Shown piece after piece: positions 1-64,000 of a stretch of 64,000 nucleotides of DNA. The DNA is from Roseibium litorale (lineage in GTDB: Bacteria; Pseudomonadota; Alphaproteobacteria; Rhizobiales; Stappiaceae), in the NCBI RefSeq assembly GCF_014842915.1, contig NZ_JACYXI010000008.1:1-64000 (forward strand). Direction: 5' to 3'. The notes under the pieces are model-generated. The model ran no database searches. It saw only the letters and a program-made list of their open reading frames with translations, and was not told the DNA's origin. Position 1 is the stretch's first letter. The number at the start of each line of letters is the position of its first letter. The position numbers and the translations under genes are program-made.

Positions 1-49
1 GCCGGCGTCGCTCCACCGACGTGATCACCTCGATATGCTGCTTGGTCAT
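1..49 (-). CDS. IS66-type transposase accessory protein TnpA, N-terminus only (runs off window)
   Basis: On the minus strand an ATG at 49 preceded by an AGGAG ribosome binding site (spacing about 7) opens a frame starting MTKQHIEVITSVERRR, which matches the usual start of IS66 OrfA (TnpA) proteins. These are small helix-turn-helix DNA-binding accessory proteins of the transposase. Only 16 codons are inside the window, so nothing can be said about whether the element is intact beyond it. Recognition rests on this short but characteristic N-terminus. Confidence 0.6.
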   Translation of the reverse strand, partial: MTKQHIEVITSVERRR

Positions 50-150
50 ATGACTACTCCTAGTGCTATCACTAGGACTGGCAGTCTTCAGCCTAAGTCG
101 GCAAGACGGCCTTCACCGGAGGGGTACACTGCGGCCCACCGAATTTCAGT

Positions 151-378
151 TTGACGGGCCGGGAGCGGCGGCGTCGATGGTCGGACGAGCATAAGCTCTG
201 GATCCTGGAGGAGGTTGTGACAAGCAGGTTGTCGGTGACGGAGATCACCCGTCGGCATGACGTTCTGTTGCAGCAGATTTACGGCTGGCGCCGGCAGTTC
301 GCAAAGGGGGGGGCACCGAACGCTTACCGTTACAATATGAAAAGGCTGGTTCAGATCATCCAAATCAATCCCGCATAA
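151..378 (+). pseudogene. IS66 TnpA fragment
   Basis: A TTG-started frame gives about 54 residues resembling an IS66 OrfA/TnpA: an ERRRRW start, a helix-turn-helix region (SVTEITRRHDV) and the QQIYGWRRQF motif. After about position 312 the similarity stops at a run of G and the remaining 22 codons look unrelated, so the gene is truncated. It faces away from the other TnpA start at position 49, so two different IS66 ends meet here. No TnpB or TnpC follows. Confidence 0.55.
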
Positions 379-579
379 GTCGGGGAACAGCCAGGTAGGA
401 CAAAGTGCCACGACCGAAAGGATCCGGTTCCAAGAGCAATCGAGCCCAGAACCGGTGAACTTGCCTCACGCAGACCCAAAAGATGTGTTAATGGTACTCA
501 TCTGAAGTCCAGTTTTACAACCCAATAAAATAGTATGATTACCCGACCACTCCACTGAGCATGAGGTTCTGAGACCAGT

Positions 580-1839
580 TCACAATACTTCATTAATCTC
601 CCTTGTTGCACGGAAAGCAGATTCTATTGCAGCATCCATATTATAATATTCCCATTCGGCGAAACGCCCGCATAGCCATATTTTTTTGGATCTTAGTTCA
701 GCTCTGACATTATCAATGGCCTGTCTGGTATTTTTATCTTGGATAACATACGATTTAGGCTCATAATTTACCGATATTTGTTCTGGCCTTAGGGGCAGCA
801 TTGCCAATGAAGCGTTGATAAGCGCTTGGTTCACTTCACCTACAAATTCAATCGTGCACGTTGTACGATTACGCCCAATATCGTCAGAATTATTTGCTGG
901 GGAGAAGTTGCCTGTCATAATCATCCGGTGACACTTAATGTTTGGGTTCGGAATATACAGCCAAGAGTAAGGGTTGGCGTCACAACTGCATAGAACCGTC
1001 GTAGTTCCATTGCTTTTCAGGTGGCGTAAGGGATCAAAGACACGGTCGGACGAGCCGAGTAGCGATCCAATTTCCCTAATGTCACCCGTAAAGATCACTG
1101 CATCAAAGCCTTCAAGGCCTATTTTAAGAGAACCGTTGACCTCTATTGATCTGCATTCGTTTCCAGTATGAATTTCAATTCCCGAAAGCAATCGATCAAT
1201 AATGAACTGTGACCCCCCTTCTTTCGGGTAATAAAACTGCGAATGAACCATTTTTGTTTCAGTCTGTCGTTTGATGTTCGCAGTCAGTATTTCCTCGACT
1301 GTGGGCATGGGCAATTTACCTGCAAGCCAAGAAACAGGCATTGATTTAAGGTCAGTATTCCATATTTTCTCGTTATAGGGTATGAAATAACTTTCGCAAA
1401 GAATAGGTCCGAAACGCCTTTGTAAGAAATCGTAAAAACTCTCTTCTTCGAAGTTAACTTGATCAGGTGATTTATTTAATCGTAAAAGATCGGAAACAAT
1501 TAGAGAAACATCATCTTGGTTCATTTCATATAGGTTCTGTTCTATTGGGTACCCAACAAAACGATCTTTGAAGTGGATCGCGGCATTTCGGTTAGCGAAT
1601 AGAAATTCTTGATCTTTTTTGAAATTCGACCAAAACCATTCGGAAATATTTTTGTCTTTCGAGTTGAATACATGCCCGCCTACTCGATGGAAAAGATTTC
1701 CATCTTCGATCGTACATTTGACCAGTCCGCCTGGAATCTTATTCTTTTCGAAGATGATAGCTTCGTGTCCCAATTCCTTTAAACGCCGCGCGCAGGCCGC
1801 TCCAGAAATACCTGCGCCGATTATTGCAATTTTACCCAT
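580..1839 (-). CDS. UDP-galactopyranose mutase-like FAD protein
   Basis: The 419-residue product opens with a dinucleotide-binding fold (IGAGISGAACARRL, residues 5-18) and an FEK at the end of the second strand, as in FAD proteins of the UDP-galactopyranose mutase/protoporphyrinogen oxidase group. GGHVFNS near residue 53 corresponds to the conserved GxHIF segment of mutases, and GRFAEWEYYNMDAAI near the C-terminus matches the C-terminal FAD-binding motif. It would interconvert pyranose and furanose forms of a nucleotide sugar in the cytoplasm. It follows gmd and fcl on the same strand with an 81-bp gap and is AT-rich like them. The exact substrate is not readable, and a related sugar flavoenzyme is possible. 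Confidence 0.72.
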   Translation of the reverse strand: MGKIAIIGAGISGAACARRLKELGHEAIIFEKNKIPGGLVKCTIEDGNLFHRVGGHVFNSKDKNISEWFWSNFKKDQEFLFANRNAAIHFKDRFVGYPIEQNLYEMNQDDVSLIVSDLLRLNKSPDQVNFEEESFYDFLQRRFGPILCESYFIPYNEKIWNTDLKSMPVSWLAGKLPMPTVEEILTANIKRQTETKMVHSQFYYPKEGGSQFIIDRLLSGIEIHTGNECRSIEVNGSLKIGLEGFDAVIFTGDIREIGSLLGSSDRVFDPLRHLKSNGTTTVLCSCDANPYSWLYIPNPNIKCHRMIMTGNFSPANNSDDIGRNRTTCTIEFVGEVNQALINASLAMLPLRPEQISVNYEPKSYVIQDKNTRQAIDNVRAELRSKKIWLCGRFAEWEYYNMDAAIESAFRATREINEVL

Positions 1840-1920
1840 TAAAATGTCCCTAAACTGAGGTCTTTCAAGCGATTTCTTAGAGGTCTTGAGGACTACAATG
1901 AAAGCGATTTCTATCCACGG

Positions 1921-2901
1921 CTATATCGCTGAACCGGCTCGGTTCGATGCGAGATAGCGTCTCTCTAGATATTCGCCTTGGAGAAACGCTTGGTATGTAG
2001 TGCGAATGCCGTCTTCCAGTAAAATCCGAGGAGCCCAGCCAAGAGCTCTCAACCTATCGGCGCTCATCAACTTGCGGGGTGTTCCATCAGGCTTTGTTAG
2101 ATCGCTTGAAATTTTCCCCGTGAATCCTATGACCTCCGAAATCAACTTTGTTAGATCTAATATCGATATGTCGTCGCCGGAACCAATGTTAATTGGTATG
2201 TGATCGGAATACATCTTCAATAGGTGAACACAAGCATCTGCACAGTCATCGACGTGAAGAAACTCGCGGCGGGGCTTACCACTACCCCACATTACCAATT
2301 CCGACGCGCCCGAGATCTTCGCATCATGGGCCTTACGGATCAGTGCCGGCATTACATGGCTGGATTGAAGATCAAAATTATCGCCTGGACCATAAAGATT
2401 GGTAGGCATGGCCGAGATAAAGTCGTTACCATACTGCCTGCGGTAAGCTTGGCACAGCTTAACACCAGCAATCTTCGCAATTGCATACCATTCGTTGGTT
2501 TCTTCTAAGGCTCCGGTGAGGAGTGATTCCTCTACGATTGGTTGTGCTGCAAATTTTGGATAGATGCACGAGGACCCTAGAAAAAGCAGTTTCTCCACGC
2601 CTGTCTTATGGGCAGCGTGAATGATATTTGCTTCTAGAATCATATTCTCATAAAGGAAATCCGCCGCATAAGTGTCGTTGGCAAGAATGCCGCCAACTTT
2701 TGCTGCAGCTATGAATACCACGTCCGGTCTGGTTTTCTCCATCCAGACTTCAACTTCGTGCTGCCGTGTTAGATCGACATCGGAGCGTGCCACCGTTAGA
2801 ATATCGCAGCGTTCGGAGGACAATCTCCGAACAATTGCAGAGCCAACCATTCCGCGGTGACCTGCAACATAAACTTTTTTTCCTTTTAGATCGTAGGTCA
2901 T
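1921..2901 (-). CDS. fcl: GDP-L-fucose synthase
   Basis: The 326-residue product is an extended short-chain dehydrogenase that epimerises and reduces GDP-4-keto-6-deoxymannose to GDP-L-fucose using NADPH. The Rossmann motif GHRGMVGSAIVRRL is at residues 14-27. The catalytic serine lies in FLGSSCIYP and the Tyr/Lys pair in EWYAIAKIAG. DNFDLQSSHVMPALI is typical of Fcl. Its length fits the family. It starts 1 bp after the gmd stop, so the two are translationally close and supply consecutive steps from GDP-mannose. The C-terminal tail after LQGEY is slightly longer than usual. Confidence 0.93.
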   Translation of the reverse strand: MTYDLKGKKVYVAGHRGMVGSAIVRRLSSERCDILTVARSDVDLTRQHEVEVWMEKTRPDVVFIAAAKVGGILANDTYAADFLYENMILEANIIHAAHKTGVEKLLFLGSSCIYPKFAAQPIVEESLLTGALEETNEWYAIAKIAGVKLCQAYRRQYGNDFISAMPTNLYGPGDNFDLQSSHVMPALIRKAHDAKISGASELVMWGSGKPRREFLHVDDCADACVHLLKMYSDHIPINIGSGDDISILDLTKLISEVIGFTGKISSDLTKPDGTPRKLMSADRLRALGWAPRILLEDGIRTTYQAFLQGEYLERRYLASNRAGSAI

Positions 2902-2902
2902 G

Positions 2903-4045
2903 TTAACTCTCTAAGCTAACGGGGAGTTCAAGCCCATGTTCTTTTAGAAGTGCATGACGCCGTGCGGCCTTGTGATCCGCCTCCACCATTTCTGCGCACA
3001 TCTCGCGGGCAGTAATTTCTGGCATCCATCCAAGCTTCTGTTTTGCCTTTTCTGGGCTGCCTAGAAGAGTATCGACTTCGGCTGGGCGGAAATAGCGTGG
3101 ATCGATCCGCACTATCACATCACCGATATTCAATGCTGGTGCGAGGTCTCCATCGATGGCCACGACTGTTGCAATTTCATCAACGCCGTTACCAGAGAAC
3201 TCAAGCGTCACGCCAAGCTCGTTTGCCGTCCAATGAATGAACTCGCGGACAGAATATTGTAAGCCGGTTGCAATCACAAAGTCTTCCGGATGTTCTTGCT
3301 GCAGCATCATCCATTGCATACGAACATAGTCCTTTGCATGCCCCCAGTCGCGCAAGCTATCTATGTTCCCCATGAAAAGGCAGCTCTCAAGACCCATTGC
3401 GATGTTGGAAAGTCCGCGCGTGATTTTCCGAGTCACAAAGGTTTCGCCACGACGAGGAGACTCATGATTGAATAAAACGCCATTACAAGCGTACATTCCG
3501 TAAGCTTCTCGATAGTTTACAGTGATCCAATAGGCATACAATTTGGCAACTGCATAGGGCGAACGGGGGTAAAATGGCGTCGTTTCCCGCTGTGGAATCT
3601 CTTGAACCAAGCCGTATAGCTCCGAAGTTGAAGCTTGGTAAAAGCGTGTCTTTGCCTCAAGCCCCAAGAAGCGAATTGCTTCCAGCAATCTAAGCGTTCC
3701 AATGGCATCTACATCCGCTGTATATTCCGGCGCCTCAAAGGACACTGCCACATGCGACTGAGCGCCGAGATTGTATACCTCGTCAGGTTCAATATCTCGA
3801 AGGATTCGTGTGAGATTTGAAGTGTCCGACAGATCACCGTAATGTAGTTTGAACCGAGCGTTGTCCAAATGACGATCTTCGTAAATATGATCAACGCGGG
3901 CCGTATTAAAAAGGGACGCTCGACGCTTGATCCCATGAACGGCATAGCCTTTGGCTAGAAGAAATTCGGCCAGATAGGAACCGTCCTGACCCGTTACACC
4001 AGTGATCAACGCAACCTTACCATTGTTTGGAACTCTATTAATCAT
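2903..4045 (-). CDS. gmd: GDP-mannose 4,6-dehydratase
   Basis: The 380-residue product converts GDP-D-mannose to GDP-4-keto-6-deoxy-D-mannose. The NADP-binding motif [16 protein letters not shown] is at residues 15-30, followed by the family signatures [22 protein letters not shown], the active-site STSELYG and [10 protein letters not shown], and [16 protein letters not shown]. The length matches complete Gmd. It is the first gene of a minus-strand unit gmd-fcl-mutase-like and points away from the plus-strand glycosyltransferase genes, with IS debris between them. Base composition is lower in GC than the rml genes, consistent with transfer as part of a polysaccharide cluster. Confidence 0.95.
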
Positions 4046-4568
4046 ACTTCGCCTCGAAAATGACGTTTAACTATCCCACTATTGCACACGTCTATCGGCT
4101 TTGCCGAATTTAACAGTAAACAGGCAACTCTTGCCCCTCATAAGATATGAACCAACACGTGAAACTAGCCTACTCTGTTAAAAGTTGTGAGCGTGATTGG
4201 TAGGTGGCCCAACAGGTCGCCACAGTGGTGAGCGGACACGATCGAAAGTTTACAAGGAAGGTGTGACTGTAACCATCATACGCTTGATGTATCATTCGCA
4301 ATCGCGGGTTTTATTCTGTATTTTTTCCCATTTCCATGACTATCCTTCGATTTCTCCGCACGCATCGCCTCAGCCTGTTTCCCAATTATGCCTATTGAGC
4401 TAATCTAGTTCGGTCTTTTTTTCAAATTCGATCTGGACTGGTTTAAGAAATCAGTACAGGTTGAGGGGTCTGTCGCCAGATTGCGCATCTTGTAGAGGCA
4501 CGTGGAAAAGGCTGGTCTGACCTAGGCTTCAGACCTATAAATGACTATGTAAATCAGTTGATGTCTGA
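4046..4568. other. Intergenic region upstream of gmd
   Basis: About 520 bp of AT-rich sequence between the gmd start and an IS5 end. It presumably carries the gmd promoter on the minus strand. No convincing ORF, RNA or repeat was recognised. A 68-codon open frame at 4197-4403 has no recognisable features and is not called. Confidence 0.4.
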
Positions 4569-4594
4569 GTCAAACTCCCAAACAGGAGTTTGAC
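4569..4594. repeat. Inverted repeat at the end of an IS5-type fragment
   Basis: GTCAAACTCC (4569-4578) and GGAGTTTGAC (4585-4594) form perfect 10-bp arms around a 6-bp loop, directly before the ATG of the IS5-type transposase fragment. A closely similar hairpin precedes the other IS5 relic at 25.3 kb, so it is probably part of the element end and could also shield the transposase start. Confidence 0.6.
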
Positions 4595-4595
4595 G

Positions 4596-4697
4596 ATGTC
4601 AGATGGGTTTTTCTGGCTCAGCGATGAGCAGTTTTCAAAGTTGCAGCCGCTGTTGCCGACCGGCACACGCGCCGACGTCGTTGACCTGCTCCCCTGA
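4596..4697 (+). pseudogene. IS5-family transposase, N-terminal remnant
   Basis: An ATG right after the inverted repeat opens a frame reading MSDGFFWLSDEQFSKLQPLLP, the typical start of IS5-family (IS427-like) transposases. After about 29 residues the frame enters the left end of an IS3-family element (TGACCTGCTCCC near 4688) and stops. The rest of the IS5 transposase is absent from this locus. Confidence 0.7.
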
Positions 4698-5376
4698 AGA
4701 GTCCTCGTTTTGAGGTTAGTCTGTTTCCAATTGAAGGATACAGACGATGAAGCGATCCAGGTTCTCCGAAGAACAGATCATCGGAATTTTGAAAGAGCAT
4801 CAGGCTAGCATGTCAGCGGCTGAACTTTGCCGCAAATACGGCGTCAGTGACGCGACGTTCTACAAGTGGCGTTTGGAGGTGTCTGAGGCCAAGCGGTTCA
4901 AGGCCATCGAAGAAGAAAACGGAAAACTGAAGGAGCTGCTCGCGGAGTCGATGATGGATGTGTCGACGCTTCGCGAGATGCTCGAAAAAAACTTCTGACG
5001 CCTGGCTCAAGGAGGAATGCCGTGAGCTGGGCAATTGAGGCCAGGGGATATTCGCAACGACGGGCCTGCGGGTTGGTTGGCATGGATCCGCGGGTGTACC
5101 GCTATCGATCCACAAGATCCGATGATGCTGACCTACGCCAGAGGCTGAAGGAACTGGCCTCGGAGCGCAGGCGCTTTGGTTATCGCAGGTTGCGCATCCT
5201 GTTGAAGCGTGAAGTCATCGAGGCCAACTGGAAGAAAGTCTACCGGATCTACCGGGAAGAGCGTCTCACGGTGCGCAAGCGCGGTGGCCGGAAGCGAGCT
5301 TTGGGAACGCGAGCGCCGATGGTCGTGCCCCAAGCCGCCAATCAACGTTGGTCTCTCGACTTCGTCTCCGATGCCC
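4683..5376 (+). mobile_element. IS3-family (IS407-like) element, right half missing
   Basis: The left end lies near 4683-4690 inside an IS5 remnant. OrfA and the first part of OrfB are present, and the element is then cut at 5376 by the insertion of a second IS3-family element. Sequence resembling the missing OrfB C-terminus or the right end is not found after the inserted element, so a deletion or recombination must have accompanied or followed the insertion. Boundaries at the left are approximate. Confidence 0.65.
4747..4998 (+). CDS. IS3-family transposase OrfA
   Basis: The 83-residue product is a helix-turn-helix/leucine-zipper OrfA: FSEEQIIGILKEHQ, AELCRKYGVSDATFYKWR and an ENGKLKELLAESMMDVSTLREML zipper ending in EKNF. 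Members of the IS407 group usually have a few more residues between the KWR and EVS segments, so a short in-frame deletion is likely here. It would bind the element ends together with OrfAB. The companion OrfB is broken, so it is not expected to support transposition on its own. Confidence 0.85.
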   Translation: MKRSRFSEEQIIGILKEHQASMSAAELCRKYGVSDATFYKWRLEVSEAKRFKAIEEENGKLKELLAESMMDVSTLREMLEKNF

Positions 5377-5382
5377 TGAACC
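5022..5382 (+). pseudogene. IS3-family transposase OrfB, truncated
   Basis: The frame, which is open upstream of the GTG at 5022 as usual for OrfB made by frameshifting, reads SWAIEARGYSQRRACGLVGM, RFGYRRLRILLKRE and ends at [13 protein letters not shown], just after the first catalytic Asp of the DDE domain. There the inserted element begins, and the frame runs on into its left end to stop at 5414. The second Asp and the Glu of the DDE triad are missing. Confidence 0.85.
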
Positions 5383-5426
5383 GCCCCGGCTTTGCCGGAG
5401 ACCCCAACTCGTGAGAAGTAGGGTCT

Positions 5427-5741
5427 ATGACAAGCAAGACAACGAACAAGTTTTCTCCTGAAGTCCGTGCCCGCGCTGTTCGAATTGTGACGGAGCATGA
5501 AGCAGAACCTCCGTTTCGTTGGGCGACGGTGTGCTCGATAACCGCCAAGATCGGCTGCTCGGCGCATACGCTCAATGAATGGGTGAAGAAAGCGGAGGTC
5601 GACAGCGGCAAACGAGCAGGTCTGCCCAGCGACGTTGCCAAGAAGATGAAGGCCTTGGAACGAGAGAACCGCGAGCTTCGTCAGGCGAACGAAATATTGC
5701 GCAAAGCATCCGCATATTTTGCCCAGGCGGAGCGAGCCTAA
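5427..5741 (+). CDS. IS3-family transposase OrfA
   Basis: The 104-residue product is an OrfA of the IS3 group: [17 protein letters not shown] at the start, a helix-turn-helix region with [14 protein letters not shown], and a zipper segment [23 protein letters not shown] near the C-terminus. It lies just inside the left inverted repeat. It ends with TAA, and OrfB continues in the same reading frame only 8 codons later. This is unlike the usual -1 arrangement of IS3 elements, so expression of a fused OrfAB would need stop-codon bypass or the element has picked up an indel. Confidence 0.9.
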
Positions 5742-5765
5742 GAGTTTCGGGCGCCCACTGAAGCG

Positions 5766-6671
5766 ATGATTTCCTTTATCGACGAACACCGTTCGGTGCT
5801 TGGGGTCGAGCCAATCTGCAGACAGCTGCCGATTGCCCCGTCCACCTACTATGAGGTCATTGCCAAGCGCACGGACGTGGACCGACTGTCGGCCCGCGCC
5901 CGGCGCGACATGGCCATGAAGGTCGAGATACGGCGGGTGTTCACCGAGAACTTCCAGGTCTATGGCGTGCGGAAAGTCTGGCGGCAGTTGCAGCGAGAGG
6001 GCTTCGATGTCGCCCGCTGCACCGTCGCTCGGCTCATGAGAATGATGGGTCTTCAGGGCATCATTCGCGGCAAGCCCGTCAAAACCACCGTCTCGGACAA
6101 AGCCGCACCATGCCCGCTCGACCGCGTGAACCGGCAGTTCTATGCCCCCGCGCCGAACAGGCTCTGGCTTTCTGATTTCACCTATGTCGCGACCCGGCAG
6201 GGCTTTGTCTACGTGGCTTTTGTGATCGACGCCTTCGCTCGCCGCATCGTCGGCTGGCGGGCAAGCCGGACTACCCATGCGGGCTTCGTGCTCGATACGC
6301 TCGATCAGGCTCTTCATGATCGGCGGCCCGTCCATCGCGGCGGGCTGATCCACCATTCTGATCGCGGCGTGCAATACGTGTCTATCAAGTATTCCGAGAG
6401 GCTGGCGGAAGCTGGTATTGAGCCTTCCGTCGGCAGCGTTGGCGATTCCTATGACAACGCTCTCGCCGAAACGATCAACGGTCTTTACAAGGCCGAGGTC
6501 ATCCATCGGAGAGGGCCATGGCGAAACTTCGAAGCAGTGGAGTTCGCCACACTCGAATGGGTCGACTGGTTCAACAACCGGCGGCTTCTGGAGCCCATCG
6601 CAAACATGCCGCCCGCCGAGGCCGAAGAGCGCTACTACGCCATGCAGGACGCACCAGCTATGGCAGCATAA
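5766..6671 (+). CDS. IS3-family transposase OrfB (DDE integrase)
   Basis: The 301-residue product has the IS3 OrfB layout: an N-terminal HTH_21-like part (YGVRKVWRQLQREG, RLMRMMGLQGI) and a retroviral-integrase-type core with catalytic Asp in LSDFTYVA, second Asp in HHSDRGVQY and Glu in DNALAETINGLYKAE. The ending EWVDWFNNRRLLEPI is typical. It cuts and joins the element ends. All three acidic residues are present, so it may be active. It is preceded by OrfA in the same frame. Confidence 0.93.
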   Translation: MISFIDEHRSVLGVEPICRQLPIAPSTYYEVIAKRTDVDRLSARARRDMAMKVEIRRVFTENFQVYGVRKVWRQLQREGFDVARCTVARLMRMMGLQGIIRGKPVKTTVSDKAAPCPLDRVNRQFYAPAPNRLWLSDFTYVATRQGFVYVAFVIDAFARRIVGWRASRTTHAGFVLDTLDQALHDRRPVHRGGLIHHSDRGVQYVSIKYSERLAEAGIEPSVGSVGDSYDNALAETINGLYKAEVIHRRGPWRNFEAVEFATLEWVDWFNNRRLLEPIANMPPAEAEERYYAMQDAPAMAA

Positions 6672-6993
6672 CTTAAACCAAACGGTCTCCGGCAAAGCCG
6701 GGGCGGTTCACAGTCTCGAACTGGGAAGTCCCAATATGTTTCACGATAAATGCGCTTGGTCTTATCGACATGGGAAAATTCTGACTATGGAATCAAAAGA
6801 CCCTTGCAAATCATGAACGGAAGTGAATCATAAACAGATAAAAATGGCGAGTTAAATGGAAGCGCTCAGGTTGCCGCTTGTAGCTAAGACGTTTCAAGCG
6901 TGCTTATAATAAGAAAAGCTGCGTTTTGAATGCGTGGACCTTTATTTTGTCACAGGCTATTAGTATATAGCAAAAAATGATTGGGAATAAAAA

Positions 6994-9900
6994 ATGAGAG
7001 TTGATTACATGTCGAGCGTACGAAACGTGATCGAAAGCAGTTCTATCTTTGATTTCGATTATTATTTAGATACTTATCCTGAGGCGCAGAATTATAGTGA
7101 TGACTTGCTTGAATATTGGATACGAGATGGAGTGAAGCTAGGCCATAATCCGCATCCTTTATTTGACACGAATTGGTATATCCGGACTCATGAATTCAAA
7201 GATGTGGACGACCAGAATCCTTTATTTCATTATTTGACCACCGGTTGGAAAGAATTCAAAGATCCATGCCCATCGTTTAGTGTCGAGGAATATTTAGCGA
7301 GAAACAAGGATGTTCTCGATGCGGGGATCGAACCGTTAACGCATTACATTAATTATGGATTTGAAGAAGGTCGGCCATACTTCAAAAGCAAGAATTGCGA
7401 TTTCCATTATCCCATTAAACCGTATGTCGCAAATCTTTCCACAGTTCCCGAACCAGGCATTAAACCGGTACGCTTGTCGCTTACGAAGTGCGGTAGTGTT
7501 GGGGCAAAAAACCTTCAGGTGCTATCTTTCCTTAGAGAGCGAGTGAGTGTTCCGGAGGCCGCGCTAACTGAAGATTTCGATAAGAAGGAACTTCGGTTTG
7601 CTTTATCGAAGCTTTCTCTTCTGCGCGATTCAGGTGAGGTGCTTGCGTCGCTTTTTGATGGCTCTGGTCCCGCTAATGCTGCAATGCTTGATGTATTGCT
7701 TAGTGCTGGCGTAAATCCGCCGCGCAAAGTCGATATCGAGAATGTACCCGTTACGTTGGTTCCAATTATTGAAAGATATAACGCATCGCGTTTAGATATT
7801 GCTCGTCGATTGGATTTCGATACGGATCTTGCCGGTTTAGAAGATGGGCCTATCAAGTTCTCGATCTTGATGCCGATCTACCGTCCTCCGCTGATCTTTC
7901 TCGAGCGAGCTATTTTAAGTGTATTACTCCAGACCTATTCGAATTGGGAGTTAGTTTTAATTGATGATAATTCTGACTCTGAAGAGATCAATAATCTCCT
8001 AGTTTATTATGAAGCACTTGACAGTCGTATTAGAGTCATTCGGCAGCAGAAAAACGGCGGGATATCTGCTGCGACGAATGCGGGGCTTGAAGTAGCAAGC
8101 GGAGACTACATCGGTCTGCTTGACCACGATGATATGATTACGAGAGACGCTCTTAGTGAGATTTACCGTGTTTTAGAAAAAGACTCCAGCGTTGATTGGA
8201 TTTATACTGATGAAGCGAAGATAGATGAGGACAACGTTCCGGATGAAATTTATACGAAACCAGACTGGAGTCCCTCTCTATTATTAAACCTTATGTACAC
8301 AGGACACTTTACTATTTATAGAACGGTGTTGGTTGAGCAGCTTTCTGGCTTCAGATCCAACTATGATTTTTCACAGGATTATGATCTGGCTTTACGGTTC
8401 TCAGAGTTGCAAGTGAAGGTCATCCATCTGGCAAAGTGCCTGTATGGCTGGCGTATGATCCCAGGGTCTGCTGCTTCTGGGGGGAAGCCTACAGCTCGGT
8501 TGAGTAATTTGGCTGCATTGCAAGACGCGGCAAATCGGCGGGACTATCCATCCATTGCGGTTGGCCTTCCAACTGGCAATCGGTTGATGCAAGTTCGACA
8601 TCCCGAATCTGCATCAGTTTCGATTATTATTCCTTCTGATAATTTTCAGAATATATTAGAAACTTTGGAGTCTGTTTTAACTAACTCAACGTACTCGAAC
8701 TATGAATTAATTGTAGTAACTAATACAAATCTCATCAATGCAAACAGCCGGTACGTGGAGCGATATGATATCAAATTTGTTCCATACGATAAACCATACA
8801 ATTTTTCTGATAAATGTAACGTCGGCGTCGATCATTGCACTGGAGACTTTGTTCTATTTTTGAACGATGATGTACGTGTTGTGTCTCCGAATTGGATTGA
8901 GGTTCTGCTGGAGGCGGCCAGACTGCCTAATGTTGGGGCTGTTGCGCCGAAACTGCTGTATGAAAGCGGGCACATTCAGCACGCCGGGATGGTTACTGGA
9001 GTTCACCGCTTGGTGGGCACGGCATTTCATGCCTATCCAGACAACACGGGCGCGCATTTCAATTTGGCTCAAAGCCTAAGAGAAGTGTCTCTCCTCTGCG
9101 GTGCCTGTATCATGCTGCCGCGTTCAGTCTTCAAAGAAGTTGGAGGCTTTGACGCACAGAATACACCCATCTCCCATTCAGATGTGGACCTCTGCTTCAA
9201 GATTCGGGAGGCTGGATATTCATGCATTTATACTCCCTTCGCCAAGTTGACCCATATCGGTCATCAGTCGAGAGAGAGTCAGGTTATCGATATTGCAGAG
9301 AAAAAGGCTTTCAAAAAGGACACTTCGGATATTTTTCTTCTCCGTCGTTGGCCCGAGTACTGTTCATATGATCCTTATTTCCCACCTTCGTTGAAGGGCA
9401 TGGTTTATATTGACAGCCAAGAGGATTTTCGTCTCTATCCTTCGCCCAAGGTGAAAAATGTCGATGGGCCTTCAGCACTTGTTGTCTCTCATGATCTTAC
9501 GCAAAGCGGCGCGCCGCGCGTTGCTCTTGATGTGACTGAATCCCTCATAAATGCGGGATATTTTGTCGTTGTAATATCCCCCCATGACGGTGCTATGAGG
9601 CAGGAATTTCTCGATGCTGGTGCTCATGTTATCGTAGATAGTCTTGCGTTCAGACATCATGATAATGTGCGAGATCTTGCAATCAATTTTGATCTTGTAT
9701 TCGCTAACACTTGCGTGTCGTGGCCGATTGTGAGGCAGGTTGGTCAGTTTACTGATGTTTTTTGGTATATTCATGAGACAGGTCTTGTGAACGAGTTGGC
9801 TCACCAATTCCCGGACTTCGTTCCTACTTTCGAGCACGCTAAAGCTGTTTGGTCCGGAAGTGAAAGAGCTCAGGAAAATCTCTTGAGCCACGGTGTCAAA

Positions 9901-10539
9901 AGCATCGTCCTCGAGTATGGGGCCGAAGATTTCCGCGCCGCGTCATCCGGTAATGCAGTGAAATTAGGTTCCAATAGTCAACCTGTAGTAATTTCTATCT
10001 TCGGAAGCATAGAGGAACGCAAGGGGCAAGATATCGCTCTTTCTGGTTTCTTGCTTATCCCAGAAGATATACGGAATAATTTTGTTCTTAACATTTGCGG
10101 GCGCACTTTGGATCCAAGTTTTGCAGAGGCGCTGCTTAGGAGGGGTGAGCTTCATAGTAATGTCCGGTTTTTGGGGGAGCAAAATTTTTCTGACTATCAG
10201 AAAACATTGTCGCGTACCGACGTGGTTTTGTGTACGTCTCGCGACGATACGCTTCCACTAGTGACGCTGCACGCCTTGTCTCAAGGTAAGGTCCTTGTTG
10301 TAAGTGCCGATACTGGAACGAGCAAATACATTACTGATTCGGTTTCCGGATTTATTTTGGAGCAGAACACACCCGAAGAAGTTGCCCAAAAGCTCATGGC
10401 AATATGGAAAAAAAGGGATCGAATGACTCGGGTGTCTGTGCAGTCTAGAAAAGTATTTGATAAGAACTTCACCAGAGAGGTGTTTGATATGAAGGTTACG
10501 AAAATTTTAAGGTCCAACGAAACGCCCCTGAGAACATGA
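6994..10539 (+). CDS. Multi-domain glycosyltransferase (GT2-GT2-GT4)
   Basis: The 1181-residue cytoplasmic protein starts with about 120 residues of loosely repeated units (NPHPLFDTNWY, NPLFHYLTTG, EPLTHYINYGFEEGRPYF), as in large rhamnan or O-antigen transferases. A first GT2 domain begins near residue 287 (FSILMPIYRPPLIFLERA) with LLDHDD near 375. A second GT2 domain begins near 538 with LFLNDDVRVV near 622 and GGFDAQNTPISHSDVDLC. A GT4-like domain follows from about 827 (VSHDLTQSGAPRVA) with ERKGQD near 1008. Its usual Glu-rich C-terminal motif is replaced by RDDTLPLVTLHAL. It would add several sugars to a surface polysaccharide. The ATG at 6994 has GGGAA upstream, with an in-frame ATG at 7009 as alternative. 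The gene is AT-rich and overlaps the next by ATGA. Confidence 0.9.
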   Translation: MRVDYMSSVRNVIESSSIFDFDYYLDTYPEAQNYSDDLLEYWIRDGVKLGHNPHPLFDTNWYIRTHEFKDVDDQNPLFHYLTTGWKEFKDPCPSFSVEEYLARNKDVLDAGIEPLTHYINYGFEEGRPYFKSKNCDFHYPIKPYVANLSTVPEPGIKPVRLSLTKCGSVGAKNLQVLSFLRERVSVPEAALTEDFDKKELRFALSKLSLLRDSGEVLASLFDGSGPANAAMLDVLLSAGVNPPRKVDIENVPVTLVPIIERYNASRLDIARRLDFDTDLAGLEDGPIKFSILMPIYRPPLIFLERAILSVLLQTYSNWELVLIDDNSDSEEINNLLVYYEALDSRIRVIRQQKNGGISAATNAGLEVASGDYIGLLDHDDMITRDALSEIYRVLEKDSSVDWIYTDEAKIDEDNVPDEIYTKPDWSPSLLLNLMYTGHFTIYRTVLVEQLSGFRSNYDFSQDYDLALRFSELQVKVIHLAKCLYGWRMIPGSAASGGKPTARLSNLAALQDAANRRDYPSIAVGLPTGNRLMQVRHPESASVSIIIPSDNFQNILETLESVLTNSTYSNYELIVVTNTNLINANSRYVERYDIKFVPYDKPYNFSDKCNVGVDHCTGDFVLFLNDDVRVVSPNWIEVLLEAARLPNVGAVAPKLLYESGHIQHAGMVTGVHRLVGTAFHAYPDNTGAHFNLAQSLREVSLLCGACIMLPRSVFKEVGGFDAQNTPISHSDVDLCFKIREAGYSCIYTPFAKLTHIGHQSRESQVIDIAEKKAFKKDTSDIFLLRRWPEYCSYDPYFPPSLKGMVYIDSQEDFRLYPSPKVKNVDGPSALVVSHDLTQSGAPRVALDVTESLINAGYFVVVISPHDGAMRQEFLDAGAHVIVDSLAFRHHDNVRDLAINFDLVFANTCVSWPIVRQVGQFTDVFWYIHETGLVNELAHQFPDFVPTFEHAKAVWSGSERAQENLLSHGVKSIVLEYGAEDFRAASSGNAVKLGSNSQPVVISIFGSIEERKGQDIALSGFLLIPEDIRNNFVLNICGRTLDPSFAEALLRRGELHSNVRFLGEQNFSDYQKTLSRTDVVLCTSRDDTLPLVTLHALSQGKVLVVSADTGTSKYITDSVSGFILEQNTPEEVAQKLMAIWKKRDRMTRVSVQSRKVFDKNFTREVFDMKVTKILRSNETPLRT

Positions 10540-11453
10540 GGAAAATAGTTACAGGTGCTTCTGGCTATATAGGTCAGGTCTTAACGCGCGCCTTGATTGC
10601 CGATGGCAGTGAGGTCGTTGCGCTAAGTCGCACACCTCGAGACGTTACTTGTGAGGGGATAAGTTGGCAGATGTATCCAGTTGATACATCTGAGTGGCTG
10701 AGTTTACTTGATGGGGCGGATACCGTTTTTCACTTGGCGTGGTCGACCGTTCCAGCGACATCAAATGAGAGTCCCGTAAAGGACGTGGTCGAGAACATCG
10801 CGCCAACGATTGCGATGCTTGAGGCTATTCGTTTATGCGCAGAGCCGCCACACGTCGTGTTTTCTTCATCAGGAGGAACCGTCTACGGTGTTCTCGCGAA
10901 CGACGCCGCTCAAGAAGATCAGCTAACCAAGCCGATCTCTGCATATGGAATCTCAAAATTGGCTGTTGAAGGTTATCTGAGATCCTATTTTTATAATTAT
11001 GGGGTGAGTTCCATCTCTGTCAGGATTTCAAATCCATTCGGTATCGCCGGGGATTCCTCGACGAGGTTTGGTGCTATCCCTGCCTTCGTCAAGGCCGGGC
11101 TGCAGAGTCAGAGTGTTCGGATTTTTGGTGATGGTTCAATCGTTCGTGACTATGTGTATATAGATGACGTGGTCGAGGCCTTGGTCCTTGCTGGGAAGTA
11201 CCGGGGAAAGTGTGAGATCTTCAACGTGGGGTCAGGAAAAGGTACATCTTTGAATGACCTAGTTCGGTATATCTCCTTAGTTCTATCAAGAAAGATCGAA
11301 ATAGAATATATACCGGTTCGTCAGTTTGACGTTCCTTATTCTGTTCTTGATGTGCAAAAGATCAGTAGAACTCTGGGCTGGTCTCCAAAAGTTAGTCTTG
11401 AGGATGGCGTCTCGAAAATGCTATCCCATATCGTAGGCTGGCACGAAGATTAG
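10536..11453 (+). CDS. NAD-dependent sugar epimerase/dehydratase
   Basis: The 305-residue extended SDR protein shows VTGASGYIGQVLTRALI at residues 5-21, the FSSSGGTVYG serine segment and the catalytic pair in SAYGISKLAVEGYL. RDYVYIDDVVEAL and NVGSGKGTSLNDLV are typical of UDP-glucose 4-epimerase-like enzymes. It likely converts a nucleotide sugar for the neighbouring transferase, with which it overlaps by 4 bp (ATGA), so the two are co-translated. The precise substrate cannot be read. Base composition matches the transferase, not the rml genes downstream. Confidence 0.87.
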   Translation: MRKIVTGASGYIGQVLTRALIADGSEVVALSRTPRDVTCEGISWQMYPVDTSEWLSLLDGADTVFHLAWSTVPATSNESPVKDVVENIAPTIAMLEAIRLCAEPPHVVFSSSGGTVYGVLANDAAQEDQLTKPISAYGISKLAVEGYLRSYFYNYGVSSISVRISNPFGIAGDSSTRFGAIPAFVKAGLQSQSVRIFGDGSIVRDYVYIDDVVEALVLAGKYRGKCEIFNVGSGKGTSLNDLVRYISLVLSRKIEIEYIPVRQFDVPYSVLDVQKISRTLGWSPKVSLEDGVSKMLSHIVGWHED

Positions 11454-11454
11454 G

Positions 11455-11709
11455 TTGTTTCTTGCCTTCGGTTCTCTCAGCAGGCTCCGCCGAAATGCGG
11501 CAAGTGTTCTTGATGAGCCGTTAATCATTGTGAGTCGGTCTAAAGTTCCAAAAGGAGCGAGGGTTGGCTTTGGTGCGATGGACTTGGATCAATTAAAGAA
11601 GTGTATTAGTCAAGTGTGGCAGATACATTTCTTCTCTTTGTTTTGCAGCGAGGTGGGGCTCAGAAATTCTGAGAGTACACTTTGGATAAGCGAATACAAG
11701 CCAAATTAA
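11455..11709 (+). CDS. Small ORF, possible dehydrogenase remnant
   Basis: An 84-codon TTG-started frame begins 1 bp after the epimerase stop. It has no clear ribosome binding site and no motif I recognise with certainty. A segment VLDEPLIIVSRSKVPKGARVGFGAMDLDQL could be a worn N-terminal strand-helix pair of a sugar dehydrogenase, so this may be debris between two acquired blocks. It is equally possible that it is non-coding leader of rmlA. Confidence 0.25.
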   Translation: MFLAFGSLSRLRRNAASVLDEPLIIVSRSKVPKGARVGFGAMDLDQLKKCISQVWQIHFFSLFCSEVGLRNSESTLWISEYKPN

Positions 11710-11733
11710 TGCTGCGATGATGCAGTTTACATT

Positions 11734-12627
11734 ATGAAGCGGAGCATTTCGTTGAAAGGTATTATTCTTGCTGGCGGCAGTGGTACGCGTCTTTATCCGC
11801 TAACCCTTGCTGTCTCGAAACAGATCCTTCCTGTTTATGACAAGCCAATGATCTATTATCCCCTCAGCGTTCTCATGCTGTCCGGGATTTCCGATATTCT
11901 GATCATCTCCACGCCCCGTGATCTGCCTGTGTTTCAGGAACTGCTGGGAGACGGATCCGCCTTCGGCATCAGCCTGTCCTATGCGGTGCAGCCTGAGCCC
12001 AATGGCCTCGCAGAGGCCTTCATCATTGGCAGGGAGTTCGTTGGAAACGACTCCTGCGCTTTGATCCTTGGCGACAATATTTTCTATGGCGCCGGGATGT
12101 CCGCTCTTTGTAAGAAAGCCATTGCCGAGCCAGGTGGGGCGACCGTTTTCGCCTATCATGTGGCCGATCCGGAGCGCTATGGTGTTGTCGATTTTGAGCC
12201 GAAAACCCGGACAGCGCTGTCCATCGAGGAAAAGCCCGCTCAACCGAAGTCAAACTGGGCGGTAACAGGACTTTATTTCTACGACAATGACGTCCTCGAT
12301 ATCGCTGCCAATGTGCAGCCTTCGGCGCGCGGGGAACTGGAAATCACCGACGTCAACATGGCCTATCTCAAGCGCGGCGATTTGCGGGTCGCAACCCTCG
12401 GCCGTGGCTATGCCTGGCTGGACACGGGCACCATCGACAGCATGCACGAAGCGGCTGCCTTCGTGCGCACCATAGAGCACCGGCAAGGCTTCAAGATTGC
12501 CTGTCTGGAAGAGATTGGCTTTGAGAATGGATGGCTGACAAGTGATGATGTACTGAACCGTGCCTCCAAGCTTGGCAAGTCCGGGTACGGTGATTATTTG
12601 CGCCGCTGCATCGGAGACAACAAATAA
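11734..12627 (+). CDS. rmlA: Glucose-1-phosphate thymidylyltransferase
   Basis: The 297-residue enzyme makes dTDP-glucose from dTTP and glucose-1-phosphate, the first step to dTDP-L-rhamnose. The nucleotidyltransferase signature [14 protein letters not shown] is at residues 11-24, followed by [28 protein letters not shown], the [20 protein letters not shown] segment and [14 protein letters not shown] are all family hallmarks. Its length is normal. It opens a tightly packed rmlA-rmlC-rmlB-rmlD operon, overlapping rmlC by one base (TAATG). GC content rises sharply at this gene compared with the preceding ones. Confidence 0.96.
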
Positions 12628-13193
12628 TGCGCCAGTTCCGTTCCCTTGGTCTCGACGGCGTCATCGAGATCCTGCCGGAGAAGTTCGGCGACGATCGTGG
12701 TTTTTTCTCGGAAACCTATAATGCCAGGGTTTTCGCAGACGACGGCATCAGTTTGGACTTCATTCAGGACAACCACTCCTATTCCGCTCAGGTAGGTGTT
12801 CTGCGCGGCCTGCATTTCCAAACTCCGCCCTTTGCACAGGACAAGCTTGTGCGCGTGATCCGCGGCTCAGTCTTCGATGTGATTGTCGACATCCGCAAGG
12901 GATCGCCGACCTTTGCCAAATGGGTCGGTGTCGAGATCTCTGCGAAGAAGTGGAACCAGGTCCTGGTGCCCAAGGGCTTTGCCCATGGGTTCGTGACCCT
13001 GGAGCCGGATACGGAGTTCCTCTACAAGGTGACGAATTACTATTCCAAGGACTGTGACCGGTCGATCCGCTTCGATGATCCGGACATTGGCGTGGAGTGG
13101 CCGGTGGATCTTTCGACCGTGACCCTTTCCGCCAAGGATGAGGCTGCAGGCCTTTTGAAAGACACCGAAACTGGTTTTGTTTTTGAGGGTTGA
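12627..13193 (+). CDS. rmlC: dTDP-4-dehydrorhamnose 3,5-epimerase
   Basis: The 188-residue cupin-fold enzyme epimerises dTDP-4-keto-6-deoxyglucose at C3 and C5. Family landmarks include FFSETYNARVF, QDNHSYSAQVGVLRGLHFQ with the catalytic His, KLVRVIRGSVFDVIVDIRKGSPTF, and the FLYKVTNYYS segment with the catalytic Tyr. The length is typical. The start overlaps the rmlA stop by one base and rmlB begins 3 bp after its end, so the genes are coupled. It acts in the cytoplasm on the product of RmlB. Confidence 0.96.
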   Translation: MRQFRSLGLDGVIEILPEKFGDDRGFFSETYNARVFADDGISLDFIQDNHSYSAQVGVLRGLHFQTPPFAQDKLVRVIRGSVFDVIVDIRKGSPTFAKWVGVEISAKKWNQVLVPKGFAHGFVTLEPDTEFLYKVTNYYSKDCDRSIRFDDPDIGVEWPVDLSTVTLSAKDEAAGLLKDTETGFVFEG

Positions 13194-13196
13194 GAC

Positions 13197-14270
13197 ATGC
13201 GTTTTCTGATCACGGGCGGGGCCGGTTTCATTGGCTCGGCGGTTTGCCGGCGGATTGCCAGTGACCCGTCCAACTTCGTTCTGAACGTCGACAAGCTGAC
13301 CTATGCGGGCAATCTGGCCTCGCTCAAGGCCATCGACAACCTGCCCAATTATGCTTTCGCTCAGGCCGACATTTGCGACGGCCAGACCATCGGTTCCCTG
13401 CTGCGCCAGCATGACATCGACGTCATCATGCACCTTGCGGCCGAGAGCCATGTTGACCGGTCGATCGACGGTCCGGGAGCCTTCATCGAAACCAACATCA
13501 TCGGCACGTTCCAGATGCTGAACGCGGCCCGGGGCTATTACGAAAGCCTCACCGGTGAAAAGCGCGATCGCTTCCGCTTCCATCACATCTCGACCGATGA
13601 GGTCTTCGGCGACCTGCCCTTCGACAGCGGTATCTTCACCGAAGAGACGCCCTACGCGCCCTCTTCGCCCTATTCCGCGTCCAAGGCTTCGTCCGACCAT
13701 CTGGTCCGCGCCTGGCACGAGACCTATGGCCTGCCTGTTGTGCTGTCCAACTGCTCGAACAATTACGGCCCGTTCCATTTCCCGGAAAAGCTGATCCCGC
13801 TGGTCATTCTCAACGCGCTCGACGAGCGTGAACTGCCGGTCTATGGCAAGGGCGAGAACGTGCGCGACTGGCTCTATGTCGACGACCACGCCGCTGCCCT
13901 GCATCTGGTGGCGACCAAGGGCGTTGCCGGTGAAAGCTACAACATCGGCGGCAATGCCGAGCGCCGGAACATCGACGTGGTGCGCGGCATCTGCGCCATT
14001 CTGGACCGCAAGCGCCCGCGCAAGAATGGCGCGTCCTATGCGGACCTGATCAATATGGTCACCGACCGTCCGGGTCATGACCGCCGCTATGCGATCGATG
14101 CCAGCAAGATCAAGCGCGAGCTTGGCTGGTCGCCGGCCCAGACCTTCGACAGCGGCCTGGAGGCCACGGTTGACTGGTATCTTGCCAATGACTGGTGGTG
14201 GGGTCCGATCCGCGAGGCGCAAGGCTATGAGCGTCTTGGCACGCTGAAGGTTGCTGGAGCTGCCGAATGA
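13197..14270 (+). CDS. rmlB: dTDP-glucose 4,6-dehydratase
   Basis: The 357-residue extended SDR enzyme forms dTDP-4-keto-6-deoxyglucose using tightly bound NAD. Visible are [16 protein letters not shown] at residues 4-19, [15 protein letters not shown], the [11 protein letters not shown] active-site segment with catalytic Asp and Glu, and [16 protein letters not shown] with the Tyr/Lys pair. [14 protein letters not shown] and [16 protein letters not shown] complete the picture. Its length is normal. It overlaps rmlD by ATGA. Nothing unusual was seen. Confidence 0.97.
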
Positions 14271-15085
14271 AGGTTCTCGTAACCGGAAAGGAAGGCCAGG
14301 TCGCCCGCTGTCTGGCCGACCGTGCCAAGGATCATCCGAAACTGGAACTGATCTTCGTGGCGCGTGAGGGCACGGACACGGTTCTGGATCTCGCAGATCC
14401 GGACACGATCCGTGCGGCAGTCGCAGCTCACAGGCCGGACGTGATCCTGAACGCGGCTGCCTATACGGCGGTCGATCAGGCCGAGGACGAGCCGGACCTG
14501 GCCATGGCCATCAATGGCACGGCGCCCGGCATTCTGGCAGAGGAAGCTGCCAGGATCGGTGCGAAGATCATCCATATCTCCACGGATTATGTCTTCGATG
14601 GTGATCTGGACCGGCCCTATCTGCCGTCTGATCCGGTCAACCCGATCGGCGTCTATGGCAAGACCAAGCTCGCCGGCGAGGAAGCCGTACGCGCAGCAAA
14701 TGCGGATCATGTGATCGCCCGCACGGCCTGGGTCTACAGCCCCTATGGCAAGAATTTCTACAAGACCATGCTGCGTCTTGCGGAGACCCGGGACGAGATT
14801 TCCGTGGTCGACGACCAGATCGGGAACCCGACCTCGGCCTATGAAATCGCCGATGGCCTGCTGGCAATTTGCGACGACTGGGAAAAGGGCGGCAGCAAGC
14901 GCCTTGGCGAGACCATTCACCTGGTCGGGCCCGAAGCCATGACCTGGTGCGGTTTTGCCCGCAAGATCTTCGCCGAGAGCAAAGCCTCTGGCGGTCCCTC
15001 CTGCCATGTAAATGCCATATCGACGGCCGATTATCCCACCAAGGCAAAGCGGCCGGCAAATTCAAGACTGGAGCAGCCTGCTTAA
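14267..15085 (+). CDS. rmlD: dTDP-4-dehydrorhamnose reductase, shortened C-terminus
   Basis: The 272-residue enzyme carries out the last step, reducing dTDP-4-keto-L-rhamnose with NADPH. The Rossmann motif [12 protein letters not shown], the [11 protein letters not shown] serine segment and [14 protein letters not shown] with the Tyr/Lys pair are present, as is [13 protein letters not shown]. The family usually continues about 20-25 residues beyond the [15 protein letters not shown] motif, but here the frame ends at RLEQPA. A one-base slip would read on for only about 13 more residues, so the tail has been lost or replaced. The catalytic core is complete, and activity is plausible but not certain. 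Confidence 0.92.
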
Positions 15086-15180
15086 GCTTTCTATAGTTGA
15101 AGAAGTTGGGTATGATTGACGTCTTCCCACCTCTTTGGTTTTGTTGAAATCCTGGCGCTTGAATTGGGCGATTGTCATTT

Positions 15181-16392
15181 ATGAGTCTTGACGCCAATCT
15201 GTCGCAGACTGATCTTGAATTGACTGCTGATGGCGTTTCTACGCCTTCAGCCCAATTGGATGACGACTATCCTTTTGGCCATTGGTATGATCGCTTCCTG
15301 ACCAAGACGAACACATTCTTGATCACGGTCATCATTCCAAGCATCTTTTGCGCGATTTATTATGCTCTGATTGCGAGCAGCCAATATGTCGCGGAAACCC
15401 GGATGATCGTGCGCACGATCGGGGTGAGCGAGAAATTCAGCTCTTCTGAAACCCGTGAAGGGCGTTCGATCATTGGTGGGGATTCCCTGACACAGGATTC
15501 CTATATTGTCGCAAATTATCTGGAATCGCCGGATCTGGTGAGCCTGCTTGATGAGCGCATTCATCTGCGCGATCTATTTTCCAGAGATGATATCGATTTT
15601 CTGTCCAGATTGCCGCGGGATGCGACGTTCGAAGACGTGCATAAATACTGGCAGAGACATGTGGATACTTATGTGGATGGGCCATCCGGTATCATCGTCT
15701 TCACGGCGCGTGCCTTTTCTCCGGAAGACGCTGTCCTTATCCAGGAAGCCGCTCTTGCTGCAGCTGATGAGATGATCAGCCGTATTTCGCTCGATGCGCA
15801 ACAAGATCTCGTCAAGCGTGCTGAGTTTGAGGTCAGCGCAAGCCTTGAGCAATATCACACCGCCTTGTCCGATTTGCAGGCCTATCAGAATAAGACAGGC
15901 GTTCTTGATCCCATTTCAACGGCAAAGCTGGCAACTGCTGTCATCTCGAAACTGACAGAAGAGAAATTGTCCCTTGAAATCGATCTTGCCGCGACGAAAG
16001 CAGCAAATGCAGCCAATTCCGCGCGGGTGAGGCAGATCGAAAGATCCGTTCAGGCACTCGACAACGAAATCAAGCTGCGCCGGAACAATCTGGCAGGATC
16101 CGAGAGTGAGGGGGATCAACTGTCAGCGCAGCTTACGGAGTTTTCCAGGCTTGAGACCCGCCGGGTGGTGACCGAGGCCATTTATGAGGCCAATGTCCGA
16201 AATCTGGATACGGCCAAGTCGACAGCCTTGCGGCGTACGACCTTCCTTTCCATCTTTTCGAAGGCGCAGCTTCCAGAAGACTCTAAATATCCGGAAAGAA
16301 CATCTTCCTGGATCATTTTCACGCTTGGCTTGTTCACACTTTGGGTGACCGCTACCTTGATCTGGCTGTCGATTGCCGATCACCGGACCTAA
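15181..16392 (+). CDS. Capsule polysaccharide export inner-membrane protein (KpsE/BexC-like), copy 1
   Basis: The roughly 403-residue product has one membrane segment near residues 39-61 (TFLITVIIPSIFCAIYYALI). A large periplasmic part follows with a coiled-coil stretch (about 200-320), and a second membrane segment sits close to the C-terminus (SSWIIFTLGLFTLWVTATLI). This is the topology of polysaccharide co-polymerase/export proteins of the KpsE/BexC/CtrB group that link an ABC exporter to an outer-membrane channel. I chose ATG 15181 over an upstream TTG at 15172. It is followed by the ATPase gene after 4 bp and by a paralogue after that. Confidence 0.88.
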   Translation: MSLDANLSQTDLELTADGVSTPSAQLDDDYPFGHWYDRFLTKTNTFLITVIIPSIFCAIYYALIASSQYVAETRMIVRTIGVSEKFSSSETREGRSIIGGDSLTQDSYIVANYLESPDLVSLLDERIHLRDLFSRDDIDFLSRLPRDATFEDVHKYWQRHVDTYVDGPSGIIVFTARAFSPEDAVLIQEAALAAADEMISRISLDAQQDLVKRAEFEVSASLEQYHTALSDLQAYQNKTGVLDPISTAKLATAVISKLTEEKLSLEIDLAATKAANAANSARVRQIERSVQALDNEIKLRRNNLAGSESEGDQLSAQLTEFSRLETRRVVTEAIYEANVRNLDTAKSTALRRTTFLSIFSKAQLPEDSKYPERTSSWIIFTLGLFTLWVTATLIWLSIADHRT

Positions 16393-16396
16393 CGCC

Positions 16397-17050
16397 ATGA
16401 TCACGCTTGAGAATGTCACGAAGTATTACAAGACCGCGGGTCATAAGCGCTATATCCTGCGCAAGCAATCCATGCATTTTGAGGCAGGAACGTCCTACGG
16501 CATTCTCGGGGTGAACGGAGCGGGCAAATCGACGACCATGCGGCTGATTGCCGGAGCGGAGTTGCCGAACCAGGGTAAGGTCCGCCGGAATGTGCGTGTG
16601 TCCTGGCCCCTTGGATTTGGTCATGGTTTCAACACCATGCTGAGCGGCAAGGAAAACCTGAAGTTCGTAGCGCGGGCCTATGGAGAGGACTATCGCCGCG
16701 TGCTCCGCTTTGTGGCGGAGTTTGCGGAGATCGGCAGCTATCTGAACGAGCCAATGCGAACCTATTCGTCCGGCATGGGCGCGCGTTTCGCTTTCGGGCT
16801 TTCCATGGCTGTCGAGTTCGACTGTTATCTTGTCGATGAAATCACTGCGGTTGGAGATGCTAATTTCCAGAAGCGTTGCCGGGATGCCTTCAATCTCCGG
16901 CGCGAAAAAGCGGATGTCATCATGATCTCCCATGATATGGGCACGATCAAAGACTATTGTGACGTGGCAATTGTCCTTATCGACGGGCATCTCGTCACGT
17001 TTGAAGATGTCGATGAAGGCATCGCTACGTATATGCGCCTGAACCGTTAA
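16397..17050 (+). CDS. kpsT: Polysaccharide ABC exporter ATPase (KpsT-like)
   Basis: The 217-residue ABC protein energises export of a capsule-type polysaccharide. Walker A is GVNGAGKSTT, the signature segment is YSSGMGARFAFGLSMA, Walker B is DCYLVDEITAVGD and the switch His is in MISHDMGTIKDYCD. The FALGFGHGF-like segment (WPLGFGHGFNTMLSG) and the size of about 217 residues are typical of KpsT/BexA/CtrD. ATG 16397 is preferred because an earlier frame start would overlap the previous gene. It sits between two KpsE-like genes with the permease downstream. Confidence 0.92.
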   Translation: MITLENVTKYYKTAGHKRYILRKQSMHFEAGTSYGILGVNGAGKSTTMRLIAGAELPNQGKVRRNVRVSWPLGFGHGFNTMLSGKENLKFVARAYGEDYRRVLRFVAEFAEIGSYLNEPMRTYSSGMGARFAFGLSMAVEFDCYLVDEITAVGDANFQKRCRDAFNLRREKADVIMISHDMGTIKDYCDVAIVLIDGHLVTFEDVDEGIATYMRLNR

Positions 17051-17081
17051 ATGGCTGCGGAGAATATGCTGGAGAGGCCGG

Positions 17082-18350
17082 ATGTCTGAGAACCACCAAC
17101 AGGTGACGGAGACGACTGGAAAAGATCTTGTCGTGCGCAGCCAGAAGATGGCCGCGGCGCTGAGTTCCTATGCGCGCGCTCTGACATTCGAAAATCGCAG
17201 CCGGCGGAACCTCTACAAGCTTGCGGGTCTCGCTCCTCGCGTCAGAGATCAGATTTTTGCGAAGCTTCTGATCGGTGCTTTCATTCTGTGCTTCGCGATG
17301 CCGTTCACCGCAAGCGTCGTCTATTACAGCTTCATTGCCAGCAAGATCTACACGTCAGAGGTCCGGTTCGTCGTCCGGTCTGCGGCGCCTATGCTATCCC
17401 GTGACCGCTATACGGGCAGCACGGTTGAGCCAAAAGAAAAGATTGTTCAAGACACAGCCATTTTGCTGAACTACCTTGATAGTCCTGCCATGGTGCAAGC
17501 GCTTCAGAAGCAAGTGAGCTTTAAAGGGCTGTTTGGAAGTAGCGACATTGATTTTCTCTCCCGTTTGCCAGATGACGCTACGATCGAGGACGTGGAGAAC
17601 TATTGGGAAGGAAAGTATTCCAGCTGGGTCAATCCGAAGAGCGGGATTATTGAACTCGAAGTGAGTGCATTTTCAGCTGCTGATGCCAATGATCTGATGC
17701 ATAAGGTTCTCAAAATCGTGGAGGACCGGATCAATCAGCTCAACTCCGGCATGTGGGGTAACCTGGAAGCATCGGCAAACAAAGACGTTGATGATGCGAC
17801 TGAGGAGCTTGCAACTCTCCGGGACAAGTTCCGGAACTTCCAGAACGAGAGCGGCGTGTTCGATGTTGCCATGACCGCAGACAGCATCGTCACAATCTTG
17901 ACGACACTTGAAACGGGAACGGCCGAATTAAAGAGCCGCAGGGACGCTCTGGCTCAGAGCGTCGCTGCCGACGCGCCGCAACTTGCCGAACTGGACCGCC
18001 AGCTTGCCGCGCGGCTGGAACAAGAACAGAATCTTCGGACACTCACGACAGGAACAGACGCATCTTCAGGGCCGAATCTGGCTGCCAAGTCACAGATATT
18101 CAAGGATATCGAACTGAGCGTCAGCCTTGCGGAAAAACGTCTGGCTTCTGCGATCACTGAATTGGAAAAGGTCAAGCTCGTGAGCTCACTTCAGCTTGTA
18201 TATCTGGATGCCTTTACCGAACCAACTATGCCGGACACCAACAAATACCCAAATGTCCCCTTACGCATTTTCATCAGCCTGCTTATCTGTCTCTCTACCT
18301 GGAGTGTGATCTCCGGGATTTTGGTCTACACACGACACAAGCTGGATTGA
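17082..18350 (+). CDS. Capsule polysaccharide export inner-membrane protein (KpsE/BexC-like), copy 2
   Basis: The 422-residue protein is a diverged paralogue of the gene two positions upstream. Both share an IDFLSRLPxDAT segment and a SGII motif, and have the same plan of one N-terminal membrane segment (LLIGAFILCFAMPFTASVVYY), a periplasmic coiled-coil region and a C-terminal membrane segment. Its cytoplasmic N-terminus is longer (about 60 residues). GGAGAGG precedes the ATG. With one ATPase and one permease in the cluster, the two copies may form a mixed oligomer or serve two polymers. No outer-membrane exporter gene is seen nearby. Confidence 0.88.
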   Translation: MSENHQQVTETTGKDLVVRSQKMAAALSSYARALTFENRSRRNLYKLAGLAPRVRDQIFAKLLIGAFILCFAMPFTASVVYYSFIASKIYTSEVRFVVRSAAPMLSRDRYTGSTVEPKEKIVQDTAILLNYLDSPAMVQALQKQVSFKGLFGSSDIDFLSRLPDDATIEDVENYWEGKYSSWVNPKSGIIELEVSAFSAADANDLMHKVLKIVEDRINQLNSGMWGNLEASANKDVDDATEELATLRDKFRNFQNESGVFDVAMTADSIVTILTTLETGTAELKSRRDALAQSVAADAPQLAELDRQLAARLEQEQNLRTLTTGTDASSGPNLAAKSQIFKDIELSVSLAEKRLASAITELEKVKLVSSLQLVYLDAFTEPTMPDTNKYPNVPLRIFISLLICLSTWSVISGILVYTRHKLD

Positions 18351-18416
18351 CCCGCGAAACTCGTCAGGAATGACTGTCTGGCTGTTTGGTTGCGTTGCAT
18401 ATGAAGAGAACTGAGA

Positions 18417-19247
18417 ATGACAACCTATACGGCCGCATCAGCCTATTCCCGGAAGGGCGAAAAAAAAATCTCTGTTTGGCAGGCATTGCAGCAAAAGATA
18501 TTTGTCATGCATGCCGTTATCCTAAGAGATATACGTAGCCGATACTTTAATCATGGCCTGGGTTTTCTGATCGTCCCCATGTTTCCAGTTGCCCACATGG
18601 GCGTTCTCCTTCTAATTTACGCGATCGTAGGGAAAAAGACAGCTTTTGGAGACGACCTTTATCTGTTCTTTGCGACGGGGCTTCTCCCCGCCATGACGTT
18701 CATGTATGTCTCTCGTTTCATGTCAATATCACTTCTAGCAAATAAGAGTATGATGGCCTTTCCAGTCGTGCGATTACTCGATATTGTTTTGGCCCGTGCC
18801 TTTTTGGAGGTAATAGGTATAATTTTATCCGCGGGAATAATGGTTACCATCCTTGTAATTCTTGGATCTAATCCGGTTCCACCTAATCCTTCCGGCGTTT
18901 TGCTAGCGATGTCGCTTGTGAGTTTGTTTGCCTTAGGGATGGGCATAATCGCTAGTGTAATTACAGCAATAGTGCCATCATTTGCGATGCTCTATGGCTT
19001 TTCCATGGTTATCTACTACTTGAGTTCTGGCGCTCCAATTTACCTCCATGCTTTTCCGGAACAATTGATATATGGCTGCTCTTGGAACCCTGTTTTCCAC
19101 GCGGTAGAATGGGTTCGGAGTTCCTATTATTTGGGTTACCCAACTCAACATTTGGATAAAATGTATCTAGTGGGATGTGCTTTTGGTAGCCTTGCGATTG
19201 GGTTGTTTCTAGAGCGTATGTTGCGGCCCCAGGTTCTAGCTGCTTGA
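18417..19247 (+). CDS. kpsM: Polysaccharide ABC exporter permease (KpsM-like)
   Basis: The 276-residue ABC-2 type permease has about six hydrophobic segments (LGFLIVPMFPVAHMGVLLLI, YLFFATGLLPAMTFMYV and others) after a cytoplasmic start with the ILRDIRSRYFNHGLG motif common to KpsM/BexB/Wzm proteins. It would form the inner-membrane channel with the KpsT-like ATPase. It follows the second KpsE-like gene after 66 bp. From about 18500 the gene is clearly AT-richer than its upstream neighbours, so the permease may have a different origin. An IS256 relic starts directly after its stop. Confidence 0.9.
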   Translation: MTTYTAASAYSRKGEKKISVWQALQQKIFVMHAVILRDIRSRYFNHGLGFLIVPMFPVAHMGVLLLIYAIVGKKTAFGDDLYLFFATGLLPAMTFMYVSRFMSISLLANKSMMAFPVVRLLDIVLARAFLEVIGIILSAGIMVTILVILGSNPVPPNPSGVLLAMSLVSLFALGMGIIASVITAIVPSFAMLYGFSMVIYYLSSGAPIYLHAFPEQLIYGCSWNPVFHAVEWVRSSYYLGYPTQHLDKMYLVGCAFGSLAIGLFLERMLRPQVLAA

Positions 19248-19249
19248 TT

Positions 19250-20515
19250 TGGGGGGTAGTGTCAAAGATCTTTCGCACATTTGTTTTCAGGCGACGGCTC
19301 CGTGGGTTTGGTGTTGCTCTTGGTAGAGCGGTGCCATGCTCATGTATTTGCGGGCGGACCATTTGCCAGCCGCGATATGCCTGAGCCTGCTTGCTGCCAG
19401 GTTCAGGCATGATTGACCGTCCGGGAAGGCCCCGACAACCCGTGTTCTGCGCCGGATCTCCTTCATGATCCGTTCCAGAGGATTGTTGGTCCTGATCTTG
19501 CGCCAATGGCTGTCCGGAAAGCCATAATAGGTCAGTGTCTCGCCAATGCTCTCTTCAATGAGATCGGCCGCTCGTGTCAGGCGTTGCGCCCGCAGATCCG
19601 CGATAACTGCCTCAGCCTTTTCCTGTGCCGCCTTGCGGTTCTCCTGGGCATGGATTGCCTTCAGCATGTGCGTGACCTCCCGCACCTTGGTGGACGGGAC
19701 GTGGCTTACCACATTGCGGTAGAAGTGCACCATGCAGCGCTGCCACTGCGCATCCGGCAGATAGTCGGCCACGCTCTCAACGAGGCCCCGGCAGGCATCG
19801 GAGATGATCAGCTTCACACCGCTCAAGCCCCGATCAACCAGGTGCCGCAGGAAGTTCGACCAGCCGGACTTGTCTTCCTTCGCCCCTTCGCAGATCCCCA
19901 GGATCTCCCGGTAACCATTAGAATTGACCGCGCTAGCCACAAGCAGAGACACATTCCGGACTTCTCCCGCCCACGTCCGCTTCATGACTATTCCATCCAG
20001 ATAAAGATAGGGATGCGCGCCCTCGATCGGCCGGTGCCGCCATTCCTCGATCTTCGCATAGATCTTCTTGTTCAGGTTGGACACCGTGCCGGGACTGACA
20101 CGCGCACCCCAAAGCGCCTCGGTGATGTCCTCCACACGCCGAACCGAAACGCCCGCCAGATACATCTCGATCAAGGCTTCCTCGACGCTGCTTTCCCGGC
20201 GCTGGTAGCGCTCGATGATCGCCGTTTCAAACGTCTGGCGCCGGAGCTTCGCCCGCTTTGGTGTGAAGGGACCGCTCATAACTGCCGGCCCGCGTGTCCT
20301 GGCGCCCCTCGCTGCGCTCGTAGCGGCCCGCTCCGCAAAGCCGGTCTGCCTCCGCATCCAGCATTGCATTCAAGGCCTCTTCATCCGTGCCACGCACCAT
20401 CTCTCCAAGATGGTCCTTGATCCGGGATTCATCGATCCGGATCACGTTGCTCATCTCTTTGCCGTCGCCGTCATCACTCATGCGTAAGGGGTGTGCCGCT
20501 CACACCTTGACCGAA
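19250..20515 (-). mobile_element. IS256-family insertion sequence, inactivated
   Basis: The sequence from just after the kpsM stop to about 20515 is occupied by one IS256-type transposase gene on the minus strand. The two ends share a weakly conserved GTCAA-containing inverted repeat (near 19265 and 20505). Exact boundaries and a target duplication could not be fixed by eye. The transposase frame is broken, so the element depends on a helper if it moves at all. Confidence 0.7.
19287..20481 (-). pseudogene. IS256-family transposase, frameshifted
   Basis: The N-terminal part (20481 downward) reads normally to TRAGSYERSLHTKAG. The remaining 330 or so residues lie in another frame, starting at KLRRQTFETAIIERY. 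Between them about ten bases are missing near 20255, where intact relatives have a KLKVPKL-like stretch. The rest looks complete: YLYLDGIVMKR with the first Asp, LIISDACRGL with the second, and the C-terminal NNPLERIMKEIRRRTRVVGAFPD region with Glu. It would be an active DDE transposase were it not for the frameshift. Confidence 0.88.
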
Positions 20516-20646
20516 CTCGTATAGTAGATTTTGTTCTTTGCAGCCTCGTGGACGCGGAAGCCATGCGCCAGCATCGGAGATATACGTTTTCCGGTGAAGA
20601 TTTCTGCCCTCGCACGCCGCTAAGTATTTCACCTAGGGAAAGGACT

Positions 20647-20936
20647 ATGATCAAAGGCTTTGATATCCAGCGCCTCGCAGAGCGCGCGCCAGTTTTGATA
20701 GCAATCTCCATTCTTCTAGGAATGGTTCCTCACGTTTTGAGAATATCGGGCATCAATGGATTTTATATCGGCCTGACAATTTTCCTTCTTAACCTAGCAC
20801 TCTGCACTGTGGGGCTGGCGTCGGGCAAATTCCGATTGTTTGGCTGCTTTGGGCTGCTGCATCCTTAGCGTCATTCATCCTTTTCGGTATGGCAACGCCT
20901 GTTGGAGTGGTCTTGACTTTACCCATTATCGTATAG
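20647..20936 (+). pseudogene. Broken membrane protein
   Basis: A frame opened by ATG at 20647, with GGGAAAGGA upstream, encodes two likely membrane segments (APVLIAISILLGMVPHVL and FYIGLTIFLLNLALCTVGL) and then stops at 20868. The alternative frame over 20845-20936 continues with a third hydrophobic segment (WLLWAAASLASFILFGMA) and ends at a TAG at 20936, so a single-base indel near 20845 has split a protein of about 96 residues or the start of a longer one. I do not recognise the family. It is AT-rich and trapped between two IS elements, probably a leftover of the polysaccharide island. Confidence 0.5.
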
Positions 20937-20986
20937 CCTTGGCATTGATGCTCGGCCGATGGCGTGTCCGCAGCATACCAACTCGA

Positions 20987-22552
20987 TCACGGGTAAGGAG
21001 TGCTATGTAGGGCTGGAAAATTCCATGGCAGGAGTTCGTCGATCCGGCTTTTCGGGTGACCGCCAGCAATGGCTTCAAGGGTCGCCTTGAGATAGGCGAA
21101 GGGCTCGACGTTGTTGATTTTCGCGGTCTCAATAAGCGATGCGATGCGGCCCCAGGTGCGGCCACCCTCGTCATGGCCGGCGAACAATGCATTTTTCCTG
21201 TTCAGGGCAATTGGCCGGATCAAATTCTCGACACTGTTGCTATCGATCTCGACACGGCCGTCGTGGAGGAAGGTCTGCAAACCGTCCCAATGACGATAGA
21301 TGTAAGCGAGCTTCTCGCCAAGGCGGGACTTGGCGGAGACCCGGCGGCGTTGCTCTTGCAGCCATTCACCAAAGGAGGCGACCAGAGGCGCGGTGCGGGC
21401 CTGCCGGGCCGAGAGCCGCTGCCCGGGCGCCGTGCCGCGGATATCAGCCTCGACCCTGTAGAACTCGGCGATCCGGCGCAAGCCTTCGGCGGCGATCTCG
21501 GAGCCATCGCGGTCGAACACTTCCTTCAGTTTCCGCCGTGCGTGCGCCCAGCAATGGGCCACGCGGATCGGATCGCCGCCCTTGCGGGACGGGCGCGTCA
21601 GGCAGTTGTAGCCCTGGTAGCCGTCGAGTTGCAGGACCCCTTCGAAGCCACGAAGGATTTTCTCCGCGTTCTCGCCGCGGCGGTCAGGCGCATAGAAGAA
21701 GACCACGCCGGGTGGGTCGTCCCCGCCCCATGCGCGGTCGTCACGGGCCAAGGCCCACAGATATCCGGTCTTCGTCTTGCCGCGGCCCGGATCCAGCACC
21801 GGCGCCGTGGTCTCGTCCATGAACAGCTTGGTCGACACCTTCAGATGCTCGGCCAGCCGGTCGACCACCGGGGCGAGGTGGAACGCGGCGGTACCGACCC
21901 AATCCGCCAGCGTGCTCCGATGGATATCGATGCCCGACCGGGCAAGGATCTGGCTCTGCCGGTGCAAGGGCAAATGGTCCGCGTACTTGGCAACCAGAAC
22001 ATGCGCAATGGCGCCTTCCGTCGGCAGGCCAGCCTCGATGAGGTGAGCCGGTGCCGGCATCTGGGTGACGCCGTCTGTACAGGCGCGGCAGGCGTATTTG
22101 GGGCGGACGGTGACGATCACGCGTAGCTGTGCGGGCACGATGTCCAGCCGCTCCGTGCGATCCTCGCCGATTTTGTGCATCACCCCGCAACCGCAGGGAC
22201 ATTGCAGGTTGTCGGGTTCGATCACACGCTCGATGCGGGGAAGGTCCTTCGGCAGGTTGCCCCTATTGCGACGCGCCGGACGGCGGGTTTTGGCCTCAGA
22301 GGAGAGCTGCGTATCCTGGCTTTCCTCAATCTCGGCGATGGCTGTCTCGAGGTCTTCGAAGGCCAGTTGTCGTTCGTCTTCGCTGAGCTTCTCCGACCTT
22401 TTGCCGTGAACCGCGTGGTTCAACTCCGCGACCAGCTGCTCCAGGCGCCTGTTGATCTCCTTGAGCGCATCCCTTTCACGCAGGAGCGCGGCGACAGCAT
22501 CACGCTGGTCGGCGGGGATCGCGGAAAGGTCGATGGCGACAGTGGAAGGCAT
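20987..22552 (-). CDS. tnpC: IS66 transposase TnpC
   Basis: The 521-residue DDE-type IS66 transposase shows an N-terminal leucine-zipper-like part (LEQLVAELNHAVHGKRSEKL), a zinc-finger-like CPCGCG...CRAC region and the ADWVGTAAFHLAPVVDRL segment. The core has KLFMDETTAPVLDPGRGKTK with the first Asp, VLQLDGYQGYN with the second, and the C-terminal IDSNSVENLIRPIALNRKNALFAGHDEGG with Glu. An IS66_C-type tail follows (ASLIETAKINNVEPFAYLKATLEAI). It is complete in length. Its last few codons and stop may be supplied by flanking DNA. Confidence 0.95.
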   Translation of the reverse strand: MPSTVAIDLSAIPADQRDAVAALLRERDALKEINRRLEQLVAELNHAVHGKRSEKLSEDERQLAFEDLETAIAEIEESQDTQLSSEAKTRRPARRNRGNLPKDLPRIERVIEPDNLQCPCGCGVMHKIGEDRTERLDIVPAQLRVIVTVRPKYACRACTDGVTQMPAPAHLIEAGLPTEGAIAHVLVAKYADHLPLHRQSQILARSGIDIHRSTLADWVGTAAFHLAPVVDRLAEHLKVSTKLFMDETTAPVLDPGRGKTKTGYLWALARDDRAWGGDDPPGVVFFYAPDRRGENAEKILRGFEGVLQLDGYQGYNCLTRPSRKGGDPIRVAHCWAHARRKLKEVFDRDGSEIAAEGLRRIAEFYRVEADIRGTAPGQRLSARQARTAPLVASFGEWLQEQRRRVSAKSRLGEKLAYIYRHWDGLQTFLHDGRVEIDSNSVENLIRPIALNRKNALFAGHDEGGRTWGRIASLIETAKINNVEPFAYLKATLEAIAGGHPKSRIDELLPWNFPALHSTPYP

Positions 22553-22606
22553 AGGCCGAGAATAACCCGGGGCCGCTGCGGATGCCCGCCATTTCCGGTA
22601 CCTGAT

Positions 22607-22960
22607 TCATTCTGCCGCAGCCGGAGAACGAGCCTCCAATGCCTTCACCTTGCGCCAGTCCAGGCCCGAGAACAGCGCTTCGAATTGGGCATGGTTCAGC
22701 GAGATTGTGCCATCCCTGATGGCAGGCCATGTGAAGGTCTTATCTTCCAGCCGCTTGTAAGCCATGACCAGGCCGGTACCGTCAAAATACAAGAGTTTCA
22801 ATCGGTCAGCTCGCCTGGACCGGAACACAAAAACCGTGCCTGTGAACGGGTCCTTGCGCAAAACGGACTGGACCAGGGCGCTCAGCCCATCATGTCCTTT
22901 TCTGAAGTCGACCGGCTTTGTCGCCACCAGGATACGCACCCGGTTCGAGGGGAAAATCAT
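22607..22960 (-). CDS. tnpB: IS66 accessory protein TnpB
   Basis: The 117-residue protein is the Orf2/TnpB of IS66 elements: NRVRILVATKPVDFRKGHDGL, VFVFRSRRADRLKLLYFDGTGLVMAYKRLE and the C-terminal LFSGLDW. It is required with TnpA for transposition, although its biochemical role is unclear. It overlaps the tnpA stop by 4 bp and precedes tnpC by 54 bp, the standard order and spacing. The length is normal and no defect is seen. Confidence 0.95.
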   Translation of the reverse strand: MIFPSNRVRILVATKPVDFRKGHDGLSALVQSVLRKDPFTGTVFVFRSRRADRLKLLYFDGTGLVMAYKRLEDKTFTWPAIRDGTISLNHAQFEALFSGLDWRKVKALEARSPAAAE

Positions 22961-23412
22961 GATCCACGCCCAAGGGCGCGCACGATCCCGGCAATCCTGT
23001 CCGGGCTCACGGAAGCTTCCAGCCGGATTGTGGTTCCGCCGTGAATGATCTCCACCGCGGCCAGCGGCTTGGCATCTTCTTCAACGGACGCCGGGATCGG
23101 CTCCAGAACGGCCGGCACAAACTCGGCTCCCGGAAGATCCGGCACCACAAGTTTGCCCTCCCGTGCCAAACGCCGCCACGACGAAAGGTGGTTGGGCTTC
23201 ATGCCAACACACCGGGCGACCTCGTTCACGGTCACACCGGGCACATAGGTCTCCGCGACAAGCTGGCCCTTCACTTCATCCGGCCAGCGCCGCTTTCCTG
23301 CGGGCCCGACCAGAATCTCATATCCGCAAATGGACTCCATATGGAGCGCTCTATGGACTCCCAACCCTTCCTCCATTCCCAAATCGACAATGGGTATGGA
23401 TTCCAGCATCAC
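22957..23412 (-). CDS. tnpA: IS66 accessory protein TnpA
   Basis: The 151-codon frame encodes the Orf1/TnpA DNA-binding protein with a helix-turn-helix (VPGVTVNEVARCVGMKPNHLSSWRRLAREGKL). The true start may be the ATG at 23340 (MESICGYEILVGPAGKRRWPDEVK), where similarity to family members begins, rather than the ATG at 23412. The C-terminal half (ETIHGGTTIRLEASVSPDRIAGIVRAL-like) matches the family. It overlaps tnpB by 4 bp. Confidence 0.9.
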   Translation of the reverse strand: MMLESIPIVDLGMEEGLGVHRALHMESICGYEILVGPAGKRRWPDEVKGQLVAETYVPGVTVNEVARCVGMKPNHLSSWRRLAREGKLVVPDLPGAEFVPAVLEPIPASVEEDAKPLAAVEIIHGGTTIRLEASVSPDRIAGIVRALGRGS

Positions 23413-23449
23413 GACGGAAGCGAACAGGTGGGATCCAGCCGCCGCTTAC

Positions 23450-24240
23450 ATCTCATTGCGCTGGCGGACAAGGCTTCTGCCTTCGGCGAGGACCAGGCGG
23501 AACATGCGAAGAGCGTCAGAGTCCGGTTCTACGGGTAAACCAACAGAGTCTACGGCCGTTGCGTAAATGTCTGAAAGCAAGCGCTCTTTGGAGACCCTCT
23601 TCCCCACTACCTGCCAAGCGTCTGCGATGAAGGTTTCCTAGCTCATGGCCGTGATCATCGTCGGTGTTGGATACTTCTCGAGGAACACCAGAAACCAGTC
23701 GGTTCGCGAGCTTCGGTGAAAACGTTCGGCCTCAGGGAAGTAGAGCGGCAGGTAATGAGTCCGGATGCGAGGCCAAAGCTCGATCTTCGAACGTGAGACG
23801 ATCTCATACGTCTTCGACAGCTCCTGGATGTCGGCAGTCCCAACGACCAGCGGGTCATGAAAGAACTGCACGGCGCCGATCTCCAGCATGTGCAGGATGA
23901 CCTGAGCATCCTTCGGATCATTCTTGTTCCAGCTATTGTGCAAAGCCTCACGTGTCCGGGCGAGGCCGACAGAGGAAACAAGCTTGAGGTCGAACCCGGT
24001 CTGTCCGAGATGATGCGTCAGGGGTCTATGATAGTTGCCAATCGCCTAGAATCCGATCCACACTGGCAGTCCGTAGCTGACGAACACAGCAGACAGGCGC
24101 TGGAAGTCTTCCAACGTGTTCATGATCGTCATGCGCCGTCGGCGCTTCCTGTCTGGGATCCCCATCAGGACCTCGTGACGGTGCTTGGAAATGTTCACGG
24201 CGACCAGGACGGTCGAGGCGATAGAATAGGCAGTGGTCAT
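23450..24240 (-). pseudogene. IS110-family transposase, truncated with stop codons
   Basis: From ATG 24240 the frame gives a DEDD-type IS110 N-terminal domain (VLVAVNISKHRHEVLMGIPD), but stops at a TAG near 24047 where a Glu codon is expected (IGF-stop-A-GNYHRPLTHHLG). It reads on through LVSSVGLARTREALHNSWNKNDPKDAQVILHMLE to a second TAG near 23640 and ends at LVRQRNEM where the IS66 element begins. The catalytic C-terminal domain with the Ser nucleophile is absent from the window. Two nonsense mutations and a truncation make it a clear relic. Confidence 0.85.
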
Positions 24241-24377
24241 AGCCGGTCTCCTCAGCAGTGTGGTTCAGCAAGACCACTGTTGAGACCTGAGACCCGGTTA
24301 TGGCCACCCGCTGCGCTATGTGGTGGGCTGCGCTGGCGGCCATAACCTATCAACAGCGTATATTCCCGACGTGCTAC

Positions 24378-24746
24378 GGCATCCAATTCACGTTTCCACC
24401 TCGATACGCCGACGACCGGACAACGAGATACATGACCCACATGTTCGACATGCGCTGCTGGGAAAACGGCATTGAGCATCGTTTGACCAAGGTGAAGCAT
24501 ACTTGGACGAATGGTCAGGTCGAGAGGATGAACCGAAGCATCAAGGAGGCAACCGTCAAGCGCTTCCATTACGACAATCATGCCCAGTTCGAAGCCCATC
24601 TCGCCGACTTCATCGCTGCATACAATTTTGCGCGTCGCTTGAAGACCCTACGCGGCCTCACCCCATACGAATACATCTGCAAAATATGGACAACTGAACC
24701 GGAAAGATTAAGGCTCAATCCGATCCATCAAATGCCTGGACTGAAC
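24378..24746 (+). pseudogene. IS481-family transposase, C-terminal fragment
   Basis: The plus strand encodes about 122 residues of the C-terminal half of an IS481-type integrase-core transposase: GIQFTFPPRYAD, FDMRCWENGIEHRLTKVKHTWTNGQVERMNRSIKEATVKRFHYD with the catalytic Glu, and LKTLRGLTPYEYICKIW, ending HQMPGLN. The N-terminal half and first Asp are missing, since upstream sequence belongs to the IS110 relic. The open frame runs on to 24887 only because it crosses the antisense strand of an IS5 relic. Confidence 0.85.
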
Positions 24747-24751
24747 AAGAA

Positions 24752-25327
24752 AAGCACTCTGCCCCCTGATCAGTGTGCGGATAGCATCGACATCGTAAGC
24801 CCGATCCGCGAGGACAACGGCGTTTTCGGGCAGGCCAGACAAAAGCGGCATGGCCTGATGGCCATCATATGCTTGGCCCTTGCTTAGGCTCAGCCGAACC
24901 GGTAAGCTGCAGGGGTCCATCATAGCGCGTGATCTTGCTTGTCAGGCCGCCTCTGGAACGCCTCATCCAACCAGATCCCCCTTTTTATCCCCGTTGGTAC
25001 CATGTTGGTGAACGCGGATGAAAGAGCTGTCGATCATTTGGATGTCTCCATCGTAAGCTTCTGATACCGCTTTCAATATCCGATCCTAGACGCCAGCGCG
25101 GCGCCAGCGGACGGAGCGGTTGCAGCAAGTCTTGTGCGACCCGTAGCGCTCCGGAATATCTGCCCAGGGCGCACCCGTGCGCCAGCGCCAGAGAATGCCG
25201 TTAATCACCGCCGGTCATTGACGCGGGCAACACCGCGGACCTTCGTCGGAAGAAGGGGCTGGATCACCGACCACTCGAAATCGCTCATATCAAAGCGGGC
25301 CATTCAAAACTCCTTTCGGAGTTTGAA
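24752..25327 (-). pseudogene. IS5-family transposase relic
   Basis: The ATG at 25303 begins [32 protein letters not shown], after which a one-base deletion shifts the frame ([23 protein letters not shown] continues in the next frame). A TAG replaces a Trp codon in AGVxDRILKAVSEAYDGD. A further shift precedes LSLSKGQAYDGHQAMPLLSGLPENAVVLADRAYD. The C-terminus is lost where the IS481 fragment starts. The end at 25304-25327 carries a near-perfect CAAAACTCC/GGAGTTTG hairpin like that at 4.57 kb, which suggests the same IS family. Confidence 0.85.
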
Positions 25328-25519
25328 TCAAATCAAGCCTGATCTGGCTACCCGATTATGAGGGCGTGACCTAGGTTTTGGCCTTTGCTTCCTGCATTTG
25401 GACACCTCGAATTACCCGCATTCTGGGGATGGTGGGTGCTGGGCAAGGTAACGGTTGCCTGAGAACACATGCTGCGGATCGGCACCATGCCGCCGACCCA
25501 TTTGCGCCATACGTTCTCA

Positions 25520-26356
25520 CTAGTAGAGAATCCTCTCCTCGGCAGGGAGATGCTGATTGATATATGCCACGTCCCCCCGCAGTTTTTCATAGACCACTTG
25601 CTTGACGGAAGGAGACAGATCAGTCTTTCGATTGGAGAGACTAGGAAAGAGCGAAAGCAAGAAGGTGGAAGTCAGGCTTCCAGCCCGGTTACCGAGCCTA
25701 TGGTTTACTAGCCGGACAAGTTGAAGCTCGGGCCCTGTCAATGAGCGGTTGACCGTCTGCCTGCGAATTGACTGCAACGCCAGATCCTGTCGGATTTCCG
25801 GATCGATAACAGACATGATCTTTTCTGAGATCCCCATCTTATGAGATGAGTAGTTGAATAGATTTATTCTAATTCCTTCAGAATGACAGAAATTCAAAAT
25901 ATTTGTAGCATGACAGATATGATTTTCACGCTCCGCTATTTCTAGTATGGTCCCGGTATAACCGCCACGTTTCACGGCTTCATTGAAATGGGACTGCACC
26001 ATTTCGATGGGATCGCGCACCGAGACGATGAAATGGAAGGTGAGGTCATTCTTCCGGGCTCTCACCAGATCAACGAATTCGTTCTGGCGAAGGATCATGT
26101 TCTCGCTTGAAAACACCAGCGTGCCGAAATCCTCGCAGGCGTCTGCCACGTCCAAGATCTGGCGCTGGAACCAGTCCGGCAGTTCAGGAGTGACATTTCC
26201 GGAGGTCGTGCCACCGCGAAGGGCCTTCTTGCGGCTTGGATGGTCAGGATAGAGGATGCCCCTGCTCTTCAAGGTATCTTGAAGTTCCATGAGAGCTTTC
26301 TGTGTGGCTGACGTGCCGGTTTTTCCGTGACCGATGTGCAGAAAGATCGTTTTCAT
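25520..26356 (-). CDS. Sulfotransferase-like protein
   Basis: The 278-residue protein starts MKTIFLHIGHGKTGTSATQKAL, whose HxGHxKTGTS segment is the phosphate-binding loop that holds the sulfate donor PAPS in bacterial sulfotransferases. FHFIVSVRDPIEMVQSHFNEAV fits the second donor-binding region (RDP...S). I prefer ATG 26356 to the longer frame from 26407 because the fold begins directly at it. The gene stands alone, is AT-rich and next to the IS-rich end of the polysaccharide island, so it may sulfate or otherwise modify an exported glycan. The acceptor is unknown. Confidence 0.68.
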   Translation of the reverse strand: MKTIFLHIGHGKTGTSATQKALMELQDTLKSRGILYPDHPSRKKALRGGTTSGNVTPELPDWFQRQILDVADACEDFGTLVFSSENMILRQNEFVDLVRARKNDLTFHFIVSVRDPIEMVQSHFNEAVKRGGYTGTILEIAERENHICHATNILNFCHSEGIRINLFNYSSHKMGISEKIMSVIDPEIRQDLALQSIRRQTVNRSLTGPELQLVRLVNHRLGNRAGSLTSTFLLSLFPSLSNRKTDLSPSVKQVVYEKLRGDVAYINQHLPAEERILY

Positions 26357-26522
26357 TGTGTCCAGTATCAGAGGCCTCAGCCCAGTTTGATTGAGATATC
26401 TCTGCAAGGCACGTCATAAATGTGACCTGACTTGGATTTTATCAGGCCGTCACACCACAGATTCTATCTGAAGCAGCATCGCAACTCACGGCAGACTTTC
26501 TCAATCCGCATTCATTGCCCCG

Positions 26523-26930
26523 TCATTCCTCCAGAAACAGGCCGCGTTGTTCGGCTTTGAGGTCGATGCTGGCAGGTTCCCGGCCGGTGGCGAGAACGCC
26601 GATCTGGCGCCAGTCGCAGACGTGGATCAGGCCGGAGCGGTCATATTCGCTGGAATCCAGCAGCAGGATCACCCGGTGCCGGCTGCCTTCGCTGGCAAAG
26701 ATGCCGGCAATTTCCAGCGAGACCGTCAGGATGGTCATGGGCTCTCGCCGCGCAAGCTCCCGGGCCAGGAAACAGGCGGTGCTGCCGTTGTCCAGCATCA
26801 CCGTATGCCCCCTCGCGGATATGGGCGGCGGAAAGGCCATGGCTCACTGCACCTCCTGGCCAACCTGGGCATATTGGGCAGCGGCCTGCGCACCACCATC
26901 CGGCCCGGCACAGAGTCCAAGCCACTGATT
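26523..26930 (-). pseudogene. DeoR-type sugar regulator remnant
   Basis: The minus strand encodes parts of a DeoR-family C-terminal sensor domain: GHTVMLDNGSTACFLARELA, ILTVSLEIAGIFASEGSRHRVILL, and then abruptly LDSSEYDRSGLIHVCDWRQIGVLATG. About 40 residues that normally lie between these last two segments are missing. The upstream helix-turn-helix half is absent, apart from a frameshifted stub before 26840. It can no longer act as a repressor. It suggests that a sugar-phosphate-controlled operon once stood here. Confidence 0.65.
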
Positions 26931-27346
26931 TTTAAGGGGAAGAATCAGTTGCTTCAGAAGGTGCTTTGAAGGTTCTATTGAATTCAAACCCCGCCAGCGG
27001 CGTAACTACGCAGAATAGACGCTTTGTTCCTATCAATAATTTTTGTCTTATTATCAATATCTTGAATGGAAATCTAAGGCTGCCTTACAAAAGTCTTGCC
27101 AGCCAGAAAGCCATCCGGTATCCCTGTTTTGAATTCAATGAAGTCACAGAGCTTCACGAAAAGATCTGAAGGCGTGCGGCAGGGCCGGTCACATGGGCCG
27201 CCGCATACGCATTGAAGACCATTCAGGTTCCTCTCCTTTTCCGGGCCTGCCGCAGCTCCCAGGGCTTTGCAAAAGCCGCAGGCGCTCAGGCAGTCCGTTC
27301 AGGACGGGGAGGGGCCAGGGCAGGAAACACAGGCAGGACGACCGGC
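26931..27346. other. Intergenic region
   Basis: About 415 bp, AT-rich between 26970 and 27150 and GC-rich afterwards. No recognisable gene or repeat. The GntR frame that follows stays open back to 27212, but the residues encoded there do not resemble the family. Confidence 0.4.
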
Positions 27347-28135
27347 GTGGCCAGCAAGGGTGAAGCAGAGACGTTTGTCGCGCGCGGGGACGAAACGGTC
27401 TCCAACCGCTCCGAACGGGCCTATCTTGCGATCAAGGAAAGCATCATCGGCGGCGATCTGGCGCCGGGCATGCATCTTGTGCAGGAGGATCTGGCGGTCA
27501 AGCTCGGCGTCTCCCGCCAGCCGATCCAGCAGGCCATGCTGCTGCTGAAGAATGACGGCCTGGTGGTGGGCACCGGCTCGCGCGGGCTTAAAGTCGCCCC
27601 GCTTGATGCGACGGACACTGCCTGGCGCTATCAGATCCGCGCGGCGCTGGAAGAAGTCGCCGTGCAGGCGGTTGCCAGGAAGGCCGCAGCCTCCAGCCGT
27701 TTTGCCGACAAGCTGCGCCGCAACGGCGAAGCCCTTCTGGAACACGGTCTGAAGATGGTCGAGGCCCGCTCGCCCCGCGGCGCGGTGGATGCGGACGTGG
27801 CCTTCCATCAGTTCCTGTGCCGGGAATCCGGCAATCCCCTGATCGACCGGACCATCGAGGCCCATTGGGTCTATCTGCGCCGGACCATGATCGCGGTGGT
27901 GCGGGTCGAGAACCTCGGCACCTCGATCTGGACCGAGCATCAGGAAATCCTCAGAGCCATTTGCGCGGGCCGGATCGAGGAGGCTGTCGCGCTGGCCATG
28001 GCCCATCTCTACCGCTCCGAAGGCCTCGTGGCCCGCTCGCTGGCCGCCATGAATTCCGGCACGCCCCAAGACCTAGGGGATCAGGATCTTGGGGAGCCGG
28101 ACCTTGGGGAGCCGGACCTTGGGGAGACTGGCTGA
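27347..28135 (+). CDS. GntR-family regulator with FCD domain
   Basis: The product (about 262 residues from the GTG at 27347) has an N-terminal winged helix: RAYLAIKESIIGGDLAPGMHLVQEDLAVKLGVSRQPIQQAMLLLKNDGL. An all-helical FCD ligand-binding domain follows, with DADVAFHQFLCRESGNPLI and HQEILRAICAGRIEEAVALAMAHL contributing the metal-binding Asp and His positions. The start is uncertain. It lies upstream of and in the same direction as the branched-chain-type ABC operon and is its likely regulator. The C-terminus ends in a repeated DLGEP tail made by tandem 15-bp units, absent from typical relatives. Confidence 0.87.
   Translation: MASKGEAETFVARGDETVSNRSERAYLAIKESIIGGDLAPGMHLVQEDLAVKLGVSRQPIQQAMLLLKNDGLVVGTGSRGLKVAPLDATDTAWRYQIRAALEEVAVQAVARKAAASSRFADKLRRNGEALLEHGLKMVEARSPRGAVDADVAFHQFLCRESGNPLIDRTIEAHWVYLRRTMIAVVRVENLGTSIWTEHQEILRAICAGRIEEAVALAMAHLYRSEGLVARSLAAMNSGTPQDLGDQDLGEPDLGEPDLGETG
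28069..28128 (+). repeat. Four tandem 15-bp units in the GntR gene tail
   Basis: Units at 28069, 28084, 28099 and 28114 follow the pattern GGACCTTGGGGAGCC, the first one degenerate. They are in frame and encode DLGxx repeats at the extreme C-terminus of the regulator. Recent slippage expansion is the likely origin. Confidence 0.85.
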
Positions 28136-28338
28136 CCCATCCATTCCCGCCCAGGGGCGACGGCCCTGCGGGTGACCCCATCTCGAACGTCAGGCCCAAG
28201 TTTTCGGGCCGGTTCAGGATCAACCGGAAGCCACCGGCGCCTTGGGGCGCAAAGGCAGCTCCACACCTTTGAAAACCGATCAGCGCCAGGGCCTTCCGCC
28301 AATGCCGGTTGAGGGCCTGCTGATCCAGGAGGAAGCAC

Positions 28339-29469
28339 ATGTACCGTTCTTTGCGGGCCGCAGCTCTGGCCCTTGGAATTGCATCCGCCGCCGCCGTTCC
28401 GGCTCAGGCGCAGGACACCGTCACCCTCGGTGCCGTCGAGATCCTGTCCGGCCCGGCAGCCGGCTATGGCATCGCGATCAAGTCCGGCCTGGAAATGGCC
28501 ATGGACGAAATCAACGCCGCGGGCGGCGTTCTGGGCGGCAAGAAGCTTGAGCTGATCGTTGAAGATTCCGCCGGCAACAAGGACCAGGCGGTTAACGCAG
28601 CCCGCAAGCTGATCGGCCGCGACAAGGTTCCGGTCATCATTGGCCCGACCCTGTCGAACGAAATGTTCGCCGTCGGCCCGGTGTCCAACGGCCGCAAGAT
28701 CGTGACCATCGGCACCTCCACCACGGCTGCCGGCATCACCGCCATGGGTGACTATATCTTCCGCACCGCGCTGCCGGAAGCCGACGTTATCCCGGTCACC
28801 TTCAAGGCGGCCAAGGAAAAGCTCGGCGTCAAGACCATCGCGATGATGTATGCCAACGACGACGCTTTCGCCAAGTCCGGCTTCGATTCCATGAAGGCTG
28901 CCGCTGAAGATCTTGGCCTCGAAATCGCGACCATAGAGACCTTCGGCAGCAAGGACAGCGACTTCTCCGCCCAGTTGACCAAGATCAAGAGCCTGAACGT
29001 CGACGCGATCGCCGTCTCCGCCCTGGTCGAGCCGGTTGCCGGCATCCTGCTGCAGGCCCGCCAGCTCGGCCTGCCGGAAACCGTCCGCTTCATCGGCGGC
29101 AACGGCTCCAACTCCCCGCGTCTGGGCGAAATCGCCGGCGACGCTGCCAACGGCCTGCTGGTCGGCAGCCCCTGGTTCATCGCCAAGAAGGATGAAGCGA
29201 ACCAGAAGTTCGTCGCCGACTTCCAGGCCCGCTACAACAAGGCTCCGGACCAGTTCGCAGCCCAGGCCTATGACACGATGAAGATCGTTGCCGAAGCCAT
29301 CGACCGCGCCGGTTCCGCCGAAAGCGACAAGATCCGGGAAGCCCTGCTGGCCACGGACCACACCGGCGTGATGGGCCCGTTCAAGTTCACCGAAGGCCGT
29401 GACCCTGCTTCCGCAGAAGGTGTGGTCGTTCTGACCATGCAGGGTGGCAAGTTCGAGATTTTCGAATAA
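28339..29469 (+). CDS. Branched-chain-amino-acid-type ABC substrate-binding protein
   Basis: The 376-residue periplasmic binding protein has a clear signal peptide (MYRSLRAAALALGIASAAAVPAQAQ, cleavage before D26). The type I fold of LivJ/LivK-like receptors follows: TLGAVEILSGPAAGYGIAIKSGLEMAMDEINAAGGVLG, VNAARKLIGRDKVPVIIGPTLSN, and the C-terminal AQAYDTMKIVAEAIDRAG. GGAGG precedes the ATG. Two permease and two ATPase genes follow. Such receptors take amino acids, amides, short-chain acids or aromatics, so the ligand is not deducible. A strong hairpin lies after its stop. Confidence 0.93.
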   Translation: MYRSLRAAALALGIASAAAVPAQAQDTVTLGAVEILSGPAAGYGIAIKSGLEMAMDEINAAGGVLGGKKLELIVEDSAGNKDQAVNAARKLIGRDKVPVIIGPTLSNEMFAVGPVSNGRKIVTIGTSTTAAGITAMGDYIFRTALPEADVIPVTFKAAKEKLGVKTIAMMYANDDAFAKSGFDSMKAAAEDLGLEIATIETFGSKDSDFSAQLTKIKSLNVDAIAVSALVEPVAGILLQARQLGLPETVRFIGGNGSNSPRLGEIAGDAANGLLVGSPWFIAKKDEANQKFVADFQARYNKAPDQFAAQAYDTMKIVAEAIDRAGSAESDKIREALLATDHTGVMGPFKFTEGRDPASAEGVVVLTMQGGKFEIFE

Positions 29470-29483
29470 AAGGCCGCAAAACA

Positions 29484-29507
29484 GGCCCTGCGCACCCGCG
29501 CAGGGCC
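29484..29507 (+). terminator. Hairpin between binding-protein and permease genes
   Basis: GGCCCTGCGC (29484-29493) and GCGCAGGGCC (29498-29507) form a perfect 10-bp stem with an ACCC loop. No T-run follows. Its position after the binding-protein stop fits a partial terminator or mRNA-stabilising structure that gives the receptor more product than the membrane subunits. Confidence 0.8.
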
Positions 29508-29537
29508 ACCACTGCCGTTTAGGGGATATCCCAATCG

Positions 29538-30419
29538 ATGCTTGCACAGCAGCTAGTCAACGGTCTCGTGCTGGGTGCCACCTACGCGCTGTTCGCGCTT
29601 GGTCTGACCCTGATGTTCGGGGTCCTGCGCGTCATTAACCTGACCTATGGTTTCTATTTCTCCGTGGGGGCGCTCGTGGCGCTCTGGCTTGCGCGCACCG
29701 CCGGACTGCCGATCTGGGCGGTCGTGCTTTTGGGCGGGGTGGCTGCCGGTCTCGTCGCCGTCGTCGTGGACGGCGTGCTTTTGACGCGCCTGCGCCGCAC
29801 CAAGGCGGGTGAACTGCCCTCCCTGATGGTCACGCTCGGTGCCGTTCTGGCGCTCTATTCCCTGTCGGCCATCTGGCTCGGCACGGAAATCCAGCGTTTC
29901 CCCTTCGATTTCGTCGACAGCTCCGCATTCGAAATCGGTGACCTGCGCATTTCCCTGGTGCAGATCCTGATCGTCTGCGTGACCTTTGCGCTCGTCGGCC
30001 TGCTGTTCGTGCTGCTGCATTACACCCGCGTCGGCCTGATGATCCGCGCCCTTGCCGAGAATGAAGACACCGCCCGCCTGATGGGCATCAACGTCGATGC
30101 CATCGTCATCGTCGTGTCCTTCGTCTCCGGCTTCCTGGGCGGCGTCGGCGGCGTGCTGATCGGCCTGAACTTCAACGCCATCCAGCCCTTCATGGGCGAG
30201 ACCATGATGCTGCGCGGCTTCGCCGTCATCATCATCGGCGGTCTTGGCGACATCCGCGGCGCGCTGATCGCAGGCGTTCTGCTCGGCATGTTCGAGGTTC
30301 TGACCGCAAGCTACATCTCCTCCAGCGCGAAGGAAGCTGTGGCCTTTGGCGCGCTGGTCCTGACGCTCTGGTTCCGGCCCACCGGTCTCTTCGGCCGCAA
30401 AGAGGTCAAAAGGGCATAA
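29538..30419 (+). CDS. livH: Branched-chain-type ABC permease (LivH-like)
   Basis: The 293-residue integral membrane protein has about eight hydrophobic segments and the LivH start LVNGLVLGATYALFALGLTLMFGVLRVINLTYGFYFSVGA. The cytoplasmic coupling loop appears as ALAENEDTARLMGINVDAIVIVVSFVSGFLGGVGGVLIG. It forms half of the inner-membrane channel with the LivM-like protein encoded 2 bp downstream. Length and motifs are normal. The gene name reflects family only, since the substrate is unknown. Confidence 0.93.
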   Translation: MLAQQLVNGLVLGATYALFALGLTLMFGVLRVINLTYGFYFSVGALVALWLARTAGLPIWAVVLLGGVAAGLVAVVVDGVLLTRLRRTKAGELPSLMVTLGAVLALYSLSAIWLGTEIQRFPFDFVDSSAFEIGDLRISLVQILIVCVTFALVGLLFVLLHYTRVGLMIRALAENEDTARLMGINVDAIVIVVSFVSGFLGGVGGVLIGLNFNAIQPFMGETMMLRGFAVIIIGGLGDIRGALIAGVLLGMFEVLTASYISSSAKEAVAFGALVLTLWFRPTGLFGRKEVKRA

Positions 30420-30421
30420 AC

Positions 30422-31264
30422 ATGGCTGAATGGCTGGACGATTTCTTCTTCACCTATGAGACGCTGATCCACGGCATCGGCGTGCACGGCCTCTTGGCCC
30501 TGTCCATGTATTGTGTCATGGCCGTCGGGCAGCTGTCCCTCGGCCAAGCCGCCTTCATGGGCCTTGGCGCCTATACGGGCGCGCTGCTGACCCTCAAGCT
30601 GGGCCTGCCCTTCTATGTGGTGCTGCCCGCGTCGGCCTTTGTGCCCGCGCTGATCGCGCTCCTGATCGGCGGACCGACCCTGCGCCTCAGCGGCGTCTAT
30701 CTCGCCATTTCGACCGTGGGTTTGGGCGAGGTTCTGCGCGTCATCTACATCAATTTCGAAAGCCTGACCGGCGGCGCGCTCGGCCTGTCGGGCATTCCGA
30801 TGAAGGCCAGCGTCGGGCTGATCTATGCCCTGCTGCTGATTGCGCTCATCATGTTCTGGGCGGTTGGCCGCTCGCGGATCGGCCGGGCCATGGAGGCCAT
30901 GCGCGAGGACGAGACCGCCGCCGGCGTGATGGGCGTCAACGTGCCGGTCTACAAGCTCGGCGCCCTGATTGTCTCCGCCATGCTGGCCGGGATCGCCGGC
31001 TGCCTGGCCGCCCATTCCAGCAGCTTCATCGGCCCGAACGAATATGGCTTCGAAACCGCGGTCACCATCCTCAGCTTCGCGCTGCTGGGCGGCATCGGAA
31101 CGCCCCTGGCGCCGGTTCTGGGCGCCCTGGTCCTGACCGCCCTGCCGGAAGTGCTCCGGCCCCTGGCGGACTTCCGCCTTGTCATCAACGGAATGATCAT
31201 CGTCGTGGCAATTCTCTTCCTGCCCCGTGGTGTCCTGCCGCTCCGCCTGAGGAGATCCGCATGA
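30422..31264 (+). CDS. livM: Branched-chain-type ABC permease (LivM-like)
   Basis: The 280-residue permease carries the LivM signature ALSMYCVMAVGQLSLGQAAFMGLGAYTGALL near the N-terminus. The coupling loop is AMEAMREDETAAGVMGVNVPVYKLGALIVSAMLAGIAGCL. It lacks the long N-terminal extension seen in some LivM proteins. Its stop overlaps the ATPase start (ATGA at 31261), so the two genes are co-translated. Together with the LivH-like subunit it forms the transmembrane pore. Confidence 0.93.
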   Translation: MAEWLDDFFFTYETLIHGIGVHGLLALSMYCVMAVGQLSLGQAAFMGLGAYTGALLTLKLGLPFYVVLPASAFVPALIALLIGGPTLRLSGVYLAISTVGLGEVLRVIYINFESLTGGALGLSGIPMKASVGLIYALLLIALIMFWAVGRSRIGRAMEAMREDETAAGVMGVNVPVYKLGALIVSAMLAGIAGCLAAHSSSFIGPNEYGFETAVTILSFALLGGIGTPLAPVLGALVLTALPEVLRPLADFRLVINGMIIVVAILFLPRGVLPLRLRRSA

Positions 31265-32049
31265 CCACGCTTCTGACTGTCGACAGCCTGTCCAAGTCGT
31301 TCCGGGGCGTGCATGCGATCCGCGATGCCAGCTTCGACGTGACCGCCGGCAAGGTGCACGGCATCATCGGCCCGAACGGCGCCGGCAAGACGACCCTGTT
31401 CAACCTGATCTCCGGGCTGCTGGAACCGTCTTCCGGCAAGGTGAGCCTGAACGGCAAGGACATTTCGGCCCTGCCATCCTATGCCCGCACCCGGCTCGGC
31501 ATGGCCCGCACGTTCCAGAACATCCGCCTCTTTTCCGAGATGACGGTGATCGAGAACGTTCTGACCGGCATGCATATTCAGCTGTCCACGCCCGTCTGGC
31601 GCACGCTCATTCCCTTTGCAGGTGCAGAGGAAAGACAGGCCAAGGCAAAGGCCATGGACCTTCTGGAACTGGTCGGCCTTGCGGACAAGGCCCTGACCCG
31701 TTCCGCCAGCCTTGCCTATGGCGAGCAGCGGCGGCTGGAAATTGCCCGGGCGCTCGCCAGCGATCCGAAGATCCTGCTTTTGGACGAACCGGCGGCCGGC
31801 ATGAACCCGCTGGAAACCCAGGATCTGGCGGTGCTGTTGAAGAAGCTCAACGAGCGCGGCATCACCCTGCTTCTGGTGGAGCATGACATGCGCTTCGTCA
31901 TGGACCTGTGCGACCAGATCACGGTTCTGAACTTCGGCAAGGTAATTGCCGAGGGCGAGCCCGCCGCGATCCGCAGCAATTCGGCTGTTATCGAAGCCTA
32001 TCTCGGCCCCAAGGTTGCCGAGCGGCTGCTGAAGGAGGCGTCGGCATGA
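31261..32049 (+). CDS. livG: Branched-chain-type ABC ATPase (LivG-like)
   Basis: The 262-residue ATPase shows Walker A GPNGAGKTTLFNLISG, the LivG-type RTFQNIRLFSEMTVIENVLTGMH segment, and a signature motif altered to LAYGEQRRLEIARALAS. Walker B is ILLLDEPAAGMNP and the switch His is in LLVEHDMRFVMD. The C-terminal IEAYLGPK helix region is typical. ATG 31261 is the real start, since the same frame is open far upstream only by chance inside livM. The next ATPase gene overlaps by ATGA. Confidence 0.94.
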   Translation: MTTLLTVDSLSKSFRGVHAIRDASFDVTAGKVHGIIGPNGAGKTTLFNLISGLLEPSSGKVSLNGKDISALPSYARTRLGMARTFQNIRLFSEMTVIENVLTGMHIQLSTPVWRTLIPFAGAEERQAKAKAMDLLELVGLADKALTRSASLAYGEQRRLEIARALASDPKILLLDEPAAGMNPLETQDLAVLLKKLNERGITLLLVEHDMRFVMDLCDQITVLNFGKVIAEGEPAAIRSNSAVIEAYLGPKVAERLLKEASA

Positions 32050-32762
32050 GCGGCTTTCTCTCTGTTTCCGGCCTGCGGCTCAGCTATGGCCGCACCGAAG
32101 CCGTCAAGGGCATCGACCTTGAGGTCCGCCAGGGTGCGGTGGTCTCTCTGATCGGCGCCAATGGCGCGGGCAAGACCACGACCATGCGCGGCCTGTCCGG
32201 CCTGCTGAAGACCGCCGCCGGTTCGATCCGCTTCTGCGGCGAGGACATCACCAACGCCCCGGCCCACAAGATCGCCCGCATGGGCATCCGCCAGGTGCCC
32301 GAAGGCCGTCAGGTCTTTGCGGAAATGACCGTGGACGAAAACCTGAGCCTGGGCGGCCTGCAGGTGGGCGACAGCGCCGACTTCCGCCGCCGCCGCGAGG
32401 CGGTGCTGGACCGGTTTCCGCGCCTGCGCGAGCGCCTGACCCAGCATGCGGGCTATCTGTCCGGCGGCGAGCAGCAGATGCTGGCCCTCGGCCGGGCGAT
32501 GATGGGCGGCCCGAAGCTCCTGCTTCTGGACGAACCAAGCATGGGCCTTGCGCCCCTGTTCGTGGAGGAGATCTTCAAGATCGTCGCCGATCTGCGCCAG
32601 GACGGCACCACCATCCTGCTCGTGGAGCAGAACGCCCAGGCCGCCCTCGAAATCGCCGACCATGCCTATGTGCTGGAAAGCGGCCGCATCACCCTTGAGG
32701 GTCCTGCTTCCGACGTCGTCAACGACCCCCGCGTCATCGCCGCCTATCTGGGTGATCATTAG
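32046..32762 (+). CDS. livF: Branched-chain-type ABC ATPase (LivF-like)
   Basis: The 238-residue ATPase begins MSGFLSVSGLRLSYGRTEAVKGIDLEV and shows Walker A GANGAGKTTTMRGLSG, the IRQVPEGRQVFAEMTVDENLSLG segment diagnostic of LivF, the signature LSGGEQQMLALGRAMM and Walker B LLLLDEPSMGLAP. The switch His of most ABC proteins is Gln here (LLVEQNAQAALE), as is normal in LivF. It closes the operon. Repeats follow after about 75 bp. Confidence 0.94.
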   Translation: MSGFLSVSGLRLSYGRTEAVKGIDLEVRQGAVVSLIGANGAGKTTTMRGLSGLLKTAAGSIRFCGEDITNAPAHKIARMGIRQVPEGRQVFAEMTVDENLSLGGLQVGDSADFRRRREAVLDRFPRLRERLTQHAGYLSGGEQQMLALGRAMMGGPKLLLLDEPSMGLAPLFVEEIFKIVADLRQDGTTILLVEQNAQAALEIADHAYVLESGRITLEGPASDVVNDPRVIAAYLGDH

Positions 32763-32839
32763 GGGCAGGGGACACCCTCACCCCACCCCTCTCCCTGAAG
32801 GGCGAGGGGGCAGGCCCTGCCTGTGGCGGGTGAGGGATC

Positions 32840-32993
32840 TCTCCTCAGATCCGCTCCCGCAGCAGTCCAGCAGCTTTTGTCTGCGAATGAGTGGGCCCCG
32901 GATCTACGGCTCCGCCTTCGTCCGGGGTGACGGTTAACTGTAGTTCAGATGTCACCCCGGCCAAGCGAAGCGCGAGCCGGGGCCTACTCATTG
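32840..32993. repeat. Direct repeat with internal hairpin, copy A
   Basis: About 154 bp that align without gaps for most of their length to copy B at 33383-33535. The inner part (32886-32992) folds on itself: arms beginning AATGAGTGGGCCCCGG and ending CCGGGGCCTACTCATT pair over about 40 bp with mismatches around a loop of about 20 bp. It resembles palindromic intergenic repeats found in multiple copies in alphaproteobacterial genomes. Confidence 0.85.
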
Positions 32994-33030
32994 CCAGAGT
33001 CGTGCAGATGCTCTCACAGGGCTGCAACAC

Positions 33031-33306
33031 CTAGAGGGTCATCAGGTCCTTCCAATCCGGATTGGACTTTTCGATCAGCTGGATCTTCCAGGACCGGTGC
33101 CAGCGCTTGAGGCGCTTCTCGGCGGCGATGGCTTCCTCGATCCGCTCAAACTCCGCAGCATAAACCAAGCGATGTAGCTTGTGAGTTTTCGTGAATCCTG
33201 CCGCAATCCCTTGCCTGTGCTCCTCCACCCGGCGCGCCAGATCATTCGTCACTCCAACGTAAAGCGTGCCATGCATGCGGTTGGTCAGAATGTAGACGAA
33301 GAACAT
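33031..33306 (-). CDS. GIY-YIG domain protein (UPF0213-like)
   Basis: The 91-residue protein is a stand-alone GIY-YIG nuclease domain: FVYILTNRMHGTLYVGVTNDLARRVEEH, with VYI and LYVGV as the two motif strands and the catalytic Arg after them. The FTKTHKLHRLVYAAEF segment follows, and then EEAIAAEKRLKRWHRSWKIQLIEKSNPDW with the catalytic Glu. Small proteins of this type are common in bacteria and their cellular role is largely unsettled. It lies alone between two direct repeats, antisense to the surrounding operon. Confidence 0.92.
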   Translation of the reverse strand: MFFVYILTNRMHGTLYVGVTNDLARRVEEHRQGIAAGFTKTHKLHRLVYAAEFERIEEAIAAEKRLKRWHRSWKIQLIEKSNPDWKDLMTL

Positions 33307-33382
33307 CGCAAATACACCAAATGAGAGCAGTTGTCCTTTCTACCATCTTTTTCTTGAACATCTGCACGTCACTGGAAAAGCG

Positions 33383-33535
33383 TCTCCTGAGATCCGCTCC
33401 AGCAGCAGTCCATCAGCTATTCTCTGCGAATGAGTAGGCCCCGGATCTGCGGCTCCGCCTTCGTCCGGGGTGACCGTGCTGCAAGCTTCGAACGTCACCC
33501 CGGCCAAGCGAAGCGCGAGCCGGGGCCTACTCACT
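33383..33535. repeat. Direct repeat with internal hairpin, copy B
   Basis: The second copy of the repeat at 32840-32993, in the same orientation and about 540 bp downstream. The hairpin part is 33429-33534. Differences cluster in the loop (GACCGTGCTGCAAGCTTCGAACGTC region) while the arms are almost unchanged, as expected if the folded structure is what is kept. Confidence 0.85.
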
Positions 33536-33595
33536 GACCGTCATTCGAACACGTGAGTGGCCTGGCTTAACGCGTCCGGGGTGACCACTTGCACC

Positions 33596-34498
33596 TCACC
33601 CACGATCCCCACTCACACTCTCCGCATGCTGGACGAAGAGGTCCACCAGGGCGTGGCACTCGGTGCTGAGTTTGTCACCGTGGGGTTTGATGACCGAGTA
33701 TTCGAACCGGTCATCCACCTCGATGGGGCGGGCAATGCCGCCCATCTGCGCATGGTCTCCAGCGGTGAAGGCATCAACCACCCCGACGCCGACGCCGCGC
33801 AAAACCAGCGCCGATACGATGTTGGACAGATAGATCTTCATCTTCATCACTGGCGGATGGACCATCTTGGCGAACTGCCGGTCGAAGGCCCGGCCGGACA
33901 TGGTGGAATCCACGAAGCCGACGAAGTCCACTCCCGCGAGGTCCTCAATGCGCACCACATCCAGATCTCCCAAAGGGTGGCCCGGCGGGGCGATGAAGCG
34001 GAAGGGAATGCTGCCTGTGCGCACCACGTCGATCTCCAGTTTGTGCTGGGTGGGAATGCCGAAGCCGATCTGGCATTGGCGCAGCGCCACCTGGCGCACC
34101 ACGGGCAAGGTGGTCATGGACAGAAACTCGGCGCGGAATTCAGGCCGGATCCGGAACAGTTCGGCAATCACCGTCGGCAGGGCGGAATTGGCAAAGGCGG
34201 GTGCCGCCGCGATGGTCAGGGTGGCCCGGTTGCCGCGCTTGATCTGGTCCGCTGCCCGCTCGATCTGGGACAGGCCTATGAAGCTGCGTTCCACCTCGGT
34301 CCACAGTTCATGGGCCTCCGCCGTTGCCACCACCCGGCCGCCATGACGGGTGAACAGCGCAAGATCCAGCCGCTCCTCCAGCTCCTTGATCAGCCGGCTT
34401 ACCGCAGGCTGCGAAACGCTCAGCTCGTCGGCCGCGCCGGAAACCGTGCCGGTGCGCATGACTGCGCGGAAAGCTTCAAGTGATCTCTGAGATAGCAT
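33596..34498 (-). CDS. LysR-family transcriptional regulator
   Basis: The 300-residue regulator has the LysR helix-turn-helix at residues 4-60 (SLEAFRAVMRTGTVSGAADELSVSQPAVSRLIKELEERLDLALFTR). A periplasmic-binding-like effector domain follows (LTIAAAPAFANSALP, FIAPPGHPLGDLDVV, LVLRGVGVGVVDAFTAG). It is divergent from the flavin-oxidoreductase/transport operon, and a palindrome with 11-bp spacing begins 4 bp upstream of its start, so it probably represses itself and activates the operon. The style is close to regulators of opine or amino-acid catabolism, but the effector is not known. Confidence 0.92.
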   Translation of the reverse strand: MLSQRSLEAFRAVMRTGTVSGAADELSVSQPAVSRLIKELEERLDLALFTRHGGRVVATAEAHELWTEVERSFIGLSQIERAADQIKRGNRATLTIAAAPAFANSALPTVIAELFRIRPEFRAEFLSMTTLPVVRQVALRQCQIGFGIPTQHKLEIDVVRTGSIPFRFIAPPGHPLGDLDVVRIEDLAGVDFVGFVDSTMSGRAFDRQFAKMVHPPVMKMKIYLSNIVSALVLRGVGVGVVDAFTAGDHAQMGGIARPIEVDDRFEYSVIKPHGDKLSTECHALVDLFVQHAESVSGDRG

Positions 34499-34501
34499 GG
34501 G

Positions 34502-34528
34502 ATGAGTATAAGGTTTTCACATACTCAT
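34502..34528. promoter_or_regulatory. LysR operator (T-N11-A type inverted repeat)
   Basis: ATGAGTAT (34502-34509) and ATACTCAT (34521-34528) are perfect 8-bp arms separated by 11 bp, the classical LysR box. It sits between the LysR start (34498) and the flavin oxidoreductase start (34603), overlapping the expected regulator promoter. Confidence 0.8.
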
Positions 34529-34602
34529 GGAAAGAAACCTTATTTGCGTTATATCAAACCCGCGCTCACTCTGACCCTGTCGGAATTTACGAGGAACCTA
34601 TC

Positions 34603-35880
34603 GTGAGCGCTGCATCCCACCAGCCGGACTTTCCCACCCAAACCGAAGTCGTCGTCATCGGCGGCGGAATTGTCGGTGTCTGCACGGCGCTCTTTCTGGC
34701 AGAACAGGGCATTCCCGTCGTTCTGTGCGAAAAGGGCCGGATCGCGGGCGAACAGTCCTCCCGCAACTGGGGCTGGATCCGCAAGGCCGGGCGTGATGCC
34801 CGCGAACTCCAGCTGATGATCGAAAGCGCCCGGCTCTGGGGCGAGATCAACTCCAAGCTCGGAGAGGACATCGGCTATGGCATCCGCGGCATCACCTATC
34901 TCGCCAAGACCGAGAAGGAGCTGCAGAAGCACGAGACCTGGCTGAAGGACACCAAGGGCTTCGACCATGGCTCCGTGCTGCTGTCCCCGGCAGAGACCGA
35001 TCATCTGCTCAAGCGCAATGACCGGCAGTTCCTGGGCGCGCTCTATACGGAATCCGATGCCACAGCCGAGCCGTCTCTCGCCGTGCCTGCCATGGCCCGT
35101 TATGCGGAGCGCTGCGGCGCGGTCATCATCGACCAATGCGCGGTCCGTTCCGTGGAACGCACCGCAGGCCAGATCAGCTCCGTGATCACGGAAAAAGGCG
35201 AGATCGCCTGCAAGAAGGTGGTTCTGGCGGGCGGTGTCTGGTCGCGGACCTTCCTGGAAAACATCGGCATCTCGATCCCCCAGCTTGCGGTCAAGTCCTC
35301 GGTGCTGCGCACGACTGTTGCGCCCGAGATCGTTGCCGGATCGGTCGGCGCGACGGATGCGTCGCTCCGGCGGCGCAAGGATGGCGGCTATACGATTGCC
35401 CGCAGCAACCATGCCGAATTCCAGCTCATTCCCGCCGCCTTCCGGCACTTCGCCGCCTTTCTGCCGATCCTGACCGAGCGCTGGCGGATGATGAAGATCC
35501 GCTTCGGCAAGGATTTCTTTGGCCCGCTCGGCCATCAGCGCTGGAAGCCGGACGAGATAACCCCTTTTGAGCAGGTGCGGGTGATGGATCCGGCGCCGGA
35601 CCAGAAGCTTCTGAACTCTGCCTTCGCTTCGGCCATCGAACTGCACCCGCGCCTGCAAGGTGTGCAGATTGCCGAGACCTGGGGCGGCTTGATCGACGTG
35701 ATGCCGGACGAGGTTCCGATCATCGACGAGCCGAAAGACTGGCCCGGACTGGTGATTGCGACGGGCCTGTCCGGCCATGGCTTCGGCATTGGCCCAGGGG
35801 TTGCAAAGCTGGTGGTCCAGCACATCCGGGGCGAGAAGCCCATGGTCAGTACAAAAGACTTCGCAATGGGACGTTTCTGA
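34603..35880 (+). CDS. DadA-like FAD-dependent oxidoreductase
   Basis: The product (425 residues) belongs to the glycine oxidase/D-amino-acid dehydrogenase group that oxidises amines or D-/N-substituted amino acids. The FAD-binding motif VVVIGGGIVGVCTALFLAEQG lies at residues 15-35, followed by EKGRIAGEQSSRNWGWIRKAGRD. The C-terminal FAD segment is VIATGLSGHGFGIGPG. I chose GTG 34603 because GAGGA precedes it by 7 bp and the longer frame from 34480 would overlap the divergent LysR gene. A paralogous oxidoreductase, an SDR and an ABC transporter follow. The substrate is unknown. Confidence 0.88.
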   Translation: MSAASHQPDFPTQTEVVVIGGGIVGVCTALFLAEQGIPVVLCEKGRIAGEQSSRNWGWIRKAGRDARELQLMIESARLWGEINSKLGEDIGYGIRGITYLAKTEKELQKHETWLKDTKGFDHGSVLLSPAETDHLLKRNDRQFLGALYTESDATAEPSLAVPAMARYAERCGAVIIDQCAVRSVERTAGQISSVITEKGEIACKKVVLAGGVWSRTFLENIGISIPQLAVKSSVLRTTVAPEIVAGSVGATDASLRRRKDGGYTIARSNHAEFQLIPAAFRHFAAFLPILTERWRMMKIRFGKDFFGPLGHQRWKPDEITPFEQVRVMDPAPDQKLLNSAFASAIELHPRLQGVQIAETWGGLIDVMPDEVPIIDEPKDWPGLVIATGLSGHGFGIGPGVAKLVVQHIRGEKPMVSTKDFAMGRF

Positions 35881-35896
35881 AGACAAAGGAGCCCGC

Positions 35897-37075
35897 ATGG
35901 CCGCAGTTTCTCAAAGCACCCCGGATGCCGTCGTTATCGGGGCCGGGATCACCGGCCTCGCCGCCGCGCTGGAGCTTGCGGAAGCGGGCCTGCGCGTTGA
36001 GGTGGTCGAGAAATACCGGCCAGCCGCCATGGCCTCCGGCTGGACCCTGGCCGGAGTGCGCCAGTCGGGCCGCCACCCGGCAGAGCTGCCGCTGGCCGTC
36101 TCTGCCGTCAAACTGTGGCCAGAACTAAGCGAAAAGCTCGGCGCGGACACGGGCTACCGCCAGGAAGGCAATCTGCGGCTGGCAAGAACGCCTGCTGAGG
36201 TAGAGATCCTGCAGGAGCTTGCCCGCAGCCAGAAAGCCACCGGACTGCCCATTTCCTTCCTGCCGGATCTGGCGTCCGTGCGCGAGATTGCGCCCGCTTT
36301 GTCTGAAGCCGTCATTGCCGCCACCTTCTGTTCAACGGATGGCCATGCCGATCCGCTTGCAACCGTCAGCGCCTATGCGCAGCGCTGCCGGGATCTGGGC
36401 GTCACCCTGTCCTTTGGTGAAAGCGTCGAAGGGCTGGAGAGTGCAGGGGGCCGGGTCACGGCGGTCCGGACGGACAAGCGGACAATCACCTGCGGCGCAG
36501 TGCTTGCCGCCCCGGGCATTCTGGTCAACACATTGCTGGAGCCTTTCGGTCTCTCCATTCCCCTGCGCCGTCCCATCGTCACGGTTCTGCGCAGTGCCCC
36601 GGCTGATCCGGTCCTGAAACCGGTGCTCGGCGTTGCCAATGCCGACCTTGCGGCCCGGCAGGAAGTTTCGGGCCGGTTCCGCGTCACCAGCGGTGCGGAA
36701 GACTGGTCCGGCGAGATTGTCCACCGGGACGGGATGCCGGTCATTCATCCTCATGCCCGCGCGATCCGGGCGACCATCGAAAAGGTCGCCCACGTGCTGC
36801 CCGCCTTTGCCGATGCGGAAATCGAGCAGATCTGGGCAGGGGCCTTGGACCTGACCCCGGACGCGCTGCCGGTGATCGATCATGCGCCGGGCCTTGAAAA
36901 TCTCGTGGTCGCCGCCGGTTTCTCCGGTCATGGCTTCGGCATCGGACCGGTGACAGGTCCGCTTGCCGCCCAACTCCTGCAAGGGAGCGCGCCCGATCAC
37001 TCCCTTGCCGCCTTCCGCTTCGGCCGGTTTGCCAACACCGGCCAGGCGGATGCCCCGCTTTCCCTTCACGGATAA
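35897..37075 (+). CDS. DadA-like FAD-dependent oxidoreductase, second copy
   Basis: The 392-residue product is related to the preceding one: VVIGAGITGLAAALELAEAGLRVEVVEK at the N-terminus, MASGWTLAGVRQSGRHPAELPLA matching the NWGWIRKAGRD region, and VVAAGFSGHGFGIGPVTG near the C-terminus. AAAGGAG precedes the ATG at 35897. It is 16 bp downstream of the first copy, so the two are co-transcribed and may act on two related substrates or form a mixed complex. The low mutual identity argues against a recent duplication. Confidence 0.88.
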   Translation: MAAVSQSTPDAVVIGAGITGLAAALELAEAGLRVEVVEKYRPAAMASGWTLAGVRQSGRHPAELPLAVSAVKLWPELSEKLGADTGYRQEGNLRLARTPAEVEILQELARSQKATGLPISFLPDLASVREIAPALSEAVIAATFCSTDGHADPLATVSAYAQRCRDLGVTLSFGESVEGLESAGGRVTAVRTDKRTITCGAVLAAPGILVNTLLEPFGLSIPLRRPIVTVLRSAPADPVLKPVLGVANADLAARQEVSGRFRVTSGAEDWSGEIVHRDGMPVIHPHARAIRATIEKVAHVLPAFADAEIEQIWAGALDLTPDALPVIDHAPGLENLVVAAGFSGHGFGIGPVTGPLAAQLLQGSAPDHSLAAFRFGRFANTGQADAPLSLHG

Positions 37076-37088
37076 AGGAGACACTCAG

Positions 37089-37802
37089 GTGCTGGATCCT
37101 CTTGGCAGAACAGTGATGGTTTCAGGCGCGAGCCGGGGCATTGGCCTGGCAATCGCAACACTGCTTCTTCAAAAGGGGTATAATGTGAGCGCGGGTGCCC
37201 GCTCGGTCGAGGCCCTTGAGAAGGCCTTTGCCGGGGCTCCGGCGGGCAGATTCCTTGCGGCCCGCTACGATGCCGCCGACCGGACCAGCCATGAGGTCTG
37301 GCTTAAGGAGACGCTGCAGCGGTTCGGCAAGCTGGACGCGCTGGTGAACAATGCCGGCACCTCCAACAAGTTTTCCATTGAAGAAGGCGAAGAAGCCGAC
37401 CTCGATGCCCTTTGGGCGGTCAACGTCAAGGGACCGCTGTTCCTGACCCGCATCTGCCTGCCCCATCTGAAGGCCACCGGTACCGGGCGGGTGATCAATG
37501 TCGCCTCGCTGTCCGGCAAGCGCGTGCGCAACGACAACATCGCCTACAACATGACCAAACACGCGCTGATGGCGCTGACCCATGGCACCCGCCGCATCGG
37601 CTGGGACCATGGCGTGCGCGCCACCGCGGTCTGCCCCAGTTTCGTCGCAACGGATCTGACCGACGGCATCACCAAGGTGAGCCGGGACGAGATGATAGAT
37701 CCGAAAGACTTCGCAGAAATAACCGCCCTGGCTATTGCCCTGCCGAATACGGCAGCCATGGCGGAAATGCTGGTGAACTGCCGGCTCGAGGACACTCTTT
37801 AG
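37089..37802 (+). CDS. Short-chain dehydrogenase/reductase
   Basis: The 237-residue classical SDR has the cofactor motif VSGASRGIGLAIATLLL near residue 11, LVNNAGTSNKFSIEEGE, the catalytic Ser in INVASLSGKRVRN and the YNMTKHAL Tyr-x3-Lys pair. A GTG start at 37089 with AAGGAG 9 bp upstream is preferred over the longer open frame inside the previous gene. It probably reduces or oxidises a keto or hydroxy product of the flavoenzymes. Thirteen bases separate it from the second oxidoreductase. It is followed by the substrate-binding gene of the transporter. Confidence 0.88.
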   Translation: MLDPLGRTVMVSGASRGIGLAIATLLLQKGYNVSAGARSVEALEKAFAGAPAGRFLAARYDAADRTSHEVWLKETLQRFGKLDALVNNAGTSNKFSIEEGEEADLDALWAVNVKGPLFLTRICLPHLKATGTGRVINVASLSGKRVRNDNIAYNMTKHALMALTHGTRRIGWDHGVRATAVCPSFVATDLTDGITKVSRDEMIDPKDFAEITALAIALPNTAAMAEMLVNCRLEDTL

Positions 37803-37858
37803 GGAAGAGAGTGAACCTCAAGGGCGAGAAAAACGATAACCGACCAGAGGACGATGAC

Positions 37859-39400
37859 ATGAAGACTAGGATAGGAGTTGCACTGGCAAGCGTGCTTTTT
37901 GCCAGCAATGCATTGGCCGCCGGAACGACACTGAATGTCGGCATGGCGGGTGCGGACGCGGGCAAGCTCGACCCGCATGTGGCCACCAGCACCCTGGACA
38001 AGGGGCTGCTTTACTGGATGTTCAACGGCCTGGTGCGGATCAAGCCGGGCGAGGCGAGCCCCGCTTTCATCGAGCCGGACATTGCCAAGAGCTGGACCTC
38101 TTCCGAGGACGGCCTGACCTGGACATTCGAGCTGCGCGACGATGTCGAGTGCCATGGCGACTATGGCAAGATCGACGCGGAAGACGTGGTCTATTCGCTG
38201 AAGCGCTCGGCCAACCCGGATATCTCGGCTTTCGCCAAGGATTACACCGCCTTCGATAGCGTCGAGGCGACCGGCCCGCTGGAAGTCACCATCAAGCTAA
38301 AGAACAAGATCCCGAGCCTGCTCGGCCTGCTTGTGCCCTATCATGGCGGCAACATCGTCTGTAAGGACGCGGTCGAGGCTCTTGGCGACGACTACCAGCG
38401 CACGCCGATCGGGACCGGACCCTTCATGTTCGCCGAATACCAGCCGCAGCAATATGTGAAGCTGGTCGCCAACCCGGAATATTTCCGCGGTGAACCGAAG
38501 ATCAAGGAGATCTTCTACCGCTACATCCCGTCAGACTCCTCCCGCGATCTGGCGTTCCAGTCCGGCGAGATCGACATGATCTACGGCAAGCAGGAACAGA
38601 CCTGGGTGGAGCGCGTCAAGCAGGTGCCCGGCACCAAGGTGGTGGTGATGACCCCGGGCGAAATGTCCGTCATCCACCTCAACATGAGCATGCCGCCTCT
38701 GGATGACATCCGCGTCCGCAAGGCCATTGCCTATGCCATCGACCGGGACACGCTGGTCCAGTTCAAGGGCCCGGACGTGACCCTCGCCGCGATTTCTCCG
38801 GTTCCCGAAGGCCACCTCGGCTACACCGCCGATGTGCCGCAATATCCGCATTCCATCGAGAAGGCCAAGGAACTGCTGACCGAGGCCGGGTTCCCGGATG
38901 GGGTCACCATCAAGGCGATCCACACCGTGCTGCCGGGCATGCTTTCCACTATGGAGGCCGTTCAGGCGGAACTGCGTGAAGCAGGCATCAATCTGGAAAT
39001 CCAGACCGTCGAGCACGCCACCTTCCATGAACAGATCCGCAAGGACATGAGCCAGGTGGTGCATTATGCCGCCGCCCGCTTCCCGGTGGCTGACGTTTAT
39101 CTGTCCCAGTTCTTCCATTCGGACGCGACGGTCGGCACGCCGAACGCTGTGGCGAACTTCTCCCATTGCAATGCTGCCGACAAGGAGATCGAGGCAGCCC
39201 GCGTCGAGGGCGATCCGGAAAAGCAGCTGGCCTATTGGGCCGAAGCCCAGAAGAAGATCATGGAAGAGGTATGTGCGGTTCCGCTGGTGCAGAGCATGCA
39301 GCTCTGGGCCTGGAAGGACACGCTTGATCTGGGTACCGAAGTGCATGGGTCTTTGAACCTGAGCCCGCCGGTTACCGAAATGGCTCACTTCACCGAGTAA
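37859..39400 (+). CDS. Peptide/nickel-type ABC substrate-binding protein (plus-strand operon)
   Basis: The 513-residue SBP_bac_5 receptor has a signal peptide (MKTRIGVALASVLFASNALA). It then shows GADAGKLDPHVATSTLDKGLLYWMFNGLVRI, DIAKSWTSSEDGLTWTFELRDDV and RVRKAIAYAIDRDTLV-type family motifs. It delivers an unknown ligand to the DppBC-like permeases downstream. Given the upstream DadA-like enzymes, an amino-acid derivative or short peptide is more likely than nickel. The start at 37859 follows GGACGATG. A hairpin with a short T-run lies just after the stop. Confidence 0.92.
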   Translation: MKTRIGVALASVLFASNALAAGTTLNVGMAGADAGKLDPHVATSTLDKGLLYWMFNGLVRIKPGEASPAFIEPDIAKSWTSSEDGLTWTFELRDDVECHGDYGKIDAEDVVYSLKRSANPDISAFAKDYTAFDSVEATGPLEVTIKLKNKIPSLLGLLVPYHGGNIVCKDAVEALGDDYQRTPIGTGPFMFAEYQPQQYVKLVANPEYFRGEPKIKEIFYRYIPSDSSRDLAFQSGEIDMIYGKQEQTWVERVKQVPGTKVVVMTPGEMSVIHLNMSMPPLDDIRVRKAIAYAIDRDTLVQFKGPDVTLAAISPVPEGHLGYTADVPQYPHSIEKAKELLTEAGFPDGVTIKAIHTVLPGMLSTMEAVQAELREAGINLEIQTVEHATFHEQIRKDMSQVVHYAAARFPVADVYLSQFFHSDATVGTPNAVANFSHCNAADKEIEAARVEGDPEKQLAYWAEAQKKIMEEVCAVPLVQSMQLWAWKDTLDLGTEVHGSLNLSPPVTEMAHFTE

Positions 39401-39414
39401 CCTCCGGTTGGAGG

Positions 39415-39454
39415 CGCTCCGGGCCGGTTCCCTCATCGGGGCCTGCCCGGAGCG
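39415..39454 (+). terminator. Hairpin after the binding-protein gene
   Basis: CGCTCCGGGC (39415-39424) pairs perfectly with GCCCGGAGCG (39445-39454) across a 20-nt loop, followed by GCGCTTTTG. It probably attenuates transcription from the receptor gene into the permease genes, which start 107 bp later. Confidence 0.7.
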
Positions 39455-39561
39455 GCGCTTTTGCCCGCAGTGCAGGCTGCGTTCAAAGGTGAACCCGCGG
39501 CCTTTCTGCTTTTGCAGGAAGCCCCGCGCGCACCCCGTCCACCGGATGCCTCGGAGCCCGC

Positions 39562-40503
39562 ATGACAGCTTTCATTCTCAAGCGCCTTGGCTTCGCAGTG
39601 ATCACGCTTTTCGCTGTGCTGACCATCGTGTTCTTCATCGTCCGGATCCTGCCGGGCGATCCCGCCGTCGCCATTCTTGGCGATCAGGCAACCGAAGCCT
39701 CGCTGGCCGCTCTCAGAAGCAGGCTCGGGCTCGATGTGCCGCTTTACCAGCAATATATCGAGTTCATCGGCGGCGTGATCGTCGGCGACTGGGGCATCTC
39801 CATGGTGTCCGGCCGCCCTGTCATCACAGAGATCCTGAAGGTTCTGCCCTCGACAATCGAGCTGACAGTCGCCTCCCTGATCCTCGGAGCCGTCGTCGGC
39901 ATTCCGGTTGGGGTCTGGTCGGCAGTCCGCCGCAACAAGCTGCCGGATTACATCGCCCGCATCGGCTCCCTCTTGGGCCTGTCCTTCCCGGCCTTCGTCT
40001 CCGCCGTGCTGCTGCTCTTGTTCTTCTCCATCCAGCTGCGCTGGTTCCCGGTGATCAGCTCCGGCCAGGGCAGCAGCCTTGGCGACCGGCTCAGGGACAT
40101 TGCCCTTCCGGCCATCAACCTCGGCCTGATCATGGCGGCCTACATCACCCGCGTTGCCCGCTCGGCCATGCTGGAAGTGCTGAACCAGGACTATGTGCGC
40201 ACGGCCAAGGCCAAGGGCATCGCCTTTTCGGTCATCATCTGGCGCCACTGCCTGCGCAACGCGATGATCCCGGTGGTCACCGTCGTCGGGCTCTATCTCG
40301 GCATCCTGATCGGCAATTCCGTGCTGACGGAAATCGTGTTCAACCGGCCGGGCCTCGGCAAGCTCATCGTCGGCGCACTGAACCAGCGCGACTACACCAT
40401 GCTGCAGGGGATGATGGTGATCTACACCCTGATCGTGGTGCTGGTGAATCTGATCACCGACCTGACCTACGGCCTGATCGACCCGAGGATCAAATACTCA
40501 TGA
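39562..40503 (+). CDS. Peptide-type ABC permease (DppB-like)
   Basis: The 313-residue permease starts MTAFILKRLGFAVITLFAVLTIVFFIVRILPGDPA, the hallmark of DppB/OppB subunits. About six membrane segments and the EVLNQDYVRTAKAKGIAFSVIIWRHCLRNAMIPVV coupling region follow. Its stop overlaps the DppC-like start (ATGA at 40500). It forms one half of the pore for the substrate bound by the receptor upstream. Confidence 0.94.
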   Translation: MTAFILKRLGFAVITLFAVLTIVFFIVRILPGDPAVAILGDQATEASLAALRSRLGLDVPLYQQYIEFIGGVIVGDWGISMVSGRPVITEILKVLPSTIELTVASLILGAVVGIPVGVWSAVRRNKLPDYIARIGSLLGLSFPAFVSAVLLLLFFSIQLRWFPVISSGQGSSLGDRLRDIALPAINLGLIMAAYITRVARSAMLEVLNQDYVRTAKAKGIAFSVIIWRHCLRNAMIPVVTVVGLYLGILIGNSVLTEIVFNRPGLGKLIVGALNQRDYTMLQGMMVIYTLIVVLVNLITDLTYGLIDPRIKYS

Positions 40504-41408
40504 CCATGCCCGATGTCACTTCCGCCGCTCTGTCGCGGACAAACTATCTGAAGATCACCCTGGCGTCGGTCTTCAACGGCCTCTTCAAGGCCTTCAACAC
40601 CAACAAGACCTCCTGGATAGGCCTTGGCGTCTTTGTTGTCGTCTGCCTGCTGGCGATCTTCGCGCCGCTGATTGCGCCTTACGATCCGTTGGATCAGAGC
40701 ATTCTCTACCGGCTCAAGGCGCCATCGGCCGCCCATTGGTTCGGCACTGACTATTATGGCCGCGATACCCTGTCGCGGATCCTCTGGGGCGCCCGGATCT
40801 CGCTGACCATCGGGTTGCTCTCGATCAGCGCGGCCCTGGTGATCGGCACATTGATCGGCCTGATCGCCGGCTATTTCGGCGGCCGCACCGACATCATCAT
40901 CATGCAGATCATGGATGTGCTGCTGGCCTTCCCCTCGCTCATCCTCGGCCTGATCGTCGTTGCCATGCTCGGGCCGTCCGTGGGCAATCTGGTGGTGGCC
41001 ATCGCGCTCACCGCCATTCCGCCCTTCGCCCGCATTGCCCGCGCGCCCACCATCGCGGTCAAGAACCGGGAGTTCATCGAGGCGGGACATGCGCTTGGCT
41101 ATTCTCACTGGCGGCTGATGTTCGGCCACATCCTGCCCAACATCGCCCCGGAAGTGCTGGTCATGGGCTCGCTCTGGCTGGCCACTGCCATCCGCGTGGA
41201 AGCCTCGCTCGCCTTCATCGGCCTGGGGGTCAATCCGCCGACGCCCACCTGGGGCGGCATGATCCGCGAGGGCTTTGAAAACATTCTCGACAGTTTCTGG
41301 CTGGCCCTCTTTCCCTCGCTCGCCATCCTGATCGTGGTGTTCTCGCTCAACCTGCTTGGCGACGGCCTGCGTGATGCCATCGACCCGCGGCTGAAAGGTG
41401 AACAATGA
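40500..41408 (+). CDS. Peptide-type ABC permease (DppC-like)
   Basis: The 302-residue subunit has the DppC N-terminal segment (WIGLGVFVVVCLLAIFAPLIAPYDPLDQ), WFGTDYYGRDTLSRILWGARISL, and the EAGHALGYSHWRLMFGHILPNIAPEVLV coupling loop. ATG 40500 is used. The longer open frame back to 39408 is antisense-free chance sequence through the DppB gene. Its stop overlaps the start of the fused ATPase gene by 4 bp. Confidence 0.94.
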   Translation: MTMPDVTSAALSRTNYLKITLASVFNGLFKAFNTNKTSWIGLGVFVVVCLLAIFAPLIAPYDPLDQSILYRLKAPSAAHWFGTDYYGRDTLSRILWGARISLTIGLLSISAALVIGTLIGLIAGYFGGRTDIIIMQIMDVLLAFPSLILGLIVVAMLGPSVGNLVVAIALTAIPPFARIARAPTIAVKNREFIEAGHALGYSHWRLMFGHILPNIAPEVLVMGSLWLATAIRVEASLAFIGLGVNPPTPTWGGMIREGFENILDSFWLALFPSLAILIVVFSLNLLGDGLRDAIDPRLKGEQ

Positions 41409-43219
41409 CCGGATCCAACACCAAATCTGGCCCCATTCTCGACGTTCAGAACCTGACCACCTCCTTCCGGGTGGACGGCGCCTGGGTGCCCGTGGTCAAG
41501 GATGTCAGCTTCTCCATCGGCAAGGGCGAAACCGTTGCCATTGTCGGGGAATCCGGCTCCGGCAAGTCGGTCACCGCGCTCTCCATCATGCGGCTGCTGC
41601 AGGAAAACCAGAGCCAGATCGAAGGCCGCATCCGGCTCGATGGCGAGGATATCCTGGCCCTTGACGAGCCTGCCATGCGGGACGTGCGCGGCGGCGACAT
41701 CGGCATGATCTTCCAGGAACCGATGACCAGCCTCAACCCGGTGCTGAAGATCGGCTATCAGGTGGCCGAGGTCCTGCGCCGCCACCGGGGCATGAGCGCC
41801 TCGCACGCGGAGGCAGAGACCCTGCGCCTGTTCGATCTGGTGCGCATTCCGGATGCCAAGCGCCGCCTGAATGAATATCCGCACAGCTTCTCCGGCGGCA
41901 TGCGCCAGCGGGCCATGATCGCCATGGCGCTCGCCTGCCGGCCGAAGCTGCTGATTGCCGATGAGCCGACCACCGCTCTGGACGTGACCATTCAGGCCCA
42001 GATCCTGGAGCTGATCAGCGAGTTGCAGCAGGACATCGGCATGGCGGTGATGTTCATCACCCATGACATGGGCGTGGTGGCGGAAATCGCCGACCGGGTC
42101 GTCGTCATGCTGCGCGGCGACAAGGTGGAGGAGGCGCCTGCCGCCGGTCTCTTTGCCGCCCCCCGGCACAACTACACCAAGATGCTGCTGGGTGCCGTGC
42201 CCAAGCTCGGCGGCCTTGGCGAGAGCACAACCCCGCGCCGCTTTCCCAAGCTGGACGAGAACGGGGTCGGGGAGGAGCCCGCCAACGAGCCGGACCGGCG
42301 GGCGGAGACGATCCTGGAAGTCAAGAACCTGACCACCCGCTTTGCTGTGCGCGGTGGTGTGTTGAACCGGCCCGTGGGCAGTGTCCATGCGGTCGAGAAT
42401 GTCTCCCTGTCGCTGGCCGCAGGCGAAACCCTGGCGCTTGTCGGGGAATCGGGCTGCGGCAAGTCGACGACGGGCCGGTCGATCCTGCGGCTTCTGCAGC
42501 CAGCCGCAGGATCGATCGTCTTCGAGGGGCAGGACCTGATGGCGGCAAGCCCGGCGGAGTTGCGCGCCGCGCGCCGCCGCATGCAGATGATCTTCCAGGA
42601 CCCATACGGCTCCCTCAATCCGCGCAAGACGGTGGGCGCGGCTATTGCCGAACCGATGCGGGTGCATGGACTGAAGAGCGGGCCGGAGGCCAATGTCCGC
42701 GTTGGTGAGCTTTTGGAACTGGTCGGACTTAAACCGGAACACGCCCTGCGCTTCCCGCATGAATTCTCGGGTGGCCAGCGTCAGCGCATCTGCATTGCCC
42801 GCAGCCTGGCGCTGGAGCCGAGCCTGATCGTGGCGGATGAATCCGTCTCCGCGCTGGATGCCTCGGTCAAGGCCCAGGTGGTCAACCTCATGCTGGATCT
42901 GCAGAAGGAGCTTGGCCTCGCCTATCTCTTCATCAGCCACGACATTGCGGTGGTCGAACGCATCAGCCATCGCATTGCCGTGATGCTGCTCGGGGAAATC
43001 GTCGAGATCGGCCCGCGTGACAAGATCCTGAGCAATCCCCAGCATCCCTACACCAAGAAACTGATCGAAGCCGTCCCCATCCCCGACCCGGCCGTGAAGC
43101 GGGAGCGGGGAGGTCTGATCACCGAAGAACTCAAAAGCCCCATCCGCACCCTTGACTGGACCGCCCCGCCGCGCCGCTACCTCAGCGCCGGCGAGGGCCA
43201 TCTGGTCATGGCGCATTAG
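41405..43219 (+). CDS. Fused peptide-type ABC ATPase (DppD-DppF)
   Basis: The 604-residue protein joins two ATPase domains that are usually separate subunits. Domain 1 has Walker A VGESGSGKSVTAL near residue 50, signature FSGGMRQRAMIAMALA and LLIADEPTTALDVT. Domain 2 has GESGCGKSTTGRS near 355, QMIFQDPYGSLNPRKT, signature FSGGQRQRICIARSLA and IVADESVSALDAS. Both switch His residues (FITHDMGVV, FISHDIAVV) are present. The linker around residues 275-300 is acidic. It ends the operon. Its counterpart in the opposing operon is also fused. Confidence 0.94.
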   Translation: MTGSNTKSGPILDVQNLTTSFRVDGAWVPVVKDVSFSIGKGETVAIVGESGSGKSVTALSIMRLLQENQSQIEGRIRLDGEDILALDEPAMRDVRGGDIGMIFQEPMTSLNPVLKIGYQVAEVLRRHRGMSASHAEAETLRLFDLVRIPDAKRRLNEYPHSFSGGMRQRAMIAMALACRPKLLIADEPTTALDVTIQAQILELISELQQDIGMAVMFITHDMGVVAEIADRVVVMLRGDKVEEAPAAGLFAAPRHNYTKMLLGAVPKLGGLGESTTPRRFPKLDENGVGEEPANEPDRRAETILEVKNLTTRFAVRGGVLNRPVGSVHAVENVSLSLAAGETLALVGESGCGKSTTGRSILRLLQPAAGSIVFEGQDLMAASPAELRAARRRMQMIFQDPYGSLNPRKTVGAAIAEPMRVHGLKSGPEANVRVGELLELVGLKPEHALRFPHEFSGGQRQRICIARSLALEPSLIVADESVSALDASVKAQVVNLMLDLQKELGLAYLFISHDIAVVERISHRIAVMLLGEIVEIGPRDKILSNPQHPYTKKLIEAVPIPDPAVKRERGGLITEELKSPIRTLDWTAPPRRYLSAGEGHLVMAH

Positions 43220-43299
43220 GGTTTGAGAGAAGCAAGAGAGCAGGGTGACCCTTGAGCATGTTCCAGCTGGGTGAGAGATACGTGAAGTGGGTGCCGTCT

Positions 43300-43518
43300 C
43301 AAGGCGTGGTGTAGGTGTCTGCGGCCATCGGGTTTCTCGGTAGGGTCGGTTGCTGAGCCAACCTGAACCGAGGGACAGACCCGATGACCAAACCTATGAT
43401 GGACCTCCGCGCGCTCGTGGAGAAGAGCGGAGATGCCGACCTTCTCCGCGAGATGATCGGCTTCGCCTCAGATCGTTTGATGGTGCTGGAAGTCAGCGCT
43501 GATACCCATCGCAATTGA
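43300..43518 (+). pseudogene. IS256-family transposase N-terminal remnant
   Basis: From ATG 43384 a 44-codon frame reads MTKPMMDLRALVEKSGDADLLREMIGFASDRLM, the usual N-terminus of a second type of IS256 transposase. It stops where the opposing IS630 relic begins. About 80 bp of upstream element end, including the GGTGTAGGTGTCTG region, is also present. Nothing of the catalytic domain remains. Confidence 0.75.
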
Positions 43519-43945
43519 TCAGAACCGATGCGCCCCTTCCGGTTCCCGATGGACATGATGGTCCATGGTTGCGCGCCGAGCTTGTTCCACGCCCGGCTGC
43601 ACAGGTCGAGGATCTCTTTGTAGGTTTCGAAGATCCTGTTTGAGAGCCAGTTTTCGCGCATGAACTGCCAGATGTTCTCGACCGGATTGAGCTCGGGAGC
43701 CTTGGGCGGCAAGGGCAGGATCGTGATGTTGTCTGGCACCTGAAGCTTGCCGGTCATGTGCCAGCCGGCCCGGTCCATCATCAGCAGCGCATGGGTTCCG
43801 GGGACGGCCTGAGCTTCGATTTCGTCGTTTCGCAGACTCTTATGCCAAATTCCTGATGGAGCCAGACAACCAGATCCTTGATCCGCCAGCGGACCACCCC
43901 ATGCACGGCAGGGATTGGCCCGTCTCGACGATATCGCTTCGGCTC
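43519..43945 (-). pseudogene. IS630-family transposase with internal deletion
   Basis: The minus strand encodes an N-terminal piece (GPIPAVHGVVRWRIKDLVVWLHQEFGI) and, after a junction near 43812, a C-terminal piece (GTHALLMMDRAGWHMTGKLQVPDNITILPLPPKAPELNPVENIWQFMRENWLSNRIF) in a different frame. The middle, with the first catalytic Asp, is deleted. The conserved second Asp and the ELNPVEN Glu survive. The tail is cut by the IS256 remnant after TIMSIG. Confidence 0.85.
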
Positions 43946-44140
43946 AAGGGAGCCAGATAGCGGGCCTACGAGAGGCGAGGAAGGGCTACGGAAAAAATTA
44001 TTGATATTTTTCAGAATTTTATCAAATTTCGGGTAAGATAACTTATGGAACCTAATTTCTGTGCCAACGAGAAACCGTTCCCACAAGCAGGTTCAGTCCA
44101 AGTGTGAGACTTGCTTCAACCTTCCTGACAACGAGGTTGC

Positions 44141-44340
44141 CATGCGCCGTCACGAATTGAGCGATAAGGAATGGCCGATCATCGAGCCGCCTTGCCTCGC
44201 AGAGGCCGTGCTGTGTTTCTTGATGATCATTGCCGTGTCATCAATGGGATCATTTGGCGGTTCCGAACCGGTTCGTCTTGGCGCTAAGGTCCGCGTACCA
44301 CGGCGAACACTTGGACAACGGGGTTTGAAAAATCCAAAGA
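44141..44340 (+). pseudogene. IS5-family transposase N-terminal remnant
   Basis: ATG 44141 begins MRRHELSDKEWPIIEPP, the start of an IS5-group transposase. The frame then shifts, and DDHCRVINGIIWRFRTGSSWR is readable one frame over (44222-44285) before similarity is lost. The catalytic region is absent. It lies just after the end of the minus-strand transport operon, completing a 1-kb stretch of three different IS relics between two convergent operons. Confidence 0.75.
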
Positions 44341-44399
44341 AGCTGCCGCCGGGTTGAAACCAAGTACGCAATCTCCGCATCGGACATGCCCCTCCGGCC

Positions 44400-46010
44400 T
44401 CAATGCCGGAGGCTGGGCACCGCCGACAGGAGCTGGCGCGTATAGGCGTGAACCGGATGGTTCAGAACCTGGCTGGTCGGCCCGGTTTCAACAATCTCGC
44501 CATTGTACATCACGGCGATCCGGTGGCTCACCCGTTCGACAACCGCAATATCGTGGGAGATGAACAGGAAGGAGAGCCCGTCAGTCCGCTGCAGCTCCAG
44601 CATCAGATCAGTGACTTGGCGGGCGATGGAGACATCAAGCGCCGAGACGGCTTCATCCGCGATGATCAGTTTCGGCCCGGCAGACAGAGCGCGGGCAATG
44701 CACAGGCGCTGGCGCTGGCCGCCGGAGAACTGATGCGGGAAGCGGAAGATCGAGTCCCGCTCCAGCCCGACCTTCTCAACCAGCTGGGCCGCCAGATCCT
44801 TCTGGTCCCGGCGGGAGACGAGACCGTGAATCCGCGCCGGTTCCGTGATCAGCTCGTGAACGGGCAGCCTGGGATTGAGGCTCGCGTAAGGGTCCTGAAA
44901 CACCATCTGCGCTTCTCTGCGGCTTTCTCTCAGCGCCGGACGTGAGGTCTGCGTCAGGGCCTTGCCGTTGAGCCGGATGGAGCCGCTTTCCGGCTCCACA
45001 AGGCGCAGGATGGAGCGGGCCAGGGTCGACTTGCCGCAGCCGGACTCCCCGACGAGGCCGAGGGTTTCCCCCTGAGCAACCGTAAGCGACACACCCTTCA
45101 CCGCCAGAACGCCCTCCCGCTTCCTTTTGAAGAGCCCCGAGCGCGCGCCGAAGCGGGTCGACAGGCGGTCGACTTCCAGAACCGTGCCACTGCCGGGGGC
45201 CCGGGTCTCACTGCCGGAGCCAAGCCGCGGCGCGGCGGCCATGAGCTGGCGGGTATAGGGCGCCTGCGGACGGCGGAAGAGGTCGTCGGCGCTGGCTTCC
45301 TCGACCTTTTCGCCGTCTTTCAGAACGACAACCCGGTCGGCGATTTCCGCCACCACGCCCATGTCATGGGTGATGAACAGAACGCCCATGCCGATCTCCG
45401 CCTGCAGCCCCTTGATCAGGGTCAGGATTTCGGCCTGAGTGGTCACGTCCAGCGCCGTGGTCGGCTCGTCGCAAATCAGAAGCTTGGGCCGGCAGGCGAG
45501 CGCCATGGCAATCATCACCCGCTGGCGCAACCCGCCGGAAAGCTCATGCGGATATTGGCCGAGGCGGCGGAGTGGATCGGGAATGCGGACCTGCTCCAGC
45601 ATGCCCCCGGCGGCCTTGAGCGCAGCGGCCCGGTCCAGCTTCTGATGGCGGATGAAAACCTCCGCCACCTGATCGCCAATCTTCATCACCGGGTTCAGAG
45701 AGGTCATCGGCTCCTGAAACACCATGGAGATATCGCAGCCGCGCAGCTTCGTCAGCTCGCCATCGCCAAGGTTTCTCAGGTCCCGGACCGTCCCGTCACC
45801 GCCGAACAGCATCTCGCCCGCCGTGATCGCGCCGCCTTCCCGCTCGATCAGCCGCAGGATCGACAGTGCCGTCGCGGATTTTCCGGACCCGGACTCGCCC
45901 ACCAGCGCAAGGGTTTCGCGCGCATGAATGGCGAAGGACAACCCCTTGACCGCCTCGTGGGACCCGAAGCAGATCCTGAGGCCGCGAACGTCCAGAACCG
46001 GTTCTGTCAT
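44400..46010 (-). CDS. Fused peptide-type ABC ATPase (DppD-DppF)
   Basis: The 536-residue fused ATPase has domain 1 with VGESGSGKSATALSILRL near residue 36, LSGGLRQRVMIAMALA and LLICDEPTTALDVT. Domain 2 has VGESGCGKSTLARSILRL near 320, MVFQDPYASLNPRLP, FSGGQRQRLCIARALS and IIADEAVSALDVS. It is shorter than the fused ATPase of the opposing operon, mainly in the linker and tail. It is the last gene of the minus-strand operon and overlaps the phosphoesterase stop by 4 bp. Confidence 0.94.
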   Translation of the reverse strand: MTEPVLDVRGLRICFGSHEAVKGLSFAIHARETLALVGESGSGKSATALSILRLIEREGGAITAGEMLFGGDGTVRDLRNLGDGELTKLRGCDISMVFQEPMTSLNPVMKIGDQVAEVFIRHQKLDRAAALKAAGGMLEQVRIPDPLRRLGQYPHELSGGLRQRVMIAMALACRPKLLICDEPTTALDVTTQAEILTLIKGLQAEIGMGVLFITHDMGVVAEIADRVVVLKDGEKVEEASADDLFRRPQAPYTRQLMAAAPRLGSGSETRAPGSGTVLEVDRLSTRFGARSGLFKRKREGVLAVKGVSLTVAQGETLGLVGESGCGKSTLARSILRLVEPESGSIRLNGKALTQTSRPALRESRREAQMVFQDPYASLNPRLPVHELITEPARIHGLVSRRDQKDLAAQLVEKVGLERDSIFRFPHQFSGGQRQRLCIARALSAGPKLIIADEAVSALDVSIARQVTDLMLELQRTDGLSFLFISHDIAVVERVSHRIAVMYNGEIVETGPTSQVLNHPVHAYTRQLLSAVPSLRH

Positions 46011-46879
46011 TTCAGATCTCCCCGCCGTCTTGCGGCAAATTCAGGATGCTCGTCAAAGCCCGGCAGCGGCGGTGTCCAGCGGTCTGCGTGCGGCTTGAAG
46101 GCATAGGCCATCGGGTCCAGCCCCAGCACCTGCCAGGACACGGTATCGCCAAGCTCGATCAGGCCGAAAGCGCCTGCAGGCTCGCCCTTTGTGGTGAAGC
46201 TCTCAGTGAGGGACTGCTGGGTCAGATGGGTTATGCCATCCACCACCGTGACCGTGTTCCAATGCACATGGCCGGACAGGCAGACGACCGGATGGCGGCA
46301 CTGGGCCAGCGCGGCACGGGCACGCTCCGCCATGGGATAGGTGGACGCGGAAGGATTGCGCTCGAAATAGTAATTGCCGGTCTGGGCATGGCCGGAAACG
46401 GGCACATGGCTGAAGACCATCAGCGGGCGGTCCGCATTTTGCGCGACCCTTGAAAGCCACAGGAGGTCAGCCTCGCGCAGGATGAAGCCGGAATGCGCGG
46501 GCGTGCGGTGGATCTTGCTGTCCGCGCGCCACAGAACGATCCTCCAGCCGCCTGCGTCGAAGGTCATGTTGCCGAGCGGCTGGCCGAGGATTTCCTCGTT
46601 GTCGGCCACCTCCAGATGGTCGCGGTCATGGTTGCCGTTGATGTGATAGACCGGTGCCTCAACCGCCCTGAAACTCTCGGCCACCTCACGCTCCAGCCGG
46701 AGATCCGTGTCCCGGCCAATGTCCGAAATCCGGTCGCCAAGGTCGATGACGAAGTCCGGCGCGGCATCATTGGAAAAGCGGGCAAAGCCGTCCATCAGGT
46801 CGAGCGCGGCATCCCCGCGCTTGGTCGCGGAAGGGGCGCCATGATGGATGTCGGCGACAAGGGCAATACGTACGGACAC
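46007..46879 (-). CDS. Calcineurin-like metallophosphodiesterase
   Basis: The 290-residue protein carries the five metallophosphoesterase motifs: LVADIHHG (DxH), VIDLGDRISD (GDxx), HINGNHDRDHL (GNHD), FSHVPVSG and CLSGHVHWN (GHxH). This resembles the class III cyclic-nucleotide/glycerophosphodiester phosphodiesterases. No signal peptide is visible, so it is probably cytoplasmic. It lies inside the transport operon between receptor and ATPase genes, overlapping the latter by 4 bp. It is therefore likely to cleave the imported compound or a derivative, suggesting a phosphodiester substrate. Confidence 0.9.
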   Translation of the reverse strand: MSVRIALVADIHHGAPSATKRGDAALDLMDGFARFSNDAAPDFVIDLGDRISDIGRDTDLRLEREVAESFRAVEAPVYHINGNHDRDHLEVADNEEILGQPLGNMTFDAGGWRIVLWRADSKIHRTPAHSGFILREADLLWLSRVAQNADRPLMVFSHVPVSGHAQTGNYYFERNPSASTYPMAERARAALAQCRHPVVCLSGHVHWNTVTVVDGITHLTQQSLTESFTTKGEPAGAFGLIELGDTVSWQVLGLDPMAYAFKPHADRWTPPLPGFDEHPEFAARRRGDLK

Positions 46880-46914
46880 GGTGTTTTTTCCTGATCTGGA
46901 CAGAAACGGGGGAA

Positions 46915-46938
46915 GCGCCGCCGGAGGGCCGGCGGCGC
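46915..46938 (-). terminator. Hairpin between receptor and phosphoesterase genes
   Basis: GCGCCGCCGG (46915-46924) and CCGGCGGCGC (46929-46938) form a perfect 10-bp stem with a 4-base loop, just downstream of the receptor stop on the minus strand. No T-run follows in that direction. It fits an attenuator or an RNA-stabilising structure. Confidence 0.75.
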
Positions 46939-46947
46939 AGCTTTTCC

Positions 46948-48495
46948 TCAGTTGAAGGAGATCGAACCGGCGCGGAAATCGAGCACATAGGGAATGTGGC
47001 CCGGCTTCGGCGCCCAGTTGACGCTGGTCTTCATCGCCCAGCTTTCATAAGGGCGGTAGAGCGGCAGAACCGGCGGGTCCTGCTTGATCCGCTCCATCAG
47101 CTCGGCATAAGCCGCGCGGCGCACTTCGACGTCGCCGGAATAGCGGAAGGTCTCCCAGCTCTTGGCGTAGTCTTCATCCGTGTTGAAACGGCCTTCGGAC
47201 TCGGACGGGCCGTTCGGAGCCCACATGACACCGAAGCAGCCGAAGGGATCAGCGAAATACATCGGGTTCGACCAGTTGCGGGTCATCATCTCCGGAGAGT
47301 TGCCGCTCCACTTGTCCTGGACGTTGACCTTGCCCTTGATGCCGACCTGGGCCCACATTTCCATGATCGCCTGGGCCGCGAGAACACCATTGGTGTAGTA
47401 GCTCGGCGCGGTATCATAGGTGATTTCGAAGCCGTCGTAGCCTGCTTCCTTCAGAAGCTGCTTTGCCTTTTCCGGATTGTATTCGAAGGTGGTCAGCTCC
47501 GGCTGATACAGCTCGCCGAACTCCTTCAGCGTGTGGGTGGAAGGCACCACCGCCTTGCCGCCCCACAGGGCTTCGTTCAGCGTGTCGCGGTCGATCGCCA
47601 GCGAGAGGGCCTGGCGGATGCGGGCATCCTTCAGCTTCGGATGGTTCACGTTCATGATCATGACGTGGAACAGGGCCGTGGCGCTGCCCTCGGCCTTCAT
47701 GTCCGGATCCTTCTCGATCAGGTCCAGCTGGTCCGGGGCTATGTTGGTGACGATGTCGGCTTCACCGGTCTTCAGCGCCGTGATGCGCGATGCGGTTTCC
47801 GGCATGTGCTTGACGGTCACCTTGTCCAGCGGCGCCTTTTCACCCCAGAAGTCGTCGAAACGCTCCCAGACGACCTTTTCGCCCGGAACGAACTCGGCCA
47901 CCTTGTAGGGGCCTGTGCCGACCGGCTTCAGTGAGAAGGCTTCGTAGTCGTCATGCTCCAGCTTGTCCGGATCACCGGCCAGGCTCTTGGTGTAGTCTTC
48001 CGGAATGATCATGACCTGCTGCAGGTTCAAGAGCGTTTCCCACAGCGGCTCGGGGCGCTTGGCATAGATGCGGACGGTGTAGTCATCGACCTTTTCCGCC
48101 TTTTCGAAGTTCTCCAGCCGGTCGCGGGCGCGGATCTGGTAGGGCGGGAAATCGGCCTGATACATGCGGTTCAGGGAGAAGACGACATCATCAGCGGTCA
48201 TGTCTTCGCCGTTGTGGAACTTTACGCCTTGACGCAGCTTCAGCTCCATGGTTGCCGGGTCGATCAGCTTCCATTCGGTCGCAAGACCCGGCTTCCACTC
48301 GGTATCAGTGGTGTCATGGTTCTTATCGATAAGGGTGTCGAAAGCGTTGTAGTAGAACTGCGAACCGACGTTGGAATGGTCACGGCCCGGATCCAGATAG
48401 CTGGACACATTGGCGGCGCCAACGGTGATTTCGGCAGCGAATGCGCTTGTTGCAAGCAGAGACGCAAGAGCTGTGGTTGCCAGTAGTTTGGTCAT
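46948..48495 (-). CDS. Peptide/nickel-type ABC substrate-binding protein (minus-strand operon)
   Basis: The 515-residue SBP_bac_5 receptor has a signal peptide (MTKLLATTALASLLATSAFA). ITVGAANVSSYLDPGRDHSNVGSQFYYNAFDTLID, GLATEWKLIDPATMELKLRQGVKFHNGEDMTADDVVFSLNRM and IRQALSLAIDRDTLNEALWGG are typical family segments. It differs strongly from the receptor of the opposing operon. It follows the DppC-like gene after 68 bp and precedes the phosphodiesterase. The ligand is unknown. The two phosphatase genes in the operon hint at a phosphorylated molecule. Confidence 0.92.
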   Translation of the reverse strand: MTKLLATTALASLLATSAFAAEITVGAANVSSYLDPGRDHSNVGSQFYYNAFDTLIDKNHDTTDTEWKPGLATEWKLIDPATMELKLRQGVKFHNGEDMTADDVVFSLNRMYQADFPPYQIRARDRLENFEKAEKVDDYTVRIYAKRPEPLWETLLNLQQVMIIPEDYTKSLAGDPDKLEHDDYEAFSLKPVGTGPYKVAEFVPGEKVVWERFDDFWGEKAPLDKVTVKHMPETASRITALKTGEADIVTNIAPDQLDLIEKDPDMKAEGSATALFHVMIMNVNHPKLKDARIRQALSLAIDRDTLNEALWGGKAVVPSTHTLKEFGELYQPELTTFEYNPEKAKQLLKEAGYDGFEITYDTAPSYYTNGVLAAQAIMEMWAQVGIKGKVNVQDKWSGNSPEMMTRNWSNPMYFADPFGCFGVMWAPNGPSESEGRFNTDEDYAKSWETFRYSGDVEVRRAAYAELMERIKQDPPVLPLYRPYESWAMKTSVNWAPKPGHIPYVLDFRAGSISFN

Positions 48496-48563
48496 GTCGA
48501 GCCTCCAGGGCTGGTCGGTTGAAACGGTGGCCGTTCCGGCTTCTGTGATTTGATTGCGAGTGG

Positions 48564-49490
48564 TTACCGGGATCTGAGACGGACATCCGCCTTGTCGCGC
48601 AGCCAGTCGCCAAGGATCTGGACTGCGAAAGTGAGGAGCAGGATCACCGCCGCGGGCACCAGCACGATCCAGGGCGCGGTCGGCAGATAGTCGCGCCCGG
48701 TGCCGACCATGGACCCGAGCGTTGCCGTGGGCGGCTGAACGCCGAGACCGAGAAAGGACAGGGTCGATTCCAGGATCACGATATTCGAGAAGTTCAAGGT
48801 GAACTGCACGACGATGGGCGAGACCACATTGGGCAGGATGTGGCGGAGCGCGATCCGCATCGGCCCTGCCCCGGCCGCGCGGGCTGCCTCCACGAAGGGC
48901 ATCTGCAGCAGCTTCTTCACCTCGGCGCGGACGATCCGGGCATATTGCTCCCAGCCATAGACCCCAAGCACCAGGATCATCACGTTCAAGGACGATCCCA
49001 TGACCGCCAGAATGAGCAGGGCGATCAGGGTGAAGGGGATGGCGATCTGGGCATCCACCGCGCCCATGATGCCCTCTTCGAACACGCCGCCAATGATGCC
49101 TGCGGTCAGCCCCAGCGTTCCGCCGATCAGGAGCCCGATGACCGATCCGGCCAGCGCCAGGGCGAAGGTCAGCCGCAGACCATAGATGCAGCGGGAGAAG
49201 ATATCCCGGCCCAGCTCATCCGTGCCGAAGAAGAAGCCGTCCTTGTAACGCTCAAAGCCAACCGGCGGGCGCAGGCGGGAAATCAGGCTCTGGGCATTCG
49301 GATCGAACGGCGCGATCCAGGGAGCGGCGAGCGCCATCAGGACGAGCAGCAGGCCAACGAGAAGCGCGATCCGGACGATCCAGCTGGCGTCGGACCAGAC
49401 CGGAATTTGGAAGCTGCCAGTTTGGTTTCTGGCCCGGTTTCTGGCCAGTCTGCGGCGGATCGGCGGCAGGTTCTGGGTGACTTCGGTCAT
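48564..49490 (-). CDS. Peptide-type ABC permease (DppC-like)
   Basis: The 308-residue permease begins with a cytoplasmic stretch of about 35 residues, then IALLVGLLLVLMALAAPWIAPFDPNAQ. FFFGTDELGRDIFSRCIYGLRLTF and the coupling loop FVEAARAAGAGPMRIALRHILPNVVSPIVV follow, with the final TFAVQILGDWLRDKADVRLRS typical of DppC. It is 3 bp downstream of the DppB-like gene on the same strand. Confidence 0.94.
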   Translation of the reverse strand: MTEVTQNLPPIRRRLARNRARNQTGSFQIPVWSDASWIVRIALLVGLLLVLMALAAPWIAPFDPNAQSLISRLRPPVGFERYKDGFFFGTDELGRDIFSRCIYGLRLTFALALAGSVIGLLIGGTLGLTAGIIGGVFEEGIMGAVDAQIAIPFTLIALLILAVMGSSLNVMILVLGVYGWEQYARIVRAEVKKLLQMPFVEAARAAGAGPMRIALRHILPNVVSPIVVQFTLNFSNIVILESTLSFLGLGVQPPTATLGSMVGTGRDYLPTAPWIVLVPAAVILLLTFAVQILGDWLRDKADVRLRSR

Positions 49491-49493
49491 GGC

Positions 49494-50420
49494 TTATCCT
49501 TTCGCCAGGCGGATGCGCGGGTCGGCATAGGCGTAAGAGATGTCGATCACGGCATTGATCACGATGACCGCGACGGCGACCGACAGAACGCCGAACTGGA
49601 GAACCGGGTAGTCCCGGAGAATGGCCGAGCGGACGAGCAGGTCGCCGATGCCGGGCCAGGCGAAGATGGACTCCACGACAACGCTTCCCGCCGCTGCGAG
49701 CCCGGCGATCTGCAGGCCGATGACGGAGAGAAGCGTGATCGAGGCGTTGCGCAGGCCGTGTTTCAGGATGACCAGCCACTCCGGCAGGCCCTTGGCCCGG
49801 GCCGTGCGCATGTAATCCTGGCTGAGCACATCCAGCATCGCGTTGCGGGTGAAGCGGGTGATGGCTGCGACCAGCGTTCCGGAAATCGCCAGCGTCGGCA
49901 TGATGAAATGCAGCGCGGAGCCATCGCCGACGACAGGCAGCCAGTTGAGCGTGTAGGCGAAGATCAGGACCAGCAGGATGCCAATAATGAAAGCCGGCAC
50001 CGCGTAGCCGAGAAAGGCAATGACCATCACCACGCTGCCAATAACGCTGGTCCGGTAGATGGCAGCCAGAATGCCGAGCGGCACGGAAACAAGCAGCGTG
50101 AAGCTGACCGCGCTCAGGAGCAGCTTCAGCGACGGCCAGGCGCGTTCCATCACGATATCCGCGACCGGACGGCGCTCCAGGAACGACAGGCCGAACTCGC
50201 CCGAGAAGACCGAGACGAGGTAGCGCCAGTACTGGGTGCCGATGGAGGAATCCAGGCCGTAATAGGCGATCAGAAGCTGCCGGTCTTCCTGCGTAATGCC
50301 GTCGCCGAGAACGAAATCGACGGGATTGCCGGAGAGCCGTGTGGCGAAGAACACCAGTGTGACGATGACGAAAAGCGTGATCGCCATCCGCAAGAGCGTT
50401 CGAAGCACATAGGTCAGCAT
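49494..50420 (-). CDS. Peptide-type ABC permease (DppB-like)
   Basis: The 308-residue permease starts MLTYVLRTLLRMAITLFVIVTLVFFATRLSGNPVDF, as DppB proteins do, and has the DVLSQDYMRTARAKGLPEWLVILKHGLRNASITLL coupling segment and about six membrane spans. Its start overlaps the end of the HAD phosphatase gene by 7 bp, so the phosphatase is translated together with the transporter. Confidence 0.94.
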   Translation of the reverse strand: MLTYVLRTLLRMAITLFVIVTLVFFATRLSGNPVDFVLGDGITQEDRQLLIAYYGLDSSIGTQYWRYLVSVFSGEFGLSFLERRPVADIVMERAWPSLKLLLSAVSFTLLVSVPLGILAAIYRTSVIGSVVMVIAFLGYAVPAFIIGILLVLIFAYTLNWLPVVGDGSALHFIMPTLAISGTLVAAITRFTRNAMLDVLSQDYMRTARAKGLPEWLVILKHGLRNASITLLSVIGLQIAGLAAAGSVVVESIFAWPGIGDLLVRSAILRDYPVLQFGVLSVAVAVIVINAVIDISYAYADPRIRLAKG

Positions 50421-51238
50421 GGGGTCACCTCCAGGGAGGCCGGGCGGGCGCCATTGGCATGGGAATGACCGGCAGGCTGGCTGGACGCCCCCGCAGCCAG
50501 TGGCTGCCCCGCCGGGGCGAGATGAAGAAAATCGAGACCGGCAAGCGCCGCAGCGGCACCGTCGGTCGCCGGGTTGTCACCGACAAAGACCGCATGGGCT
50601 GCTGAAACGCCGGAGGCGCTCAGCGCTTCACTGATCAGGAACGGCTCAGGCTTGCCGAAGACGCGCGGAGCAAGGTCCGGGCAGCAGGCTCGGAAAGCCG
50701 CCAAAAGGGCACCTGTTTCCGGCACCGGACGGCCCTCCGCATTGGGGTGGAACAGATCCGGATTGGTGACGACGAGGTCCGCCCCCTGCTCGATCAGCCG
50801 CAACGCCCGCTCCAGGGTGGCAAGGGTGAACTGGGTGTCACGGGCAAGCAGAACCACATCCGCCCGGTCCTCCGGCTGTTCCAGGCCCAGGCCGCTCGCC
50901 AACTGGCGCAGTGGCGGCTCCGCGAACACCGCAACCCTTGCGCCTGGGCGTTCCGCCGCAATCGTGCGCACCGCCAGCTCACCGGCCAGAAAGATCCGCT
51001 CCGGCGGAACAGGCAGGCCGATGGACCTGAGGTGCCGGGACAGGGTCACGCCGGTGTCCGCCGAGTTGTTCGACACGATCGACAGGGTGCTCGCACAGGC
51101 GTGGACAAAGTCCTCCGCTCCCGGCAACGGCAGACCGCCAGCCACCAGACAGCCGTCCAGATCGCACAGGACCGCTGCATAATCCGCAACATGGGCGGCA
51201 TCGAGCGCATGAATTGTTGTTGTTTTGCGTGCCCGCAT
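50414..51238 (-). CDS. HAD-family phosphatase (class IIA, NagD-like)
   Basis: The 274-residue hydrolase shows motif I VLCDLDGCLVAGG with the nucleophilic Asp, motif II SIVSNNSADTG, the cap region, motif III GKPEPFLISEAL with Lys and motif IV VFVGDNPATDGAAA. This is the order of p-nitrophenylphosphatase/NagD-type sugar or glycerol phosphatases. ATG 51238 is chosen; the open frame to 51364 crosses the divergent promoter region. As the first gene of the transport operon, it probably removes a phosphate after uptake, alongside the phosphodiesterase. A His/Ser-rich tail of about 20 residues is unusual. Confidence 0.88.
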   Translation of the reverse strand: MRARKTTTIHALDAAHVADYAAVLCDLDGCLVAGGLPLPGAEDFVHACASTLSIVSNNSADTGVTLSRHLRSIGLPVPPERIFLAGELAVRTIAAERPGARVAVFAEPPLRQLASGLGLEQPEDRADVVLLARDTQFTLATLERALRLIEQGADLVVTNPDLFHPNAEGRPVPETGALLAAFRACCPDLAPRVFGKPEPFLISEALSASGVSAAHAVFVGDNPATDGAAAALAGLDFLHLAPAGQPLAAGASSQPAGHSHANGARPASLEVTPC

Positions 51239-51374
51239 TGCGAAGTCCACACCTGTCCGTTTGCCGGCCAGCGCTGCTGAGCGGCAGTGAAGTTGCGCCG
51301 GGTTGTCAACCGGCGGTCTGTTCAGGAAGGCCGTGCCCCCAAGGCCGGCCTGCTGCGTTCGCAATCAAACTGTC

Positions 51375-51431
51375 TTCAGTCTGTGACGCTGCCGTAACAG
51401 ACTGAACCTAAGGTTTGGTCCGGCGAACCTT
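51375..51431. promoter_or_regulatory. Two adjacent inverted repeats in a divergent LysR promoter
   Basis: TTCAGTCTGT (51375-51384) and ACAGACTGAA (51397-51406) are perfect 10-bp arms with a 12-bp spacer. AAGGTT (51410-51415) and AACCTT (51426-51431) follow with a 10-bp spacer. They lie between the HAD operon start (51238) and the LysR start (51461) and are good candidates for a recognition site and an activation site. Confidence 0.72.
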
Positions 51432-51460
51432 TTGGTTTGGTTTTCGGGAAGAATGTCGGC

Positions 51461-52354
51461 ATGTCCCTAACACTCTCGCGGATCCGCGCCGTCAATGCGG
51501 TTGCATCCGGCGGCTCCTACGCCTCTGCCGCGCGGACTTTGGCTATTTCCCAGCAGGCAGTTGCCCGCCACGTGAAGGAGCTGGAAGCGGAATACGGCGT
51601 GCGCCTGTTCGACCGGAAGAACGGCGTGCTGTCACCAACACCCCTGTGCAGCGACCTGTGCGATGTGGCCGAACGCATGGCCGAGGCCGAGCGCACGGCC
51701 ACCCGGCTGCTGACCCGCCACAACACGCTGCTAAACGGACGGCTGAAGATCGGCTTGGGGAACTCCATGCCCGGCATGGCGCTGATTGCGCGGTTTCTGA
51801 AACAGCATCCAAGCATCGAGGTGGCGGTGGAGACCGGCTCCCATGAGCGCATCACCCGGGCGGTGCTCACCCGGGAGGTGGACATCGGCGTCCTGCCGGA
51901 TGTGCCGGAGGACGGCCGGTTCCGGCGGGCACTGCTTGCCCGGCAGAATGTCGTCGCCATCGTCCACCCGGACAGTCCGCTGTCGCGCGAGACGTCGGTG
52001 ACCTGCGAAAGACTGACAAGCGAGCCGCTGATCTTCCGCACCAAGGGCTCCTCGACCCAGCGCGTGGTCGACAGGGCCTTCCGCTTGGCCGGGTTCGAAC
52101 CCGCGCCGCTCCTGACCCTCGACACGCGCGATGCGGTCTATGAAGCGGTGGTCAACGGCCTTGGTGTCGGCTTCATGTGGCGGTTCGGCACCGCGCGCAC
52201 GGATATCGTCCACCGGATCACCGTGTCAGACATGCAAAGACAATATGAGGAAGTGGTCTTTGCGCAGGCCGATGAGCGCAGCCTGCTGCTGGATGCCTTC
52301 TTCGCGACCGTGGAGGACTTCAAGGCCGGAGCAGGTGTCCTGCTGGAGCCATAG
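51461..52354 (+). CDS. LysR-family transcriptional regulator
   Basis: The 297-residue regulator has its helix-turn-helix at residues 2-58 (SLTLSRIRAVNAVASGGSYASAARTLAISQQAVARHVKELEAEYGVRLFDR). The effector domain shows LKIGLGNSMPGMALIARFLKQHPSIEV and LARQNVVAIVHPDSPLSRE. ATG 51461 has GGGAAG 9 bp upstream; an earlier TTG is less likely. It is divergent from the HAD-DppBC-receptor-phosphodiesterase-ATPase operon, with strong inverted repeats between them, and is its probable regulator. The effector could be the transported phosphocompound or a product. Confidence 0.92.
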   Translation: MSLTLSRIRAVNAVASGGSYASAARTLAISQQAVARHVKELEAEYGVRLFDRKNGVLSPTPLCSDLCDVAERMAEAERTATRLLTRHNTLLNGRLKIGLGNSMPGMALIARFLKQHPSIEVAVETGSHERITRAVLTREVDIGVLPDVPEDGRFRRALLARQNVVAIVHPDSPLSRETSVTCERLTSEPLIFRTKGSSTQRVVDRAFRLAGFEPAPLLTLDTRDAVYEAVVNGLGVGFMWRFGTARTDIVHRITVSDMQRQYEEVVFAQADERSLLLDAFFATVEDFKAGAGVLLEP

Positions 52355-52651
52355 AACCAGCATTTCCTACCCTATCCCCTCCCCGGCCAAACGCAGGAGG
52401 CGCCCAAATGTGATCAGCTTGCAGGGCTCGAGCGGCAAATGTGCGATTGCATCGATCATCTTGCCCGGCACCTTTCTCGTTTTCTTGTCGCCGTTCTTCA
52501 GCCGCTGTTGGACGTGGAGATGATAGGAGCCGCATTTTCAGGCATTCAAAGGCCAGAAAACAACAAATCCTGAGTGACGTCTTTATCGAACTTAGCGCGG
52601 GTTACCCGGTTCACGATCAGTGCTCAGAGCCGGCGAGGAAGCCCGCCGGTT
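52355..52651. other. Intergenic region after LysR gene
   Basis: About 300 bp between convergent genes. No convincing coding sequence, terminator hairpin or RNA gene was seen. It has an uneven base composition and may be worn mobile DNA. Confidence 0.35.
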
Positions 52652-53185
52652 TCAGTGCGAGCGGAGATACGCGAGTTGTGCGCTTGTTTCCACGGCGCCG
52701 GGCAGTGCCCGGCGGATCGCGTCGAGTGCTTCATCCGCCGTCATGCCGAGATGAATGAGCAGGCTTGCTGCCATCATGCTGCTGCGGCCGATGCCGGCAA
52801 GGCAATGAAATGCGACGCTGTGACCACGGCTGAAAACCTGCTGCGCCTCGTTCCGGATTGCCTGCCAATGTTGCTCCTGACCGGACGCCGGAGCTTGAAA
52901 ATCCGCGATAGGAAGACGGATGGAGCTGATGCCGGACAAATTCGCGGCATCGGCGATATCCTCGTAGGCAACGGGGTGGATCTCCGCGTCCTCGACCAGG
53001 GCGACAAGTAGCTTGACGCCGTGCGATGCCAAGCGCGACATCTCGGCCTCCAGCACGTCTTCGTTCAGGCTTAGGACGCCATCCTCCTCAATAACCACAC
53101 CAGGCGCACCGCTCAGGATTATCCTCACGGTTTCGCTGATTGGAGTTCTTAACAGGGTGATGGGTTGCAGCGATTTTCTATGCAT
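52652..53185 (-). CDS. CDKN3-like protein tyrosine/dual-specificity phosphatase, copy 1
   Basis: The 177-residue protein has the Cys-phosphatase loop HCLAGIGRSS (residues about 128-137; HCx5R) and an Asp in LPIADFQAP suitable as general acid. An N-terminal strand ILSGAPGVVIEEDGVLSLNEDVLEAEMSRL and KLLVALVEDAEI complete the resemblance to the CDKN3/dual-specificity group. It would hydrolyse phosphotyrosine, phosphoserine or a small phosphoester in the cytoplasm. The gene is divergent from the GntR gene and has a paralogue on the other side of it. No TGTATACA operator was found in front of this copy. Confidence 0.82.
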   Translation of the reverse strand: MHRKSLQPITLLRTPISETVRIILSGAPGVVIEEDGVLSLNEDVLEAEMSRLASHGVKLLVALVEDAEIHPVAYEDIADAANLSGISSIRLPIADFQAPASGQEQHWQAIRNEAQQVFSRGHSVAFHCLAGIGRSSMMAASLLIHLGMTADEALDAIRRALPGAVETSAQLAYLRSH

Positions 53186-53490
53186 TTTCCGACTTCAAAG
53201 CGTTAAAGTAGGCGCAAAATGAATCGCTGTGCCTGCAGGCTGTCCCGACCGGATTTGGGGAGGCAGACCGATGATCAGGGACGGCCCAGGAGGGCTCCTT
53301 AAGAAGCTTCTTTTTCAACCGTCTTGCAAAGGGCATTCTGCATAATTCCATCTTGCTGCAGGCTGCAGGCTGCACGCGGCCGCGTTCGCACCATTTACCG
53401 ATGCGTACACGGCTACTGATGCATATGCGGTGCCAAGCCATCCTGATCGTGGCCCATACAAACGAACATAATGTGATCGAAAGAGCCTAT
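53186..53490. other. Divergent intergenic region, phosphatase 1 / GntR
   Basis: About 305 bp that should hold promoters in both directions. The TGTATACA operator found elsewhere in the cluster is absent here. The GntR frame is open upstream to 53353, but those residues do not look like the family. No other feature was seen. Confidence 0.4.
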
Positions 53491-54129
53491 ATGCGTGAAA
53501 AGACTCGCGTCGATACAATCTACCAGACGCTTCGTGACAGGATTTGCCTCGGCCAGTACAAGCCCGGGGACGTTTTTCATGAAAACGAGCTCGGCCAAGA
53601 GTTTCAGGTCAGCCGGACCCCGATACGTCAGGTTTTGCAGCGCCTAGCTTTCGAGAAGCTGGCAGTCGTTCGCACCGGCGTGGGAACGATCGTTGAAGAC
53701 TATGCCGATGCTGATGTGAGAAACTATCTGGAGATTCACGCCCGCATCCTGGAAACAGTCGCCGAGCTGAAGCTCTTCCGCCCAACAACCAGCAATCAGG
53801 AAGCTCTTGCAAACGTACAGGTCCGCGTCTCGATGTTGTCGAGTGCCCCGGATATCGAACGGATCTGGTCTTTTCTGAAAACCATCCAGGAATTGACTGA
53901 TCAGCTTCTTGCTGACGATACGTTGCGGCACATGAACGAGATGTTGTTCTACCAGGTTGTGCGTGGGTTGATCGCAGGCGGCCGCCATTCCCCGGAATTG
54001 GCGGCAAACATCATTCAGGACAATATCGTGAAGCTGACCGGTCCGCTGGAGCGGTCCGACTATGAAACCTTCTTCATGGCGCTGAGTGATCTGGTCCGCG
54101 CTTATAAGGCGCTTGCGGTCAAGAGCTGA
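53491..54129 (+). CDS. GntR-family regulator (FCD-like)
   Basis: The 212-residue regulator has a GntR winged helix (RVDTIYQTLRDRICLGQYKPGDVFHENELGQEFQVSRTPIRQVLQRLAFEKLAVV, residues 5-59) and a short all-helical C-terminal domain of the FCD type (NYLEIHARILETVAEL, DDTLRHMNEMLFYQVV). ATG 53491 has GAAAGAG 6 bp before it. It stands between two phosphatase genes and near an amino-acid transporter. Three palindromes centred on TGTATACA in front of nearby minus-strand genes match the kind of site GntR/FCD dimers bind, so it is the likely repressor of that set. Confidence 0.88.
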   Translation: MREKTRVDTIYQTLRDRICLGQYKPGDVFHENELGQEFQVSRTPIRQVLQRLAFEKLAVVRTGVGTIVEDYADADVRNYLEIHARILETVAELKLFRPTTSNQEALANVQVRVSMLSSAPDIERIWSFLKTIQELTDQLLADDTLRHMNEMLFYQVVRGLIAGGRHSPELAANIIQDNIVKLTGPLERSDYETFFMALSDLVRAYKALAVKS

Positions 54130-54296
54130 GTTCTTGGCTGCAAGAGGCGATGGACCATCGGCCGGAAACGGCCGTTTCGCCTTTCGCCGGGCCTTGCGGA
54201 AAGAGTTGCGCGATCAATGCTCAATCCCGCATTCCTGAACATAAAGCTATCCAGGCAAACGCTTGGTCCATCTGGAACGGAACTAGGGTCCACGCC

Positions 54297-54854
54297 CTAA
54301 GGCAAAATATGATGGGATGCCGTTTGCTGTTTCAGCAAATAGGCTTTCTGTTCTGGGGTTTCGATCGCTTCGCGATCATGGGTGGCGCGAATGAAGGCAA
54401 TTGCCTCTTCGGCGCTCAGGCCATAGGTCATCGCAAGACCAGCGGCAACCGTGCCGGTCCGGCCCAGCCCCGCCATGCAATGAATTGCAACCGGATAGCC
54501 CGACGCCAACACAGCGCGGGCGGAAGCGAAAGCACTGTCCAGCTTGTCCGCATGTTCCCAGGAGGGCGGCGACATATCGGGGATGGAGATCAATTGCCAC
54601 TCAATGCCCAATGCGGCTAGCGTGCGGGCGTATTGATTTACGCCGAGAACAAGCTCTTCCGCCGTCAGACAGGAGAGCAGCAACCTGACATTGCTGTCCT
54701 TCAGGCGCTGAAGATCTTCCTGAAGGAACGCAACCGTCGCAATCTTCGCGTCAGATGTGAAACGCACCCCGGGACAGGACTGAAGACACATATGGAGATC
54801 CGTGTTCTTCAGCCGCACTTCGCTAAATCGCTTGGAAGAAAAGTCGCTGGTCAT
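54297..54854 (-). CDS. CDKN3-like protein tyrosine/dual-specificity phosphatase, copy 2
   Basis: The 185-residue protein carries the loop HCMAGLGRTGTVAAGLAM (HCx5RTG) and an acid Asp in ISIPDMSPPSWEHA, a spacing characteristic of CDKN3-type phosphatases. DLQRLKDSNVRLLLSCLTAEEL and YGLSAEEAIAFIRATHDREAIETPEQKAYL also fit. It is a diverged paralogue of copy 1, with similar helices after the loop. An operator-like TGTATACA overlaps a TTGCTC-N17-TATACA promoter 38-66 bp upstream of its ATG, so its expression is probably controlled with the transporter. Confidence 0.85.
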   Translation of the reverse strand: MTSDFSSKRFSEVRLKNTDLHMCLQSCPGVRFTSDAKIATVAFLQEDLQRLKDSNVRLLLSCLTAEELVLGVNQYARTLAALGIEWQLISIPDMSPPSWEHADKLDSAFASARAVLASGYPVAIHCMAGLGRTGTVAAGLAMTYGLSAEEAIAFIRATHDREAIETPEQKAYLLKQQTASHHILP

Positions 54855-54889
54855 CTATCGCATTCCGTTCAATGGAATGCATGTATACA

Positions 54890-54920
54890 GGTACATCACA
54901 TGGCGAGCAAGCCAAAATGA
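54890..54920 (-). promoter_or_regulatory. Promoter with TGTATACA operator, phosphatase 2
   Basis: On the minus strand TTGCTC (54920-54915) and TATACA (54897-54892) are 17 bp apart. The palindromic core TGTATACA (54892-54899) covers the -10 box and is followed on the plus strand by GGT, as in the transporter operator. The ATG lies at 54854. Confidence 0.65.
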
Positions 54921-55062
54921 CAGTTTTATGACAAGCTGGCGTCAGGAAAATCCAAAGGCCCGGTCCCATCCGCAATCCGAATTCTTGACCGGACAACCGG
55001 CACTGGAAGGGGACGCACGAACATAGTCTGCCCCTGCAACATATGCCCCGGAGGCATGAGCC

Positions 55063-55806
55063 TCAGTGGGCGTTGACCTGACCAAGAAACCGCCTCGTGC
55101 GCTCCGACCGGGGCCGCTCAAAGAAAGCAGCCGGTTCGTTTTCCTCGACGATCTCGCCGCGGTCCATGAAGATCACCCGATCCGCCACGCGCCGGGCGAA
55201 CCCCATCTCGTGGGTCACGCAAACCATGGTGATGTCGTCATTGGCCAGTTCGACCATCACGTCCAGGACTTCCTTGATCATCTCGGGATCAAGAGCCGAC
55301 GTCGGCTCGTCGAACAGGATGACCTTGGGGGTCATGCAAAGCGTACGGGCAATAGCGACCCGTTGCTGCTGACCGCCCGACAACTGATGCGGATACTTGT
55401 TGGCCTGATCCGCGATCCTGACCCGTTCCAGATAATGTCCGGCGGCACGTTCCGCGTCGCGCCGGGAGGTCTTCCGGACCCAGATGGGAGCGAGGGTACA
55501 GTTCTCCAGCACAGTCAGATGAGGGTAGAGGTTGAACTGCTGGAACACCATTCCCGTCTCCTGGCGTACACGGGACAGTGCCTTGGGTTCGTCGGAAAGC
55601 TCAATGCCAGAGACCTCAATCGTGCCGCTTTCGTGCCGCTCCAGTCGGTTCATGCAGCGCAGCAGCGTGGACTTGCCGGATCCTGAGGGACCACAGATCA
55701 CCACACGCTCGCCGATGCGTATGTTCAGCGAAACGTTCCTCAAGGCATGAAAGGCTCCATACCACTTGTCTAGATCCCTAATCCGGATCACCGGCTGCTC
55801 CGACAT
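55063..55806 (-). CDS. Polar amino-acid ABC ATPase (AapP/GlnQ-like)
   Basis: The 247-residue ATPase starts [27 protein letters not shown]. It shows Walker [19 protein letters not shown], the [20 protein letters not shown] segment typical of amino-acid transporters, signature [16 protein letters not shown], Walker [17 protein letters not shown] and [22 protein letters not shown] 55806 is used because the frame upstream to 55986 does not fit the family. It is the last gene of a receptor-containing transport unit and is separated from the receptor by about 200 bp. Confidence 0.93.
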
Positions 55807-56004
55807 TGCTCTGCTTTCCTGCTTGAAGCCAAGGCTGCACGCGCGCGGATCAGGACCATACCGTTTGTGAGCCGTGATCATTGCGGTCATGGAAGGACGG
55901 GGCCGGGCTTTCCGGCCCCCGTTCCCCCCTGGGGTCGTGCGCTGCCGCCAGAGATTGCTCTGGAGCAGAAGGCGGGGTGGGACCACCTTCTGCTCCCCGG
56001 TGCG

Positions 56005-57042
56005 TCAACGGATGGGTTGCGGATACATCAGCCCGCCTTGAGAGAAGAGAGCGTTGGCGGTACCCGCGCGCTCCAGCCCATAGTCCTCGGTACCGAGGCT
56101 CCGGTCGTACACCTCACCGTAGTTGCCGACCTGCTTGATGATATTGTAGCTCCACTCCGCCGGCAGACCGATCTGGGAGGCCATTTCCCCAGCCGCTGAA
56201 TCTTGCCCGAAGAGACGCTGCACAGACTTCGGCTGATTGGCCAGGTCCGCAACGACCTTGTCGACGTTGCCGGAGGAGACCTTCAACGCCTCCGCGTTGA
56301 GCATCACCTGGAAGCTCCAATAAAGTGCCTTTTCCAGTTCCGCATCAGGCTGTGACAACAATGTCAGCGGCTCATTGGAGATAACTTCCGGAAGAATAAC
56401 GTAGGCCTCCGGATCATCGGCCAGCAGACGGTCGGAGTTGAGCGCCGTCCGGTCACTGGCCAGGACATCACACTTGCCACTGAAGAAGGCCTGAAGACGA
56501 GCGGTCTTGTCGGCGATGTTCTCGACCCGGTACTTGATGCCGCGGTCAGAGAACCAGTCGGCAATGTTCAGCAGCGTTGTCGACCCCTCCTCCGCACACA
56601 CAGTGGCACCGTTCAGCTCCTTCGCGCTCGTCACGCCAAGGTTGCGGGGAACCATGAAGCCCTGACCATCAAAGAAGGTCGTCACCACGAACCGCATGCC
56701 AGGATTTGCATCGCGCGTCCCCGTGCGGGTAATGCTCCGGGATGCCATGTGAGCGCCCTTCGCAACGATCGTCTTCATGCTGTCGGAAAAGCCGATGCCG
56801 CGAATATCGGCCTTGCTCGCATCGCCCAGGATAGCGGCGGCTGCCATGCGGCAGAAGTCGGTATTGAAGCCCCGATAGACACCTTCGCTGTCCGGCACAG
56901 AGAAGGCTGGCGAATTGGTGTTGACCAGGCAAACCAATCGATCGTCTTTGCGGATTTCGTCCATCACGGGACCACCAATGGCGGAACCCGCCGTGGCCAT
57001 CATAAAGCAGCTTGCAACAAGAAAATTACGAAGAGGGGACAT
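56005..57042 (-). CDS. Amino-acid ABC substrate-binding protein (AapJ-like)
   Basis: The 345-residue receptor has a signal peptide (MSPLRNFLVASCFMMATAGSAIG). It then matches the general L-amino-acid receptor AapJ in order: RLVCLVNTNSPAFSVPDSEGVYRGFNTDFCRMAAAAILGD, FDGQGFMVPRNLGVTSAKELNGATVC, LLSQPDAELEKALYWSFQVMLNAEALKVS and the C-terminal GTEDYGLERAGTANALFSQGGLMYPQPIR. Where AapJ usually has a VLSRN-type segment, this one reads MASRSITRTG, so the ligand range may differ. It is encoded after the two permeases, an order unlike the usual receptor-first aapJQMP. Confidence 0.9.
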   Translation of the reverse strand: MSPLRNFLVASCFMMATAGSAIGGPVMDEIRKDDRLVCLVNTNSPAFSVPDSEGVYRGFNTDFCRMAAAAILGDASKADIRGIGFSDSMKTIVAKGAHMASRSITRTGTRDANPGMRFVVTTFFDGQGFMVPRNLGVTSAKELNGATVCAEEGSTTLLNIADWFSDRGIKYRVENIADKTARLQAFFSGKCDVLASDRTALNSDRLLADDPEAYVILPEVISNEPLTLLSQPDAELEKALYWSFQVMLNAEALKVSSGNVDKVVADLANQPKSVQRLFGQDSAAGEMASQIGLPAEWSYNIIKQVGNYGEVYDRSLGTEDYGLERAGTANALFSQGGLMYPQPIR

Positions 57043-57068
57043 CTTTGCGCTCCAAATGGAAATGAGAC

Positions 57069-58160
57069 TTAGGACGTTCTTGCTTCCAACCATCTGCTGT
57101 AGGACGACAGGCACCAACATGTGGCGAGATACCAGATCCCGACGAGCAAATATGCTTCAAGGCCGTAGTGCTGCCAGCTGGGGTCACTGAAGGCCATTTT
57201 GGCCGTGGCCATGATGTCGTGAATGCCGATGATGACGACGAGCGACGTGTCCTTGTAGGCACCAAGGACCGTGTTCATGATCGCCGGCATAGACCTCTGC
57301 AGCGCCTGTGGCAGGATGATCAGGCGGGTTTTCTGGACATAGCCAAGCCCCTGACTATCGGCCGCCTCGTGCTGCCCGCGCGGCACCGACTGGAGACCAC
57401 CTCTCACGGATTCGGCGAAATAGGCCGAATGAAAGAAGACCAGTGCAACCATGGTGGTGAGCAGCGGCGAAAGGGTAATCCCTTCCGGCATCATCAAAGG
57501 CAGGACAAACAGGCCCAGGAACAGGACCATGATCATCGGCACACCGCGGACAAGCTCAATATAGAGAACCGCGAAGGCGCGGATGGCGGGCAACTGGCTT
57601 TGATACCGCGCAAGAGCGAGCAGAACGCCGACCGGGAACGCGAAGACGAGCCCGAATATCGCGAGCATGAGCAGGACCGGCAGGCCGTTCCAGCGCTCAG
57701 GTTGAACATAGTCCAGACCGAAGTACCCGCCGCGCATCAACACGTAGAAGCCGATACCAACGGCGCCCCAAAGCCAGGCAAGCCGGCCGTTGTGAAAGGA
57801 CGGCAGCATGCTGACCGCAACTGCTGCGATAAGCAGCACGCTTGCCAGGAACGAGCGCCACTGCTCGTCATATGGGTAGGTGCCGAAAAGGATAAGACGG
57901 TATTTCTCGACGACAAACGGCCAGCAGGCGCCTGCAACCGCAGCGCAGCTCTCTGCGGGAGCCCATGGCGCTGCAGCGCTGACAAACAGCCAGTCCACCG
58001 CGAAGTAAACCGCCGCGGCGATAACCACCCCGAGAACAACCGTCAGCAAGGTATCGCGCTTGCTGCCGAAAAGGTTGCTCCTGATCTGCTTAACCAAGCC
58101 AATGCGCGGAGCCCGGAGGGAACCCTCCTTCATGATTGGCACGTCTCTGCTGATAGCACT
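57069..58160 (-). CDS. Amino-acid ABC permease (AapM-like)
   Basis: The product (about 363 residues) is a HisM/AapM-type permease with several membrane spans. FALLYIELVRGVPMIMVLFLGLFVLPLMM, AYFAESVRGGLQSVPRGQHEAADSQGLGYVQKTRLIILPQALQRSMPAIMNT is the coupling region. A Trp-rich periplasmic loop (AAPWAPAESCAAVAGACWPF) is characteristic of AapM. I prefer GTG 58160, 4 bp after the AapQ stop and with a GAGGGGG ribosome binding site, over the first frame codon at 58202. ATG 58133 is another option. Confidence 0.9.
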   Translation of the reverse strand, partial: SAISRDVPIMKEGSLRAPRIGLVKQIRSNLFGSKRDTLLTVVLGVVIAAAVYFAVDWLFVSAAAPWAPAESCAAVAGACWPFVVEKYRLILFGTYPYDEQWRSFLASVLLIAAVAVSMLPSFHNGRLAWLWGAVGIGFYVLMRGGYFGLDYVQPERWNGLPVLLMLAIFGLVFAFPVGVLLALARYQSQLPAIRAFAVLYIELVRGVPMIMVLFLGLFVLPLMMPEGITLSPLLTTMVALVFFHSAYFAESVRGGLQSVPRGQHEAADSQGLGYVQKTRLIILPQALQRSMPAIMNTVLGAYKDTSLVVIIGIHDIMATAKMAFSDPSWQHYGLEAYLLVGIWYLATCWCLSSYSRWLEARTS

Positions 58161-58164
58161 CACC

Positions 58165-59307
58165 TCAGCCCCCTCTTGATGAAACGCGGGCGTTGTAGGC
58201 ATTCACCGCAAAGGACACCGCAAGACAGATGACCAGATAGACGCCCATCGACAACGTCATCAATTCGATCGGACGGAACGTCTGATTGATGGACGTGGTC
58301 ATCACCGAAACCAGATCCGAATAGCCCACAGCGAGCGCGATCGAGGTGTTCTTCGTGATGTTCAGATACTGATTGCCCATCGGCGGCACGACAATGCGCA
58401 CTGCTTGCGGCAGAACCACGAGGCGCATCATCTGCAGGAAGCTAAGGCCCGTCGCCCGGGATGCCTCGAACTGTCCGTTAGGTACGGCCTCGATCGCCCC
58501 CCTGACGAGCTCAGCCACCTGGCCGCCGTGATAGATCGAGAGCGCCGCAGCAAGCACGAGAAACTGGATCGATATCCGGTGCCCGCCCTGGAAATCAAAG
58601 CCTTGGAGCATGGGATAGGAGACCGGGTAATCCGCCCAGCCGAACAGGACAGAGGCAGCAACCACAGCCACGAGAACCCCGGTCACTGGCCAGAAGACCG
58701 GATAGACGGTACCGGACGCATCCTGGATACGCCTCGCCACTTTGCCCAGAACAAATATGCTGACAGGCCAGAGACAAGCGAGCACAATCAGCAGGCGCAT
58801 ACCCGATCCAGCTTCCAGTGCAGGGAAATAGAGCGCCCTGTTCGAAAGAAAGATCATATCGTGGAGCGCCCAGCTCTGACGCACCGGCGGCAGGGCGTTG
58901 ATCACGGCCAGAAACAGCGCAAGGAGAATGAGCAGCTTCGGCAGATTTCTCATGACTTCAATGTAGACAAGCGCAAGGCGGACACCGAGATAGTGGTTGC
59001 TGGCGCGCAGCACTCCCATGACGACGCCGATGAATGTCGCCCCCAAAATACAGATCAGCGACAGCACAACCGTATTGATCGCGCCAGCGAGCAGCACTTC
59101 GCCATAGCTGCTTTCGGATGAAACCGGGATCAGGCTTTCATTGATGTCGAAACCGGCGTGGCTGCTCAGAAAATCGAAGGAAACGGAAATGCCGGCCCGC
59201 GCCAGATTGGCGTCGATGTTCCGGACTGCGAGCACAAGAGCAAAAACGAGCAGCAGGATAAAACCGCCCTGCCAAACGACCGCAGACTTTGGAAATCTCC
59301 TTGGCAT
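58165..59307 (-). CDS. Amino-acid ABC permease (AapQ-like)
   Basis: The 380-residue permease has the long N-terminal half typical of AapQ, including NIDANLARAGISVSFDFLSSHAGFDINESLIP, and the coupling segment AELVRGAIEAVPNGQFEASRATGLSFLQMMRLVVLPQAVRIVVPPMGNQYLNITKNTSIALAVGYSDL. ATG 59307 is preferred to a TTG at 59331. It is the first gene of the unit AapQ-AapM-AapJ-AapP. A perfect 14-bp palindrome lies 42-55 bp upstream between plausible -35 and -10 boxes. Confidence 0.92.
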   Translation of the reverse strand: MPRRFPKSAVVWQGGFILLLVFALVLAVRNIDANLARAGISVSFDFLSSHAGFDINESLIPVSSESSYGEVLLAGAINTVVLSLICILGATFIGVVMGVLRASNHYLGVRLALVYIEVMRNLPKLLILLALFLAVINALPPVRQSWALHDMIFLSNRALYFPALEAGSGMRLLIVLACLWPVSIFVLGKVARRIQDASGTVYPVFWPVTGVLVAVVAASVLFGWADYPVSYPMLQGFDFQGGHRISIQFLVLAAALSIYHGGQVAELVRGAIEAVPNGQFEASRATGLSFLQMMRLVVLPQAVRIVVPPMGNQYLNITKNTSIALAVGYSDLVSVMTTSINQTFRPIELMTLSMGVYLVICLAVSFAVNAYNARVSSRGG

Positions 59308-59341
59308 GACACCCACCACCCCGTCTCTCAACTCATTGTGA

Positions 59342-59371
59342 ATGATATACCTGTATACAGGTTTATAGCAA
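59342..59371 (-). promoter_or_regulatory. Promoter with palindromic GntR-type operator, amino-acid transporter
   Basis: ACCTGTATACAGGT (59349-59362) is a perfect 14-bp palindrome. On the minus strand it lies exactly in the 18-bp spacer between TTGCTA (59371-59366) and TATCAT (59347-59342). This layout is typical of steric repression. The first permease starts at 59307. Confidence 0.75.
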
Positions 59372-59611
59372 GCGCTTTTAATAGGAATTCGTAGGTAGAG
59401 GACGAGAGGCAGCTATGGCGCCGAGCTTTCCCCTCATGAACACACGCCGAAACGCGCGAGCACGCTGACTCCGCGATTTTTACCTAGGGTGTGGACCCAT
59501 GCCTTCCTCTCGCAGGCATCGCACGTTTACGCAAATCGAGCTTTCGCCTCAGCCTTCAACCGAAAGCATGCGTTGAACAATGCATGAGGCCAACTCCAGA
59601 CAACCGCAGGA

Positions 59612-59914
59612 TCAGCGCTCCCGGATGGCCTCATCCCGGTACCGCATGAGTGGGGACAGCAGCAGGCCGAGTTCGGTGTATTTCTTGATGATCTTCTGCA
59701 TTTTCGGGTCGTCCATCAGACCCTTGATGATCGTGAAGACGTAAAGGAACCCGGGAAGCGGCATCAGGACCTGCTGCTTCAACCGCGCTTCCATTTCCTC
59801 AGGCTTGGCGCCTTTGGTCATCAGATCAGAAGGATCCTGGTCGGCGAGAAGCATGCGAACGATGCCGTTATTGAAGTTTATCGCCGCGGCCGTTCCTACA
59901 TAGACATCTTGCAT
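59612..59914 (-). CDS. Conserved-looking 100-residue protein of unknown function
   Basis: The ATG at 59914 has a strong GGAGAT ribosome binding site 5 bp upstream and gives a 100-residue protein beginning MQDVYVGTAAAINFNNGIVRMLLADQDP. It contains one short hydrophobic stretch (MPLPGFLYVFTIIKGLM, residues about 57-73) and a basic, helical C-terminal part (MQKIIKKYTELGLLLSPLMRYRDEAIRER). I do not recognise a family. A perfect palindromic operator of the same kind as in front of the transporter lies 27-40 bp upstream, so it belongs to the same regulon and is probably a real gene. Confidence 0.65.
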   Translation of the reverse strand: MQDVYVGTAAAINFNNGIVRMLLADQDPSDLMTKGAKPEEMEARLKQQVLMPLPGFLYVFTIIKGLMDDPKMQKIIKKYTELGLLLSPLMRYRDEAIRER

Positions 59915-59940
59915 AACCGATCTCCAACAGATCAAAAATT

Positions 59941-59954
59941 ACTTGTATACAAGT
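59941..59954. promoter_or_regulatory. Palindromic GntR-type operator, 100-residue protein gene
   Basis: ACTTGTATACAAGT is a perfect 14-bp palindrome with the same TGTATACA core as the sites at 54892 and 59352. It lies just upstream of the small gene starting at 59914. Promoter boxes are less clear here; TAATTT on the minus strand is a possible -10. Confidence 0.72.
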
Positions 59955-60307
59955 GTGCGATCGGAGATTGATCCACGCAAGACCAAAAATTAGTCGGCTC
60001 GCCAGAATATTAAGCGTGCCGGCCGCTACGCATTGCATCCGGCGAGCACCGAGACCCGGACAAGCTAGGTCGGACTCAAGTAACTGTTATAGTTGGATAA
60101 TTTTTATATGCGGCATTCCGTCTGGTCACGCCGTGGTTTCCCGTCATCGACGGCACCATTCTCTGGCATCTCATCTGCCTGATGCGGCACCGCTTATACG
60201 ACAGGATTTTTCGCGGGCAGATGACAGAGGTGCCCGGAAATCAATCTAGCCAGGTTAAGTGGAGTTTCTCCCCGTCTTTGGCTGAGATGCCGGAAGCAGG
60301 TGAGACC
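59955..60307. other. Intergenic region with unassigned fragments
   Basis: About 350 bp. An open stretch around 60110-60262 encodes RLVTPWFPVIDGTILWHLICLMRHRLYDRIF, with one hydrophobic segment, but has no start signal or family I recognise and may be a gene remnant. Nothing else was seen. Confidence 0.3.
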
Positions 60308-60479
60308 ATGGCAAGACGCCCCGCCAGAACCAGGGCCCGGCTTTCATGGCAAAAGTGGCGCTTGCCGCGATCAAAGGTGAGCAGACGCTGGTGGAACTGC
60401 CCAGCAGTTCAACGTGCACGCCAATCAGATCAAGCACTGGAAAGACCAGCTCCTTGAGGGAGCGACAGTGGCCAGATAG
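60308..60479 (+). pseudogene. IS3-family OrfA relic
   Basis: From ATG 60308 (MARRPARTR) the reading shifts near 60340 to AKVALAAIKGEQTLVEL, and again after a single-base loss near 60402 to QQFNVHANQIKHWKDQLLEGA, ending at a TAG at 60477. Together these segments are an almost complete IS3-type OrfA, broken by two frameshifts. No OrfB follows. Confidence 0.75.
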
Positions 60480-60715
60480 GTGCGCTCATGCGCGGCAATC
60501 ACGTCCTGCACCCTGAGACAGGCAGCGTTCGTTCATCAGCCGCTGGGTGCGCCGATCGAACCACAAACAGCAATCATCGTGTAGTCGCAGCGGCCGACGA
60601 CGCCCCAAGCCTCCTGACCTTTGGACATCTTTACGGCCCAGTGGTGCAGATCGGCCGTCAGGTCCGGCCGATCCCGTTCGAATGCGACGGACAGCAATGC
60701 CGCCGAAATGCACCT
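60480..60715. other. Unassigned region before the monooxygenase stop
   Basis: About 235 bp of GC-rich sequence with short open frames in several directions. No motif was recognised. It probably contains worn IS or gene debris. Confidence 0.3.
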
Positions 60716-62632
60716 TTACTTCGAAATTGGCAGGAGAAAGCCGTCGAAGAACCGCGCAAGCGCGTCATGCGCGTCAAACGGCAGGACGTGCGCGACATGC
60801 TGATCGGGACGGACAAGCACGAGGCATCCCTGTTCGCGATCGATGGACCGCAGACCGAAGATGTCCCGCCCTTCTCCTGGGCAGGCGCAGAAGATCTTCT
60901 CATAGTCGGCCAGCCCGAGCCTGCCCTTCCGCGGCAGGAGGAAAGACGGCAGCCGTTCTAGCGCCAGCTCGCGGCTATGCTGCTGGAAGACCATACGCAG
61001 ATCGATGACCGCATCACTATCGGCGCCGGGCCGTGTGTATTTGCGGATCGGTGAATGGGCGGATCTATCGAGGAAGCCGCAAAGCTGGCGAACGGATGAA
61101 CCTTCCGCAGCAGGGTCGTCAGATGGGCTGAAGGCAAACAGCCGCCAGCGCGCGTCCGCCTTGACCACATGGCCGAGCTCGATCTGTTTGGCATCGGCAA
61201 GCCGGACGACTGGCGCGGAATGGAAGCGGGCGCCAACCTCGAAGCCGCGTGCAAGCGACTGCCAGGTCTTGTCACCGGTCAGGACCGACGGCGTGTAGAC
61301 GACCGACATGCCCGCCGTATAGCGCCCATGCTGAATGAAGTAGCGCTGGAACTTTGGTGCGTCGCCGCCCTCACCAGATTCAGGCCGTTCGCTCATGATA
61401 TGGGACCACTCGCGGTCGAATTCGATAACATCCCTGGCGACCGCCTGGCGTTCGGCGGAGTAGCTGTGCAGGATTTCGGGCGGGCAGCGGCCCTCAAGGA
61501 CGGAAACAAGTTTCCAGCCGAGATTGAAAGCGTCGCCCATGGAGACATTCATCCCCTGCCCCGCCTTTGGGCTGTGGGTATGGCAGGCGTCGCCGCAGAT
61601 GAAAACATGCGGCAGACGCGTTGCCGCAGCCTCTTCCGGGACATCGTCGAACTTGTCGGTGAGCCGCTGGCCGATCTCGTAGACGGACCACCAGACGACG
61701 TCTTTGACCTCGAAGGAGAACGGCTTGAAAATGCGCTGCGCCGCGGCGATCAGGTGATCGATCGTGATGTTGCGGTTGGCCACCCGCTCGCCCGCATTGA
61801 GCTTGTCGAGCTCAATGTAGAGCCGCACGAGATAGCCGCCCTCGCGCGGGATGATGATGATATTGCCCTCTTTCGCTGACTGGATCAGCGTCTTGCAGCG
61901 GATATCGGGGAAGTCGGTCACCGCCAGGACATCCATCACGCCCCAGGCCTGGTTGGCGGAATCCCCCTTGAGTTCGCGCCCGATCGCCCGCCGCACCGCA
62001 CTTCTTGCCCCGTCGCAGCCCACCACGTAGCGCGCCCTGACCGTGCGGCGCTGCCCTTCGTCGTCACCCTCCGCCCGCTCGAGCGACACGGTGACGGGAT
62101 AATCGGCTGCCTCGGGATCGACCGTCAGATCGGCGAGCTGCCAGCCATAGTCCGGTTCGAGCCGGGACGGCGACTTGCGCATGACCTCGAGATACATGTC
62201 ATGCACGCGCGCCTGATTGAGGATCATGTGCGGCATCTCGGAGAGACCGTCCTCGACGTCTTGAATGCGCCCGTTGCGGGTGATGTGCTCCGGATTGGCT
62301 GCGTCCGGCTTCCAGAAGGTGGTCTCGTTCACCCAATAGCCCTGCTTGAGGATCTTCTCCGCAAAGCCGAAGGCGTTGAACATTTCCATGGACCGGCAGG
62401 AAATGCCATCGGCCTGCCCCTTTTCCATTGGACCGGCCCGGCGTTCGACAATGCGGGTGGAAATGCCGGGGAAGGCGGATAGCTGGGCGGCGAGCGTCAA
62501 TCCGGCGGGGCCTGTGCCAGCGATGAGTACATCGACCGTCTCTGGCAGGCCGCCTTGCTGAACATCCCGGCCGTCCGCAGCTTCGCTGATTTCCGGATCT
62601 CCGGGACGGAATCCATTGAGGTGATACTGCAT
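60716..62632 (-). CDS. FAD-dependent aromatic hydroxylase (phenol/3-hydroxybenzoate monooxygenase type)
   Basis: The 638-residue flavoprotein monooxygenase hydroxylates an aromatic ring using NAD(P)H and O2. It shows the FAD motif VLIAGTGPAGLTLAAQL near residue 35, the DG motif RYVVGCDGARSAVRRAIG near 205, and GD motif VFICGDACHTHSPKAGQGMNVSMGDAFNLGWKL near 345. A thioredoxin-like C-terminal domain (from about 460) is as in phenol hydroxylase and MobA. The MEKGQADGISCRSMEMF segment is typical of this subgroup. It is divergent from a MarR regulator and next to a TRAP receptor, suggesting uptake and first attack on an aromatic acid or phenol. Confidence 0.92.
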   Translation of the reverse strand: MQYHLNGFRPGDPEISEAADGRDVQQGGLPETVDVLIAGTGPAGLTLAAQLSAFPGISTRIVERRAGPMEKGQADGISCRSMEMFNAFGFAEKILKQGYWVNETTFWKPDAANPEHITRNGRIQDVEDGLSEMPHMILNQARVHDMYLEVMRKSPSRLEPDYGWQLADLTVDPEAADYPVTVSLERAEGDDEGQRRTVRARYVVGCDGARSAVRRAIGRELKGDSANQAWGVMDVLAVTDFPDIRCKTLIQSAKEGNIIIIPREGGYLVRLYIELDKLNAGERVANRNITIDHLIAAAQRIFKPFSFEVKDVVWWSVYEIGQRLTDKFDDVPEEAAATRLPHVFICGDACHTHSPKAGQGMNVSMGDAFNLGWKLVSVLEGRCPPEILHSYSAERQAVARDVIEFDREWSHIMSERPESGEGGDAPKFQRYFIQHGRYTAGMSVVYTPSVLTGDKTWQSLARGFEVGARFHSAPVVRLADAKQIELGHVVKADARWRLFAFSPSDDPAAEGSSVRQLCGFLDRSAHSPIRKYTRPGADSDAVIDLRMVFQQHSRELALERLPSFLLPRKGRLGLADYEKIFCACPGEGRDIFGLRSIDREQGCLVLVRPDQHVAHVLPFDAHDALARFFDGFLLPISK

Positions 62633-62646
62633 CCATAGTCCTCCCT

Positions 62647-62672
62647 ATGACGTCATTTAGTAAGTTGACTTA
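62647..62672. promoter_or_regulatory. Candidate MarR operator region
   Basis: ATGACGTCAT (62647-62656) is a perfect palindrome and TAAGT-TG-ACTTA (62661-62672) a second dyad, both just upstream of the monooxygenase start (62632). A related GTCGTCTTATT motif lies near 62713, closer to the MarR gene. They are plausible binding sites for the MarR protein. Confidence 0.5.
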
Positions 62673-62762
62673 TCATTTAGCGGAGCTTTCGACAGGTCAA
62701 TTAAAAAAGTATGTCGTCTTATTATTTTTTGCTATGAAGACGGAAACCGATGAGGAACGGTC

Positions 62763-63224
62763 ATGATCGAAGAAAGCGACGGCGCCGTCAGCGCCACGAT
62801 GCCGGGGCATCTGATCCGGCGCCTGCACCAGATATCGACCCAGGTGTTCGCCCGGCGGATCCGCGAGGCGGGATCGGACCTAACGCCCGTCCAGTTCGCC
62901 GCTCTTGACGCCATTCATCAAAAGCCGGGCGTCGACCAGGCGAGCCTTGCCCATTCCATCGCCAAGGACCGGGCGACCGTGGGCGCCGTCGTTGATCGCA
63001 TGGAGCAGAAGGGCCTCCTGATCCGCGTCGTCAGCGGCCAGGATAAGCGCGCCCGCGAACTGACGCTGACCGACGAGGGCCGCAGGGCGCTCAAAGCGCT
63101 CATGCCGGTGGTCACCGGCCTTCAAAAGGAAATTCTCAAAGGGCTTAGCGAGGACGAGTACCACCAGTTCATCGCGCTGGCGGCGAAGGCCGCGCGGTCA
63201 GGCGAACCCGCCAACGAGGACTGA
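62763..63224 (+). CDS. MarR-family transcriptional regulator
   Basis: The 153-residue regulator has the MarR winged helix: HLIRRLHQISTQVFARRIREAGSDLTPVQFAALDAIHQKPGVDQASLAHSIAKDRATVGAVVDRMEQKGLLIRVVSGQDKRARELTLTDEGRRAL is the region (residues about 15-110), with the wing motif DKRARELTLT. The dimerising end helices follow. It is divergent from the aromatic hydroxylase gene, with palindromes between. Regulators of this type usually release DNA when they bind the aromatic substrate. GGAACGGTC precedes the ATG. Confidence 0.92.
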   Translation: MIEESDGAVSATMPGHLIRRLHQISTQVFARRIREAGSDLTPVQFAALDAIHQKPGVDQASLAHSIAKDRATVGAVVDRMEQKGLLIRVVSGQDKRARELTLTDEGRRALKALMPVVTGLQKEILKGLSEDEYHQFIALAAKAARSGEPANED

Positions 63225-63243
63225 CATTTGGCCGGAACGGCAA

Positions 63244-63271
63244 TGGCCCGTCCGGAGAACCGGACGGGCCA
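63244..63271. terminator. Bidirectional terminator-like hairpin
   Basis: TGGCCCGTCCGG (63244-63255) and CCGGACGGGCCA (63260-63271) form a perfect 12-bp stem with an AGAA loop between two convergent genes (MarR and the TRAP receptor). No T-run is present on either side. The position and strength fit termination from both sides. Confidence 0.8.
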
Positions 63272-63302
63272 CTTGGTACCTTGCAAACTGTCAAAGCGTC
63301 GA

Positions 63303-64000
63303 TCAGTTCCCCTTGAGGGCCTTGGCGAAGGCGCTGGCTTCAAGCCCCTGGGCGTCGGCATCGGCGATAATCTTCTCGACAGCTGCACTGCTTGCGGCGT
63401 TGAACTTGGCAGCTTCCTCCGGCGCCAGCGTGATCACTTCCTTGCCATCGGTGCCTGCGAAGTCCGCCAGCGCCTTGTCGGCAACCGCCAGCCATGCCTT
63501 GTTGCCGTTGACGGCAGCCGTGCGGCCGGCATCCAGCACGATCTTCTGCTGGTCTTCGGTCAGATCGCTGAAGCTGTCGCGGTTCATGATCAGGAAGAAG
63601 TCGGACATCGTGGTGTCCATGCCCTGGGTGATGTACTTCGTGACTTCGGCAAGCTTGAACGCCTTGAGAGTCGTCGCATCGATCATCGCGCCGTCGATGA
63701 CACCGGTCTGCATCGCGTTGTAAATTTCCGGCGCTGGCATGGAGACAGGCGTCGCCCCCCAGGCCTCGACGACGAGACCGGCATTGCGGGACGGCACGCG
63801 GATCTTCAAACCCTTCAGGTCCTCCAGGCTGCGGATCGGCTTCTGGCCCGTGAACAGCAGGTTCGGCGCGTTGTTCCAAAGGCCCAGCAAGACCACGCGC
63901 TTGTACTCGTCCGACAGCTTGTCGAGATTGGCGAGCATGCGCTCCGTGCCGGTTTCGGCGGTGATCACACCCGGCAGTTCGGCCAGGAGTGTTTTCGGGA
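63303..64000 (-). CDS. TRAP transporter solute receptor (DctP-like), C-terminal part
   Basis: The frame is open to the window edge, so only about the last 232 residues are seen. The DctP-type segments are LLFTGQKPIRSLEDLKGLKIRVPSRNAGLVVEAWGATPVSMPAPEIYNAMQTGVIDGA, with the conserved Arg that binds the carboxylate of the ligand. KYITQGMDTTMSDFFLIMNRDSFSDL and a helical C-terminus follow. It captures an organic acid in the periplasm for DctQM-type membrane subunits that must lie beyond the window. Closeness to the aromatic hydroxylase suggests an aromatic acid. Confidence 0.9.
   Translation of the reverse strand, partial: PKTLLAELPGVITAETGTERMLANLDKLSDEYKRVVLLGLWNNAPNLLFTGQKPIRSLEDLKGLKIRVPSRNAGLVVEAWGATPVSMPAPEIYNAMQTGVIDGAMIDATTLKAFKLAEVTKYITQGMDTTMSDFFLIMNRDSFSDLTEDQQKIVLDAGRTAAVNGNKAWLAVADKALADFAGTDGKEVITLAPEEAAKFNAASSAAVEKIIADADAQGLEASAFAKALKGN

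Follow-up and report, generated by a model that had tools for sequence, protein, structure and literature searches.

A GntR-linked operator set that probably joins an amino-acid-type importer and DSP-type phosphatases to a MARTX-like RTX operon, partly deleted in Roseibium litorale

Three near-identical palindromes at one locus of Roseibium litorale appear to be the operators of a GntR-repressed regulon that comprises an ABC importer and DSP-type phosphatases, takes in a MARTX-like RTX operon in some lineages, and has lost about 12 kb of that operon here. On sequence comparison we put the probability of this reading at roughly 0.8, and the neighbouring GntR protein is very probably the reader of the three sites. 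With a named regulator, a 20-bp consensus and 17 loci for comparison, what began as a guess about three sites can now be tested as a regulon. The analysis also ties alphaproteobacterial MARTX-like RTX operons to amino-acid uptake and phosphatases, and makes this strain a natural knock-out beside an intact relative, R. suaedae. Table 1 lists the features of the window, by which we mean the whole 64,000-nucleotide stretch analysed; L and G numbers denote loci and genomes.

Table 1. Coordinates of the operators, genes and deletion junction in the window
Feature	Position	Strand	Description or basis
DSP2, second DSP/PTP-fold phosphatase	52652..53185	-	Pfam, alignment
GntR-family regulator, 212 aa	53491..54129	+	Pfam GntR 1e-17; proposed operator reader
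DSP1, DSP/PTP-fold phosphatase	54297..54854	-	Pfam PF22785, PF22784, PF00782
Operator 1	54879..54892		GCATGTATACAGGT, imperfect 14-mer; upstream of DSP1
ABC ATPase, polar amino-acid type	55063..55806	-	profile matches
Family-3 (Aap-like) solute-binding protein, 345 aa	56005..57042	-	profile matches, 4z9n
Permease permM	57069..58202	-	profile matches
Permease permQ, first gene of transporter unit	58165..59307	-	profile matches
Operator 2	59349..59362		ACCTGTATACAGGT, perfect palindrome; upstream of permQ
'Orphan' ORF, 100 aa from ATG	59612..59914	-	rtxH/hlyD fusion
Deletion junction	59659..59662		4-bp overlap of two R. suaedae alignments
Operator 3	59941..59954		ACTTGTATACAAGT, perfect palindrome; upstream of rtxH remnant

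The palindromes described in the earlier note are real, exact copies of TGTATACA being found at 54882-54889, 59352-59359 and 59944-59951 against an expected count in the window of 0.03, with three copies reached in none of 100 shuffles. Two of the sites are, as that note had it, perfect 14-mers, and the first had been placed about 8 bp away from its true position, at 54890-54902. Their placing upstream of three minus-strand units also holds, with centres 31.5, 48.5 and 33.5 bp from the ATGs of DSP1 (54854), permQ (59307) and the rtxH remnant (59914), respectively. The further suggestion that two of the sites lie over or between promoter boxes stands for operator 2 alone, which falls between the two boxes of a promoter-like pair (59371-59342); such pairs are no commoner in the region than in its shuffles (2 against a mean of 2.4). 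R. suaedae carries counterparts of operators 1 and 2 in the same places (L015 10651 and L015 15117), and Breoghania one of operator 2 (L016 15509, with one core mismatch).

Comparison with relatives showed that the sites belong to a conserved arrangement, a gene cluster that encodes a related binding protein, a pair of permeases and either one or two DSP-type phosphatases. Searches with the binding protein returned 10 of 397 genomes of the order (E<=1e-110) and 3 of 385 of the class (E<=1e-100), the window included in both, together with four plasmid records (E<=1e-90), one of which, CP131057.1, duplicates the DNA of G503 and was counted together with it as one. With R. suaedae and Breoghania added, 17 loci carry this whole set of genes, so the pairing of importer and phosphatase is recurrent and not a chance neighbourhood. 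Fourteen loci have a linked GntR gene (the window, L015, L016, L044, L045, L051, L052, L055, L057, L058, L059, L060, L061 and L063), and these are partly non-independent, including near-copies (window/R. suaedae, L055/L057 and L059/L060/L061); the three that lack one (L053, L054 and L056) come from one family. Operators are present in all 14 GntR-linked clusters, giving 28 sites with the exact core in 25, the consensus TAnACCTGTATACAGGTnTA and centres about 30-90 bp upstream of plausible start codons, whereas the same motif search found none in the three clusters without a linked GntR. The sites are therefore kept in relatives as one operator set, and across the 17 clusters operators occur wherever, and only where, a GntR gene is linked. 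In five loci a site lies between the GntR gene and permQ, and in three it heads a GntR-containing operon, both of which would fit autoregulation; upstream of the GntR gene of the window itself, no operator was found with the 14-mer at up to one mismatch. Several cluster genes of Breoghania are split over frames, which may reflect assembly error or decay. In the same locus an exact operator (L016 7648) precedes an autotransporter-like ORF (L016 7586) by 65.5 bp; this ORF is itself split over frames and has a beta-domain at 2753-3610 of L016.

The case for the neighbouring GntR as reader rests on this co-occurrence (14 of 14 against 0 of 3) together with its recognition helix, which is invariant in all 14 cluster GntRs (invariant stretch SRTPIRQ-LQRL). 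All 14 contain the winged-helix domain PF00392, the most distant of them are 21-26% identical overall to the window protein, and their tree has two deep clades that share the operator. The protein had been described as GntR/FCD; the GntR part of that assignment is sound, but the FCD domain PF07729 is matched by none of the 14 members at E<=0.1, whereas three control GntRs do match it. In hhalign, the cluster GntR profile aligns with the FCD controls over columns 7-170, into the FCD region, an alignment driven by the shared HTH, and a diverged FCD-like domain is possible. Nor is this the sole local GntR, as had been supposed, since the window has a second at 27380-28135 (+), whose FCD domain is clear and whose neighbour is a branched-chain-type ABC transporter. 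Few genomes of the family have a close relative of the regulator (3 of 87 at E<=1e-20). At the same threshold six genomes of the order have a match, the window included, four of them partial. The matches in G162, G176, G232 and G270, in which only about residues 4-159 align, were dropped from the counts, and the 20 kb around the GntR in these genomes held no cluster binding protein, DSP or exact TGTATACA.

Genome-wide counts show where the specificity of the motif lies. The whole 4.94-Mb genome contains 8 copies of TGTATACA against 14 of the pattern read backwards, so the total is not raised and the clustering is the striking feature. The wider 14-mer ACNTGTATACANGT, searched with up to one mismatch, occurs three times genome-wide, each time in this locus (backwards control 7). 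Likewise, 23 of 30 such 14-mer matches fall inside the cluster in the 11 genomes with cluster and GntR that were searched whole, compared with 0 of 2 in the three cluster genomes without the GntR; in several genomes the motif totals do not exceed the backwards control. Among the remaining five copies of TGTATACA in the R. litorale genome, one is inside a long ORF, two are upstream of unrelated ORFs, and two (L001 and L002) adjoin FCD-type GntRs in the vicinity of solute-binding-protein-like ORFs. By itself, therefore, the 8-bp core is not specific, and one could argue that another regulator, such as an FCD-type GntR of the genome, reads the sites while the linked GntR has a different target. 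In favour of this is the Agrobacterium fabrum GntR Atu1419 (VanR group of the FCD subfamily), which according to extracts of PMC7797058 binds ATGTATACAT, a palindrome with the same 8-bp core, and has several sites per regulon, over or between promoter boxes. As described in those extracts, Atu1419 regulates hydroxycinnamate genes and has an FCD domain, whereas Pfam finds none in the cluster GntRs; the cluster operators are flanked by AC..GT, unlike the Atu1419 site. The flanks at L001 and L002 also differ from AC..GT, and these are likely to be separate regulons that share the core. As the 14-mer is confined to this locus and tracks the linked GntR through all 17 clusters, we consider a different reader unlikely and retain the linked GntR.

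The importer encoded in the window has the full set expected of a polar amino-acid ABC system, with a family-3 binding protein, two permeases and an ATPase, although the SBP_bac_3 score of the binding protein (25.0 bits) is just under the cut-off of 26.4. Its nearest solved relative is 4z9n (E 3.1e-55), which we take to be a Brucella protein solved with glutathione, and the family is presumably that of the Aap/Bzt-type polar amino-acid ABC importers. The length of the binding protein, its similarity to 4z9n and the two long permeases agree with this, whereas the linked DSPs and GntR set the cluster apart, as does the rarity of an adjoining ATPase (3 of 17 clusters), and most may therefore borrow one. 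An Arg and an Asp usually hold the amino acid in this binding-protein family; the Arg is kept in 15 of 16 proteins by pattern and in the sixteenth by eye, and the Asp in 16 of 16.

Among the phosphatases, Cys126, Arg132, Asp93 and Gln169 of DSP1 are invariant in the 24 aligned cluster DSPs (the broken copies of Breoghania were left out), all of which have the Cys-x5-Arg loop and the general-acid Asp; a His precedes the Cys in 16 of them, and in 8 another residue takes its place. PF22785 is matched by all 24, the name of this family, after polymorphic toxin systems, being suggestive and not a test, and a PTP-like phytase family appears among the weaker Pfam matches of three. The earlier note had linked one phosphatase to the operator, which is right for DSP1 but leaves out DSP2, upstream of which no operator was found (14-mer, up to one mismatch). 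Dephosphorylation of proteins, as that note read it, would be one possible role of these enzymes. A phage origin of DSP1 was considered and set aside, there being no match in the phage collection.

The supposed orphan protein behind operator 3 is a deletion scar. Alignment of the window with R. suaedae gives two pieces that meet at the junction in Table 1 but are separated by about 12.0 kb in the relative, so that the ORF is the start of rtxH with the tail of hlyD; in translation it reads from the 5' part of rtxH straight into the final 16 codons of hlyD without a change of frame. The NCBIfam RtxH match (3.5e-14) is below the family cut-off, and RtxH matches are well under this curated value. 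Absent relative to R. suaedae are a MARTX-like rtxA, hlyB and most of hlyD, and no match to the MARTX profile NF012221 was found anywhere in the genome of the window. Operator 3 now stands ahead of the rtxH/hlyD fusion. Because the ORF is open and in frame, with an operator and an ATG, it might be a functional gene of its own, but the separate matches of its halves to genes that R. suaedae and Breoghania keep whole or nearly so make this very improbable.

The intact arrangement can be seen in R. suaedae, where operator, rtxH, a 2758-aa RtxA, HlyB and HlyD are followed on one strand by operator 2 and the importer. Its RtxA scores 619.6 bits against the MARTX N-terminal repeat NF012221, below the cut-off of 700, which the G795 protein exceeds (898.8 bits). 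At E<=0.001 Pfam detects only the RtxA repeat and HemolysinCabind in the R. suaedae protein, and not the cysteine protease or effector domains, for which reason we call it MARTX-like and not MARTX. Such genes were found in R. suaedae, Breoghania, G795 and also G061, which has no cluster GntR; the cluster-only genomes searched gave no MARTX match. An operator accompanies rtxH in all four GntR-linked loci, namely the remnant in the window, R. suaedae (L022 8780) and G795 (L063 4862; 77.5 bp from operator centre to the rtxH ATG at 4788), both with the exact core, and Breoghania (L024 5668, one core mismatch). The three other rtxH loci lack it: G061 and two copies at contig ends in G672, where linkage to a GntR is possible, a distant GntR match (39%, residues 3-110, E 1.6e-16) lying on a separate contig. 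The earlier picture of a compact regulon thus survives in its conserved sites and linked GntR, but has to be widened, since in relatives the regulon also holds the RTX operon.

The known MARTX loci (rtxHCA / rtxBDE), as far as extracts of PMC3034196 describe them, share with these operons the placing of rtxH immediately ahead of a giant rtxA that encodes MARTX N-terminal repeats, and type I secretion genes close by. R. suaedae differs in having no gene for an HlyC-type acyltransferase between these two, in carrying hlyB and hlyD on the rtxA strand, and in the link to GntR, importer and DSPs; the same extracts describe other regulation for MARTX loci. A full-text literature search gave, among the matches listed, no description of this regulon and no link of alphaproteobacterial MARTX-like operons to amino-acid uptake and phosphatases. 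Two further observations concern these loci. A second Roseibium species (G061, L046) has the usual order rtxH, HlyC-type acyltransferase, rtxA, with a divergent hlyB and no GntR cluster. In R. suaedae, a 2299-aa ORF next to rtxH (L022 9471-16370) looks autotransporter-like by eye, with no Pfam match and, at this stringency, no operator.

We propose that the GntR protein would most likely bind the palindromes as a dimer, repress (as opposed to activate) the promoters that they cover, and release the DNA on binding a small ligand. This ligand is probably amino-acid-like and imported by the Aap-like importer that the GntR would itself control. Importer and one or two DSP-type phosphatases would form the core of the regulon, to which Stappiaceae and one genome of another order would add rtxH, the giant rtxA, hlyB and hlyD. 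In this strain, the deletion has taken rtxA, hlyB and nearly all of hlyD, and operator 3 would now drive the fusion. More tentatively, and with somewhat less than an even chance, the whole may be a regulatory cassette: its GntR would sense a ligand and tie the release of a giant MARTX-like RTX protein to the uptake of an amino-acid-like compound, the probable source of which is a host or neighbour; dedicated DSPs would serve the same response, and the cassette would be mobile among alphaproteobacteria with or without its RTX part.

In 13 of the 17 loci the cluster had no RTX operon in view nearby, so this operon is an optional module. This, with the retained Arg and Asp of the binding protein and the phytase-like matches, would suit a scavenging operon in which the DSPs act in the catabolism of a phosphorylated amino acid, or a small molecule like it, taken up by the importer, and RTX merely borrowed the operator. 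Set against it, the stretches read around the clusters show no recurring gene for a catabolic enzyme, nothing specific to phosphate came to light, and in G795, which belongs to another family of the class, hlyB and hlyD lie directly 3' of the binding protein on the same strand, a link there beyond a shared operator. We judge such a scavenging role conceivable, on the lower side of even odds, and keep the repressed regulon of importer, DSPs and optional RTX operon as our reading.

Elsewhere in the window, a LysR regulator (51437-52354, +) has as its best NCBIfam match an aminoethylphosphonate-associated subfamily, at 188 bits against a cut-off of 341.1. Transposase-like ORFs were recognised by eye at 5766-6671, 19287-20369 and 20987-22552, among sugar-nucleotide and export genes.
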